The notes beneath the pieces are model-generated. The model had not been told where the DNA came from and did no database searches. It worked only from the letters and a program-made list of their open reading frames with translations. From contig JAQJVL010002731.1 in assembly GCA_035578905.1 (NCBI GenBank), positions 1 to 64,000 of the forward strand: 64,000 nucleotides of DNA. The letters are read 5' to 3'. How positions within the stretch are numbered: the stretch's first letter is position 1; every line of letters starts with the position of its first letter. Positions 1 through 64,000 of the stretch are shown in pieces. This DNA is from Stictocephala bisonia. Its lineage: Eukaryota; Arthropoda; Insecta; Hemiptera; Membracidae. A program made the translations under genes and the position numbers.

Positions 1-478
1 GAAGTCTACGTGCTCAGTATGGCCGTATGTGACACAATCAACTAGGTATCGATCCAAGAAGCCAAGGACATTAAGGTGTAGCGTGACTCTGTTGACGTCG
101 TAAGGTCAGTTGGAAGTCTACGTGCTCAGTATGGCAGTATGTGACACAATCAACTAGGTATCGATCCAAGAAGCCAAGGACATTAAAGTGTAGCGTGACT
201 CTGTTGACGTCGTAAGGTCAGTTGGAAGTCTACGTACTCAGTATGGCAGTATGTGACACAATCAACTAGGTATCGATCCAAGAAGCCAAGGACATTAACG
301 TGTAGCGTGACTCTGTTGACGTCGTAAGGTCAGTTGGAAGTCTACGTACTCAGTATGGCAGTATGTGACACAATCAACTAGGTATCGATCCAAGAATATA
401 TTGATGACATTAAGGTGTAGCGTGACTCTGTTGACGTCGTAAGGTCAGTTGGAAGTCTACGTACTCAGTATGGCAGTA
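1..478. repeat. 112-bp tandem array, truncated by window edge
   Basis: Units starting gaagtctacg recur at 1, 113, 225, 337 and 452. The period is 112 bp, except for one 115-bp unit that carries a small internal change near 397. The copies are nearly identical, with only scattered single-base differences, so the array is young or homogenised. It stops in the fifth unit after about 26 bp. The left end lies outside the window, so total length and copy number are unknown. No open frame or RNA signal was recognised. Confidence 0.95.
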
Positions 479-1871
479 GCTCAACTACTTAAAACAATTA
501 GTCTACTTCAATTGGTCATCAAAGTACATTTTCATAATCAATTGTAATTTAATTAATAGGTTTATTCAATGTTTTGGGAAGTGAGGGATATTTATTTGAA
601 TTATCTGACCAATTTTTTTTATAAGACTCTGTCTTCTATTTAAATGTCCTACAAGTGCAAAAACACATTAATAAGCTGTTTGAATTATAGTAAAATGTTT
701 TACAAAAATTTTACAGCATTTTTCATTTAATTTATATATATGAGATAAACTACCATTAATTAATAAGGGGCTATATTTGTCATCTTATACTTACAGAACA
801 TTATTTTATTTTTTTTAATCTAGATCTTAGTATTGATCAAATATGAGTATTTACCCCCATTTCATCTTTGATTCAATTTCATTGTTTGATTACTGTTGTT
901 TCCTTTCCTTTATTTTCCTTTCACTTTTATACTTGTGAGATAACTATGTTCCGTGTAAAAATATTAGTCAACCATCTCCAACGAAATGAAAAACTAATAA
1001 GATATCATCCTCTTACTCATTATCAAAATATTTACCAAACGAGCAGCCATAATATAAAATTCCCTCCCTAAATCTAATTATTGTCTATTGATTCAAAAGA
1101 TAACATAAAACCTAACAAGAATAACTACCATATTTGTCAAGGAAAAAGGGAAGAGCATTAAAATAATATTCTTTAAAAATTACTAAACGTAGAATATTGA
1201 CCAATTTTCTACAAAATTATACGGTCTTATAACAAGAAATAACTATAAGACTGTATTAAATAAAAATATATGTTAAAACAATTCTTTGTAAGAAAAACAC
1301 TAATGTATTTGTAGAATTGTCCGGAATATTTGACATCCTTCCCGTTTTCAGTAAACTTATCTGGATATTGCATGGTTTATATAATAGGATCATTAACTCT
1401 ATTATTCCAAAATATCTGTGTATATCTTGAGTAAAAAGTAAGAATTGATTAGTATTTTAAGCCCGGCTATTAATTAATTGTATTGCCAGTTATTTGCGTA
1501 TAGTAATAAAATAAAACAAATTGTATTCAAATGAGTTGATGTAGTTAACTCTCCATTAAACAGTGTGACTAAAGTATTAAATCTGTTAGAAATACTTTAT
1601 TGATAGTATTTAGTGATACAGTACATCGTTGTCAAACGGGCATATATTCCTTAGACAAGTTACCTATGCATATATTTAGTAGTTAGACACGTAATTAATT
1701 CTAACCATGTGTTCGAAGCTTATCTTAGTGCGCCACACACATTAGATAGAACAGCAGGTTATCATTTAGTACAGCAGCAAACACTAGCATATCTTAGTAA
1801 CTAAACCTTTGGAAGGAAAAACAATTTATTTGAGTTTACAAACTATACCGATGGATAAATATAAAATAATA
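479..1871. other. AT-rich sequence with no recognised feature
   Basis: No convincing open frame, splice-site pair or repeat was seen. The only sizeable open frame (868-1071) has low-complexity composition and no recognisable motif. Confidence 0.6.
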
Positions 1872-2090
1872 AATACGGACTAATACAACGTCCATCCAAT
1901 GGTTGCCATCAACGTGGACACTACTAGATAAGTCTATAGTGTTTATGTTGGGTGGTAGGTAGGGTCTGGATGTAATGTAACGAAGAAAACCAAGTATCAG
2001 GATTGTCAGTTACCTGAAAATCAGAATAATACAACGTGGTTCGGATTCCACGTGAAGATGTAGTCCCTTAGATGCCTGGCAATTGGGCTA
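1872..2090 (+). mobile_element. SINE-like retroposon, older copy, left part (split by insertion)
   Basis: This segment matches the middle of the approximately 440-bp dispersed family also present at 34741, 43515 and, in reverse, at 2091, 37521 and 62898. It is in sense orientation on the plus strand and contains the family blocks ggttcggattccacgt and aattgggcta. It breaks off at gggcta, and the missing 3' part of the same copy resumes at about 2549. A younger reverse-oriented copy lies between the two halves. Confidence 0.75.
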
Positions 2091-2548
2091 TTCTTACATT
2101 CTTACATATGAGACGCCGACCCAACGTTGTTGGTATTTTAAGGCGAATATGAATGGTTATATGAGTGTATGATGAGTGTGGATGAGTGTAGTCTGGTTAC
2201 TAACTGAGTTCAACTGTTAGTACCTCAGAAAGAGCAATTTATTAATAGCCCAACAGCCAGGGCAACGTAGGGACCTACAGCTTTACGTGGAATCCGAACC
2301 ACGTAGTGCTGGTCTGATTTTCAGCTAATTGACAAGCCTGATACTCAGTTATCTCCCCCACACAACATCCGCACAATGATTACCACCCAACATGGACACC
2401 CCAGACTTCTCTAGTAGTGTCCACGCCGATAGTAACCATCAAGCGGACGCCATGTCGGTATTAAGAGGACTGAGCATCCAACCTATCGCCTACAATCTCC
2501 CAAACACTTTGTCCCCAAGTAGCTGGGTTACAGGACTGCGCCACCATT
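2091..2548 (-). mobile_element. SINE-like retroposon, younger full-length copy nested in an older one
   Basis: Read on the minus strand, the element starts near a tRNA A-box-like ggcgcagt, has a weak B-box-like stretch (gataggttggatgctc), and ends with catatgtaagaatgtaagaa, a short tandem tail typical of retroposons. The same element lies at 37521-37982 and 62898-63314 in the same orientation. A tRNA-derived SINE is the best guess; a MITE is less likely because no terminal inverted repeat is seen. It interrupts the 1872/2549 copy at gggctatt. Confidence 0.65.
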
Positions 2549-2660
2549 ATTGATAAATGGCTCTTTCTAAGGAACAAACCTTGGTCAGTAACAACGATTA
2601 CACTCGTCCATCTGCACTCATCACACTCATTCGTTCCTCTTAAATCTACGATCGATATAT
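2549..2660 (+). mobile_element. SINE-like retroposon, older copy, right part
   Basis: The blocks tgataaatgg, cactcgtcca and ctacgatcg match the 3' third of the family, as seen at 35020-35125 in the same orientation. With 1872-2090 this rebuilds one sense-strand copy interrupted by the 2091-2548 insertion. Confidence 0.7.
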
Positions 2661-4560
2661 CAGTTAATTATAAGTAATAAATATAAAACATTCTTTATAC
2701 AAAAACTATTATTTTCAAACAATTATCAATACGAAGTAAATTCCTTTATCCTTATACATTGTTATATTTAGTTTATAATATGTGTATAACTATTATATTT
2801 ATTTTATAATTTAGTCACAAAGTAACTGTTTGTCGTTACTTTGACACATTGAATCCTTCACGCTAAGTAGGTGAGAGAAACTTCTTAGGTTTCGATGCAG
2901 TTATTTTCATCCAATCGATAAAGCAAGCACTTCAAGTTTACACTACTTGGGACTTGAGACTTTCCAATTTCATCCGGAGCTGTTGTTTTCTTCCAAACTT
3001 ACCTCTATTATTAAAGAACAACGAACTGCCCTTTCTTTACCTTGTTCTAATCACCAAGAAAATAAATTTTAGATAAACAGTAAATTGCGTTTTAATTTGT
3101 GTTAGTTACACCCAGAAATAAACTATTGATGACAGTAGTAGATGGTAATTTTGCATACTTTACTTCTTCAGTCATATCGTATAATTATTTGTATAGTCGG
3201 CTAATCACGATGGTTAATATACTCAATATTGACCTTTCTCTTCATGAATATTTTAGCTATTTTATTGTCACGCCTATATTCAAATCATATTGAGGGACAT
3301 TTTATCTACGCCTCCAAGGTACATTTTATCTACTTATAAAGAATTTTTTACAGATGGGTTTTAATAATTTGTTAAATATGGTTTAAAGTTTCCAAATATC
3401 ATTAAGAGGGCCGGGATGTCTAAGTTAGGTGCGTACCTGAATTTGTATTCGCCAGGGACAGACGTTCTTCACATCCACTAAGGGGTCTTTCATGGGAATG
3501 TATATGTTTTTTTGAGGATTTATATTTACTGTAAACGGTACATACCACTAAAAAAGAAGACAAAAATAGTATGACTCAATAAATTATAAATCTAACTGAA
3601 CATTTACTAAAGTATTGTGCTAAATAAATAATATAAATAAATAAATAAAAAGGACAACCAAAAATAATAAGCAACATACATGAAAATTAACATTGCGAGA
3701 GCCACTGGCTACTAATACAAAAAACTTAATAAATAGAATGCTTGTCTCTAAACAACATCAATATACCAATAACTAATAACAACATCAGTATATCAACAAA
3801 TAATAACGTATAACTACAATTGATATTATAATTTACAACTAAATAGCAAATACACAAAATAATACAAGGTTAAATATAGCAAAATAAAAATCTAATAAAT
3901 AATATAGAGAATATTACATAATAAACAGTTGTATCAACAGGTGTTAATTTCAGTCAACAACTGAAAAAATACAATTTCAGGTACATAAAATAACAGCATT
4001 ATTAAATAACAATAAAGAATTAAGGATTAAGGATTAAGGATAACACTAAAAAGAATACAGGTGATAATAATAAACAGTTGTTTAATGGTAACACATATTT
4101 ATAAATAATAACAGAAACATGCCAATATGCTACAGCTAACAACGATGTAATTAAACCAGCTATTAAGAAACGGTAACCAGTATAAATAAACAAAAACCTA
4201 AAAAAAATAGCAAACAGAGATAGGCAAAAATAATAAAGGACGAATAGAATTATATTTAACGGTTATAAGGGAAAGATGACTTATATGCACAGGGGTAGTA
4301 GAGAATACGAAAAGTACACAATATTGATGAGACAGTCGTGCAATATATTCTCATTAACACCTCCTAGTGACATCCTAACACCCACTAAATTTAGTTAAGT
4401 GGTTTTTAAAATAAACTACCTTCAGAATAGTGATTTTCTTTACCATCATAAAAACCATCAGTAAAAAACTGGTTTCTTACACCTTGTATACAACTTTTAC
4501 AGCAACCACCGACTATGAAAATCAATTATACTAATAGATATTGTCACAATTTTTATAATC
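2661..4560. other. Gene-free stretch; plus strand unusually A-rich from about 3540 to 4260
   Basis: No convincing open frame was found. From about 3540 to 4260 the plus strand is dominated by A with some C and little T or G (runs such as aataataacaacatca). This is a marked strand asymmetry compared with the flanks. A three-copy taaggat microrepeat sits at about 4020-4040. Confidence 0.5.
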
Positions 4561-4574
4561 TCAATTTAAAAACC

Positions 4575-5320
4575 CGTTATCCTTACTGTAAACCACTTAT
4601 ATAGGTAGCAATAATTGTTCTACTTTTTACTGTAAGGTCGAGTATACTGCTAGTTCCAGAAATACCCACTGTAAACTACTTATATAGGTAGCAATAATTG
4701 TTCTACTTTTTATTGTAAGGTCGAGTGTACTGCTAGTTCCAGAAATACCCACTGTAAACCACTTATATAGGTAGGAATAATTGTTCTACTTTTTACTGTA
4801 AGGTCGAGTATACTGCTAGTTCCAGAAATACCCACTGTAAACCACTTACAAAGGTAGGAATTATTGTTCTACTTTTTACTGTAAGGTCGAGTATACTGCT
4901 AGTTCCAGAAATACCCACTGTAAACCACTTATATAGGTAGCAATAATTGTTCTACTTTTTACTGTAAGGTCGAGTATACTGCTAGTTCCAGAAATACCCA
5001 CTGTAAACCACTTACAAAGGTAGGAATAATTGTTCGAGTGTACTGCTAGTTTCAGAAGTACCCACTGTAAACCACTTATATAGGTATGAATAATTGTTCT
5101 ACTTTTTACTGTAAGGTCGAGTATACTGCTAGTTACAGAAGTACCCACTGTAAACCACTTATATAGGTATGAATAATTGTTCTACTTTTTACTGTAAGGT
5201 CGAGTATACTGCTAGTTACAGAAGTACCCACTGTAAACCACTTATATAGGTATGAATAATTGTTCTACTTTTTACTGTAAGGTCGAGTATACTGCTAGTT
5301 ACAGAAGTACCCACTGTAAA
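4575..5320. repeat. 83-bp tandem array, about nine units
   Basis: The marker cccactgtaaac recurs at 4665, 4748, 4831, 4914, 4997, 5061, 5144, 5227 and 5310. Spacing is 83 bp, apart from one internally deleted unit of 64 bp (4997 to 5061). Two subtypes occur: the left units carry ttccagaaata and the right units ttacagaagta, so the array expanded from at least two variants. The 90-aa open frame on the minus strand follows the repeat and is not a gene. Confidence 0.95.
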
Positions 5321-6429
5321 CGCTAATGAGAACCTTGTCAAGCGCTGTACAAACACCGTTTTGAATAGCTAGCTGTCTTTCAGGTACGATTGTTCTAGAA
5401 TTTTTTTTCTTGTATACAGAAACAAGGCAATCAGGATTTTATTTTTAATATGTTCCATATATAGTAAAACTGAGGTAATTTCTTACTAATTTACATTTTA
5501 TATAAAATGTAAATCCATTAAATGATATAAACGTTATTAAAAATAAAATAAAAATATGTATACATATATTTCAATATGGGTGTATATGTTAAACTCTGAA
5601 TGTGCTCATACATTTCTCATTGCAATGCCTGTAAATATTGTTCAGTTAAATATTTATTCCCATTAGTGAAACTACAGTTTTAGCAACTTTCTTAAACATG
5701 ATTTTTGACAGTTATTACCAAAAAACTTGTGATGTGTAAATTTATGGAGCCAACGGTGGCTGCTGTGGTTTTATAAAAATGTAACTTTATCATTAAAATT
5801 TAGAAAAGATGTTTAAATTAGAATTTTAGAAAATGAGGTCAACTCCCATACTATCTCCTGTTCTTTGAAAAGATTTCTCATTCAGAAGTCAAACGGCCCT
5901 CTTGGGAGCTGCCATCGTTTAAGCCCGAGATCTAGAAATGTGTCGCACTGTTTCTAAGGTGGTCGAAATCAGTAACTTTCCTTTTACCTGTAAAATTTCC
6001 CTGAATTACCCTGAAGTAGAACAATATTTTGAATGCCTTATTTTCTTAGAAAAATATTAATTTTCTAATTAATGTCAAGTTAACATAAACAGTTAGGCAG
6101 GTACGTACAACACCTTTCAAACTCTTCAAATGACCGTTCAATGGTAATTTGAAGAGTCTGAGAACAAAAATCACAGTGAGTAAGGTTTGTGTTAGTTTTC
6201 TATAAGAAAGGCCAACATTCTCTCTACGAAGCTCTTCGGTTGACTCATCAATGTTTGAAAGGTTTAATCAAATAACTCAGAGCATATAAAACATGTTTAA
6301 ATTAGAGTGGAAATGTTTGTATTAATATTAACATTTTAATTAGACAAGGACGATTCGTAAATATTGAAAAGCCATATTATTATAGCTAAATAATCTCTGT
6401 ACAACATTACGTGCTCACTGCAGTAAGTG
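5321..6429. other. AT-rich sequence with no gene; small imperfect hairpin near 6118-6162
   Basis: A stem of ctcttcaaat and atttgaagag around about 6123-6160 is the only structure seen. No coding signal was recognised. Confidence 0.5.
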
Positions 6430-6438
6430 AGTACTTAC

Positions 6439-6482
6439 CGCACCTGCGGCGCGGCAGGGACTGCTAATCCTGGTGGATTAAC
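6439..6482 (-). CDS. Candidate 44-nt internal exon, unidentified product
   Basis: On the minus strand a good acceptor (gagtgcag, 6483-6490) and a strong donor (GTAAGTAC, ending at 6431) bracket 44 nt that are far more GC-rich than the surroundings. One frame reads VNPPGLAVPAAP followed by QV, without a stop. The other two frames contain stops. The exon is 0.5 kb from the CpG-rich block at 6766-7030, whose minus strand also carries splice-like signals, so the two may belong to one minus-strand gene. The product is not recognised. A chance match in a GC-rich transposon fragment remains possible. The phase does not join directly to the 6919 exon, so any model needs another exon between them. Confidence 0.3.
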
Positions 6483-6765
6483 CTGCACTCTTATATTTTT
6501 TCAATATTTGTTTATGTTAAATTCAATATCTCCCCTACAAATTTCCCGCTGGTCAAACTTCTCTGACCAAACAATAAAACAGTTAGCAGCCGACTAACTT
6601 TTTCTTATCAAAGTGAAAAACTACATAATTCTTTTAATGTTTAATTGTTTATTATAAGTGATGTATAACACCATTTTAATTAGTTTTCCGAGTGAAAGTG
6701 TCCAGATGAGTTTTAATGATTAAGTTAAGAGTTTAAAGTTTTTAGCTCCACAGTAAGTGTATTAA

Positions 6766-7030
6766 ATGTTGGTGTTTTTGGCGGGAGAACACTGCCGCGA
6801 ATGTAGTGTCGGAGCCCTGTTTTCCGCCCGAGTCGCGGACCAAGTTGGCGGATCTTGCCTAACCTCTAATGCACACGACGTAAAGGCCATGTCCTCTCTA
6901 TTTATATTCTGTACTCACTGGACCTCGCCCGTGCTGTCGTACACGCGCATCCATAGGCCTTCCTTTGGGCAACGGTCACCAGCTTAGACTGCTTGGTACT
7001 GCAAACTTCAGCAGACGCCATGACTTCAGA
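6766..7030. promoter_or_regulatory. CpG-rich island-like block
   Basis: Roughly 265 bp with dense CG dinucleotides (for example gccgcga, cgcccgagtcgcgg, gtcgtacacgcgc) in a region otherwise poor in CpG. It could be a promoter and first exon or a GC-rich transposon remnant. It is open for 73 codons on the plus strand (6766-6987), but that translation has no recognisable motif; the minus strand has better splice signals. Confidence 0.35.
6919..6982 (-). CDS. Candidate 64-nt exon in CpG-rich block, unidentified product
   Basis: On the minus strand, an AG at 6983-6984 and a strong GTGAGTAC donor (6911-6918) enclose one frame reading GDRCPKEGLWMRVYDSTGEV, which looks protein-like. An in-frame stop lies just upstream of the AG, so this frame needs that acceptor, and the tract before it is a poor polypyrimidine run. 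A competing reading in another frame is an ATG-initiated 39-codon frame (6902-7021, beginning MASAEVCSTK, with a good Kozak G at +4) that would make this a first coding exon with the same donor. Only one can be right. No family is recognised. Confidence 0.28.
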
Positions 7031-7549
7031 CGAAGGCAAGGAGCCTTCTTCCGCCAAAATATACTGTATTTACTGAATATGTTCAAAGTAACTTCTCGTA
7101 ATATATATCCCTGTTTCATCAATCGAATTTCATTACTATATTTTACCTCTTATTATGAATGATTGTATTATTTATATCGTTATTCCATCTTAGAAAATCC
7201 ATCAATTATGGGAGTTATTTTAACCATAAATAAACCATAAAATAAAATAAAAAAATAAAACAAAAAAATCAACCATAAATAAAATAAAAAAAATTTCATG
7301 ACTGTTGTTAAAAAGCTTTAACCCTAGTAGCGGTAATAATATTTGTATATTTGTCAAAAACGTCAAGCCGTTTTTGGCCATTTTGTAGACGTTTATTATA
7401 ACTAGTGAAAAAATTAAATTAAAACAAATGTTAAATTAAACCTAGCCATGTTATATATCATTGCATTAAAAAATTCACTAAAACTGAGGAGCTATAAATC
7501 CTTGATGTTCACTCGGCCGACCAGTGTAGCCAACCCCCTATATTGTACG
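7031..7549. other. AT-rich spacer
   Basis: Contains A-rich runs of the form ataaaataaa near 7215-7290. No gene or structured repeat was recognised. Confidence 0.5.
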
Positions 7550-7914
7550 TAGAGTAGTATTGACCCACCCGCCCACCCATACACGTACAGTGGTATTGAT
7601 CCACCTGCCCACCCATACATGTACAGTGGTATTGACCCACCCGCCCACCCATACACATAGAGTGGTACTGACCCACCCGCCCACCCATACACGTACAGTG
7701 GTATTGACCCACCCGCCCACCCATACACGTACTGTGGTATTGACCCAACCGCCCACCCATACACTTACAGTGGTATTGATCCACCTGTCCACCCATACAC
7801 GTACAGTGGTATTGACCCACCCACCCACCCATACACGTACAGTGGTATTTACACACCCATACACGTACAGTGGTATTGACGCACCCGCCCGCCCATACAC
7901 GTACAGTGGTATTG
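7550..7914. repeat. 36-bp G-quadruplex minisatellite, about ten units
   Basis: Each unit contains acccacccgcccaccc, then atacacgtacagtggtattg. On the minus strand this gives GGGTGGGCGGGTGGG, four G-triplets with one-base loops. About half the units keep all four runs. The 36-bp period is divisible by three, so both strands show 90-155-codon open frames full of identical peptides; these are artefacts. Related arrays occur at 25256-25540 (same orientation), 56945-57180 (opposite) and in decayed form at 55140-55230 and 55860-56300. Confidence 0.93.
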
Positions 7915-8097
7915 AATTGTTCTTTGTTGTGTTGAATGTTAAAATTGTGTAAACCGTAGAGTAAGTAAATAAACATTTTTAAGATTTTAGATTAAGAGGT
8001 AATAGATTTTTTAAAATCTACCTGTATTACGTTGCGTAGATAAATAGAAAACAGACATTTTCTTAGTTATTGGGTTGCCACTCCATTTTTTGTTTTC

Positions 8098-8506
8098 CAT
8101 TTGTTTACTACCAGTCTTGTAAATGTATACTAAATTTGAAACCGTTGTAAACCTGTTTTGATCGCAGCTAGCTTAGCTTTGTTTTTAATGTTTCTGGTAT
8201 CCCATCTAAATGGTTTGACATACTCCTAAAACAGATAGTTATTTAGTTTTGAGTTGTTCTTAAATAAGTTATGATATGTATCTGCTTACCAATTAGTGCA
8301 GATTTCCGTTTGTTTACTACCAGTCTTGTAAATGTATACTAAATTTGAAACCGTTGTAAACCTGTTTTGATCGCAGCTAGCTTAGCTTTGTTTTTAATGT
8401 TTCTGGTATCCCATCTAAATGGTTTGACATACTCCTAAAACAGATAGTTATTTAGTTTTGAGTTGTTCTTAAATAAGTTATGATATGTATCTGCTTACCA
8501 ATTAGT
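8098..8506. repeat. Near-perfect 209-bp tandem duplication
   Basis: The block from ttgtttacta to ccaattagt (8101-8297) is repeated from 8310 to 8506 with no visible differences in the copies, an offset of 209 bp. The near identity implies a recent duplication. No open frame or known element was recognised inside. Confidence 0.95.
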
Positions 8507-10762
8507 TATGGCACAATAAATAAACGCTTCAAGTGTAAATAGTAGTACTGGTGATATTTCTCACAGTGTTTATATCAAGAATAAACTAGTAATATCTAAC
8601 ACACTAATTAATACTACCGAATAAAACGTAAATCATATTAGTAAGTAATGCATGTTATGGCTGAAGGCAATATTCTTAGACAGAGCCATTTTCCCGCATA
8701 TATATTAGACTGTAGGTTATTGCTCAGCCACATGGCTTCTAGTTGTTCACCCACTCGTTATGTGATCTGTAACGGTTTTCCATTTTATACAACTGTATGT
8801 TTTTCAATAAAAATTATAAGATTGGATATTGATGTTCTTTAAACTTTGTTTACTAAATGTGCACTCGACAGTCATTAGAATAATGCACCTGTCCTTAGAA
8901 TGAACACAAAATAAATGTGAATCAAGCCAGAACAGCTTCTAAATATTGTAAATGTGTCAAAGTCCTCTTTTTAATATTTACGAAATTTCTAATTAGGTAC
9001 AAAATGTTTTAAAACCACCTCTGGTTTTAGGTTTGACTTACTTTTATCGTTCCTTTGGAAAATAAAACTTTTTTTATTCAAACCATTTAATTAATTGATT
9101 AATTATTCCAAATTGTGTTTGTTATTTTCATTTTTTACTACAAGGATGATCACTTCAGTTATTATATTAAATACAAAAGGGGATCATTGTCGATGTATTT
9201 AAAAAAATGGTATACTATTAATGGACGTAGATTGTACTCTCCCTCCAAACCACCCCACTTACACAAAATATCAAAATTCACTTTAATTAATTTTTGATTG
9301 ACTAGATTGTCTCTTATAGATTTCCTTATTAAATATATTATTCTGAAAGTGAGTACGGACTCTGAGATCACTTTCTAACATAAGTAAAGATTGATTCAGA
9401 ATCTTATTTGCCTTATTCCTTACTTGATAAAAAGTGTGTTTCTTATCACACATGTGGTACATAAAAACAAAACCCATATTCTGATCAAATAATTTGTTTA
9501 GTGTCATGAAGTTCAGACTTTTTATTTATTTGTGTTAACTTTTAATTATTTGATATTTAACTTTAAGAAACATCTACTATTGTATTGATAATTTAAACAA
9601 TTTATATCTTTAGTTTTGTTTATAAATATACAAAGTTTTAATAACAATTTCTAACCATATAATAATATGACCAGCTTCATACTGTACACAATTACAGTCA
9701 TTTAACAACTTCGTATAAACATAACTTTTATAGAACTTTTTTAAAGAATTTTATGTTAATTGAATTTAATTATTGCTGTTTCGACTGAAAAATACGATTA
9801 CAGACGAAATAACTTCTTCATCGCTTTCATTAGTGTTTTAAACATTAAAAACTTGTATAACAAGTTAAAATAAATTATCTCATAAAGTTTTAAACCCCTA
9901 GTTACAAAATAGTAACTCTACGGAAGTAGTATTGCAGGACTGTGAAAAGGACAAAGGTTTTTGCAGGACAAAGGACGTGACAGAGTATTGCACTCATGTG
10001 CAATCTTCCATATCACCCACCTGTGGGTGTACAACGGTCTTTCTACAGATTTGTTTTCAAACTATACAAATTTAAAAACAGATTTTCAACTATCAGTGGT
10101 CTACTCTTGAATAATACATTTGAATTGAAAAGTAAGTAATGTTTATAAAAACTGGAGTTTTAAAATGATGTAATTAATTTATGATAATGTTTTTGTTAGA
10201 AAAACCTATGTTAATATAATGTTTGGATAGTTTTATAATATACATAATTTACCCTTTTTGTTTCAAACATTCAATTTCGAATACCCCACCCGGTCAATTG
10301 ACTCATATTAAACGTATATAAACTTGAAATAACTTCCTGTTCACGATACTGAAATAAATATTTCGGGCTAACAAAAGCCACCCAACATAGTTTTTAGGCA
10401 CCCAACAAAAGCCACCACCACCACATGTAATGTTTCATACGAATCCAATTTCAATATTATATTTGATTTTCATAATTATAATTAGCTTATACACAAATAA
10501 AAAACATAGTTGAATTATAACAGAACCATTCTTCTCACTAAGCTGCTAAAACTACTTAAAGCCTTAGTCATTATAACACTTATCAGTACTAAACTGGTTA
10601 ATTCTTCCAGGGATTCGACTCAAATGCACTTTTGTATACTAAAAACGTAACTTGGCTTATATTTTATTTATCAACCCTAAAAACTGCCATCATTCATGCT
10701 TTCTCATATTACATATCCCATCAAATATCAGTACTGAGAACTGACTTATGTTTGAGATACAT
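8507..10762. other. AT-rich sequence without a recognised gene
   Basis: Several short open frames (8648-8842, 9115-9297 and others) have biased, low-complexity composition and no motif. No repeat family member was identified. Confidence 0.5.
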
Positions 10763-11000
10763 ACAGTTTTACGTGAAATCCGAACCAACGTAGTATTGGT
10801 CTAATTTTCAGCTAACTGACAAGCCTGACTCTGTTCTCATCACTACACAACATCTGAACCCTTGCTACCATTCAATATGGACACCCCAGTCTTCTCTAGT
10901 AATGTCCACGTCGATGTTTATTAAACAGAATTTATCGCCTACAATCTTCTCAGCCCTTTATCCCCAAGTAGCTGAATTATAGCACTGAGTCAGTATTGCC
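10763..11000 (-). mobile_element. SINE-like retroposon, diverged partial copy
   Basis: Shares the order of blocks acgtgaaatccgaacca, ctgacaagcctgact, acaccccagtcttctctag, atcgcctacaatctt and ccccaagtagctg with the full copies at 2091 and 37521. It is more diverged and lacks the tail region. Confidence 0.75.
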
Positions 11001-11935
11001 AACTTACTAGTGTAAAGGTTTTCGATCGAAACTTATTTTTTAAAATCTTTTTGAATAAAATTGTTTGTCTTGTTAAAAGTAATAAGTGAGTTGAGGGAAA
11101 AAATTTAAAAAAAATTGTTTATGGATACATGGCTACCTAAAGTGACTAATTAGGTCTTTATTGGTTCGCAACTCATTAACAAACCCAATATTTTATTCAA
11201 ATGTCGGGAATATAGTTGGTACTAACCAACCTACAGGTAGTTAAAAGTAATAATAAAAAGAATATTTATGTAAATGTAACCAATTTTTATTTTATAAATG
11301 GCGTCTGTACCAATTTTAAGTTGAAATTTCTACAGTTATCTTTGGCCAAAACAGGAGATTAATAAGACATAAAATCCTTATTGATAAAGTTTACAGTAAA
11401 TTAGAAAGGTATTCCCATTTGTGCTCTGGACATGCAGGACGAGTGCTGTTAACTCTCCCATGCCCCCAGAAAGATATTCACTTTGATACTGGTGGCGACA
11501 GTGGCGACGAAACGTTGAACTAAACTCCACCCAGCGTCGAACTGAGCCGGTCGGACGAACGACCTTAAACTTAACTCAACGTAGAGGCAAGTTTTAAAAG
11601 TTATTGTAATGGATTTATAGTCGGACAGTAATCACAAAGAGGAATTGGAGCATTACCGTTTTTTTTTTTGCTGAAAATATTATCATAATAGATAAATAAC
11701 TAAAAAAAGTAGTATTAAATAGCCTAAGCAAACAAAACGTAAACTAATAAAAAATAATATAACAAAACCGAACCTAACTTTACAAAACTAAATCTAACTT
11801 AAGTTAACAAAACCTAACGAAACAAAAAATAACCTAACTGGAAAAAGCATTTTTCAGACGTTAACGAACTTTTTATAAAAAAAAAGATTTAAAAAATATT
11901 CTAGGGAGGATAAATAATTCTTATTTCTTAGTTAT
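11001..11935. other. AT-rich spacer with degenerate CCTAA-like motifs
   Basis: Around 11766-11845 the plus strand repeatedly shows cctaac, ctaact and tctaac with short spacers (for example aaaacctaacgaaac). This may be a decayed telomere-like tract or simply A/C-rich sequence. Nothing else was recognised. Confidence 0.4.
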
Positions 11936-12151
11936 TTACGTATTGACTATGAAGAAAGTGGTTGAGGGGTGAGTATGTAGCTGCTCCAGAGGGCCCGCAA
12001 GAAGAATGACAGTCCCAGCCAGAAGGTCCCACGCCATGCCTCCAGGCACCGTCCAGAAGTGTATTACATAACTAATTAAAAGAAGTAGGGAGTAACTCAA
12101 CTGATAAAACAATTTGATGGTGCAGTATGAAGTCTTCTCGCGGGGTTCCAT
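11936..12151 (-). pseudogene. Short open frame of unknown origin, mirrored at 13482
   Basis: A 71-codon minus-strand frame begins MEPREKTSYC and includes a hydrophobic stretch (LSYSLLLLISYVIHFW) that could span a membrane once. The 5' half and upstream sequence (12058-12205) recur in inverted orientation at about 13445-13590, where the frame is broken by stops after MEPREKI. Local GC is raised at 11960-12050. I do not recognise the protein. A transposon-borne fragment or an exon of a duplicated gene are both possible; the second, disrupted copy argues against a functional gene. Confidence 0.3.
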
Positions 12152-12205
12152 CCATATTAGCTGCTAGATGAAGTTTATTGATAAACTATTATATTCAATA
12201 GATTT
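12058..12205. repeat. Left arm of a 1.5-kb-spaced inverted repeat
   Basis: The reverse complement of this block aligns, with scattered differences, to 13445-13590 (shared blocks include caataaact, gagttactccctac and gtaatacactt). The arms enclose the 57-bp array and the telomeric TIR element. Confidence 0.75.
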
Positions 12206-12262
12206 TGGTTTGTTCGTTTAGCAGTGAAGTGTTTTTAGGAAAGTTATTACAAAGTTAAACTC

Positions 12263-12608
12263 ACTTTTATCGTATGGGTATTGTTTAGTGATTGTAAAAG
12301 GGGGCCAGTGGCTCCAAAACATTTTATCGTATGGGTATTGTTTAGTGATTGTAAAAGGGGGCCAGTGGCTCCAAAACATTTTATCGTATGGGTATTGTTT
12401 AGTGATTGTAAAAGGGGGCCAGTGGCTACAAAACATTTTATCGTATGGGTATTGTTTAGTGATTGTAAAAGGGGGCCAGTGGCTACAAAACATTTTATCG
12501 TATGGGTATTGTTTAGTGATTGTAAAAGGGGGCCAGTGGCTACAAAACATTTTATCGTATGGGTATTGTTTAGTGATTGTAAAAGGGGCTAGTGGCTCCA
12601 AAACATTT
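12263..12608. repeat. 57-bp tandem array, six units
   Basis: The marker ttgtttagtgattgtaaaag recurs at 12281, 12338, 12395, 12452, 12509 and 12566. The units differ mainly at gctccaaaac versus gctacaaaac: the first two and the last have c, the middle three have a. The last unit lacks two bases in the G/C run. The period is a multiple of three, so open frames on both strands (103-128 codons) are artefacts. Confidence 0.96.
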
Positions 12609-12741
12609 TACAAACAATATTTATTATTAATTGTATTCTGTGTATGTCTACAGTTTACTAGTGCAGTTGTCTAGACTATACAGTTGAATACACGTCATTA
12701 TGAGGTAATTAATAAGCCCCAGTTCTACATAAAACCTAATT

Positions 12742-12904
12742 GGGGTCTGTTTCAGAAGAGGACCCCCACGCTTGAAAAATTTACTATAACCTAACCTAAC
12801 CTAACCTAACCTAACCTAACCTAACCTAACCTAACCTAACCTAACCTAACCTAACCTAACCTAACCTAACCAAGCGTGGGGGTCCTCTTCTGAAACAGAC
12901 CCCC
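12742..12904. mobile_element. TIR element filled with telomeric (CCTAA)n
   Basis: A 33-bp perfect inverted repeat (ggggtctgtttcagaag... at 12742-12774; its complement at 12872-12904) flanks about 16 perfect CTAAC units (12787-12870). The element is bounded on both sides by ctaatt (12736-12741 and 12905-12910 when the element is taken as gggg...cccc), which fits a 6-bp target-site duplication. The structure is that of a short non-autonomous DNA transposon (MITE), but the interior is almost entirely insect-type telomere repeat. Only about 12 bp between the left arm and the repeat is other sequence. No coding capacity. Confidence 0.85.
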
Positions 12905-12910
12905 TAATTG

Positions 12911-13444
12911 TTATAACGGATAGAATGTTGTAGAGTGCAATTTTATTTAAATCTCTGTCTTAACAACTTGGAGCATCATATTATTAGGATGAAAAATAAA
13001 TAGTGATTGGTCGTGGAGAGTCATGCCCCACCCTGTTTTTAACTTATCAAATATTGTTGTACTCTTACAAGTGATATGCCGGACATAAGGGACTTATTAT
13101 ACATAAACGTTTGAGCCGAATGTAGATTTTGTTTTATCTGATTGTTTAAAAGTAGTTTGTTCAAAATAACATGGTAGTTTTAGGGCACTAGGCTTAGAAT
13201 TTAGTAAAAACTAAAAGGAAATGGCAGCATTATGTACACATGTATTATCTGTTCGTGTATGGGTCTAGACAACTGTACTTTTAAATTGTAGAGATATAAA
13301 TAATATAATCAAGAAATACTGTTTTTAAAATATTTTGGAGGTACATTTTTTCAATCGCTAAACAACATATAATGAAAGTGAGTTTATGTTTGTACTGTTG
13401 TGCCTAAAAACACTTTACAGCCAAATTAACAAATCATAACGTAT
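12911..13444. other. AT-rich spacer inside the inverted repeat
   Basis: No gene or repeat unit was recognised. Confidence 0.5.
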
Positions 13445-13590
13445 CAAAGATAATATTTGATCAATAAACTTGGTCTAACAACATGGAACCTCGTGAGAAG
13501 ATTTAAAACTGCACCATCTAATTATTTTCTCAGCTGAGTTACTCCCTACTACCAATAACTTTTAATTAGTTTTGTAATACACTTCATTGA
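13445..13590. repeat. Right arm of inverted repeat
   Basis: Inverted, diverged copy of 12058-12205. It starts near gataatatttgatcaataaa and runs through catggaacctcgtgagaag and gagttactccctact. Stop codons interrupt the frame that is open in the left arm. Confidence 0.75.
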
Positions 13591-14275
13591 ACTTAATTTT
13601 CCAACTGATTCAATAAACTTTCAATTTATTCGTCACTTATTTATGCTATTATTTTTATTAATGAATCATGTGTTACTTTTTGATAAAAATCTGTTAAATT
13701 AAATGCTAGTAATTCTAGATGACTTGCGCTTAAGATCATATAATATACTTTTCGTAATATACCATATAATGTATTTAGAATCGTGTGAAAGTTTTTATAA
13801 CAATGTTTGGAAAAAACATGATAGACACGATATGGCTGATGGAGAATATGAACATCTGTATTAACCCCCAAACTTCATCCATTGTCTATATAAACAAACA
13901 GATGGGCACTTGTGTTGTTTTACTGTATCTAACGGTAAAAGAGACAAAGCGAGAGAGAAAAGAGACTTGTACTGTCTCGCTACATACGGAGACAGTACAA
14001 GAACTAATTCCAAAGGACAGGAACACTAGTTTCACTTGACCCACATGAGTGGACTGTCATCTTGTTCTATAGTCTATGATACAGTGCTAAACATGTAAAT
14101 TTTACATTTATACTCAACTCAACATATGATTAAGAATTATTTGTAATGGTACGAGAATATTAAAACCATCTTAGCTTCATAAATAGTTTTTTTTTTCAAA
14201 AACAGATAATTCACTAAAATATAATTTTTAAAATTTAAACAGTTCAACTACCTCGTTATAGTATATTTCATAACA
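13591..14275. other. AT-rich sequence without a recognised gene
   Basis: Two overlapping open frames on opposite strands (13641-13871 and 13785-14039) show no recognisable domain. Confidence 0.45.
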
Positions 14276-14280
14276 AGAGT

Positions 14281-14375
14281 GGAAAGTGGGGTTTTGCATG
14301 TTCGAGACCATATGTTTGAAGTGCGAGACTTGTCGAGCACTTCAAATGGTCGAGAACATACAAAACACTTTCACT
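14281..14375. repeat. Imperfect long hairpin (about 40-bp stem)
   Basis: Left arm segments aaagtg, ttttgcatgttc, gaccat and ttgaagtgc pair with the right arm gcacttcaa, atggtc, gaacatacaaaa and cacttt, with small bulges and a short loop around cttg (about 14328). This could be a foldback remnant or an RNA hairpin. An adjacent inverted pair ttttcactacactac (14393-14407) and its complement (about 14557-14571) suggests a compound MITE. Confidence 0.6.
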
Positions 14376-14790
14376 CGAGTTTTGAACGATACTTTTCACT
14401 ACACTACGGAATAAAAACAGGTGTTGTTGACTGTTGTAAAAATCCAAAATTTTCGGTTGTAAACAATGTTATTTTTGGTAGTAAACAATAGGCAGCTGTT
14501 GAAAATATGATGTTTCGCAGGTTGTAAACACATAACGAAAACAGCTGAACTCATAGTAGTGTAGTGAAAAATAAATATCATACTATTGAACTTTGCCAAT
14601 TATTGAACAATGATTTTTAAAGCTTACTGAGAACTATACAACCCATGACTTCTTAATTGAAATAAATTTGAAGGTTAGTTTAGGTATAATTCTATACAAT
14701 TTTTATCCTAAATGTATAGATTTTATCTATAGTTTTTTATCAATGTTTAGTAATAAAATAATATATGATTCGGAACTATTGTTGTTATTT

Positions 14791-14880
14791 AAATATTTAT
14801 ATAAAAGGGTGAACATGTATAAATATTTATATAAAAGGGTGAACATGTATAAATATTTATATAAAAGGGTGAACATGTAT
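14791..14880. repeat. Three perfect 30-bp tandem units
   Basis: The unit aaatatttatataaaagggt followed by gaacatgtat is repeated exactly at 14791, 14821 and 14851. The 75-codon frame across it has repeated YKYLYKRVNM and no other feature. Confidence 0.97.
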
Positions 14881-14884
14881 AAAT

Positions 14885-16020
14885 CGAAGTTTTAGTTACA
14901 AATGTAGTTCAAACTTGTAGTAATAAATATTTCCTTCAGTTTGAAAAGAAAAATCACTTTGTTATATCAGAACAAAGTAAATGCACGTGTCTACCCCCAA
15001 GGATAGTGGTTAAATTTTACAAATTATTTATAATATTTAATTACTATTGATTATACTGCACAATTAATTAAGTTGTAGTATTATAAAATGCCTATTTTCA
15101 ATACTAGTTATGGTACAGTTCAAAAAATAAATCATAAAATCGTTAAAACTTAACTATATAAAATAAAACATTATATTACACCTGTATTCAGTTTTTTGAT
15201 TTCCGATTTATGTTTCTCAAGAAGAGATTATTTCTGTCGGAGTAAAATATGAAAGACTGGATTAAAAATCAGGGGATGATCTGAGGTATTAAGCTCTGAA
15301 AGCCCTTAAGGCGATGATCATGTGTTTGAAAGTAGTTTAAGAATTAATTGTGACTTGACACAACAGGAAGCTGCTAAGGCATTCCTGATACTAAATTCCC
15401 AACGAGTGTATGTATTTTGTTGGAGATATTACATGATATTCAAAAAACTTAAGTTTCTAAAAAATAAAACATTATTTGATTTATTTTAATTTTATATATG
15501 AAATACATAGAATTAATTGTTTAAATTTATGATTGAGAGTTGAATGAGAATGAAAGCAATAGTAGTTTGTGCAATTGTCTGATACTATAATAGCCGTAAG
15601 AATACTTAGGTTTTAATGGCCATTATAATGCATTCACCTTTTTTATCTTGAAGTATAACTGTAAAACGGAGGTGGTTTCTTTTTAACGATAAGATAAAAT
15701 GGTTTTATAAGCTTTGGTTTCTTTCACGTAGCTTTAATGTAAAAACATATTTAAGTTTTTAAATTTATGGTAATATTCAAATTTAATTTGTTTACAGTCT
15801 CTTTCAGTTTACTTTTATGTTAAGCTATCAAATCTCTATATGTTACTGTGACATCTATGTAGCGATCTCCAACTAACATAGAGGGGTTGTTTTTGTGGAT
15901 CAACTAGTGATACATTAAGAGTTTTTAAGGTCCAATAAAGAATAAGGTCGCATTATGTGTTAAGTAGATTTTGTGGGTTATTATAATTTACAACCTATTT
16001 GCTGATAACAGAGCAAGTCA
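14885..16020. other. AT-rich sequence without a recognised feature
   Basis: No gene, splice-like island or repeat family member was seen. Confidence 0.5.
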
Positions 16021-16049
16021 ACTGATACTATACTCGTCATAGAAACAAC

Positions 16050-16360
16050 ACGTTGTACACCGTTTACAGACTCACTCCACTCAGCTTCACTTACGGCTGC
16101 TTAACTCCTTACAGCACCCGAAAGTTGAAGAGTTTAAAAATAAACTCAAAACTTATTTGCTTGAAAAGTGCCCCTATTCTGTAGATGATTTCCTGTTAGA
16201 GTGTATTAGATAGTCAACTTGTATGTACAATTTTAGAAGATACAATACGTATACTTGTCATTTCTGGCTTATTTCAGGAGAATTAGAACTCAATATTCTG
16301 TTACAACTTGGTTCTGATCCTGATGTTCAATCACAAAAAAAATAATAATAATTTTTTAAA
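16050..16360 (+). pseudogene. Non-LTR retrotransposon 3' end (RT C-terminal tail), degraded
   Basis: The plus strand at 16121-16213 reads KVEEFKNKLKTYLLEKC, then PYSVDDFLLE and a stop. It matches the usual C-terminal signature of jockey/CR1-like reverse-transcriptase proteins (F-K--LK-YLL---YSV-EFL). Upstream in-frame sequence is only weakly RT-like (HLRLLNSLQH). About 120 bp of 3' untranslated sequence follows, ending in a simple aataataataat tail near 16340-16355. No catalytic core is present, so it is a 5'-truncated, dead copy. The clade cannot be assigned from this fragment. Confidence 0.6.
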
Positions 16361-18235
16361 TCAACTAATCCACTATCTAAGGTGCCTTTTGGTAATAATA
16401 GGCTACTATGCGTTTATAGGGCCAAAGTAAGACTTTTTCCCAAAAATAGCAAAATATTAATCTGAACGGTTTAGTAATTAAAATTAGGTTTTACCAGACA
16501 ATGTTAAAACTGACCTTTTTACTTAAATGGACCTTATTCTAAACAAGATTATCAGAGAGGTATATTTACAAGATTCAGTGCATTATTTACAAATTCAGTT
16601 TACCAAAATATAAATTAGAACACAAGTGAACTGTTTCAAAGTAGTTAATACATATGTCCTTGGTTCAATACAAATTATTACATAGAGTTGTTACATGAAT
16701 AGAAAGTTCTCTAATTTTAATTACAGTATTAACAGCTGAGTATGTTATTTATACTGTTAATATTTCTTCCTGCAGTCTACTAACCCATCTTTTACACTAA
16801 GTATGAGACTCTTAACATCCTCTACATTTAAACGTTAGCTCACTTTAATTCACTTACATTGGTTAGTAAAACAAACGTAAAAATAAATGAAGATATATCA
16901 AATGCCATTATGGAGACATATTAAAAATACATCATGGTTTTAAGCATGTAACTGAGTATTTTTCCACTATAGCTATCCAAAGAAAAAATCTGTTAAAATA
17001 ACCAATAGTTTAATGTAACAAAATAATTTTTACAGTCAATATGTTACTTATTCTGTGATATGGTAATTTTAAATCACAATATTTTAATAAAAAAGTTACT
17101 TGAAACCAAAGCAAGTCAACTAGCAATAAGGAAACTGCCATAATACAATAATACCCAACTCTGAGTGGTGTCAATGGAAAGGCATTGTGTCTCTCTGACT
17201 GGTTATTGTGGCGGTTTATCCTTAAGCAGGGAAGATTACATGTACACTCAGCTCAGTCATAACTTGTCTTATATATTTCTGTATGTTATGAGGTTTTGTG
17301 TATAGTATTTTTCGTTTTAACCTCATCTTTCAAAACTACTATTTATTTATATACCTACGATAGTATTTTTTCGAACACTTATTTATATTATTTTCAAACT
17401 TCGTAATTTTTTTAATAATTACACTGCAAGTTCAGGAAATATTAAGTTTACTCTTTTGTTTATAAGGGAATGGAAAATTGCAAGGTCATTAATATTGACA
17501 CATTTTAGGTCTTCTGGTTTCAACGATGTACAAATTCTATAAATACTATATGCACATACCAATAGATTTTACATTATTATTTTGGATAACAATTTTAACA
17601 TAAAGAATATTGTGTAGTTGTATAATTGTATACAATTTATATGATTGAATAATTTGTATACAATCATTTATATAAATTGTATTTAATATATTTTTAATGT
17701 TGTGTACAATGTAAATAGAATATTGACGTGGTCGTAACTAGAAAATATAATACGAAATCAGTTTGTCTGTTTAGAATAGATTGTGTTTGTATTTAAAATA
17801 ATAAATTTACAAGGTGAAAATAATTTAACATTTTGATAGGTTTCTACTCAGCCAAAATATATTCAAAAACTAGACTGATGAAAAATGATTGTTAATTGAG
17901 ATGGTTCAAAATTTTAAATTACTCTCTATTGTAAGAACAAATAAAACAAATTCAATTGTTTTATTAATGTTTGTAATTAATAATAATTAATGGCAAAATA
18001 AGATGTTTCGAGAAAATTATAAAGGTCAAACAAAGACGCCGGAAAACCAAAAAAAATTAAGAAAGAATTACAGATTATTGGAGATATCGGAGGGAGGCCA
18101 ATACACAAAAATAACTGACTTATCGTACTCCAAAACGAGTCATTTGAAAAATAAAAAAGTAACTGATAGAAGTCTAGCTTAGTAAGGTCTTAAAGACCCT
18201 TATATTAACGGAGTCCATAGACACCGTTTCCGAGA
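16361..18235. other. AT-rich sequence; small palindrome near 17633-17681
   Basis: acaatttatatgattg pairs with caatcatttatataaattgt around 17633-17681, an imperfect hairpin in a very AT-rich context. No gene was seen. Confidence 0.45.
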
Positions 18236-18535
18236 AATACTGGGTAAACCTCAAGCCTGTCACAGGTGGTGGAGTGGTGGGGGATACATGAATTTAGTAT
18301 ATGAGGAGTTTATACCACATTTCACCTCATAATATATTACTTGAGATCTGAGTAAAACGTCAAGTACCCTCAACGACAAAATGTTTTAATTTGAGGGTAT
18401 TATTTAGTTTACTATTAAATTTGTTTTTTTCTTGTTTATTGTTATTAATATGAAATGCGTTCACCCTATTTCTGGAGCTTATCACATGTTTGAAAATGAG
18501 TTTCGTAGAATTTAATCAAAAGTATGCTAAAAACT
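18236..18535 (+). repeat. Dispersed repeat, copy 1 (second copy at 19783-20065)
   Basis: The blocks gtcacaggtggtggagtggt, tacttgagatctgagtaaaa, tttgagggtat and ttcaccctatttctggagct occur in the same order in both copies, with moderate divergence. No open frame. Probably a non-autonomous element of unknown class. Confidence 0.8.
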
Positions 18536-19311
18536 GTGCAATGTAAAACTAAGGGTTACGAGTTTGTGATTTTTAAAGAAGTTTAAAACTATCTATTATT
18601 ATTTTATTTTCACTAACTTAGCTAACTTGCGTTATTGGGAATCTTAATTTGAATATAGACATTTCAATGCATTTAAAAGGTCAGATTGAAATTTGTTCTG
18701 GGTAAAGATTGTGTATTGGAAAGTAGTTTCAAATGGCAATAGAGAAACTCCTGTTTACTTTCTACACAAGGGGCTGCCGTAATCGATAGATACTGCGACC
18801 CGAATTATGTGCGAAAACAAGTTTTAAGGCCATGCTGTTTTTATAAAGACTTCGTTTCAAATGTCTTAAAGTCTGAAAATCTCTGTTGTTTTAAATAAAT
18901 TAAGTAAGAATACGAAGCTAATATATTAAACCGTCAGTGACATTAGACGAACAGTCCAGTAAACAGACCATAATGAACATAAATTATCATTCCATAAACA
19001 TATCACTTCACTGTTTTACTGATTCAAATTAATTAATACAGTACTATATTATAATATTCTTGAAGGCATACGGAATATGGACATTAATCTATATCGTACA
19101 ATACCTCATGAAATTCATTAACAAAATATTCTTATGTAAACATAAATGGATAAAATAAATTATGGTAGAGGCATTGTCAATTACAATGTCAGCTATCATC
19201 GTGAAATCTGTTTACTCGTTAAAGTAGCATGAGACAGTTTAAATCCTTTCATAGTTGATTTCATATTCAAAAAAAGAAATGTATAAAAACGTGTGGTCAT
19301 TTAAACAATAT

Positions 19312-20944
19312 ACAGGGTGTTTCTAAACTAAGTTCCAGAACTTCAGATTATGTTGGGTAAAAATAAGAAAAAATGTTCCCATACATATCAGTCATAATAT
19401 GCTTTGTTTTCAAATGGTGGCCAAATTCGTATTTTCAATAAATGGTGTGTAATTTTATAATTCCTTACAATACAGAGCTCAAATTTGGAATGAAGGTACC
19501 TGTTATGATTTTTTAAAGGTTGTGCTAATATTATTTTACTATGTTCAGTATGTTAAAAATGGTGGCACTTAAACACTTTTAATTGTAAATTGCGCAAAAA
19601 CGCGTAATCTTGGAAAAATTTACAAGAAATATAACAGTTGCATAATGTAATAACAATCAAAAAAGTCATAATGAATAAAATCCGTTCATAAATAAAAGAG
19701 TAACACTAAATTAGGTATAACCATTTAGTGTTTCATTTTTGCCTGTTTTGCTTCTGTTTCATATTATTGGATTGCTGGTGTTAAACTCAAGCTGGTCACA
19801 GGTGGTGGAGTGGTGGGGGTGATACATGAATTTAATATATAAACGTTCACACCACATAGTATATATTACTTGAGATCTGAGTAAAACGTCAAACACCCTC
19901 AGCGACTAAATGTTTCAATTTGAGGGTATATTTACTTTACTATTAAATTTGTTTTTCTTGTTTATTGTTAAATTAATATGAAATGCTTTCACCCTATTTC
20001 TGGAGCTTATCACTTAAATATGTTTGAAGATGAGTTTTGTGGAATTTAATCAAAAGTATACTGGGTATATTTAATTGTATGATAACACTTAAACACATTT
20101 AATCGTAGACTGCGAAAAAACGCGTAATATTAGAAAATATCCGCAGGATATAAAAAGTTGCTTTTTTACTGTTTCAGATTGTTGGTGTTAAATACATTTC
20201 ATACCAGCTGATGAAGTAAATATTAAACAGCTGATATTTTAGCGTTTGCATTACAGATTACTCATTGTTGAGAGATTATGATATGTAAAAAGTTGTTGTG
20301 AGTTCTAGTACAATAATTGTTGTTTCTTAGCTGATTTCAAATAGTTAACCAGTAATGCAACAACAATTAATTATTGTACTTAAAAATCACTAAAACTATT
20401 CACATATCATTATCTAATTTTCCAACTATGAATAATCTGTAATGCAAATGCTAAAATATCAGCTGTTTAATATTTACTTCATCAGCTGATATGAAATGCA
20501 TTTAACACCAGCAATCCAAAGTCTAATATAATGAAACAGAGTATACATCGTATTGCCTAAATTATTGCTGTTTATTTATGAATGGATTTTATTCAATTAG
20601 GACTTGTTAGATGTGTTGTTACATTTTGCAGCTTTTTTATATCTAGCGCATGTTTTCAAATATTACGCGTTTTCTCGCAATTTACAATTAAATGTGTTTA
20701 GGTGCCCTCATTTTGAACATATTGAACATAGTAAAATAATATTATCATAACCTTTAAAAAAGCATAACAGGTACTTTCATTCCAAATTTGAGCACTGTAG
20801 TCTATTGTAAGGAGTTATGAAATTACACATAATTTATTGAAAATACGAAATGGTCGCCATATTGAAAACGAAACAGTTTTCTTATTTTTACCCAACGAAT
20901 CATAACCTGAAGTTTTGGAACTTAGTTTGGGAACACCTTGTATA
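19312..20944. mobile_element. 1.6-kb foldback element with nested insertion
   Basis: The left terminus reads tatacagggtgtttctaaac and the right terminus is the imperfect complement (gggaacaccttgtatac). The two arms pair over several hundred bases: 19314-19640 with 20600-20942, and 20190-20330 with 20345-20520. The left arm carries about 390 extra bases (19783-20170) that include a copy of the 18236 repeat plus a repeat of arm sequence. Start and end both follow TA, consistent with a Tc1/mariner-like TA target site, but no transposase is present, so the superfamily is inferred only from ends. Confidence 0.75.
19783..20065 (+). repeat. Dispersed repeat, copy 2, inserted in foldback arm
   Basis: Aligns in order with 18236-18535. 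Its presence in only one arm of the foldback dates its insertion after the inverted repeat formed. Confidence 0.8.
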
Positions 20945-23900
20945 CCTGTGTTTGCATTTATTTTAAGTAGAATACTAAAATGTATATATCTTATTTTATT
21001 AATTTATTTATGTAATATAATTTTTATTGCTTAAAAAGTATATGTTTATTTACTTATATTTTATTTTGAAAGCAATAAATAAGTCTTCGAGTTTTATTTA
21101 GAAATGTAATAAATAAATATTTTTAATAGTGTCTAATATTTTTGTCTATCACAAAGTTACATAAAATTATTATTTCATTAAAAAATTCTATTATTATAAC
21201 AACGTTTAAACTTTTTAATCATACTCAAGTAGAATAAAAAACACAGACAGATGGAACACTAAGTATTTGAAACCTATTTTAATTTCTACTTACTAAAGCA
21301 GCAATTAATTACGGTACTTAACTATCATGAAAGAAAACATAAGCTAACATTTGGAGGCGTACCAATTTTAATTACTTCCTAAATATAAGCACACACTGTA
21401 TAAACATTTCTAATTGGAATAATCTCAGTTATATATTTATGCAATGTAAAGGCGCATCTAATTTGTCTATAAGACTCACCACCTTTTAAATGCAATGGTA
21501 TTATTAATTTTTTTACTAAAATATTTCCACAATTAAATTTTGATATGAATCCATGAGATTGGAATGATATTAATAAACAAAATGACTCTCAGAATTATTA
21601 TCAATGTTATTGACCATTTATTTAAGCACCAGTTGCAGATAATGAAGTCCAAGAAGTTTACTCACTAACTTAGTTTGATTCCTTGTGGCACTCACAATTT
21701 GCAGGTCCAACAGGCGAGAAGATTGAGGGTAATTTATATTCTGCAGTGTGAAATGGAATGAAGGAATCAACAAATCTCGTTGGCTTTCAGCTGTCGTAAT
21801 TGGGTCTAACATCACAAGTTGAATGAAAACAACTGTTGATATTTGGCGATCAATCTTACAAGCAGTGAATGAACGTCATTATGCTACCTATAATGTGTCA
21901 TTGATCAAAGGGTTCGCAAAGCTTCATAATACTTCAATTCCTTGGCGTTGGATTGGATAATTTAAAAATATATATATTTTAAAATACGTAATTGGGGTAG
22001 TTCCATTTTTCATGACCCAAGATGAATCCTATGACAGTTATGAAATCAGATCAGTGAGAATATATAACTGTTATATAGTGTAATACACGCTGTGACATGT
22101 TCAAATCTCTTTACTCCTCTATACGCTACATTTATAAAGGTACGCGGATTTTATTTACATGTCCCTAACATACGAGGTTACAAAAAGGTGAAAAAAACCT
22201 TTAAATTTCTTGGTCAATCAGCAAAATAGTAAACAATAGACCGATGTGTTATTGACGTTGGAAACCGGGGATATGGTCAAAAGCAATTAAAAGGTATTGT
22301 GAAAGTATAACTGACAAAAATTAACAACAGAAATGATCTGGCACTTGTAGGTATGCTTTCAGGTGATCAGCTAGAAAAATTCCTTCGGATCTTAGGAGGG
22401 TAGTTAAAAACAACGTCTTAGAGGTTGATTAACAATGAATAACGATCGGAAAATTATCCGTTGCTGTGGACACCTCGAAGACTAGCTGCCCTCAGAAAAG
22501 AACACGCGCAGAATATATAGTGATTTATGTCACAATATTATGTTACCTTCCTATAGAAACATAAGAAAATCTGTTTTCCCTCAAGTTTAACAAACAGATT
22601 TACCAATTTTCTGGCGTTTTTGTTTTCAATCCGTACTGAAATCTCGTATTTACAAAATAAACACAACCCGCTCAATTTTCGTTGATAATTAAATAAAATA
22701 AATGTGATAGATTAATAATTTACACATATTACAATTAATAAAATATAGAGGAAATTTTAATTAATCTACTTTATGTTTAGAGTATATGTATTAGTATAAG
22801 TTTTATTAAACCCCGCAAAAAGTTTGTTGAATATATATATTGTTTTTTTAGCATAATAAAAATAGCAATTTAATTTGTGGCCCTTTTCATGATTACGCAT
22901 GAAATGTTGTTTGGACCGGCGGCGCCACAAGCCCCAAGTAATATCCCTATACTTGGGAGAGAGAGACAGAGAGAGGGGGGATGGAAGGGACTTTGTTGGT
23001 GAGAGGCAAATAATTTGTCTACTTAACATGGAGAATTAACGCATTACATTATAGTCAACTTTCCACTTCGCCTGTTTTTATTAAAATACCCATTTTTTAT
23101 TCCTGGTAACCCTTTCCTTTTTAACTTGCTACCCAAAATAAGTTTAAGTTTTCTAACAAGATTAAATATATTTTTTGCCATTTGTATATTGATATTGTTG
23201 GCATAAATATCAACACTTGGAACCATATTTGTTTTTAGGGGTATGTAATTAAAACTTAATAAATATCTTATTGTTAAATTAATATTTAACCAAACAAAAT
23301 CATAATTTTACTTTAAGTACGGTAATTATAAAAAATATTTCAGTTATTCAACCTGTATACAAATATTGCAGGTATACATATTTGTATTGTGCATTTACTT
23401 GTCACACAAAGAGAACATATTCCTGTGCTATTTTCTTGGTAATGGACTCGTTGCCTGAACTCGCTTTTTACGAGTCTTCCGAATTGATAAATAATTTTGT
23501 TTACTTCACATGTTTTCCTTCTTATTTTACAGTCAGTCGTTTTCTATCTAATATATATTTATTATTATATTTGAGGCCCATACCCTTTCCCCAAATATAT
23601 TGAGTTTTCCCTATTTCGTAACAAATATTATATGTATAATATTTAAACGCTACAAGTTAATTAATCTGATTATTCCAAATATTAATTTGTATGTATGGTA
23701 TGGATAAAGAGATATTTGTGATCCCAAGGTTGCCCTTGAGATTAAAAATAACCGAGATAAATAAGATAGTATAGTTATTTCATTTCCTAAAACCAATCAA
23801 CTTACAATTATAGTTTCAATTTGTTATTCCTAAATTGTTCACAAGTACAAAATCCCACTGTCTGAATGTAAACCAGAAATGAGGTTACACATTATTCCTA

Positions 23901-24319
23901 TAATTAAATGATTATAATACTACAACTTATTTTTATTATAATATTTACTATAAGTATAATTTGCTATTGTTTAGAAATGTAACAAATTTAAATGTTAAAA
24001 AAATAAATAAATAAAAATAATAAGTATATAAATACAAAGTAAGACATTTGCCTGTAGAATGCTTAGAATAAGGTGAATGTTGGATACTAACCCCTTGTTT
24101 AAACCAGAGAAATTAACGACCTAACCTTTCATAATGCAGGAGTAGGAAGGTTTTATGGTATTTGGATTTTAAGATTCACTTTTGAACTATCCACGCTATC
24201 CTTATCCCATGTTATTCTTATGGACACCAGTCCAAGGTAGAGTTCTCTGATATCATTTGTATTTGTTTGTTTGTTTTTTACATTTATATTTATTTGTATA
24301 CAATAATTAAATTACGTGT
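20945..24319. other. Long AT-rich stretch without a recognised gene
   Basis: Short open frames at 21618-21815 (minus), 22766-23029 (minus), 23044-23226 (minus) and 23382-23603 (plus) have no recognisable motif. A purine tract (gagagagagacagagagag) lies at about 22955-22985. Nothing supports a gene. Confidence 0.45.
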
Positions 24320-24321
24320 CC

Positions 24322-24470
24322 AACCCTTTCGTTCACTAACATGGGTGCAGCGAGGTGGGTCTTCTACTCGTATTTACCCTTCATACGTACTGCGTTCTTT
24401 GGCTCACAAATAACGTAAGTTAATAACCGTTGTGAGACTGTACTCGTATAGCCTCACAATACGTGTCCAA
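24322..24470 (+). repeat. Partial copy of the 24505 foldback family, internal part
   Basis: The block caaccctttcgttcactaac through ctcacaaataacgtaagtta (24323-24423) is almost identical to 24809-24910 and 26007-26103. It is an internal fragment without either terminal arm. Confidence 0.85.
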
Positions 24471-24504
24471 AAAATTAAAATAAGAGTTGCATTTTAAATT
24501 AAAA

Positions 24505-25067
24505 GCGATTAATTTAAAATACACTTCTACACCAAACAAAAATATTCATAATTTTGAAAAATTATCAAAATCTGAATGTTGTGATTATAATAAATACAGT
24601 GAAAAACTTTGGCATTTAAGCCAATAATGAGCTCACGTTCGGTGTTGAGTTACATCACAGTAAAGGGTGATAGCAGAGCTCTTAATTCACCGCATATCAG
24701 TAAAAACACCATATAGAACGACGTTGATGGATCACAGGTGCTCCCCCCTCACTTCCCGACTTCTTTTATTTCCCTCCCGACATATTGGATATTTACCATC
24801 TTGCTCACAACCCTTTCGTTCACTAACATGCGTGCAGCGAGGCAGGTCTTCTACTCGTATTTACCCTTCATACGTACTGCGTTCTTTGGCTCACAAATAA
24901 CGTAAGTTAATAACCATTGTGAGTATACACTGAATATGAACTCATTATTGGCTTAAATGCCAAAGTTTTTCACTGCATTTATTAAAATCAAAACATTCAG
25001 ATTTTGATAATTTTTCAAAATTATGAATATTTTTGTTTGGAGTAGAAGTGTATTTTAAATTAATCGC
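24505..25067. mobile_element. 563-bp foldback element with about 138-bp inverted arms
   Basis: The left arm starts gcgattaatttaaaatac (24505) and the right arm ends gtattttaaattaatcgc (25067). The arms (24505-24642 and 24931-25067) are imperfect complements through ttggcatttaagccaata. The middle holds the ggtgctccc, tcttctactcgta and tacgtactgcgttctttgg blocks shared with 24322 and 25703. No coding capacity; a 77-codon frame at 24667-24900 follows the repeat. Confidence 0.85.
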
Positions 25068-25255
25068 GATTAACTGCATATATATTTTGTGTTCATATTT
25101 CTAACTATTGATATAACTCCATTATTTGCTTTTAAGAATCTTTCTTTGGAAAAAAAAGATTAATAATTTAAGTATATGTAACTTAGTTAAAACTACGTTG
25201 ATAATCATGTTAGATTCTTTTGGTACCTGAATATGAATATAGATCCAAAAGGTAA

Positions 25256-25542
25256 CCCCCTCCCCATACACATACAGTGGTATTGACCCACCCGCCCACC
25301 CATACACGTACAATTGCATTGACCCACCCATACAGTACAGTGGTATTGACTCACCCACCCACCCATACACGTAAAGTGGTAGTGACCCATCTATACACAT
25401 ACAGTGGTAGTGACTCGCCTTCCCATACACGGACAGTGGTATTGATCCACCCGCCCACCCATACATGTACAGTGGTATTGACTCACCCACCCACTCATAC
25501 ACGTACAGTAGTATTGACTCACCCGCCCACCCATACACACAC
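25256..25542. repeat. 36-bp G4 minisatellite, second array (about eight degenerate units)
   Basis: Units carry acccacccgcccaccc and acacgtacagtggtattg, as at 7550. Units are more degenerate, and only a few retain four C-triplets. The array ends directly at a tRNA-derived SINE. Open frames of 61-138 codons across it are period artefacts. Confidence 0.92.
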
Positions 25543-25700
25543 GGCGTGGTGACTCAGTGGCTAAGGCTTCGTACTGTGGAGGGAAAGGTACAAAGTTCGA
25601 ATCCCCACTGAGCCAACGGTCGGTACTTCACTCGTTAAATAAAGTTAACGCACAGGCCTGTAGGCTCATGTCAATTGGCGGGTGAAGTAAAAAAAAAAAA
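25543..25700 (+). mobile_element. tRNA-derived SINE with poly(A) tail
   Basis: A-box-like gtgactcagtggctaaggc (25549) and a good B box agttcgaatcccc (25594-25606) are spaced as in a tRNA promoter. They are followed by about 85 bp of tRNA-unrelated body and a 12-base A run at 25689-25700. No acceptor-stem pairing was found, so it is not a tRNA gene. A relative lies at 49168-49315. Confidence 0.88.
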
Positions 25701-25702
25701 TT

Positions 25703-26130
25703 AAAATACACTTATACTCCAAACAAAAATATTCATAAATTTGAAAAATTATCAAAATGTGAATGTTGTGATTTTAATAAATACAGTGAAAAACTTTGGC
25801 ATTTAAGCCAATAATGAGCTCATATTCAGTATTGAGTTACATCTCAATTGATGTAACTCAATAAAGGGTGATAGCAGATCTCTTAATTCACCGCATATCA
25901 GTAAAAACACCATATAGAACGACGTTGATGGATCACAGGTGCTCCCCTCACTTCCCGACTTCTTTTATTTCCCAACTGACATATTGGATATTTACCATCT
26001 TGCTCACAACCCTATAGTTCACTAACATGCGTGCAGTGAGGGGGGTCTTCTACTCGTATTTACCCTTCATACGTACTGCGTTCTTTAGCTCACAAATAAC
26101 GTAACAACCGTTGTGAGACTGTTCTAATAG
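25703..26130 (+). mobile_element. Foldback family, copy lacking the right arm
   Basis: Starts ttaaaatacacttatactcc immediately after the SINE poly(A) and runs through gaaaaactttggcatttaag, ggtgctcccc and gtactgcgttcttt, matching 24515-24910. It carries an extra palindrome gagttacatctc/aattgatgtaactc (25832-25861) absent from the 24505 copy. No inverted right arm follows. Confidence 0.8.
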
Positions 26131-26312
26131 CCTTACAAAAGACTGTCAGGTCAATTGTCTTCCTGACAGTCATAATGATTCGACTATTAGTGCCGAACCG
26201 AATACAACTTTTATAAATTATAAATCATTAAAGTTTAATACTTTATAAATCGGTTTATTGTAGTTATCCGACCAATATTCTGTTGTGTATCCTATATCTG
26301 ATCTGTGGACCA

Positions 26313-26431
26313 ATATCTGATCTGAGGAAGTGGTCTACTTAATTCGTCAACATAGTATTTGTGTATTTTTTACTTGTATTGTGACACATTGATATTATGT
26401 CTGTACCAACACGCAATATACTAAGAAACTT
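26313..26431 (+). mobile_element. Palindromic foldback family F1, right-half fragment
   Basis: Contains ctgaggaagtggt, tatttgtgtatttt and the terminal taccaacacgcaatata of the family defined at 32683-33032. The left half is missing. Confidence 0.65.
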
Positions 26432-27197
26432 AACTAAACTAACAGTATTGTATTTTTTTCAGGTTATGTTGTTAACAGTAACGTGAGCTAGACATATTTC
26501 CTGTAAGTATACATTTATATTTGACATTATTGTTTCCATAATAGTGATGAAGGTAATATAATTCGGTTTGTCTTACAACTAAGTACTTTGGACAGAACAT
26601 ATATCTAAGACTAAGCTACGACTAATATAGACTAATCAGGTATAATGCTATTCCAAACACGTGCTACATACATATCCTTGGGGAAGGAAGAAAATGGGTC
26701 AATAATAACGCAGAGTAATGTACATGTGGCCTACGGGGAGCTCACTCTCTACTAATTTGTAGTTGTTAGATGTTTTTAATCGAACTTAACCACAAACTTT
26801 AACGTCTGAAAAGTTCTTACAATTTCAACAATGGGGCTCCTTCTGTTCATTTTCAAAAATTGTAAAATGTTATTGAAAATTCTACGTATATGTTTGTTTT
26901 TTTTTCATTCTAAATTTTTTCCTTTTATGGTGCATGAAAAATCTCATATACACGGTTTTGTATTTATTTATTATGTATAGTAAATTATTATAAGTAACAT
27001 ATATCATCATACATTAATAGTGTAGAAAAAGTACCATAAAAAATATTTAAATAAATACTCTATAACTTAATACAGTATAATGATTCAAAGGGGATAGTAG
27101 AATTTTTACATTGATAAAACAACCAATCTGTTGTCTCCGTCCTTTTAAAATTATAGTAAAATAAAATAGTTTTATTTTTTTTAATTCTCGTACTAAA
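26432..27197. other. AT-rich spacer without a recognised feature
   Basis: No gene or repeat family was recognised. Confidence 0.5.
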
Positions 27198-27490
27198 TAC
27201 AAACAAGTTAACGTCACATATTACATATATATTGCACTATAAGTACAAATTGCACATATACGTATTATGGTCCTTGATTTCAGTACACTACGTTTACCTT
27301 CCTCGGACAAGAGAGGTTCGCAAACGTGCAAACGTAGTAGGAAACCCTCTGTTCTCAGGAAGGTAAACCTGATTTACTGAAATTGATTACCATAATTATT
27401 AATGCAATTTTTACTTATATTTTAATGTATTTGTGTTGTGCATTTTCACTCGTCCATATTTCTGCTAATATGTATTATGCTAATCGACCA
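27198..27490. mobile_element. Palindromic foldback family F1, diverged full copy
   Basis: The left half (acgtcacatatt, attatggtccttgatttcag, tttaccttcctcgga) and the right half (ctcaggaaggtaaac, ctgaaattgattaccataat, tgtgttgtgcattttcac, tattatgctaat) are imperfect complements around a centre near 27330. Confidence 0.75.
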
Positions 27491-27529
27491 CATTAGAAAA
27501 AAACAAAACAGTCTTCATAGTGAGAGATG

Positions 27530-28350
27530 TCTTTATAGGTATATACATCCGAGTTTCTATCGGATAACCTTGGTAGCTGCTTTTTCTACCCAGACTCGTA
27601 CACAATCATGCCTTCAATAAGTAAACAATCCGAGTTTCTAAAGGATTTCCTTGGTAGCTGATTTTCTACCCAGACTCGTAAACAATCCTGTTTTCGATAA
27701 ATAGGTAAACACATCCGAGTTTCTATCAGATTTCCTTGGTAGCTGATTTTTCTACCCAGACTCGTACACAATCGTCTTCGATAAATAGGTAAACACATCC
27801 GAGTTTCTATCGGATTTCCTTGGTAGCTGATTTTTCTACCCAGACTCATACACAATCCTGCCTTCAATAAGTAAACAATCCGAGTTTCTATCGGATTTCC
27901 TTGGTAGCTGATTTTCTACCCAGACTCGTAAACAATCCTGTTTTCGATAAATAGGTAAACACATCCGAGTTTCTATCAGATTTCCTTGGTAGCTGATTTT
28001 TCTACCCAGACTCGTACACAATCGTCTTCGATAAATAGGTAAACACATCCGAGTTTCTATCAGATTTCCTTGGTAGCTGATTTTTCTACCCAGACTCGTA
28101 CACAATCGTCTTCGATAAATAGGTAAACACATCCGAGTTTCTATCGGATTTCCTTGGTAGCTGATTCTTCTACCCAGACTCGTACACAACACTGCCTTCA
28201 ATAATTAAACACATCTGAGTTTCTAACGGATTTCCTTGGTAGCTGATTTTCTACCCAGACTCGTAAACAATCCTGTCTTCGATAAATAGGTAAACACATC
28301 CGAGTTTATATCGGATTTCCTTGTTAGCTGATTTTTCTCGTACCCAATCC
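27530..28350. repeat. 81-85-bp satellite, about ten units, with higher-order structure
   Basis: The marker tggtagctg recurs at 27571, 27652, 27737, 27821, 27902, 27987, 28071, 28155, 28237 and (mutated) 28322. Spacings run 81, 85, 84, 81, 85, 84, 84, 82, 85, so a 250-bp trimer (81+85+84) is itself repeated. Minus-strand open frames of 93 and 121 codons follow the array and break only where unit length shifts; they are not genes. Confidence 0.94.
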
Positions 28351-28860
28351 TCCCACGTCTTCTCTCTCAATTCAGATCGTTGAGGCTGTCGAACCCAGAG
28401 ATACGCATTGTCGACTGTAATATGCTTAGTAACAACAGCTTGAGGTTTACTGTATCATCAAATGAACATTAATCTCTTTGCACCTAAATTTCGTTATTTA
28501 TCTAAAGTACTTACTTTAATTTTAAATATAATAATATTTTTAAAATTATGCACTGCATTTTAATACTATCAAATATAATTTATAAGATATCACATAATAA
28601 AGCCTACTAACATATATGTCAAAGTTTCCCCTTAACCACAACATATTCATAAAAATATAAAAGACACTCAATAAAAGAGACAGAAAGGAAATATATGATA
28701 ACGACAAAAGACCACCAGAGTTGATGATAGTAACAAATATATTTGGACAGGACATGGTCTTGTATGACAATGAACTTGATCGGAAATCGATGATGAAATT
28801 TATTGTGTGGCAGATACTACCAGCAAACCCTTGCCTGGTATCCTAACATAAGCCTGGTTA
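28351..28860. other. AT-rich spacer
   Basis: The 74-codon minus frame at 28546-28770 is hydrophobic but has no recognised motif or splice support. Confidence 0.45.
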
Positions 28861-28867
28861 GGACAAT

Positions 28868-29037
28868 TCCTTTGCAAACCGCAATACATGGTAAAACATG
28901 ATTAAGAGCATGTGCAAATTGATCTGTAAATGAATGATACAAAAATGACTTAACTTTAGACTTGGTAAGCAAACTTACTTTAAACACAATGTGTTGCTAA
29001 AATATATTCAATCCAGCATTACAATCACATTGAAAAG
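28868..29037 (+). repeat. Dispersed pair, copy 1 (second copy 30876-31036)
   Basis: The block catgtgcaaattgatctgta through caatgtgttgctaaaatata is almost identical in the two copies, 2 kb apart in direct orientation. Confidence 0.9.
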
Positions 29038-30875
29038 GCAGCTTAGGATTGACCATAAATATTTGGTTAATACGAGTATAAGTTCAACACTATTGAAGTG
29101 GATCACTTCCATCCATCTATGCACTTCAATTTAGACAATTAATTTTAAAATGTTGCTATAAATGTATTACAGATTTACCTTGAATTCATGTTTAAAATGG
29201 TAAATCAGGTCCATTCCTGTTCGGTTACAGATTTAGATATTTTAACGAAAAAAACACGTTTAGATTGGGACATCTAAATTAGGACCTCTCGAGATCATTT
29301 CTTACATTTAACCTTAATCTAAAATAGCAAAATTTTATTCAAAATAAGTATTGTTGTTTAACAAGCATGTGTTACAAATAGTAATAAAATCCTTGTTTGT
29401 GAAACATCCCTTTATTTTATAACATCCAAATTTTATAAAACTATTGTATTATAACCATTTTATAAAATGTATAATTGTTTGAACCAGTTGAAATAGTAGT
29501 ACTATACAACGAACTAAAATATATAGACCAACAAAAAATAAGGTAAATAAAACTAAAGTAAGTAATCTTTAACACCTATAAGAAGGACTTTTTGATTTGC
29601 AAGGTACTGCTCCAACTGAAAGAATTACTTTTTGTGTACCGGAGAAAGAACTTTATAACAAACTATATACTGTACTACATTTATCGACAACAAACACATA
29701 ATGAGCTTAATTACTTAAAAGCAACATTGCAGGAAACATACTTTGCAAATTTCTGTACACTCAAGTGAAACATAAACCTGCTAATGACTTGCAGTGTACA
29801 AGTAATTACTATTGCATGACGTAGTTAATTAGAAGTAATTCCGTTTAAAATAACTTTGAACTAATTAACTTGTGTTGTGTACCTATTTATTTACTATGTT
29901 TTAGTGTTATTTAACAAAGATAACTCTGTGAATTGTGAACTGTCCGCCTAAAACACCATTATGACATTGGAGTTTTTATTTTTTATGGTGTATAAGTTTG
30001 CATATACAACTTTAAATATACCTTTATGCCCCAAAAAATATCTTATCCATGTCTGGTAATTTGTTTAGATAATTACTTGAGACACATTGTCATACTTGAA
30101 CTTTCTCGTGTAATACATCAATGTAGTTAATATCAAAGATGTCAATTTTCCCCGCTATAATATCCTATGTAAAAAGAGTAAATAATAAAAAAATCATCTA
30201 AATATATTTTAAACCAATTATTGTATTATAACCATTAACTTTATTTTAAACAACAAATTCGTAGATTAAACGTGTTATTTACATAACAATTTCACTATTT
30301 GAAGATGTCTAAAAACTTCTAATGAACAAAGTTCTTTAAGACATTCTTGTCGTTTTACAGCGTATAAACCACCCAGAGTATAACTCATTGCCAGTGTCAA
30401 CATTTTATGGGGAACTGTTGACTAGTTTATGTCTCAGAATGGACAGAACTTATGTCCTATACTACAAATCCCTTTGACTGCTATTTCCTTTATTACATAA
30501 TATTACGTCCCAGGATGTATTTTCACAGTGTAGGTTGATTATTAACTCCACGAAGCTGGTCAATTCAGGATACTACTACCTATACTAACTATAAAAACAA
30601 TATGGCATTTTAAGGTTCTTCATGAGATGGACATGGTTATTTGCTACAGGAATGAATGTTACTAATCTAGTACTTGAGCAAACGTCTACCTACGTACCTC
30701 CTCTAATGTCTACTGTCCCTCAGAGGAAGACCACAGAGTTCAGCTAAATGTTTGTTTTTCTTTTACGCGATGATTTAAGAATGGATACTTGGTGTTTCTA
30801 GGCTAGAGATGATAATGTCTAAATTGCTAGACAGTGTCATTCTACAGGATATTATCTATCAATAATATAATTCTT
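29038..30875. other. AT-rich sequence between the duplicated blocks
   Basis: No gene, RNA or repeat was recognised. Confidence 0.5.
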
Positions 30876-31036
30876 TTGCAAACCATAATACATGGTAAAC
30901 CATGACTAAGGACATGTGCAAATTGATCTGTAAATGAATGATACAAAAATGACTTAAACTTTAGACTTGGTAAGCAAACTTACTTTAAACACAATGTGTT
31001 GCTAAAATATATTCAATACAATCATATTGAAAGTAT
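30876..31036 (+). repeat. Dispersed pair, copy 2
   Basis: Direct repeat of 28868-29037 with a few substitutions and small indels. It is followed by short tagata/aataaat microrepeats at about 31095-31165. Confidence 0.9.
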
Positions 31037-31384
31037 AGATAGAACGCCCAGGAAGCTCACTTTCTTAAAAAAAAGATTACAGGGTTATAATTTGGCCTAA
31101 TATCAATAAATAGATTAAATAATATCAATAAATAGATAAATAGATAGATCAATAAATAGTATTAATGGTGATATATTATTAAAATAATAGATATAATACA
31201 ATCCGCTTTTTTAAGTTGTTTTTCTCAAAACACTCATATAATGGGCTAACTTTGAGAGTAAAAAAGTAATTTTTGGGGGAAAACATTTTCCGCCTGCGAA
31301 CAGTAAAGTTTTACGAAGAGCAAACATATTAAAGTGTTTTCTTTTACTAAAATTCTGGGTACTGAAATTCTGCGGAATTTCGTT

Positions 31385-31490
31385 CTCACAAAATGCACAA
31401 ATATATTACAAGTGCAAAATGCACAACTATATGGTGATTGATTTCGGTGAACCACCTTCTTCAGACCAGAGGGATTCACAAAAGAATCAC
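31385..31490 (+). mobile_element. Palindromic foldback family F1, left-half fragment
   Basis: Contains acaaaatgcacaaatatatt, tggtgattgatttcggtgaa and cagaccagagggattcacaa, as in the left half of the 32683 copy. Confidence 0.8.
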
Positions 31491-31517
31491 CTTACCAATT
31501 TTTTGTTTAATGATTTT

Positions 31518-32545
31518 CCATCAATAAGAATAAGAATATATTTATTGCTGTTTGAACAATAAAATTGTTATAGCAAAAGTCATTAATACAAATGTATAAA
31601 ATTATGCATTGAATTATAGTTAAAATAAATAGGTTAAAATATTATTAATTAAAATGTACCAACAGTATAACAATACTTTAAAATGTTTCTTTCAGTCACA
31701 CAGACATTCTAAACAATAAGCTGCTGCAATCATAAATTTTTTCACATGGCACACCCACTCTCTTACCCATGACACCAGGCCTTGCAAAAAAATTACATTT
31801 CATTTTCAAAAAGGATCATCCCAGTGACTCATCATGAACTCGTCAATCGAATAACATGCTCTAGACACCAAAATGCGTTTCAAACGAGCCTTAAAAGCGT
31901 GTTTCGTTATTGATCATCTTTAACTCTTCAGGAAGCTTGTTGATCAATCTGACGCCTATCTGAGAAGGAAGTCGTTCGCAAGTAGTGAGTCTATATTGCA
32001 GGACACGAAAAGTGTCTCTACCTCTTGTCTCATAATGATGAACATCCCTACCTTGAATCAGATTACACTTTGATCGGCAGTAGAGTAAAAGACATATAGG
32101 CATGGCAGAGTCAGCAAATCAAGGAATCCCTCCCTGAAGGAATCCCTACAGGACTCTCTGAATTTTAACTTGGCAATTATATTTACTGCTTTTTTTTTAA
32201 AGCCTGAGTATTCGTTCCATTTTTTGTTTTAGCATCCACCCCACAGTCTTATACCATAGGCTAAATGTGGATAGATAAGGCCGAAGTACGCCATTCTTAA
32301 GACTTCAGCTGTGCAGGTATTAACTAGGTTACACAGGGCATAAATACCTGAAGTAACCTTCAAGCAAATGCTGTCAACATGATCTTCCCAGGTCCCTTTG
32401 TTTAGGTAGGGGAAACATGATCTTCTGTTTCCTCTAAAAGCTCATTTTCAAGCATAACAACAGGATATTGTGAAGTATCATGTTGTCTTATGTTAAACTT
32501 GATAAAATTTGATTTGAAATAGTTTGTTCAATGATTGGCACTGAC
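31518..32545 (-). pseudogene. Non-LTR retrotransposon, 3' part of reverse-transcriptase ORF, frameshifted
   Basis: The minus strand carries, in order, TWEDHVDSICLKVTSGIYAL, AYFGLIYPHLAYGIRLWGG (32234-32291), then in another frame HHYETRGRDTFRV and YRLTTCERLPSQIG (31891-32103), then in a third frame KARLKRILVSRACYSIDEFM. These are the thumb and C-terminal signatures of jockey/CR1/RTE-type reverse transcriptases. The catalytic core with the (Y/F)ADD box is not present. At least three frame changes and stops make it dead. A 3' UTR of about 270 bp ends in attcttattctta near 31520-31535, a simple-repeat tail. The 5' truncation near 32545 is typical of aborted reverse transcription. Confidence 0.85.
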
Positions 32546-32682
32546 GACAAGATTGGCTAGATGGAACTCGGTTTCGTTAAGTGCAGAGTGCAGAGCCGTA
32601 AAGGGGTGCAGGCATGGAGCAAGCAGGGTACCAGGTTTGACCACTAGTCATACTACGGTCTTTTGTTGTTCAAAGTAAATCC

Positions 32683-33032
32683 AGTACAAGTAAACGTCAC
32701 ACAACACAAATTTATTACAATATAAGCACAAAATGCACAAATATACTACAATACAAGCACAAAATGCACAAATATTATGGTGATCGATTTCGGTGAACCA
32801 CGATCACCTTCCTCAGACCAGAGGGATTCACAAAAGAATTCTATTGTGAATCCCTCTGGTCTGAGGAAGGTGAGCGTGGTTCACCGAAATTGATCACCAT
32901 AATATTTGTACATTTTGTGCTTGTATTGTAGTATATTTGTGTATTTTGTGCTTATATTGTAATAAATTTGTGTTGTGTGACGTTTACTTGTACTGTATAT
33001 GTACCAACACGTATTATGCTAATTAAAAAACT
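32683..33032. mobile_element. Palindromic foldback family F1, reference copy
   Basis: A 350-bp near-perfect palindrome centred near 32840. The left half runs agtacaagtaaacgtcacac, two acaaaatgcacaaatat subrepeats, tggtgatcgatttcggtgaa, ctcagaccagagggattcac. The right half is its complement, ending gtaccaacacgtattatgct. An 11-bp direct repeat aaagtaaatcc (32672-32682 and 33033-33043) flanks the element and may be a target-site duplication. No open frame. Copies or fragments also lie at 26313, 27198, 31385, 42800, 43440, 47318, 60257, 63395 and 63850. Confidence 0.85.
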
Positions 33033-33079
33033 AAAGTAAATCCGTAAAACCTGAAAGAAGTTGGATTTAGGGTTTGGCA

Positions 33080-33282
33080 GAGAACTCTTGGAGTTAGGTC
33101 ATTCTTTTCAGTCCACTTTCTTAGGCTTAGGCAATTTAATTAAGATGGAAATTAATATGCAATGTTGGTATATTAAAGGGCATTTTTTGCAAACATGTCT
33201 TCAGCTACATAAAATGAAATCAGGTTCTGTTATGGGGCTGCAGAAGTTTGAATTATGATTAGGGGTGCTTTGCCTTAAGTCC
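33080..33282 (-). pseudogene. Dispersed duplicate, copy 1, with decayed minus-strand frame
   Basis: The block cttggagttaggtcattctt through gattaggggtgctttgc is repeated at 35250-35435. The minus strand of both copies aligns in one frame (KAPLIII, then SFYVAEDMFAKNA here; SFYIAEDMFAKMPF in the other), broken here by a stop. This suggests a former coding region of a mobile element or gene. I do not recognise the protein. Confidence 0.5.
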
Positions 33283-34225
33283 GTATTTGACTAATATTAT
33301 AAAAGGTTTACATGCACCTTCTATTATCAGACGGAATCAGTCATAACTAATATTTTTAGGCTCACAAAACTGACTTGGCATAGGTGGATAAAAGGTTTTC
33401 CTCAAATACATAATTTAAAAGAAAATAAAGTCAGTAGTAACATAGAAGTAACAGAAAGTAATGTTGAAGGCATAGAATGATTTGTGGACTTGTTCAGCTT
33501 TAATACGTATCGTGAAACTAAATTATTTCACGCTAAATTATAAAAGCTGAACGATTCCATAAAAGGCTTTTATACTATGCCTTCGCAATAGGCTTAAAAT
33601 ATTGAATCTCAAGAAACGTTTTCTACATGAAATACCTACGTGGTATACACAACAAAGACCAAATTTACATAAAATTAGTAGTCGATGACGATAGTAAGAT
33701 TGCACCAATTAAATAATTTAAAAATATAAGTCACTAATTTGAAGTGGGTTGGTTCAAGGACTATTCGAAGTATGATTTTGTTAAAACGCTATTTGAAAAC
33801 ATTATTTTTAAACAACGTTTTAAGAACATTCGCTCTGACATTTGTTAGTTACATAACAATCGAGCCGTACTCAAAACAACGTTAGGCTGATGAAGTTAAA
33901 ATAAAGCCTTGTCCAGTAATAGATGTTACGACTTTGGTTATGTTATTATGTCAATATTTGTATCTCAATGCAGAACTTCACTATGGGGGTTTTTATCAGG
34001 AAAACTGTTGTTTTGAGGTATTCCAATGACCTGAAAAATAAATATGTGCTTAAAGCAAAAAGTATATATTTCATTATTACATTTATTTGAATGTAACCTT
34101 AAATTGTTTATCAATTTTCCTCCTAATTTTAAAACTTTCCAAATCAAAACCTTTCAGTAGCTTAATTTTTATATGTTTATACTACCACTTATCTTTATTA
34201 TACTGCCAATCCCTGTCTATACCAT
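33283..34225. other. AT-rich spacer without a recognised feature
   Basis: Short open frames at 33965-34147 and 34087-34278 on opposite strands have no motif. A single, isolated unit-like piece of the 36-bp minisatellite (gtgtatgggtgggcg) is present at 34231-34245. Confidence 0.45.
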
Positions 34226-34740
34226 GGTTCGTGTATGGGTGGGCGCATTGTTTATTATCTACATATTGTATAAATTAATTTTTCTAACATATTTCTAATG
34301 CAATAATGGTTGTAGATTGGATAGAAAACCTCTGAATACTGCTGATTTTTAGAATGACAGCACCATTTTTAGAATGCTATTTTTAGGCTTTCAAAAGTTC
34401 CTTTAAAATAAAAAAAAACTAAATTATCTCATATTTTAAATCGTTGTTATTATTATGTATTTAAAAAGCATATTAGGCCAAGACATATTTGTTTTAATAT
34501 TTACCAAACTAATATGTTTAGAGCGACACTTGATGAAAAATGTTATTTATTTCAAACTATAAAATGTTCAATATATTCAATCACTTTATTCAAATAGGCT
34601 TCAGTTAGATGAGATTAACTCATTTTACAACGTTGTAGCCCTACGTAATGGTTTCGATTATCGTAATTGAGTTCGTGACAGCAGTGTTAATGGGTGTGGC
34701 TCCACTAATGTGTGAATTTTGAAATACTGAATTGAAAATG

Positions 34741-35146
34741 TCGGCACTGGTGGCGCAGTGCTGTTGCCCAGCTACTTGGGGAGAAAGTGTTTGGGAGATT
34801 GTAGGCGATAGGTTCTATGCTCGGTTCTCTTAATACCGACACGGCGTCCGCGCAATGGTTTTCATCAACGTAGATACTACTAAAGACGTCTGGAGTGTCT
34901 GTGTTGAATGGGAGTCAAGGTTCGGACTTGTCAGTTAGCTGAAAATCAGACCAACACTACGTGGTTCGGATTCCACGTAAATCTGTAGGTCCCGTAGTTA
35001 CCCTGGCTATTTTGGGCTACTAATAAATAGTCCTTTCTGAGCTAAGTTGATAGTAACAATGACTACACTCGTTCATCTACACTCACTCCTCGTATTCGCC
35101 CATATCTCTACGATCGGCGTCTTAGAGATGAATGAATGAAAAAATG
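34741..35146 (+). mobile_element. SINE-like retroposon, full sense copy
   Basis: Starts tcggcactggtggcgcagtg (A-box-like), continues through gtaggcgataggttctatgc, ccgacacggcgtcc, ggttcggattccacgt and tctacgatcggcgtc, and ends in a gaatgaatgaaaaaa tail. It is the most complete plus-sense member and shows the element's 5' end. Confidence 0.75.
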
Positions 35147-35249
35147 ACTATGTTTGTTTATTTGTGAATATATCTGTTTATTTGTGAATATACTACAAAC
35201 ATTATTTTTGGAAACCACGCATTTAGTTCCCGGTTTGACCATGAAGATT

Positions 35250-35519
35250 TTACATCTTGGAGTTAGATCATTCTTTTCAATCCACTTTCTTAAGCTTAAG
35301 AAATTTAATTATTAAGATGGCATATTAAAAGGGCATTTTTGCAAACATGTCTTCAGCTATATAAAATGAAGGCAGGCTCTGTTGTGGGGCTGAAGAAGTG
35401 TGTATTATGATTAGGGGTGCTTTGCTATCCACCAAATTAATTGCTTGCTGAACCACCAAATGTTGTGCTTTGGAAATCATGTATAAAGTCATTGTTAAAA
35501 CTAGCCTACAAAACAACAA
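35250..35519 (-). pseudogene. Dispersed duplicate, copy 2, with longer minus-strand frame
   Basis: Homologous to 33080-33282. Here the minus frame stays open for 64 codons (35325-35519), including SKAPLIIIHTSSAP and SFYIAEDMFAKMPF. Shared amino-acid sequence across diverged copies suggests past coding, but neither copy has a complete gene. Confidence 0.45.
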
Positions 35520-37520
35520 AACAAAAATGGGCTAAGCAGTTGAGGGTGTCTTAATTTTCTATTCCTTCCCACTAAAAGCCAAAACAAAATTTAATTTTAA
35601 AACCCTAAAACATGGTGTTTATTGAAATGTAATTTTAGTCATTTAATTTTCAGAAGAGCAAAACCTTTAGCAATATAAGATTTACAAAATGTAACATAGG
35701 CCTAAGGAAGTATAGAATTTTTTCGAAATTTTGTTTTTTAATCACATAAATTCTTTTAGAAAAACGTGTATTTAAGAGACTTTTTTTACAAATCCTCAAA
35801 TTATATTGTTAACTATAATTGTAAATTGTAGCATCGCGAATTTGATATCGATAGTAAACGACCATCGATACTTTGGTTCGTTAAGCACACAAGCACAGCA
35901 GTATGGGAGGTGGAAAGTTCTCAGTAACTCATTATGTTATCCCCACGTCGGCCACACATGGTACATATCCGCACTGCGGTTCCTTTATCCGTTATCACTG
36001 GTTTTATTTGGAGGGGGGGTTGATAGGCGTATTTTTGTTACTTATCCAAGGATGTATTATAACAATTTATTGTGAAACTTCTTATGAACTAATAAACATA
36101 ATAACAATGGACTATTTAAAATAAATTACTAATAAAATCCATCAGTATGAAGTCAGTGTATCGCAATGTTTTTAAAAGAATAGCGTTTATTACAGAAATT
36201 TCAGTAGTGTTGAAAGAACTACAGTCACTGCCACCCTATATGGGTTTCTGTCAGTTTTAAATAACTTTCATTCAAGATATGATGGTAACTATTAAAACAA
36301 TGCTTGGGAAGAGCAGATCTGTGTTAACTTAAAAACATTTAACTTGCAACTTACAAAATATAAATAACTTAATTCTATATCAAAATCACAAAGTCTGGTG
36401 GACTAAGTTAAAATTGTCAATTGAGCGTCACAATCAGTGTGAAAACCTGTACAATCATCAAGTCTGTGAAACGTGACCGATATACAGATAGGTATCCTCT
36501 CCGTAACTAATTTAACTCTCTCACTTTTATCAAAAAGAATACCTGGGGAGTTTAGGAGTACTCCAAAGAAAACGTGCAATAACTAACTTTAAAAAGACTT
36601 TGATGTTAGTGTAAACTCACTATTTAACAATATTGTTATCAAAGCAAGTATTATGATATGTTTGGTTTTCTTCACTCATCCATTCATATGAATAAACACT
36701 TCTATAAGTGAATTTCGTAGTAGTTTTAATTTACAGCCAGCTTAGTTGACTGAGCTGAGAAGGCAAGGTAGTGTGGAATTTAAATTGATATTTTGTTGTG
36801 TACCCTCTACATAGCGACTCAGCTTCCACTTAGTATTTGTTACAAACAGATTTTATATTTACATCACTAACATAATGTTGTCATTTTCAATTTAAAATAA
36901 CATTTTAATATATCTTGCCATTCGTTACAAGATAATACAGTAATTCAAAATAAAATATACACCATATATGTATATAGCTAATTATATTGTGTGTAGGTGA
37001 TAGTGTACATTATTTTTCAATCCAATGAGTACTTTCATCAGTATGAATTTACAAACGTTTTATTTTCCGATTACATAAACACTAAATATATTTTCTACGA
37101 TTCATTAAATATACAAATTTTATTTTATTTTATTTTTTTCTATCATTTACATATTGGCCCGATCAGTCTATCATATAGCGTGCAAAGAACATTACATGCA
37201 AATTTAACTTCTTGTCCTTTCATTGTGTCCTTACTGGTTCCATTCTTTCAAATGAGCTATCTTTCTTTCACTGGAGTAGTTTGTTGCAGTAGTTAGATCC
37301 AGTCACACTATGATCTACTTTTCGATCAAAAATATATTGCCTTAATGTGGTCTTGTTTAAAATTCCAGTTTGTGTTACTCTTGCTGTTTTTGTCTGTTAT
37401 TTTATTGCAGAAATAAATTTAATTGTTCATGTTTTGGTCCTAATCCTACTTAAATTTTCATACATTAGGTATTCATTATTTAACTACTACTCAATAAATT
37501 TATTTTAACGGTTTCTATTT
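35520..37520. other. AT-rich sequence without a recognised gene
   Basis: Overlapping plus-strand frames at 35806-36075 and 35903-36124 and one at 36997-37296 show no domain and no splice support. Confidence 0.45.
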
Positions 37521-37982
37521 ATATTCTTATTCTTACATATGAGACGCCGACACAACGTTTTTGGTATTTTAAGGCGAATATGAATGGTTATATGAGTGTA
37601 GAATGAGTGTGGATGAGTGTAGTCTGGTTACTATCTGAGTTCAAATGTTCCTCAGAAAGGACTATTTTTTAATAGCCCAACAGCCAGGGCAACTAAGGGA
37701 CCTACAGCTTTACGTGGAATCCAAACCACGTAGTGCTGGTCTGATTTTCAGCTAATTGACAAGCCTGATACTCAGTTATCTCCCCCACACAACATTCGCA
37801 CAATGATTACCACCCAACATGGACACCCCAGACTTATCTAGTAGTGTCCACGCCGATAGCAACCATTAAGCGGACGCCATGTCGGTATTAGGAGGACCGA
37901 TCATCCAACATATCGCCTACAATCTCCCAAACACTTTGTCCCTATGTAGCTGGGGTACAGCACTGCGCGACCAGTGCCGACC
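37521..37982 (-). mobile_element. SINE-like retroposon, full-length copy
   Basis: Closely similar to 2091-2548. On the minus strand it starts at tcggcactggtcgcgcagtg (37982 downwards) and ends catatgtaagaataagaat. It provides both termini, so the family length is about 440-460 bp. Confidence 0.8.
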
Positions 37983-40637
37983 AATATCGTGGGTAGGGTA
38001 AGTAATAACAATTTTAATTTAAGTTTTCGTTTCAAGGTTTTATAGTTATTTTATAATAGATAGTCAGTCACATAAATCATGTTTAAAAAAACCTAATACA
38101 TCTGTCATCTTGACATGTTTTGTCTCGTGACGGTTTATGAAAAATATTATGACAGCCGAGATCAATGAGGGGGGGAGGGATTGTGACAAATACATTCTGG
38201 GCATGATATGTGTGACGATGGGTTTCATCAGACATCGATGATGGAATATATTCTGTCATAAATTGTCAGGAGAAACTTCTGATGCTCGTACATGTATCTG
38301 TGTTCCACGTACATTGGTTATTTGTTTCGATGCAGATGGTATGTAATATTACTATCGGAAATACCTAGAGAATGATGTTTACGAAAGATTACACTTCTCT
38401 TATTTTTATAATCTATTTAATAGGAGATTCGAAATAAATATATGCTATATTTTAATATCCAACCTGAATCAATTTTTTTATCTTAGCCGCAAGGTATAGG
38501 CTACTGTTTTTTTGATTAGCATATGTTACCTTTATGTCCTCTCACAGCTTTTGAAAAAATTAGACAACTTTTAAAGGAAGTAAATCATAAACATTTACAC
38601 AAAATAAGTATACACATTGTTTAGTTGTATAACAAATGTCAAGGCACTGATTGGAATATATTGATGCTTTCAGCCAAGGTAGAATGTGATCTACGTTATA
38701 GAAGGGGTATAATTCAGAAATATACTCTATATTTGCAAATACCCCAGCAACTATAGATATATATTTGTTCATTGATCTAACAACTGAAAATTTATTGGTA
38801 ACTTCTATTTTATAATATTGAAATTCTATCCAGCAATAATATTAATGTTACTAACATTGATCAACTATTACTAACATGGTTAAAATGATATTACCAACTA
38901 CTGTTAAAATGTTACATTTGCATCATTATAATGTAGCGTAACACAATATTACGCCATCATGATGGGATATTTAATATAACCAACTTTTTACTTTGTATAA
39001 TGTTATACTTATTTATTAAAAACTTTTCATAAAAACCGACTTTTATTTAACTCAGATTTAAAACATTTCTAGTCCCACCATACTTTAATATCTAATAGAG
39101 TAATTTTATACTTTATGATTTGAAGAATTTCACCTGTATTAAATATTCTAAAGTATAGTGTCTATAAAATACAAAGGGAATGAGCTGTCCCTTTGACATA
39201 CACTTGTAAGAAGTTAATTAATACGATTAATCCTCAATTGATTCGCTAAACAACGAAAGGCAATTAGTGAAGCAAGAGGGAATCTAAGGTTCCGTTTTAT
39301 TTCCAATTTACTGATGGGATTGAAAATGTTCTCGTTTAGAGCCGAGTGAAAGCATTCTGTGACTGACATTACTTTGTCTTGAGTTAAGTAAATTTGAGTT
39401 CGTTATAGATAAATTATATGTCATCTTAAAAACCTATTAATAGAATTTGTTTACTTTACAATAACGTTGTAACTTTTATTGTTGTGTGATTTCAACATAC
39501 TTTGATTTTATGTTTCTTAATGTATAGAAGAACTTTTAATCCCCTTAATTAAAGGCTTGATTTGTTCCATGTACAATATAAGATATTAAAAAATTAACAA
39601 TGAAAGAATATTAATAAAACAAATTTGTTAATTGAATAATAAGCTTAAAATTAAAATGGAGTTTTTCTTATATTACCTTGAGTAAAGGATTGTAAATTAA
39701 AAAGTAAGTTATGGGGAGAAATACTCTTTCTATTGATTTTATCATAGGCCCATGGGGGAGATTGTGTTTCAAACCAGCTTGATTAGGTAAGCTAAGAAAG
39801 TTCGTTTAGGGTGGTCAGTTGGCATTGGAGGTCCAAGTGTGAAATCTGGCAGAAGGTAAATAACAACTTTTCAGATGTATTTTTTACTTATAACCTTTTT
39901 ATATTTTCGTTTCAAGGTTGTATCTTTTTGTCTTTATTCTAATGGTTTTTATGCAGGATGATAACGTAAATTTTACCATAGGTTTAACTTTTTTTTAACA
40001 GACCAATTGATCAAGGGTGGTCTATTGACTGATTAATTAAATATTTGAGTAAGATAAGATAGCAGTTTTAGGCCACCCCTCTTATATGTAACTTGAAGGG
40101 TTTTTATTTTGCTTTTTTTAGAACTTTTAAATAACGAGCCATAGCGAAATTAAAATTAAAGAAAGCTATTACAGAATAATTGCTAAAAATTAATGTCTCA
40201 AATAAAAAAGTTGTTTGCTTATTTGAAAAGAATTTAAAAATAGAACCTTTACGAAAACTTGTGTCTAGTCTTGGTAAAACATTTTAGTTAAAGAAAAAGA
40301 ATTATAAGCATAGGAGATGTGATATGTTGATCATTTAATTAGGTGATTTTAAATTAATTTGGCAACTTGGGTTAAAATAAGCACACTCCGCTCAATTACA
40401 ACCCTATTACGTACTGCTTTGGTTTACAAGTTTGCTGCTGCTTTGGTATCTGCTATTTTGGTTTGCATTGCTCTGTTACTTAAAATTCATTACTCTGACT
40501 TAGCATAACGTAAAATGAATAAAATCAAAATAAAAAGATAAATATTGGTTGTTTGCTAAAAGATGAACTTAAATTAAGCATTATAGTCAGTTTACAAAGT
40601 AATTTAAACGTTGGCGAAGAATATACTCACATTATTG
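37983..40637. other. AT-rich sequence without a recognised gene
   Basis: A minus-strand 70-codon frame (38560-38772) has no motif. A G-rich spot (gagggggggaggga) lies at about 38167. Confidence 0.45.
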
Positions 40638-40639
40638 AA

Positions 40640-40762
40640 TGTTCAATAAAAACCAATAAATTATAGTTTCAACAAGGCCTTTAATCAGCAAAGGCCTTGT
40701 TACAGTGTTCCTGGTGAAAGGACTTGTTGAAATTATAATTTATTTGTTTTTAATGAAAATTT
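40640..40762. repeat. Short foldback (MITE-like), about 47-bp arms
   Basis: The left arm caataaaaaccaataaatta...caacaaggccttt (about 40643-40683) pairs with aaaggacttgttgaaattat...tttgtttttaatg (about 40717-40755). A second perfect 9-bp pair, aaggccttt/aaaggcctt, sits at the centre. Confidence 0.75.
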
Positions 40763-40977
40763 AATAATTTGAATATATTTAAGTAACCAATCTCAACTTT
40801 ACTGTTGCAGTTAAAAAATGTTCCAGCTGACGTATCTAAGGAAAAGCTTCAGTAAACTCTTGAATTATAAGTCTAAACTACTAAAATAAGCCAATATTGG
40901 TAGTTTTTGCTAAAATTACGTTATGATAAAATAAGCTAATATAATTTAGACCTGAAATTTAAACTGAAAGTAGTCCT

Positions 40978-41015
40978 ACAGATGTTGCTAGATTAGAAAA
41001 TCTAGCAACATCTGT
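40978..41015. repeat. Perfect 17-bp stem, 4-base loop hairpin
   Basis: acagatgttgctagatt, loop agaa, then aatctagcaacatctgt followed by a T run (ttttta). No mismatch in the stem. It could be a MITE remnant or a structured RNA element. Confidence 0.9.
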
Positions 41016-41876
41016 TTTTAAACATCTAGTCTCAAAACACAGACTACACAACGTATTGGTTTTCGTAAATACAACGTTTAACGTTATTTTTCTTTTACTT
41101 TATTTTTCTTACTATGTAAAAGTTAAGATTCAAGCTAACAGAAAATGAGAATAATAGTGTGAAGACTTAATAAAGCATGAAGGGAGTAACTGATGTAATA
41201 AATAAATACTATATAAATATATTTATAAATAAATGTATAATATAATTGTAATAAAAATTAAACTACTATAGGGAGATTTTAAATAAAACCATACGACTAT
41301 GGATTTAGGAGGATTTTAGTGAAATTGAAGTAAATGTAACGGAGACATTTAGACCCTAGCTTAGAGAAATTAATAATAATTATATTGCAGTAAATTCAAA
41401 AATTGAACATTGTTCAGAGGAGGGTTGTTATTTTAATTAATAACTATATTAAATTACTATATTAAATTAAATGACCTAACCTTAGGAAAGAGTATTTTAA
41501 TGAACTAAATTAATGTAATGCCTTAGTTGTTACAAAATTAATTAAATTTTTATAAATTTTCTCTAATTTAACACTGCCTATGATTAACATTGAAATACTT
41601 TACTTTTGCCCACTAATCATTCCTTTTTGTTACAATGGTACTAACTTTATTTACGTATTGCTAACAAATATTAGATTCGTTCCTTTCATTAAGAATATAA
41701 TGGTAACATTATTTTATTAATAACATAAGAATTGCCGTAAGCATACAAACACATAGCGAGTCCCGCCGATAGTGCTGTTAATCATGTCATTAGAACGATA
41801 ATTTAGTCATCAGACTATTTTACATGATCGTTCTTAAATTAAAATAAATTCACTTAGTGCCTCGTATTCTATTATT
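41016..41876. other. AT-rich spacer without a recognised feature
   Basis: No gene or repeat was recognised. Confidence 0.5.
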
Positions 41877-41954
41877 ATAATTAGGAGTGTCATAATTTAT
41901 AAACAATGACACTCCTAATTATATAAAGGAGAATAATTTATTTATTATTCTCCT
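41877..41954. repeat. Two adjacent hairpins
   Basis: Hairpin 1: ataattaggagtgtcat (41877-41893) with its exact complement at 41906-41922. Hairpin 2: aggagaataat (41927-41937) with attattctcct (41944-41954). Both stems are perfect. Confidence 0.9.
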
Positions 41955-42333
41955 AAATAAATAAAGGATAAATAATTTATATTGTGCAATATTTTTCCTT
42001 ACTTATGTACTACAATGTGAAGTCATAACGATGAAGAACATTCTGAGAAGAAATGTTACGAGCAGTAAAGATCAAAGAGGGTTTGGGGGATGCAACAAAT
42101 ATATTTGAAACGTTCTTTTATAGCAATATATTTATTGGAAATAGATTGTAGCATTTATTTCTCACCGTAAAAGAAAATATTACTTTTCATTTCTGGCTTA
42201 CGTTGTATATAAAGTTTATATAAATTTGGAAGTTTTAAGTAGTTTAGTTAATACTTAATTTGACTGCCATAGTCATTATTATAAAATAAAAATAAATATT
42301 ATATTTCAATATGTAGCTCTGAATTGTGTAAAA

Positions 42334-42710
42334 TTAATTATATAAATAATTTACTGCCTTACTTGCACAATCCATTTCAGTTTTATTGCGATGTTAACCA
42401 TTTCGGGGTTAACCCCATCTTCATAGCATCTTAAAATATAAAACTACACAAACTTAGTTAATTTAGTACACTGTATAACGTTGTGGTGTATAAATTTTGA
42501 AATGTTTGAAGGTTAAGAATCTAATCCGAATTGTTTCAATATTTATTTAATTTATACACCGCAACGTTATACAGTGTACTAAATTAACTAAGTTTGCGTA
42601 GTTTTATATTTTAAGATGCTATGAAGATGGGGTTAACCCCGAAATGTATACATCGCAATAAAACTGAAATGGATTGTGCAAGTAAGGCAGTATATTATTT
42701 ATATAATTAA
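42334..42710. mobile_element. 377-bp foldback element with 161-bp arms
   Basis: The left arm 42334-42494 and right arm 42550-42710 are near-perfect complements (ends ttaattatataaata and its complement; internal acttgcacaatccatttcag, ggggttaacccca, gtacactgtataacgttg). The loop is 55 bp. Only a handful of mismatches are visible, so it is probably young. No open frame. No relative was seen elsewhere in the window. Confidence 0.88.
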
Positions 42711-42799
42711 TAAATATTATAAATCAGCAATAAAATAATTAAGTCTCAATGAAAATAATAAGTATATAACGCAACATGTGCGGCTGAGTAAAAAAAATA

Positions 42800-42835
42800 C
42801 AGTACAAGTGAGCGCCACACAACACATATCGTTAT
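42800..42835 (+). mobile_element. Palindromic foldback family F1, left-end fragment
   Basis: acagtacaagtgagcgccac followed by acaacacat matches the left end of the 32683 copy only. Confidence 0.55.
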
Positions 42836-43304
42836 ATATAACACGGTATGAGCCGTATTTGTCAACGCAACTTCTCCCTTATTTCTTTGTCAATTTTAAC
42901 GATTTAGCTGTCAAAAAATATGTGTCTATTCGTAGCTGTGCATTATGGTCTTAACGTTCCAATATTTATACCCTAATGGATGCATTTATACCAAAAAGGA
43001 AGTTCTCAAAGTAAGTTTTTTGGCCATGAGAATAACACGGATAGAGACTTAAATTAATCAAAAATTAACAGCTGTTAAAATGTAAATAGTGAAGTTTACG
43101 AAATGTTAACAGCTGTTAGAATATAAATAATATTGTTTATAATATTATGAAGGTTATAGATTTTTCTTGATCGACATTGAGTGTTTAAATGTTGAATTTA
43201 TAAAATTAGGTTGAAACTTATGTGCAATGAGTGAGCTACGATACCAGAAATAAATGTACAAACTACTGTATAAGTACATTACAGTACTTAATACTAATAT
43301 TTGT

Positions 43305-43400
43305 TGCCAAAAGTCACTTGCCGAGGCCGACGTTCGACGTGTCACGAGTACAGCGAGTGACGGGGTTGGTACGCGAAGCGTGCAGGGATACACCCTAGTA
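43305..43400. other. CpG-rich patch of unknown nature
   Basis: cttgccgaggccgacgttcg, acgtgtcacgagtacagcga and ggtacgcgaagcgtgca form about 85 bp of CpG-dense sequence in AT-rich surroundings. It is open on both strands, but no splice pair or motif was identified. Confidence 0.35.
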
Positions 43401-43439
43401 TTACAATATAATCAAAAATTGTATACATAGCCTACTATG

Positions 43440-43512
43440 GTACTTCAACTTTTACCTTCCTGAGACCAGAATGTTTCACAAAAGCAATCGATCACCATGT
43501 ATTGTGCTTATA
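43440..43512 (+). mobile_element. Palindromic foldback family F1, central fragment
   Basis: taccttcctgagaccagaat, tttcacaaaag and atcgatcaccatgtattgtgc match the central hairpin zone of the family. It abuts the truncated 5' end of the next retroposon copy. Confidence 0.65.
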
Positions 43513-43514
43513 TA

Positions 43515-43892
43515 TGCTCGTTCCTCTTAATACCGACACGGCGTCCACTCAATGGTTGCCATCGACGTGGACACTACCGTATTAGAGAAGTCTGGCGTGT
43601 CCATTTAGAATGGTAAGTCTACGATCAGATGTTGTGTAGGGAAGAGAACTGAGCGATATCAGGCTTGTCAGTTAGCTGAAAATTAGACCAATACTACGTG
43701 ATTCGGATTCCACTTAAAACTTAGTTTCCATGGCTATTGGGCTATTAATAAATAACTGTTTCGGAGGAACAGACGACCTTAGTTAGTAACAATGTCTACA
43801 CTTGTTCAACTTCACTCATCACACTCATTCACCCCTCATATTCGCCCATTTCTTGATGATCGGCGCCTTACTAAAGAATATGCAAGAATTTA
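43515..43892 (+). mobile_element. SINE-like retroposon, 5'-truncated copy
   Basis: Begins inside the family at gctcgttcctcttaatacc and runs to gatcggcgcctta and a degraded tail. The A-box end is missing where it meets the F1 fragment, consistent with 5' truncation. Confidence 0.8.
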
Positions 43893-46800
43893 AAGGATGA
43901 ATTATGAATGACCCTTCCTGTACGTAACTTCTCCTACCTGTAATACAAATGTACTGGTTTTCAATATGTGAAGGCTGACAACAATTGTTTTAGTAACTTA
44001 TCCAGGATCTCACAGCTGAGCTGTCACGATCGCCCCAAAAACTCATATTTCCTGACTTGTGTTGTAATAGTCCACTCATATATTTATAAGTTGACCGTTA
44101 TAATATATACCAAACAACAATTTCAACATTATATTGGGAAATAGTTTTAAACTTTAGTTACAGTTTAAATATAACAAAATTACTATAGTTGAGAGTGAAA
44201 ATATGATGGAAATTGCTGACATCTATTTTCTGTTTTTTCATGATGGACAAATTCAAAATTTATTGCGGTATTATGGAGGAATATTTTTCAATCTCACGTT
44301 TTATTTTAATTGTAATCAATTAACTCGATTTTATTTAGTTTGTTTTTTCAAGACACATTAAATTTAATGTTATAAAAACCAGACTTCCAAAACTTACCTC
44401 AGTCTTGAACTAATAACATATTTCTGCTAGAAACATTAATAGCTGAATGTTTTTAACCATCTACCCATAAAGCAAACATTTTGTTTTCTCTTTAAAATAA
44501 TATTACTTAAACCTTAGTATTTTATATTTATATTGGTGTCAGAATAATTTAGTACAGACGTTATATTAACTTTATGTTCTATTGTAAAAAACTTTGTTTC
44601 ATCATTATCAATTTATTGTATTAATACATTTTGGTGCAGCTGTATTTTTTATAAAATTTAATTTTGGTATGAAAATATTTATTAGCCTTCTAAATATGTT
44701 AGGGGTATTTTTTTTAATTTTTTTTCACTAATTTTGGTAAATTGAGTCTACTGAATAGGCCCTTTTAACAAACCTTGAGATGAGTTCATTTAAAGAACAG
44801 GTCGGCTTAGCAAAACCTTATTTTAAAACTAAATATAAAATATAATTAATCTGACAAATTTGATTTAATTATGAAAATTGTTTTAGTTTTAAGATTTTTT
44901 TATGTAAATATTTGCCTAATGTACAAGTAGGTCTCTTTATTTGGACGAACTTACACCATGTTTTGTAATAGTCAAATTCTAAATATATTTTTTTTAGACA
45001 TTCGACTCACCCCAAAAGTATAATACAATCAACAGTAATGTACAGTTTTTTTTCTTAAGGGCCACACGCGTCGTACACACAGCGACAAGCTCACGCGGAC
45101 GCCCCCCCCCCCAACTGCATTTGGTAAACGTGATATTATAACTAAATGGTAAAAACAACACATATAAGTGTTGTATGTAGTATTTAAGCTCACTAAATCT
45201 TACAGAATTAGAAAAATAACAATACTTTACTGAACAAAATTTGTGTAACAAACGAATAGTCTAGAAACTTATATTTTCATATTCTAATATGCTACAGGGT
45301 TACAAACAAAAAATTGGATAGTAAATATTTTCGTTATAGTTATGGTCGAAGTATTACTTTAAAATTAAATAAATTATTTGGTTAAATGTACTACGTATCA
45401 CACAAGGCTGGAGTAGGAAACCTCCCTCCTGTATTGCCGTTAGTAACTGCAGTGCAGTACCGGCACTTGACTACTTCAGTACTACAGGTAGACGGGACAG
45501 TTCACGAGCTTGCCATCTAGGTCAAATGTGGGATACGATATTGGTTAGGCCTGCTTGGACAGGAGCCATTAATGTTAGTAGATGCTGTAAAACCACAATA
45601 TACCCTGAATCATTAATGTTCATTGCCAAAGTGTCTTACAGTTTGCAACTCGTTAAATCAAAACTGCATTATGACAATCGATTGTATGTTGAAACTGTTT
45701 AGTTATAAGTTGGACCCTATTTTAGAGATTTAAACTGTGTAAGTCTGAATGACTTTATAACAGTTAGCTATGACTTTACGACACCAAATATTTAGGTGTA
45801 CAATTATTTGATAGCATTAATCTATGTAGACTAATATTTATTTGAAATGAATTATTTGTCATTAAAATAATAATACATACAAGTATTACAGATCAAAGTA
45901 AGTTTGGTTGCATCTTTAAGGACATATTTTAAATTTTTATTGCGTGTTAAATTGAAATTTGTACATACAGTATTCTTCTTCTACTTCTTTTTAAAAAATG
46001 TTGTTTCTTTCTTTACTAGTTATTGTTTTCCATGTTCTAAAAGTTTTCTATTGAATATAAAGCAGCCTCAGATAAGTGTTTTACTAATTTGATCTTGAAT
46101 ATATTAAAGTTGTTTTCTTTTCTTATATTTAATTTCAGATAAAAATCTAAACACTTTGATCCTATTTGTTGTATTTGTTTTTTATTTATTTATTTATTTT
46201 TTATTTAGTTAATGATGTGTGAGTATGATGTGAATTTTATTTCTTGTATTTTTAATTATGAATCTGAAAATTATCACTAATTATTATGATTTTAAACTTC
46301 TTTCTGCACTTCTTTAATTTAAGGCAGGTTTTTAAATACAAGCTTTAATCAAAATAACTTCAAAAGCCTAGTACAACTGACTTGTGTAAAAAATCCTTTC
46401 TCAAGAGACTGGAAATTCCAATTATTGAAAACTATTGTTACTGCAGACATGTTATAACTGTAGTTTACGTAATAACCGCAATTATCTTAGCGAAATAATA
46501 TGAAGCACTGTGTCCGGTTTTACTTAGTATGCAAATTATTCTCACTAATTTACGCTTCCTATAACAAGACTTTTATCTAAGTAGTTGAAGACAAGCCGAC
46601 GTTAAATGGCGTGCAGGCAGTACATGTGCCTCAGATTTCGTTCCCGCCAGCCACAGTCACCTGATGACATTGAAGTCTTTCCCAGCATTCTCAATATTCT
46701 TTCTACGTTCCGCAAGGTTATTTTGCTGCTAAATCAATTTCATTTATTGTTTTAAGTTTACACCTTCTAATTACAGTTAAAATAAAAATACATTATAAAC

Positions 46801-47317
46801 TGTAATATATTTTTTAAGTAATCATAGTGTAAACCTATTTTTATATTTTACAATAAAAAAATCAACTGAAATAACTCAAGTTGGGTTGCTATGCAAAACA
46901 TTTAATAATAATGTTAAGTTTATTCATAATATCATTAATAATAATATACATGAGACAAATATACGACGTGTAAAAACAAATTGTACAGAAAAACTACCCA
47001 TAATTTTGTAAAGTAATTACAGCTTTTAATGACATACATATCGGAGTTATGTAATACAACAGACTGACAATCCGTGTCTATTATTTGGCAAACTTCTAGC
47101 ATTTTCTAGCAAAGATCTAGAATTTTTAGCATTTGACTTCTCTTTGTATATAACACATAAAAATAATCAATACTGTTTAACAATCTTAAATGTATTGAAA
47201 ACAATTTCTTAGATAACTTATATTATACAAATATAAAAAATATGTACAAAACAATTTAAAATACGAAATAATACACTCAATTTTACTTTCAAGTAGATCA
47301 TTTTGCATAAAACAAGT
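43893..47317. other. Long AT-rich stretch without a recognised gene
   Basis: Contains a C homopolymer next to CpG-rich bases (acgcggacgccccccccccc, about 45091-45112) and a more GC-rich patch at 45410-45600 with a plausible minus-strand acceptor but no confirmed exon. No repeat family was recognised. Confidence 0.4.
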
Positions 47318-47521
47318 GAACTCCAAGCAACAGAAATTTACTTCAATATGAGTAAAAAAACATAAATAAAATATTTCGGTAATCGATTTTGGTCTACATT
47401 AACCATCCTCAGTCCAGAGGGATTCACAAAAGTATTGTTTATTTTTTACTCATATTGAAGCAAATTTGTGTTGTTTCAAGTTCACTTGTATTATACGTAT
47501 TTCTACCGACACGTAATATGG
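47318..47521. mobile_element. Palindromic foldback family F1, internally shortened copy
   Basis: Arms aacaagtgaactccaagcaa...tcaatatgagtaaaaaa and ttttttactcatattgaag...agttcacttgt are complements. The centre has tcctcagtccagagggattc. It ends taccgacacgtaatatgg. Confidence 0.75.
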
Positions 47522-49167
47522 TAACAAGAAACTATAATATTGTAGTCGAATAAGATTATGTGCTAAAAAATAAATTAATATACATCATCTACCAGGATAT
47601 AGAATTATTTATTTTGAACTAAAAAAAACCAATCCTTTTGAATTTAAGGAGTAATTGTTATGTATTTCTGAATACATATTAGTTTTGTCTGAACACTTAA
47701 ATACAATGTAACATTAAATATCTTACTTCATTATCTAAACTAAACCACGTATGTACGTCACATAACTAATGCCAACCAGACCTGCATTAAGCCTACCTCA
47801 ATTGTCCTAAAGCTAAACTCAAAACAATGCCAAATTGGATTGAACAAGCATTTATAGAACAATGTTGTACAATAGAGTACTCAGTCATCTAACTCACAAT
47901 TGTTTTTAATTAGTAATAGAAAATAAAAAGCAGATTATTTATTGACATTTGAAAAATTATAAATTTAACAAAACAAAATTGTACTATGTTATAGTATCCA
48001 AAGGCGTTATTAGTACTATTAGTATGTCTGTGTATTTAAAATGATTTGCTATTTTGTTTTATTATTTATACCAAGTTAATTGTTTTATTATTATATACCA
48101 AATAATAATAAATAATAAAACACAAGTTAAGTAATTTTTTCCCCCAAATTTTTAAGATGGTTAATAAGTTTTGGATTATGTATATGTGTATGTAATGAAT
48201 GAATATTAAAAATTAAGTCTAATGCTAAAAATTGTAGATCATTGCTTTTTGCTACGTGCTAGTGTCTTATACACACAAATCTAGATTAATTTTTAATCTT
48301 TTGTATTTGGTTTAAGCAATCATTTTTGGCTTTATGTTTTCAGTGAAATTTACCTTCTTATGTAACCCTTCTAGTACGATGATTGTACGTCCCTTTTTCC
48401 ATGTAATACTGGATAATTTTTTATTCACTTTGAACTATGGCCATAATTATGATTTTAAACGTAATATGAAGCAAACAAGAAGTTAATAAGCTTGTTTTTT
48501 TGCATTTATTCAGTTAGGCAAAACTATATCATTCATATATCACAATCAGAACCCTAAGGTAATTGAGACTACACAATAGACGCAGTAAGATAAAATATGT
48601 TTCTCTCAAATATATAGATTTGTTTATTATTATCACAATTGTTTAAAACTAAATATGCTGAATTCCAAACATCTTAATAGTACCTCTTTTCACCTAATTA
48701 TCCTACTGCTATAGTTTATAACTGTTTCCTGATAATACTCAACTTAATGTAAATATGTTTACATCATTTAGTTAGTTAAAATCAACCCTATGTCAAGTTC
48801 AAGGAGGTACATGATCTTCAGATTGTACTCCATAAGAATATTTAAGTTAAATACATCTAGCACGTGTAGACGGTTGTACGTTTCCTTAACATTATGAGCG
48901 GACGGACTACTTAACAACAAAAACGTTGATGGGGTCTCCCCTGGGTCTGGGTTCTTAGCAGTTATTTTCGTCGATAACGATAACTCTCTGTGATGTTTAC
49001 GCAGAAGTTCAATGATACTTTGAAAACTTTCCGATTTCTTCCAAAAGAGCTGTTTACTTCAAAACTTAACTCAATGTCAATATTTAGTGCGTTGAATTTT
49101 GATATTTTGTTAGCTTTAGTCACTAAAATTCATATATAAGTTTAGTTTGGTATATAATCTAATCTAA
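47522..49167. other. AT-rich spacer without a recognised feature
   Basis: No gene or repeat family was recognised. Confidence 0.5.
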
Positions 49168-49315
49168 GTACCGGAGTGATTCTCAGTGGTTAAGGTTTCA
49201 GGCTGCGGAGTACATTGTCCAAGGTTCGAATCCCCATCTGAACTAATGGTTGGTTCTTCATTTGTTGAAAAACGTTCATGCAAAGGTCTTGAAAGTGAAG
49301 TGTTTACTAAAAAAT
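49168..49315 (+). mobile_element. tRNA-derived SINE, second copy
   Basis: Aligns over its length with 25543-25700. A-box region gattctcagtggttaagg, B box aggttcgaatcccca (49222-49236), then ggttcttcatttgttgaaa and a short A-rich end. It is more diverged than the first copy. A 83-codon frame across it (49186-49437) is incidental. Confidence 0.82.
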
Positions 49316-50016
49316 TAAACATAAAAGTCCTTATAGTCAAACAAATATCTCGGATGTCATATGAAAATCAACTCGCACAGTCTGGCCGGACCTCTATACG
49401 ACTTAAGCTGAACAAGGAGTTATACTGCACTTATTAACTTTAACGTTCTATTGTAGGGTGTTATTTTGACTATTTTTTCTCTTCATGTATATCATAATCC
49501 CACAAATCAATATGCTACTTCTGCGGTTTACTAATTTTTATCATGTGAAAACATTGTCAAATTTCTGGTCCACTTAACTACCGTCAAATATTGGGAAGAC
49601 ACGTATCGTGCACCTACTATTCCTAGTCTTAGAGCTTGAATTTCCCACAAATGTTGATATAATTTTTTATTTTATGAAATCTTAAAACATTGTCCGATTG
49701 ATTTATTCTTTAAAAAATATGGCAAACATTAATTTTATCGATTTTCCAAACCCAAAATTAGTCAACTTATTTCTCAGAAAAAAAGTTAAACTGGTTTCCC
49801 TTATTTTCCGATTCTTTCATCATTTCATATATTTCCCACTGATAAATATGCTGAGTTATATTTGTCTTATTTGCATGAGTCCAAAAATGTCTTTAAAATA
49901 TCGGGAGTACATTCGTCTACTCTTAATTTATAATTGATATGTTAAATAATTTCTAGTTTATTTAAATTATAGAGAGTAAAGTCAGTTCACTCATTTTCAA
50001 AGTTTACCGCATGTCA

Positions 50017-50020
<4 letters not shown>
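49316..50020. other. AT-rich spacer
   Basis: A 79-codon plus frame (49698-49937) is lysine/phenylalanine-rich, without a motif. Confidence 0.45.

Positions 50021-50059
<39 letters not shown>
50021..50059. repeat. (AT)n microsatellite
   Basis: About 19 uninterrupted AT units, followed 40 bp later by an 18-base A run (50098-50115). Confidence 0.97.
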
Positions 50060-50063
<4 letters not shown>

Positions 50064-50525
50064 ACACTTAAAGTTAATTTTATTTGGTAATACTTGAAAA
50101 AAAAAAAAAAAAAAATAACACTTATGTTAATACTTGTATTTTAAAATTTTCGAGATTATCTTGTATTTTTTAAACACAAGATTAAAAAATGAACTATTTA
50201 AAATACAGTTTAATAAATTCACATTATACATAGTTGAGGTTTACTGTATTCCACCAATACTTATTTTGTTATCAGCTAGCCTGACTCAGCTTCTACAGGA
50301 TCGTCTTGTGTGAAATGTACATTTAGAATGTTTCCGACAGTGCTACAGTTCGCAAGAGATTATTCAACTCCCATATAGATTTTTTCAATCCAGCAAGTTT
50401 TTTTTATTGAAAAGAAAATTAGTTCTGTAAGTAGTGTAACTTTAAACTAGTGTAAAGTAGTGTGAGAGTTGGAAAGGAGAGACATTCTCCAACGAATAAA
50501 AAAGGATTGTGTAAACACTTCTTAC

Positions 50526-50704
50526 GTACATAAGCAATGGGAGTGCCGTGACTTCTTATAGGTAGGCAATTTGGATACTGTAGTAACATTGCATTCACCA
50601 TTCGCAGGCGCTTGTAGTCTGTCAGAGTAACATACAAGGTGTTCCTGACCACACGAGCAGTATCTCCTGTGGTTGAACCGTTTGACATGGACCGATGCAA
50701 TAGA
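50526..50704 (-). CDS. Best candidate protein-coding exon, unidentified product
   Basis: The minus strand has a strong acceptor (tttattatgtttacag ending at 50705), then 179 nt open in one frame, then a good donor (TAC|GTAAGA at 50521-50525; an alternative donor GTACGT lies 4 nt earlier). The frame reads LLHRSMSNGSTTGDTARVVR, continues with TDYKRLRMVNAMLLQYPN and ends in HGTPIAYV: balanced composition, unlike the AT-driven frames around it. GC is raised relative to the flanks. Lengths fit: one leading base, 59 codons, one trailing base. It may join the possible start exon at 51070-51083, whose phase matches. The next exon downstream was not found within the sequence inspected. I could not name the protein. 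Confidence 0.5.
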
Positions 50705-51069
50705 CTGTAAACATAATAAACCTAATAACAGTTTTGAGTTAAAAACAAAGTAATGATGCTAGTATAAAAGCGTTCATCCTTTTGCCATTAATAAAGTAAA
50801 GTACATATTGGAGTAAATTGTATAATGTTCGAGACGATATTAAATGAAGCCTTGAGTATTTTAGTTAAAACATAAAAATACATATTTTACCACGAAAATA
50901 TAAAGACCGTAAGAATGATTTCCGTAGTACAACAATATAATCAAAATATATGCCACATCAGTGTACAGCCAATATAAGTACACAGTTTGTCAAAAGAACA
51001 CTAATTGTTCAAATACACCCACTGTTGGAATTTAGGACAGTCTATCCTCTGTATCTGCTTTGAACTCAC

Positions 51070-51083
51070 CAAGCAGAAAACAT
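51070..51083 (-). CDS. Possible first coding exon of the 50526 gene
   Basis: On the minus strand GTGACCATG is followed by TTTTCTGCTTG and a strong donor GTGAGTTC. The 14 coding bases (MFSA plus two bases) join in phase to the extra T at the start of the 50526-50704 exon, giving MFSACLLHRSMSNG. An alternative is an open frame with no splice here (ITLKGERGDHVFCLVSSKQ) reading through the donor. The start assignment is a guess. Confidence 0.28.
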
Positions 51084-51480
51084 GGTCACCTCTTTCTCCC
51101 TTCAAAGTGATAAGTTCAATGTTTACATTATACCGTTTTTAGTTAAGTTTTAGTATTTTAGTTCGAAGTCTCAGTCAGACGTTATGTAACTACTCCCTCC
51201 TTCGACATGTAAAAACACTACGAAACCTGACTGCAGCTTTCCAGCTATCACCAGCAAAGTTCTTCGTTTGAGTTACATAATGTTAGTGAAAGTGGTGGTG
51301 GGGGGAGTCGCTGTTTGCCATTATCACCCATGGAAGATGTTTGCGAGGTAGGTCATAATTGCCCCTGTCTAAACGTTTCAATTATAAAAAGGGCTTATTA
51401 AATTATTTTCAATTTCAGGGAAAAGTTGTTCATTACTGATTACTAATCGGGTTGTTTTCATTTTTGGTTTGTTAACCAGG
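51084..51480. other. Spacer upstream of the candidate start exon
   Basis: On the minus strand this would be 5' UTR and promoter of the candidate gene if the start model holds. A C/A-rich strip (ccccccaccaccactttcac on the minus strand, near 51283-51303) is present. No core promoter motif is clear. Confidence 0.35.
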
Positions 51481-51481
51481 G

Positions 51482-53078
51482 TGCAGGAGTTAGATGGATG
51501 ATGAACGGTTCAGGAGTTAGATGGATGATGAACGGTTCAGGAGTTAGATGGATGATAAACGGTTCAGGAGTTAGATGGATGATGAACGGTTCAGGAGTTA
51601 GATGGATGACGAGCGGTTCAGGAGTTAGAAGGATGATGAACGGTTCAGGAGTTAGATGGATGATGAACGGTTCAGGAGTTAGATGGATGATGAACGGTTC
51701 AGGAGTTAGATGGACGACGAGCGGTTCAGGAGTTAGATGGATGACGAGCGGTTCAGGAGTTAGATGGATGACGAGCGGTTCAGGAGTTAGATGGATGATG
51801 AACGGTTCAGGAGTTAGATGGATGATGAACGGTTCAGGAGTTAGATGGATGACGAGCGGTTCAGGAGTTAGAAGGATGATGAACGGTTCAGGAGTTAGAT
51901 GGATGATGAACGGTTCAGGAGTTAGATGGATGATGAACGGTTCAGGAGTTAGATGGATGACGAGCGGTTCAGGAGTTAGAAGGATGATGAACGGTTCAGG
52001 AGTTAGATGGATGATGAACGGTTCAGGAGTTAGATGGACGACGAGCGGTTCAGGAGTTAGATGGATGACGAGCGGTTCAGGAGTTAAATGGATGACGAGC
52101 GGTTCAGGAGTTAGATGGATGATGAACGGTTCAGGAGTTAGATGGATGATGAACGGATCAGGAGTTAGATGGATGACGAGCGGTTCAGGAGTTAGATGGA
52201 TGATGAACGGTTCAGGAGTTAGATGGATGATGAACGGTTCAGGAGTTAGATGGATGATGAACGGTTCAGGAGTTAGATGGATGATGAACGGTTCAGGAGT
52301 TAGATGGATGATGAACGGTTCAGGAGTTAGATGGATGATGAACGGTTCAGGAGTTAGATGGATGATGAACGGTTCAGGAGTTAGATGGATGACGAGCGGT
52401 TCAGGAGTTAGAAGGATGATGAACGGTTCAGGAGTTAGATGGATGATGAATGGTTCAGGAGTTAGATGGATGATGAACGGTTCAGGAGTTAGATGGACGA
52501 CGAGCGGTTCAGGAGTTAGATGGATGACGAGCGGTTCAGGAGTTAGATGGATGACGAGCGGTTCAGGAGTTAGATGGATGATGAACGGTTCAGGAGTTAG
52601 ATGGATGATGAACGGATCAGGAGTTAGATGGATGACGAGCGGTTCAGGAGTTAGATGGATGATGAACGGTTCAGGAGTTAGATGGATGATGAACGGTTCA
52701 GGAGTTAGATGGATGATGAACGGTTCAGGAGTTAGATGGATGATGAACGGTTCAGGAGTTAGATGGATGATGAACGGTTCAGGAGTTAGATGGATGATGA
52801 ACGGTTCAGGAGTTAGATGGATGATGAACGGATCAGGTGTTAGATGGATGATGAACGGTTCAGGAGTTAGATGGATGACGAGCGGTTCAGGAGTTAGATG
52901 GATGACGAGCGGTTCAGGAGTTAGATGGATGATGAACGGTTCAGGAGTTAGATGGATGATGAACGGATCAGGAGTTAGATGGATGATGAATGGATCAGGA
53001 GTTAGATGGATGATGAACGGTTCAGGAGTTAGATGGATGATGAACGGTTCAGGAGTTAGATGGATGATGAACGGATCC
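51482..53078. repeat. 27-bp minisatellite, about 59 units
   Basis: The unit is agatggatgatgaacggttc followed by aggagtt. Two main variants alternate: gatgaacgg and gacgagcgg, with rarer ones (tggacgacg, gaaggatg, ggatcagg, gataaacgg). The same six-unit variant block recurs three times (starting at units 9, 21 and 38), which shows segmental duplication within the array. Because 27 is a multiple of three, both strands are open for about 540 codons (9-residue repeats of MMNGSGVRW on plus, EPFIIHLTP on minus). Substitutions hit codon positions without the bias expected of a protein, and no splice or start context is evident, so I treat it as non-coding. Confidence 0.93.
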
Positions 53079-55139
53079 AATTATTCCCTTTTAGTTTCGG
53101 GCTCCTGTAGATTTATTTATGTATTTTAATAATGTATAATTTACTTATTTCAAAAATAATATGTTAATGTACTATAAAATTTTATATTAAATTATTTGAC
53201 ACAAATCATAAACAGGCTGGTTCTGTAATAAAGCTCACTGTTTGACTCCCGCAGTTGTTTTAATTATTTTACAATTATATATCTGAAAGTAATAATCTAC
53301 TCACGTGTGAGACGAGTAGGGGTATATCATCATGTTATAACACTACTCAAAGTCAGTTTTACCTTTTTGCATAACTGAACGTTTGTCTCCAACAATATAT
53401 GGTAGATAAATCTTGGGCCTAAATATGATATTCGTGCCTTGATATAAGACAACCTTACTTATTGATATCCAATAAACAACAATAATTTTTTTATATTTGA
53501 GGATATTCGTATATTCATGGTTATTGAATCTATGAATCCTTCCTGTGAGTATTGTAATAAGCACATAAAAGCACAAATATTACATATCCTTTGTTCTAAT
53601 CCTTAGAGCAGACAGATTCGCACTGGACTAATTTAGTATAGTATTAGAGGAGTAATATATTAAATAATGCAGCACACTAATTTATTTTTGCCACAAAATA
53701 TCAATTTATTACTTTCGTCACGAAGATAAATAAATATTTTGATAAAGCTTAATTGGAAACCAATTGTATTTATTAGTTTTTAGGGCTGATATTTGTTTTT
53801 AATTTTTATATATATTATAAAAATTGGTTAAAAATGTTTCTTTCATTATAATAAAGATAAGTTGTTGTTGTTACCAATTGTAAAATAAAAATTGCTTCTT
53901 TTAGCATCAATTTGTTTACCAAGCATAGGGTGTTGCATCAAAATGTAAAGGGTCAATCCACTGGTCCTGCACAACAGACGACAAATATTTGACTAAAGTA
54001 AATATCATTTTTAAATGTATCTGCCTCATTTAATTAAGATACAGACATTTGTAGGATGTAAATCATTTCAATAATCATTTTTAGTTTCGAATTTACCTCT
54101 TCTGTACCATAATAACTGTAGGAAATCACTTTTGGTCGTTAATCAATAAACAAATATCTTCAATGTATTTTATAAAACTGTTTACAATTTTTATAGCTAA
54201 ATATATTATTTTTAAATTGATTCCTTATTGATTAGTTGTTAATATTATCCCTAGTAACAGATAATTTTTTTTTTGTGTACTTACATTTGTACATTTTCCG
54301 TACATATTAAAAAGGATAATAAACGTAGTTAATCTATTAAAACACTAAATTGTAACTTTGTTAGTAAATATAATTGAGCTGTAAAATATTTTGAAAATGC
54401 TGATAGTTTAAAATGTTAGTTCCTATTCCACCATGTTTCAGGCATTATACCCAGATAACAAATTAATAAGATAAAATAATTATTTTTAATACATATAGCA
54501 ATAAAACATAGTAATTTATATCATATTACCTTATAAACATCTACATTCTATTCTAACATCTAGGCATACATCTTCTATTTTGGCTTAAATAATTAAATTA
54601 TTATCAGCCTATTACGTCTTTTTTTTTTAATAGTATCTGCAACAATATCTTCACAGTTTTTATTTAGTTAATAAAACAAACTTTTCAAAAAACCTTCAAA
54701 AGAAACCTTTAATGTTACGACATCATTTTGGAAAGAAAAGCATGGCTTGGTAAGAGCAATGTCTGTTTGCAGAATAAGGTAAGGGCGGAATATTGCACAC
54801 ACGCAGTCTAGCAAACCACTTGACTGTAACTACAATTGTATTTCCTTAAGTTTACTCTAAATCATATCTATGAAATAGACTTTAACTATTTGCTGTATTT
54901 ATTGCTAGTTAAGTATTATTATATGAGTGTACTAGCTAAATGTATATGCTGCTTAACCTTTAGTCCTATGTTATTTGTTTTCTATGTTCTGTACATGTGT
55001 TTTACAAACATACCAATTACGTTGTTTCCTATTTAAGTAAAACATGTTTAACTATGAACTAAGTTGTGTCATAATAAATATAATCATGACACAACATTAT
55101 TTTTGACATTTTCTAACATTTCGTGAAGTCCATCCAAAC
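53079..55139. other. AT-rich sequence without a recognised gene
   Basis: Short frames at 53343-53576 (minus) and 54836-55036 (plus) have no motif. A short 9-bp inverted pair ttgtgtcat/atgacacaa lies at about 55063-55094. Confidence 0.45.
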
Positions 55140-55230
55140 ACGTATGATTGTGATGACCCATCCAGCCATCTATACCCCACTGCCCACTCATAAACGTAAT
55201 GTGGTATTGACCCACCCATCCCTACATAAC
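55140..55230. repeat. Decayed 36-bp minisatellite, two to three units
   Basis: gatgacccatccagccatct, cactgcccactcataaacgt, aatgtggtattgacccaccc correspond to the 7550 family, with loss of the intact C-triplet pattern. Confidence 0.7.
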
Positions 55231-55859
55231 GTTTTGACTTTGTACAACTCGGGCCTTTTCCAAGTTTTTATTCGTAATTTAGGTTTAGTGCTTTACATAG
55301 TCAAAACGTCGAGCATGGTTTCTTTACAAATTAATGGTTAACATTCAAAAAATCCTTTTTACCCTATCAAATACTCTATAATTATCAAGAAATTTAAAAA
55401 AACTGTTATCTTATTTATATTTGTATAGTATTCATTAATTAATATAAATAAGTTTATTTATGTTTCATTGAAATGTTTTGATATAATTATAGTACAGCAA
55501 TGTTGACTTTTAAATTCCTTTCGTTTCCTCGCTTGTCTTTATTTTTTATAAAACTCAGAAATTAACTCACGTTATTCTAGATTTGTACTGGTTGGGAATA
55601 TTCTTATCAAAATGATCGGGTCTTTTCAAAAACAGTAAACGCATGGAAAATCTCTTAAACAGTAGTATGTATTCAAAGCAGGATACTCCTGTGTCGGGTT
55701 GTTAAGAGCTTTGCTAAGCGATGCCCTAACGCCCTCTGACTTGCTTCAGCAACTAAACGCCTTACATATAGATGCTGAAGCACCGTACATATTTCAATAT
55801 GCCATACATAGACCCATACTGAAATCGTGTCATAATTCCATATCCTCTCCTGCTCCAAT
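55231..55859. other. Spacer between minisatellite relics
   Basis: A GC-richer patch at 55675-55780 is open in a plus frame (55699-55920, LLSDALTPSDLLQQLNALHI) and in a minus frame, but neither has splice or family support. Confidence 0.4.
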
Positions 55860-56305
55860 TTTACCCGCCCACCCGAACACGTACGGTGCAATTGACGTAC
55901 ACGCCCACCCAAAAACGTGAATCATATATGTAAGGTTGAATTGACCCCATTCCACCCATATATGTAAGGTGCAATTGACCCCACTCCACCCATATATGTA
56001 AGGTGCAATTGACCCCACTCCACCTATATATGTAAAGTGGAATTGACCCCACTCCACCCAAATACGTAAGGTGCAATTGACCCCACTCCACCCATATATG
56101 TAAGGTACAATTGACCCATCCCACCACCCATATATGTAAAGTGGAATTGACCCCACTCCAACCATAGATGTAAGGTGCAATGGACCCCACTTTACCCCTA
56201 CATATAAAATGGAACTGACTCCATTTCACCTTAACATGTAAAGCGGAATTGAACCAACTCCACCCACACATGTAGGGTGCAACTGACCCATCCCTCCACC
56301 AATAC
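55860..56305. repeat. 34-bp minisatellite related to the 36-bp family
   Basis: Units read ccacccatatatgtaaggtg then caattgaccccact, with a 34-bp period (for example 55924 and 55958). About 11-12 units with drift toward the right end. The order 'ccacccata, then tgta, then attgaccc' matches the 36-bp family, but the central C-triplet run is reduced, so the G4 motif is lost. Long minus frames are repeat artefacts. Confidence 0.88.
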
Positions 56306-56944
56306 ACATACTAGAACTTAACAGCTCACACTTCCTCTATATTATATAGTATAGTTATATTTTTTCCAAGCAGTTAATGTTTTTTACATTCTATGAATAT
56401 AGTGCATATTTTTTTTTTTTTTTTTTTTAATAACATTCATACGTGAGTTTGAATGTTATAATCTAAAATGACTTTTTAATATAAGAATAAACGGCAACAC
56501 AATACATTCTATGCAGGTACATTGAAAACTAAGTCATATTATTCCTAAAAATAATGTCACTAAACTTTTTTTTAAATAACATTTTTATTTGTCTCTTTTG
56601 AGTCTTAAAGAAAATTAACATTATTTATGCAAATTAATTTATTTATTTTTACAAAATGATCCAGTTCAATTCAACCTAATATAAGATATAAAAAATTTAA
56701 ATAAACCACTGTAATGTTTGACGATCTTAAACTTCTTTAATTACGATTTTACTTAATTTATAATGGAGTTAATTGGTCTCTGCCTATGTTGCTAATGGTT
56801 TAACTGTTATTTTGTAACTTCAATAGTAATTGACCTTACACAATGAACATATCCACTGGTTTCACATTCTTAAAAAGTCATACTTAGCAATAAATGCTTG
56901 ATGTATCAGCTGCTAATTGTTTAATATATCCAATATCACATGAC
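56306..56944. other. AT-rich spacer with a long T run
   Basis: A homopolymer of about 20 T lies at 56409-56428. No gene was recognised. Confidence 0.5.
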
Positions 56945-57180
56945 GTGTATGGGTGGGCGGGTGGGTCAATACCACTGAACGTGTATGGGTGGACGGGTGG
57001 GTAAATACCACTGTCCGTGTATGGGGTAGGTAAATACCACTGAACGTGTATGGGTGGGCGGGAGAGTTATTTAATTAATTTTTATTAGTATAGGATTAGT
57101 ATTTTATTAGTAAAGGATGTAAGATACACTGTACTTGTATGGGTGGACGGGTGGATCAATATCACTGTACGTGTATGGGA
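56945..57180. repeat. 36-bp G4 minisatellite in the opposite orientation, interrupted
   Basis: The plus strand reads gtgtatgggtgggcgggtgg and tcaataccactg for about four units (56945-57066), then about 50 bp of AT-rich sequence, then about two more units (57128-57180). The first unit contains intact gggtgggcgggtggg. Confidence 0.9.
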
Positions 57181-57261
57181 TATTTGTAAAAAAGCTATTA
57201 TTATAATTAGGCTTCAGAATAGATCAATGAAGGAAATAGTTTTATGAAAAAAGTGGTGTTT

Positions 57262-57525
57262 TGTATATTTAATCTCATAATCATCGTTTACATAAAAACA
57301 CTTAAATACTTTTACAATTTTCATTTGAATAATACCTTTGAATAATTCATTTGAATAGTACAATTTTCATTTGAATAATTCATTTGAATGAGATGTATAT
57401 TTAATCTCATAATCATTGTTTGCATAAGAACACTTAAATACTTTTACAATTTTCATTTGAATAATACATTTAATACCTCGTTCACAAAAAAATTCATTCA
57501 CAAAAAAAGTCGTTGGCATCGTAAT
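57262..57525. repeat. 132-bp tandem duplication
   Basis: tgtatatttaatctcataat starts at 57262 and 57394. Both copies continue through cacttaaatacttttacaat and tttcatttgaataat. The first copy ends in extra catttgaat microrepeats. Confidence 0.9.
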
Positions 57526-58429
57526 AAACAGTGTATTTTTCTCTTTTCAGATTCTAACAAATATTTATGACAAATAAAACTTAGCTTTAGTGGAGAAAGT
57601 ATCAATAACGAGTGGCAAGATATACCGTTTTAACCCAGTTTTAAATTCGACTAATTGTTTGGTTCTCTGTTAAGTTATGTTTTTATGTGTGCCATAAACT
57701 CAGTTAATATCATTTTTCACGACTTGGGAGGCTCTTAAAAGATATCTTCCCTACAAATTTTAATTTATAGCTACAATGCCTTTTTGAATAACATCAACGG
57801 CTCATTTAATTTTACGGCCTAGTTACTGTAAATAAAAAATTAAGAGGTTTTCTAAAAGGGTTCAGTAATAACAGTTGTTAGCATTATCTTTTTATTGGAT
57901 AATCCTGTGACAAGTCGTCGTTTCGTCTAAAGCTGCCCCAATTTATAATCTTCTTTTAAATTCGTTGCATTTTATATTTATTTAGTTAGTTTGATAAATG
58001 TACCAATTAATCAAATTGTAGTTTGATTACAATGTATTAAGTTCAAGTTGCTTTTAACAGTATTTCAAATTCGTTATGCTAATGGCTTGTAACAATTTAT
58101 ATACAATTTTCAAATAACTATAGTATTAACAATTAGTATCAATAAATATTACTTTCGTCTTTGATAGTTAAAGCTTTTATCAAATACATAGATAGAGCCT
58201 TATTAAATGTTTTATGTTTGGAAAATTTAAAATGAATTCATTCAAAATGGACACTTATTTTATAGATAAGTTGCTATGAAAAGCTGATCCTTTATTTATT
58301 CTTTTTTATATGTATAGTTGGAATTTATTTTATGCATACATGTCTTGTCGGTTGCTAAATTTAGTAAGATTAATTTAGTAAATTTGTTAGTCAACAACAA
58401 AATACTTGTTGTTAACTAACAAAAATGTT
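57526..58429. other. AT-rich spacer
   Basis: A small imperfect hairpin of ttgttagtcaaca/tgttaactaacaa type precedes the inverted repeat at 58430. No gene was recognised. Confidence 0.5.
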
Positions 58430-58562
58430 AGTCAACAAAATAATACAATTAACACACTTAACTGTGCCGAAAAATGCCTTATTATTAAATAAATAAATAA
58501 ATAGATTAAATTAGACATTTTACGTCAAAGTTAAGTGTGTTAATTGTATTATTTTGTTGACT
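58430..58562. repeat. Perfect 34-bp inverted repeat, 65-bp loop
   Basis: agtcaacaaaataatacaat...aacacacttaact (58430-58463) is exactly complementary to 58529-58562. Structure fits a short MITE or foldback remnant. Confidence 0.95.
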
Positions 58563-60256
58563 AGTATTTTTGTATATATTTTACGTTAATTTTAAACAAA
58601 GTCGATGCATCTTATATGTCTTAGACTCCAAATAAAGTGTTTGTTATAAAGTAAATTGAATAATAATTTTGTTTACTAACAAATCATGTATTAAATACTA
58701 TATACAAATGTTGAATGAATACACACCCTTACAGCATTATACAAACAAATTAATCCCCTATTGTCACATGTTCTTCCTCTTGGCATTTCCCAAGCAATAA
58801 ATTGGCGCACCCTTAGTGATGTTAAAAGCCAAGGTGGTAAACCCTTTGTTCAGGTGTAGGATGGGGGGGTTTTGTAGTGATACGGTAGGGGGTAGGAGGG
58901 GGTGTTGTAGTGGTACGGTGGGGCGTGGGTGGGGGACTGATGAATCCTGAGAGAAGAATGCTCCAATATTATACTGGACTTACTTACACAGTGGGAAATA
59001 TCAAATATTGATTATTATTAAGAGATTGAGGCATTATAGGCTGATGTAATTAATTCAAAGCTGTATGCTTAGTTCTCATTTATATTACTCAGTTCTAATA
59101 ATCTAAAAGATAAATATTTATTTTATAATGCAATTTTTACAGGTAACCTCTTGAGTTAAGTAAAAATTAACGGTTTGCAGTAACTTTCTTGTGTAACTGT
59201 AATTTCAGATATAAAATACAAAGGTAATATCAAGCAAAACTTTTAGTTGATGCTTGTTAAACATAACATTAATGTGTACTTTAACACAAGATTACATTAA
59301 ATTAACATTTACTTACACTATTTATTAATTAAATTTCCCTTATTTCATTAAAAGTTTAAGTGCACTTTTCATCACTAAGCAGTGAGACTTTGGTATGACA
59401 TTAACTTATTCTTCTATATTATTATATTTTAGTGCTGAGAAAGTAAAAAAGTTAATTTTGAGTTAATACATCTATTTTCCATCCTCTTTAAATAATTTTT
59501 CTTTACGTGTAACGTTGTCTTCCTCTCTATTTTTAGATTGAAATCATTTAAAAATGTTTACCAAATTAAATAATTAAGAATAGCAATTAGGGAAAGACAG
59601 TTAAGACACAGTTCCTATGGCCTGCAAAGACGATCCCATTTTTGCCTTTAGACGCGTCTCAAAGCCGTAATTAGATGTCCAAACTTTGGAGTGTCACAGT
59701 GGCTTCATATTCGCATGGTGAATCAAACTTAGGTTGACACCGTTGTAAGCTACCATCTTAGCTCTTAGTTATGCAACTTAAATACTAATAATAAACAATT
59801 AAGTAAATAACTATCGATAAATATTTCTGTTATCCTAAACTAAATATTTTATTGTTCTAAATTTAATATGTTTTAAATTTTTACGTCAATGAATTTGAGT
59901 TGATTGTTAAAATAACGTCTCCTTCCAGTAACAAATACAATTTTAATAGTTAGTATTAATTTTCTCAAATTTATCGGATAACGTTGGTTCCTCTATTCCA
60001 GTGTCATCTCAGTAAGCCACCAGAAATTATTTAAAAATACATTTAACAGAATTGTAAGGGTACCTTAAAACTGAAGATATAACCTGGACCTTTTATGAGG
60101 AGTAACAAAGCGACTAAAGTGTCTTGACGTAAATCAATAATTCAAATAACCGACGGGGCGGGTTGGACCTTTGTGGTTTGATTCATAACCCTTTGTCCAT
60201 CATAATAGTTTAATGGATAACAACAAAATTGTATGCGCTATATTAGTTTTTTAATT
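58563..60256. other. AT-rich sequence with one G-rich patch
   Basis: At about 58860-58937 the plus strand has repeated G runs (gggggggttttg, ggtagggggtaggagggggt, ggtggggcgtgggtggggg), an isolated potential quadruplex-forming tract. No gene was recognised elsewhere. Confidence 0.5.
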
Positions 60257-60520
60257 AGCATAATACGTGTTGGTATATATATACAGTACAAGTAAACGTC
60301 ATACAACACAAATGTATTACAATATAAGCAAAAAAATGCACAAATATATTACAATACAAGTACAAAATGCACGAATATTATGGTTATTGATTTCGGTGAA
60401 CCACGCTCACCATCCTCAGACCAGAGGGATTCACAAAAGAATGAACATTATGTGCATTTTGTGCTTATATTGTAATACATTTGTGTTGTGTGACGTTTAC
60501 TTGTACTGTGCACTATATTG
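60257..60520. mobile_element. Palindromic foldback family F1, copy with left terminus
   Basis: Begins agcataatacgtgttggtat, giving the left end missing from the 32683 copy. It continues acagtacaagtaaacgtcat, tggttattgatttcggtgaa, cagaccagagggattcacaa, then a shorter right half ending gtttacttgtactgt. The 90-codon frame across it is incidental. Confidence 0.85.
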
Positions 60521-62897
60521 TAATTTTGTTTATTGTTAATGTTCTCGATCAATTTATATTGTAAATAAGATCATTAAAATGGTATTTGTGACTTATACTT
60601 AACATTTACATTATTATATAGTTATCAATAAAAAAGAAGAACTAAAAAATTGATTTCCATTTATCATGTATGTTTTAAATTTTATTGTTACAATAAACAA
60701 AGTGATATAAATGCAATCAATTTGTTTATTGTTGTAAGCTGATACCTAACATAGCTTACACTAATCTATAAAGGCTACTTAACGAAACTACATAATTTAC
60801 CTAATGTAACCTAACCTAATGTAAACGATAAAAAGTCGTTGGTAGGTTTTAGTTGTTTGATAAATCAAATAAATACTTATTTAATACATTTTACGTTCAT
60901 TGAATACATTTGTATACTTTGGGAAACCTTTTACAAATGAAGTGTTCAGCTGTTACTATAGTTAAAATAATCAACCAAGTAACATGCATTTAATGAATCC
61001 TATTTACATTAAATGCATCTATGAACTAAAAGTTTCATAATGCAGTTTTATATTGTTCATAATATAAAGCGTTATTTAACATGACAATTAAGCGTACACT
61101 GGTCTTTGTTGAAGTAATTAAGGTATATTTAAAGGCGATTTAAAGGCGATTAAATATCAAACCACAAAATTGAAAGAGTACAGTGATGTAATAGAGAATA
61201 GAGCAATACATTTCCTTTGGTTTGAAATTAAGAACTTGAACGTCTTACACTTATTAAACTGACGTCAAAAGATCAATTTAGTAAAAAATAAGTTATTAAT
61301 ATCATCTTAGATAAAAAAAGATAACGTAACGTCAAAAAGAGTCGTAGATTGTTAAATTCATAACTAAACTATTTACATTTATATAATAATGCTACTAAGA
61401 AGGATTTATTTTTTAGTAAAGTTCAAATAAATAGAGCGCGTATAAAGTGAACAAGAAAATTACAATAACGTTTATTTAGTGAAACTAGTTAAATATTAAA
61501 AATGTCACTATGTTGTGAGGAAGTGTGGTTTAGATAAAAATCTACTTGCACTATTGATACGGTAAATTTGATTTCTTATTTACAAATTAATTAAATAATA
61601 TTCATTATTGTATATAGAATAATTATTTATATATAATTTTAAGTAACATATTATGTACTATAGTTAACTAATGGATGTCAAAACATGAGCTTAGCCCTTA
61701 GTAAATTGATTTTTTTCTAGATAACAGAAATCTTTTGAAAAATGTATATTTTATGTACGTTCTCATACAGAAAATTGAAAGATCTTATTAATTTTTTAAA
61801 TTTCATAGGAGTGAATGAATCCGGAAGTACTTTGACCTCAAGTAATCCTCAAGATAAATCCTCACAAATGTTTTAAAGAACATTGAATTCTAGGAAGTGT
61901 GTCAGACCTGAGAGAAACAGCAATCAAATTAAGTTAAGAATCCTTTCAGGTGGGCAATACTCTCTCTCGTTGTTTTGCCTTCTTTAATTCACGATTCACG
62001 ATGAAGTAGCTTTCCATTCTGAACAATGTAAGGCTTTCCTTAAGAAACTATATTTATCTATCCCTTGTGATCAGTTTGATTTTACCAACAAGATATGGAT
62101 CGTTGTAGCAAATACTTAAATTTAATAATTTTAAAAATACTTACAGCAAATAGTTTTCATTCAAATAACAATCCCCAAAATTGTATTATAAATTATATTT
62201 CAATAATTTCTACGCTGGTATCCATTTTGTCATCAAATAATTTTAAAATTAAGAATGATCATTTAAGTCATTTAGAAATAGCAATACTAATTAATTTAAT
62301 ACAAAAATAATAAATTAACTGCATGGCTAATATAAACAAATTACCATCTTTTAAAAACACAAAGAACGTCCGCTCTCACAACGTACGTCTTGACCCCTCC
62401 ACCCAGTCAGAGTTGACACACATCTTCCCCCACCAAGTCAGTATGTCTTAATTGGTTAAAATGTTTAATTAATGTTTTAGATAATGAACACCTTTGAAAT
62501 ATATAATAATTAAACAATATAATGTGAACTAGCTATATAAATAATGTATGATACTAATTTAACGTGGTAAGTTAGTATCATACTAACTCATTCCTCAATA
62601 TCATCTGCTTAATGTCTTTCTTGATCAGTTTTCAGGATAATTCAATTACTATAAAAATATATATGAGCTATAAAACAGCTTACTACTACTGCTATTTCAA
62701 AAATAGTATGGTAGTTCAAATATTACTAAGATAATTAATGTCTGGCTTCAAATACGAGTATATAAATTATAACAAGCGTTATTTAATCAATTTAAAAATT
62801 GTATTTAATGTCTACCGTTAACATTGAACTATTCAATCCACCAACCTTCATGATTTCCTAGGTCTTAACTAGTAATCGTTTATAAGACAGCATATTC
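60521..62897. other. AT-rich sequence without a recognised gene
   Basis: Short (CCTAA)-like traces (gtaacctaacctaatg, about 60805). A 71-codon frame (62095-62310) is isoleucine/asparagine-rich, without a motif. Confidence 0.45.
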
Positions 62898-63314
62898 ATT
62901 CTTACAATTCTTACATATGAGACACCGAAACAACGTTGTTGGTATTTTAAGGTGAATATGAATGATTATATGAGTGTAGGATGAGTGTGGATGAATGTAG
63001 TCTGGTTACTATCTGAGTTCAACTGTTCCTCAGAAAAGGCAATTTATTAATAGCCCAACAGCCAGGGCAACTAAGGGACCTACAGCTTTACGTGGAATCC
63101 GAACCACGCAGTGCTGGTCTGATTTTCAGCTAATTGACAAGCCTGATACTCAGTTATCTCCCCCACACAACATCCGCACAATGACTACCACAACCAACAT
63201 AGACACCCCAGACTTCTCTAGTAGTGTCCACGCCGATAGCAACCATTGAGCGGACGCCATGTCGGTATTAAGAGGACCGAGCATCCAACCTATCGCCTAC
63301 AATCTCCCAAACAC
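62898..63314 (-). mobile_element. SINE-like retroposon, copy 5'-truncated at a hairpin junction
   Basis: Matches 37521-37982 from the tail (attcttacaattcttacata on plus) to aatctcccaaacac. It stops there, about 50 bp short of the A-box end, at a T run that leads into an inverted fragment of the same family. Confidence 0.8.
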
Positions 63315-63320
63315 TTTTTT

Positions 63321-63394
63321 GTGTTCGGGAGATTTGTACAACGATCGAGAATGTAAGAATTGTACAACAACGAATGTAAGAATTGTAAGAATTA
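63321..63394 (+). mobile_element. Inverted, internally deleted fragment of the same retroposon
   Basis: gtgttcgggagatt is the complement of the preceding copy's end. It then jumps to acgatcgagaatgtaagaat and two more tgtaagaat units, corresponding to the family's 3' end and tail. The two pieces form a head-to-head pair with a short hairpin at 63301-63334. Confidence 0.65.
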
Positions 63395-63545
63395 TGCATT
63401 CCGTTGTGAATACCTCAAGTCTGAGGATGGGACACGTGGTTTACCAAATTCGATCACCTTAATATCTCTGTTTATTTTGTTACGAAAATATTTTGTTTTG
63501 ACTGACTTCCTTTGTATTTCTACCAACACATTATAAATTAATTAT
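63395..63545 (+). mobile_element. Palindromic foldback family F1, right-half fragment
   Basis: gtctgaggatgggacacgtg, tcgatcaccttaatat and taccaacacattat match the right half of the family. Confidence 0.65.
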
Positions 63546-63849
63546 TAAAGTAAATACATGAATCAAACATTATAATATGACAAAGAATTTTCAGTATTAA
63601 ACTACTTGTCATAAATAAATGGTAATTAAGAAACATTATTGATGGTGCATCATTGAAGAGTGGTAAGTAGTATTTATTTAAAATATAAATGCAATATAAA
63701 TAACTTTACCATGATCCTTCAATCCTTTTCAACCTTTTTTGGTATGTGCTGACCCTTCTCATGGTAAATGGCATTGTTCAAACATGAGACATTCGTCAAA
63801 CATATCACCCAATTGTTTACTCCATTGCTTAAAAAATACCATGAATAAT
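63546..63849. other. AT-rich spacer
   Basis: No feature was recognised. Confidence 0.5.
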
Positions 63850-63940
63850 TGTACCTTTCTGTACTTATATTGCAGTAAATTTGGTGTGTCGACGATCAAG
63901 TTGTATCTTCTACCAACACGTAATAGGCTAGTTAACACTC
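63850..63940 (+). mobile_element. Palindromic foldback family F1, right-end fragment
   Basis: gtacttatattgcagtaaat and taccaacacgtaataggcta match the right terminus of the family. The rest is missing or too diverged. Confidence 0.6.
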
Positions 63941-64000
63941 CCTGGTTCGGTAATTAGTGTCCTATGATGCACGATTGTAATTATCTCCGTGTCTGGTTGG

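Follow-up and report, generated by a model that had tools for sequence, protein, structure and literature searches.

A telomere-cored Merlin miniature element in Stictocephala bisonia and the possible origin of its TTAGG tract

How telomere repeats enter the chromosome interior is a long-standing question. The available text of two sources lists their spread by mobile elements as a possibility (PMC6410037, PMC9693754), and transposition of telomeric repeats has been proposed in what is accessible of one of them (PMC6410037). Within the accessible portions of the literature examined, no worked case of such spread was found. In insects, TTAGG is given as the ancestral telomere motif (PMC12564400, available part). 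In a 64,000-nt stretch of contig JAQJVL010002731.1 of Stictocephala bisonia (the window), a perfect tract of this motif lies between perfect inverted repeats, and the original prediction read the whole as a transposon-like element that, if mobile, would carry telomere-like tracts into chromosome arms. The locus raises the questions of what this element is, whether it moves, and how its core became telomeric.

The window copy and its surroundings

A perfect inverted repeat of 33 nt, the length that had been predicted, has its arms at 12742-12774 and 12871-12903 with a spacing of 96 nt. Setting the boundary one base inward gives a 160-bp element (12743-12902) with the ends GGG...CCC and perfect 32-bp terminal inverted repeats, and lengthens the flanking direct repeat from 6 to 8 bp, CCTAATTG. 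This target-site duplication occupies 12735-12742 on the left and 12903-12910 on the right (8 bp each, no strand assigned). The left terminal inverted repeat (GGGTCTG...CTTG, 12743-12774, 32 bp, plus strand) is followed by AAAAATTTACTATA (12775-12788, plus strand), a sub-terminal remnant equal to positions 33-46 of a full-length element of 1,249 bp, then by the telomeric tract (12787-12871, G-rich strand on the minus strand) and by the right terminal inverted repeat (12871-12902, 32 bp, minus strand); the tract shares one or two bases with each neighbouring part. Tandem Repeats Finder describes the tract as (TAACC)x17.0 with 100% matches, i.e., 17 perfect TTAGG units, so that the core is as perfect as predicted and the unit count is 17.0 instead of about 16. 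The predicted ctaatt is likewise present on both sides, but a 6-bp duplication was rejected in favour of 8 bp, which fits the window copy and is taken as the true size because it is seen exactly in 61 of 68 genome copies.

In 60 shuffled 1-kb blocks, perfect inverted repeats reached at most 12 nt, against 33 nt at the element, and a flanking repeat of at least 8 bp arose by chance in 0.12% of 400,000 drawn position pairs, with nine registers tested. Longer inverted repeats occur elsewhere in the window, where five of 128 overlapping real 1-kb blocks reached the 39-nt ceiling of the scan and another held one of 35 nt. Folded as single-stranded DNA, the 176-nt stretch has a z of -14.6. Outside the element, the arm does not occur in the 64-kb window at up to three mismatches; the window has no Rfam match, six of its ORFs contain no Pfam family, and a protein search with an RT-like ORF gave no homologue. 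The element is 160 bp long and non-coding, its arms are identical to those of the full-length element, and in the genome the arm is found 177 times in forward and 182 times in reverse orientation. The window copy is thus a non-autonomous Merlin derivative, a 160-bp MITE, inserted with an 8-bp duplication.

This MITE is nested inside an older, imperfect inverted-repeat sequence that forms the host site outside the element (12056-13585, no strand assigned). The host sequence is about 1.5 kb long, its arms are about 75% alike, one arm contains a 57-bp tandem repeat, and no second copy of it was found within the window. An array at 11749-11838, about 900 bp from the element, is telomere-like but degenerate and has 72-73% similarity to the tract. 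Further away is a near-perfect palindrome (32679-32998) of two 160-nt arms that are 96% complementary and have no spacer, to which a sequence at 60243-60442 is related. A 36-bp minisatellite (ACGTACAGTGGTATTGACCCACCC...) is found at 7547-7915, 25263-25538 and, on the opposite strand, 56943-57062, as well as beside other genome loci such as L046, and a 27-bp minisatellite (51480-53074) has 59 copies with 95% matches and is open on both strands.

Genome copies and the full-length source

The host assembly (1,683,019,093 bases in 11,105 contigs) was searched with the 32-nt arm at up to three mismatches, which gave the matches counted above, and none with a reversed control; the exact 24-nt arm had no match in viral contigs and none in prokaryote contigs. 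Every arm match listed was perfect, which biases the set of copies read towards young ones. Those read were the listed arm places outside contigs C140 and C143, together with copies from a second pattern with a longer end (33 forward and 27 reverse matches), from which the places on C1640, C2246, C2298 and C5345, all with full-length spacing, and the far part of the copy on C3009 were left out. After removal of repeats of the same sequence and flank, 68 distinct paired elements were retained. Both arms are perfect in 62 of the 68 and the 8-bp duplication is exact in 61; among these 61 duplications, A is the preferred base at position 2 (61%) and T the preferred base at position 7 (66%).

For 65 of the 68 elements (three have short flanks), the flanks were joined with a single duplication and compared with all loci read. 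Several insertions are located in tandem arrays, and at all five inspected (L005, L017, L056, L118 and L036) a neighbouring array unit aligns without gaps across the junction. Over all 120 bases compared, the joined flanks of L005 are identical to the neighbouring unit, with the duplication present once, while the alignments of L017, L056 and L118 have some mismatches and that of L036 extends over 93 bases. Empty sites had been predicted in related strains; those found are neighbouring repeat units, not alleles or sites in related strains, and none belongs to the window insertion. The many copies, exact duplications and five empty sites support the proposal that the element is a mobile carrier of telomere-like tracts. 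Its arm is far from unique to the window. One copy, L013, situated 1.2 kb from L011, was excluded as a probable local duplicate.

The full-length relative of 1,249 bp has the same ends as the window copy and inverted repeats of 57 bp. Three of its copies (L027, L032 and L110) show no difference along their 1,249 bp and have different duplications, and the match spacing of the second pattern suggests seven full-length copies. The element family is young and recently active. The only ORF of at least 80 aa with an ATG start at the full-length locus is intact and encodes 294 aa, which match PF12762 (DDE_Tnp_IS1595) at 1.3e-15 and 58.2 bits (cut-off 27); at an E of 0.001, 930 of 1,149 candidates are homologues of this predicted transposase, the best of them 75% identical. 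Among 10 aligned proteins D138 and D199 are invariant and E239 is nearly so, and these residues we take to be the catalytic D-D-E triad. According to the available text of a survey, Merlin elements are defined by 5'-GG ends, inverted repeats of 24-462 bp and duplications of 8 or 9 bp (PMC8101967). The present ends are GGG, the inverted repeats measure 32 bp in the window copy and 57 bp in the full-length element, and the exact duplications are of 8 bp. Because of the GG ends, the 8-bp duplications and the DDE_Tnp_IS1595 transposase, the family is classified from its sequence as a Merlin (IS1595/IS1016-type) DNA transposon. A hAT or P-type origin, prompted by the 8-bp duplication, was set aside on finding the IS1595 transposase.

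Telomeric cores and their possible origin

A TTAGG tract stands at the deletion junction in all 65 large-deletion derivatives read (each below 1,000 bp), and a longer copy, L165, has a 38-bp deletion with a 1-bp insertion and no tract. The longest run per derivative ranges from 4 to 25 units (median 12), in line with the predicted variation in (CCTAA)n length, and some derivatives include a variant unit. In our grouping, the 65 fall into 12 junction architectures. Class A, that of the window copy, is the commonest with 40 copies, i.e., 31, a further seven with a 13-bp tandem duplication, and L003 and L051 with variant units; class D has seven copies, B six, C three and H two, and E, F, I, J, K, L and M have one each. 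Class A copies vary in the number of TTAGG units. The 13-bp duplication, at one junction, defines a class A sub-lineage (L019, L024, L037, L054, L063, L064 and L066) and is a marker by which its spread could be traced. One breakpoint is common to B and F and another to J and K, so the number of independent births is put at about 10 instead of 12. In classes D and E there are fillers that resemble element ends, and several breakpoints have telomere-like words of the full-length element close by (GGGTTA at 73, TAACCTAA at 118). Among the unpaired copies, L116 repeats class K with the far arm missing, L034 and L047 belong to class A but have one truncated arm, and the one-ended L033 consists of a Merlin end, then tract, then unrelated DNA.

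Telomeric tracts are widespread in this genome. The exact 30-mer (CCTAA)6 occurs 6,109 times forward and 5,656 times in reverse, overlaps included, with 0 for the control, which corresponds very roughly to 1,500 tracts. Of the tract loci, 29 were read: nine from C1, the earliest ones on its plus strand, and the earliest 20 matches to a tract-start pattern that occurs 110 times forward and 108 times in reverse. None of the 29 matches the Merlin element, and 18 share their flanks with another locus and form six repeat families, three of which look like inverted-repeat transposons. One is represented by L134 and L140, reread as L141 (C1:324700-326400) and L142 (C1:2562500-2564400), which are about 635 and 735 bp long, have GG...CC ends, are flanked by exact 8-bp and 9-bp duplications, differ in tract length and are possibly another Merlin. 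A second, L135 and L137, has arms of 121-142 bp; the direct repeats beside them measure about 8 and 9 bp, with some uncertainty as to the precise boundaries. The third, L158 and L159, has arms of 43-46 bp that enclose a telomeric tract, and no duplication of at least 7 bp was found at either locus; its ends adjoin TA, from which we presume it to be mariner-like. L149 is a one-ended relative of the third family in which the tract joins unrelated DNA. Telomeric tracts in other inverted-repeat families show that they are not special to the Merlin family and favour a host process.

For the Merlin derivatives, we infer that broken copies were healed by telomerase and then remobilised. Full-length copies would have been broken internally, for instance at the gap left by transposition; telomerase would have added TTAGG repeats to the 3' end that one fragment exposed, and the resulting tract would then have been joined to the other fragment. 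Derivatives that retained both ends could have been copied onward by the transposase of the full-length element, while tract length would drift in whole 5-bp units, probably via slippage. The net outcome would be the dispersal of interstitial telomeric sequence along chromosome arms by a transposon. We give this account as a whole, from Merlin MITE through telomerase healing to remobilisation, a probability of roughly 55%. In this account TTAGG is the putative telomere repeat of the host; at the 20 contig ends examined, no array of it was seen. L165, with its deletion and no tract, speaks against the account.

The junctions themselves were examined for overlap, defined as element bases at the breakpoint in register with the repeat, oriented TTAGG forward. 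At the end of the tract where the G-rich strand begins, the overlaps are 1 nt in A, 0 in J, 5 in B, 2 in C, 4 in H, 1 in K, 4 in L, 2 in M and 1 in G, where C and G were read by eye, F was left out as it has the breakpoint of B, and D, E and I have filler. These values sum to 20 nt over nine junctions (P = 0.0002 vs. random breakpoints); P is 0.002 with the three filler junctions counted as 0 and 0.0003 without the two values read by eye. On the far side the overlaps are 2 nt in A, 0 in B, 0 in H, 1 in D, 3 in K, 0 in L and 1 in M, i.e., 7 nt over seven junctions (P = 0.22), with E, F, I, J, C and G left out for filler, a shared breakpoint, an interrupted tract or foreign DNA. In class C an interrupted tract abuts a native TTAGGTTA word on the far side, and counting it as 8 gives P = 0.003. 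It is fairly safe that telomere-like bases at the junctions exceed chance. Overlap on the side where the G-rich strand begins would be compatible with a broken 3' end having served as a telomerase primer, which the available text of PMC7215372 describes for horse and primates. The restriction of the overlap to this side is not robust, as it hinges on class C alone, and it was dropped as proof of telomerase priming because counting class C produces an excess on the far side as well.

Several other origins of the tracts can be weighed against this record. Tracts may have grown by slippage from the telomere-like words native to Merlin, with deletions arising next to them and telomerase not involved. 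The junctions of classes B, F, C and D do lie at or near GGGTTA (73) or TAACCTAA (118), and the differing unit numbers in class A indicate that slippage acts on existing tracts. However, the breakpoints of A, J, K, L, M, H and G have no word longer than about one unit and still carry tracts, and slippage would leave both the presence of TTAGG in 65 of 65 large deletions and the one-ended copies joined to unrelated DNA unexplained; we regard such an origin as unlikely. Ranked after it, and doubtful, is that telomeric DNA or the tract of another element was joined into the breaks by end joining or template switching, further classes being made by recombination through existing tracts. Donor tracts are abundant, as the 30-mer counts indicate, and the pairs B/F and J/K share one breakpoint and differ at the other, as exchange within tracts predicts, but most class pairs have neither breakpoint in common. 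Captured tracts should also overlap equally on both sides; the 20 nt over nine and 7 nt over seven junctions, taken with the far-side P = 0.003 once class C is included, point either way. That any junction can arise and only telomeric cores are seen, since they aid transposition or escape from silencing, would agree with the high frequency of the short, tract-filled class A (40 of 65) and with such cores in several unrelated families, but is very improbable, as seven of the 12 architectures were each read in one copy only, so that amplification is not needed for a tract to be seen, and tract length ranges from 4 to 25 units.

Known systems and implications

Telomerase healing followed by remobilisation combines features that are individually known. 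The Merlin superfamily, related to bacterial IS1016/IS1595, shares with the present family the DDE_Tnp_IS1595 transposase, inverted repeats that start with GG and 8-bp duplications, whereas here telomeric tracts stand at the deletion junctions of the derivatives; the Merlin survey, in its available text, mentions tandem repeats in some copies and no telomeric ones (PMC8101967). Mobile tandem repeats of other kinds are represented by Lepidopteran MITEs with hitchhiking (GTCY)n microsatellites (Coates et al., 2011) and by the repeats riding on the Xmix MITE of Xenopus (Hikosaka and Kawahara, 2004), both as cited in the accessible parts of PMC6947457 and PMC9659126. As these excerpts describe them, they resemble the present elements in that a tandem repeat inside a MITE is spread by transposition, and differ in that the unit here is TTAGG and occurs at many deletion breakpoints of one transposon. 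For short interstitial telomeric sequences at double-strand breaks, a telomerase model has been put forward in primates, rodents and horse (PMC7215372, available text). They share with the tracts described here the repeats at a break and the in-register nucleotides beside it; the breaks considered here are internal to a DNA transposon and yield a mobile product.

Links between mobile elements and telomeres take other forms elsewhere. TBE1 are the telomere-bearing elements of ciliates. These and the Drosophila telomeric retrotransposons carry telomeric DNA at their ends or replace the telomere, whereas the telomeric DNA of the present family lies in the interior of elements with ends of the cut-and-paste type. 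In titles and the first parts of abstracts, a range that leaves many subscription papers uncovered, no telomere-cored MITEs or telomere-bridged deletion derivatives of transposons were found. Microsatellites hitchhiking on MITEs and telomerase-made interstitial repeats have each been described before, and the comparison suggests that what is new here are Merlin deletion derivatives with TTAGG tracts at their junctions, in 12 architectures, alongside their full-length source.

A young family with a source of transposase, precise insertions, empty sites and numerous derivatives with telomeric cores makes both steps, birth at a break and spread by transposition, open to test. The interstitial TTAGG tracts may be sites of recombination or breakage, and they would confuse telomere mapping in the host species. 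More tentatively, transposon breaks in this genome could as a rule be healed by telomerase, in place of template-directed filling, so that derivatives would be born with telomeric cores and scattered by the transposases of several families. If so, interstitial telomeric sequence would be a by-product of transposon repair that is amplified by transposition, a self-feeding route into the chromosome interior for which chromosome fusion would not be needed.
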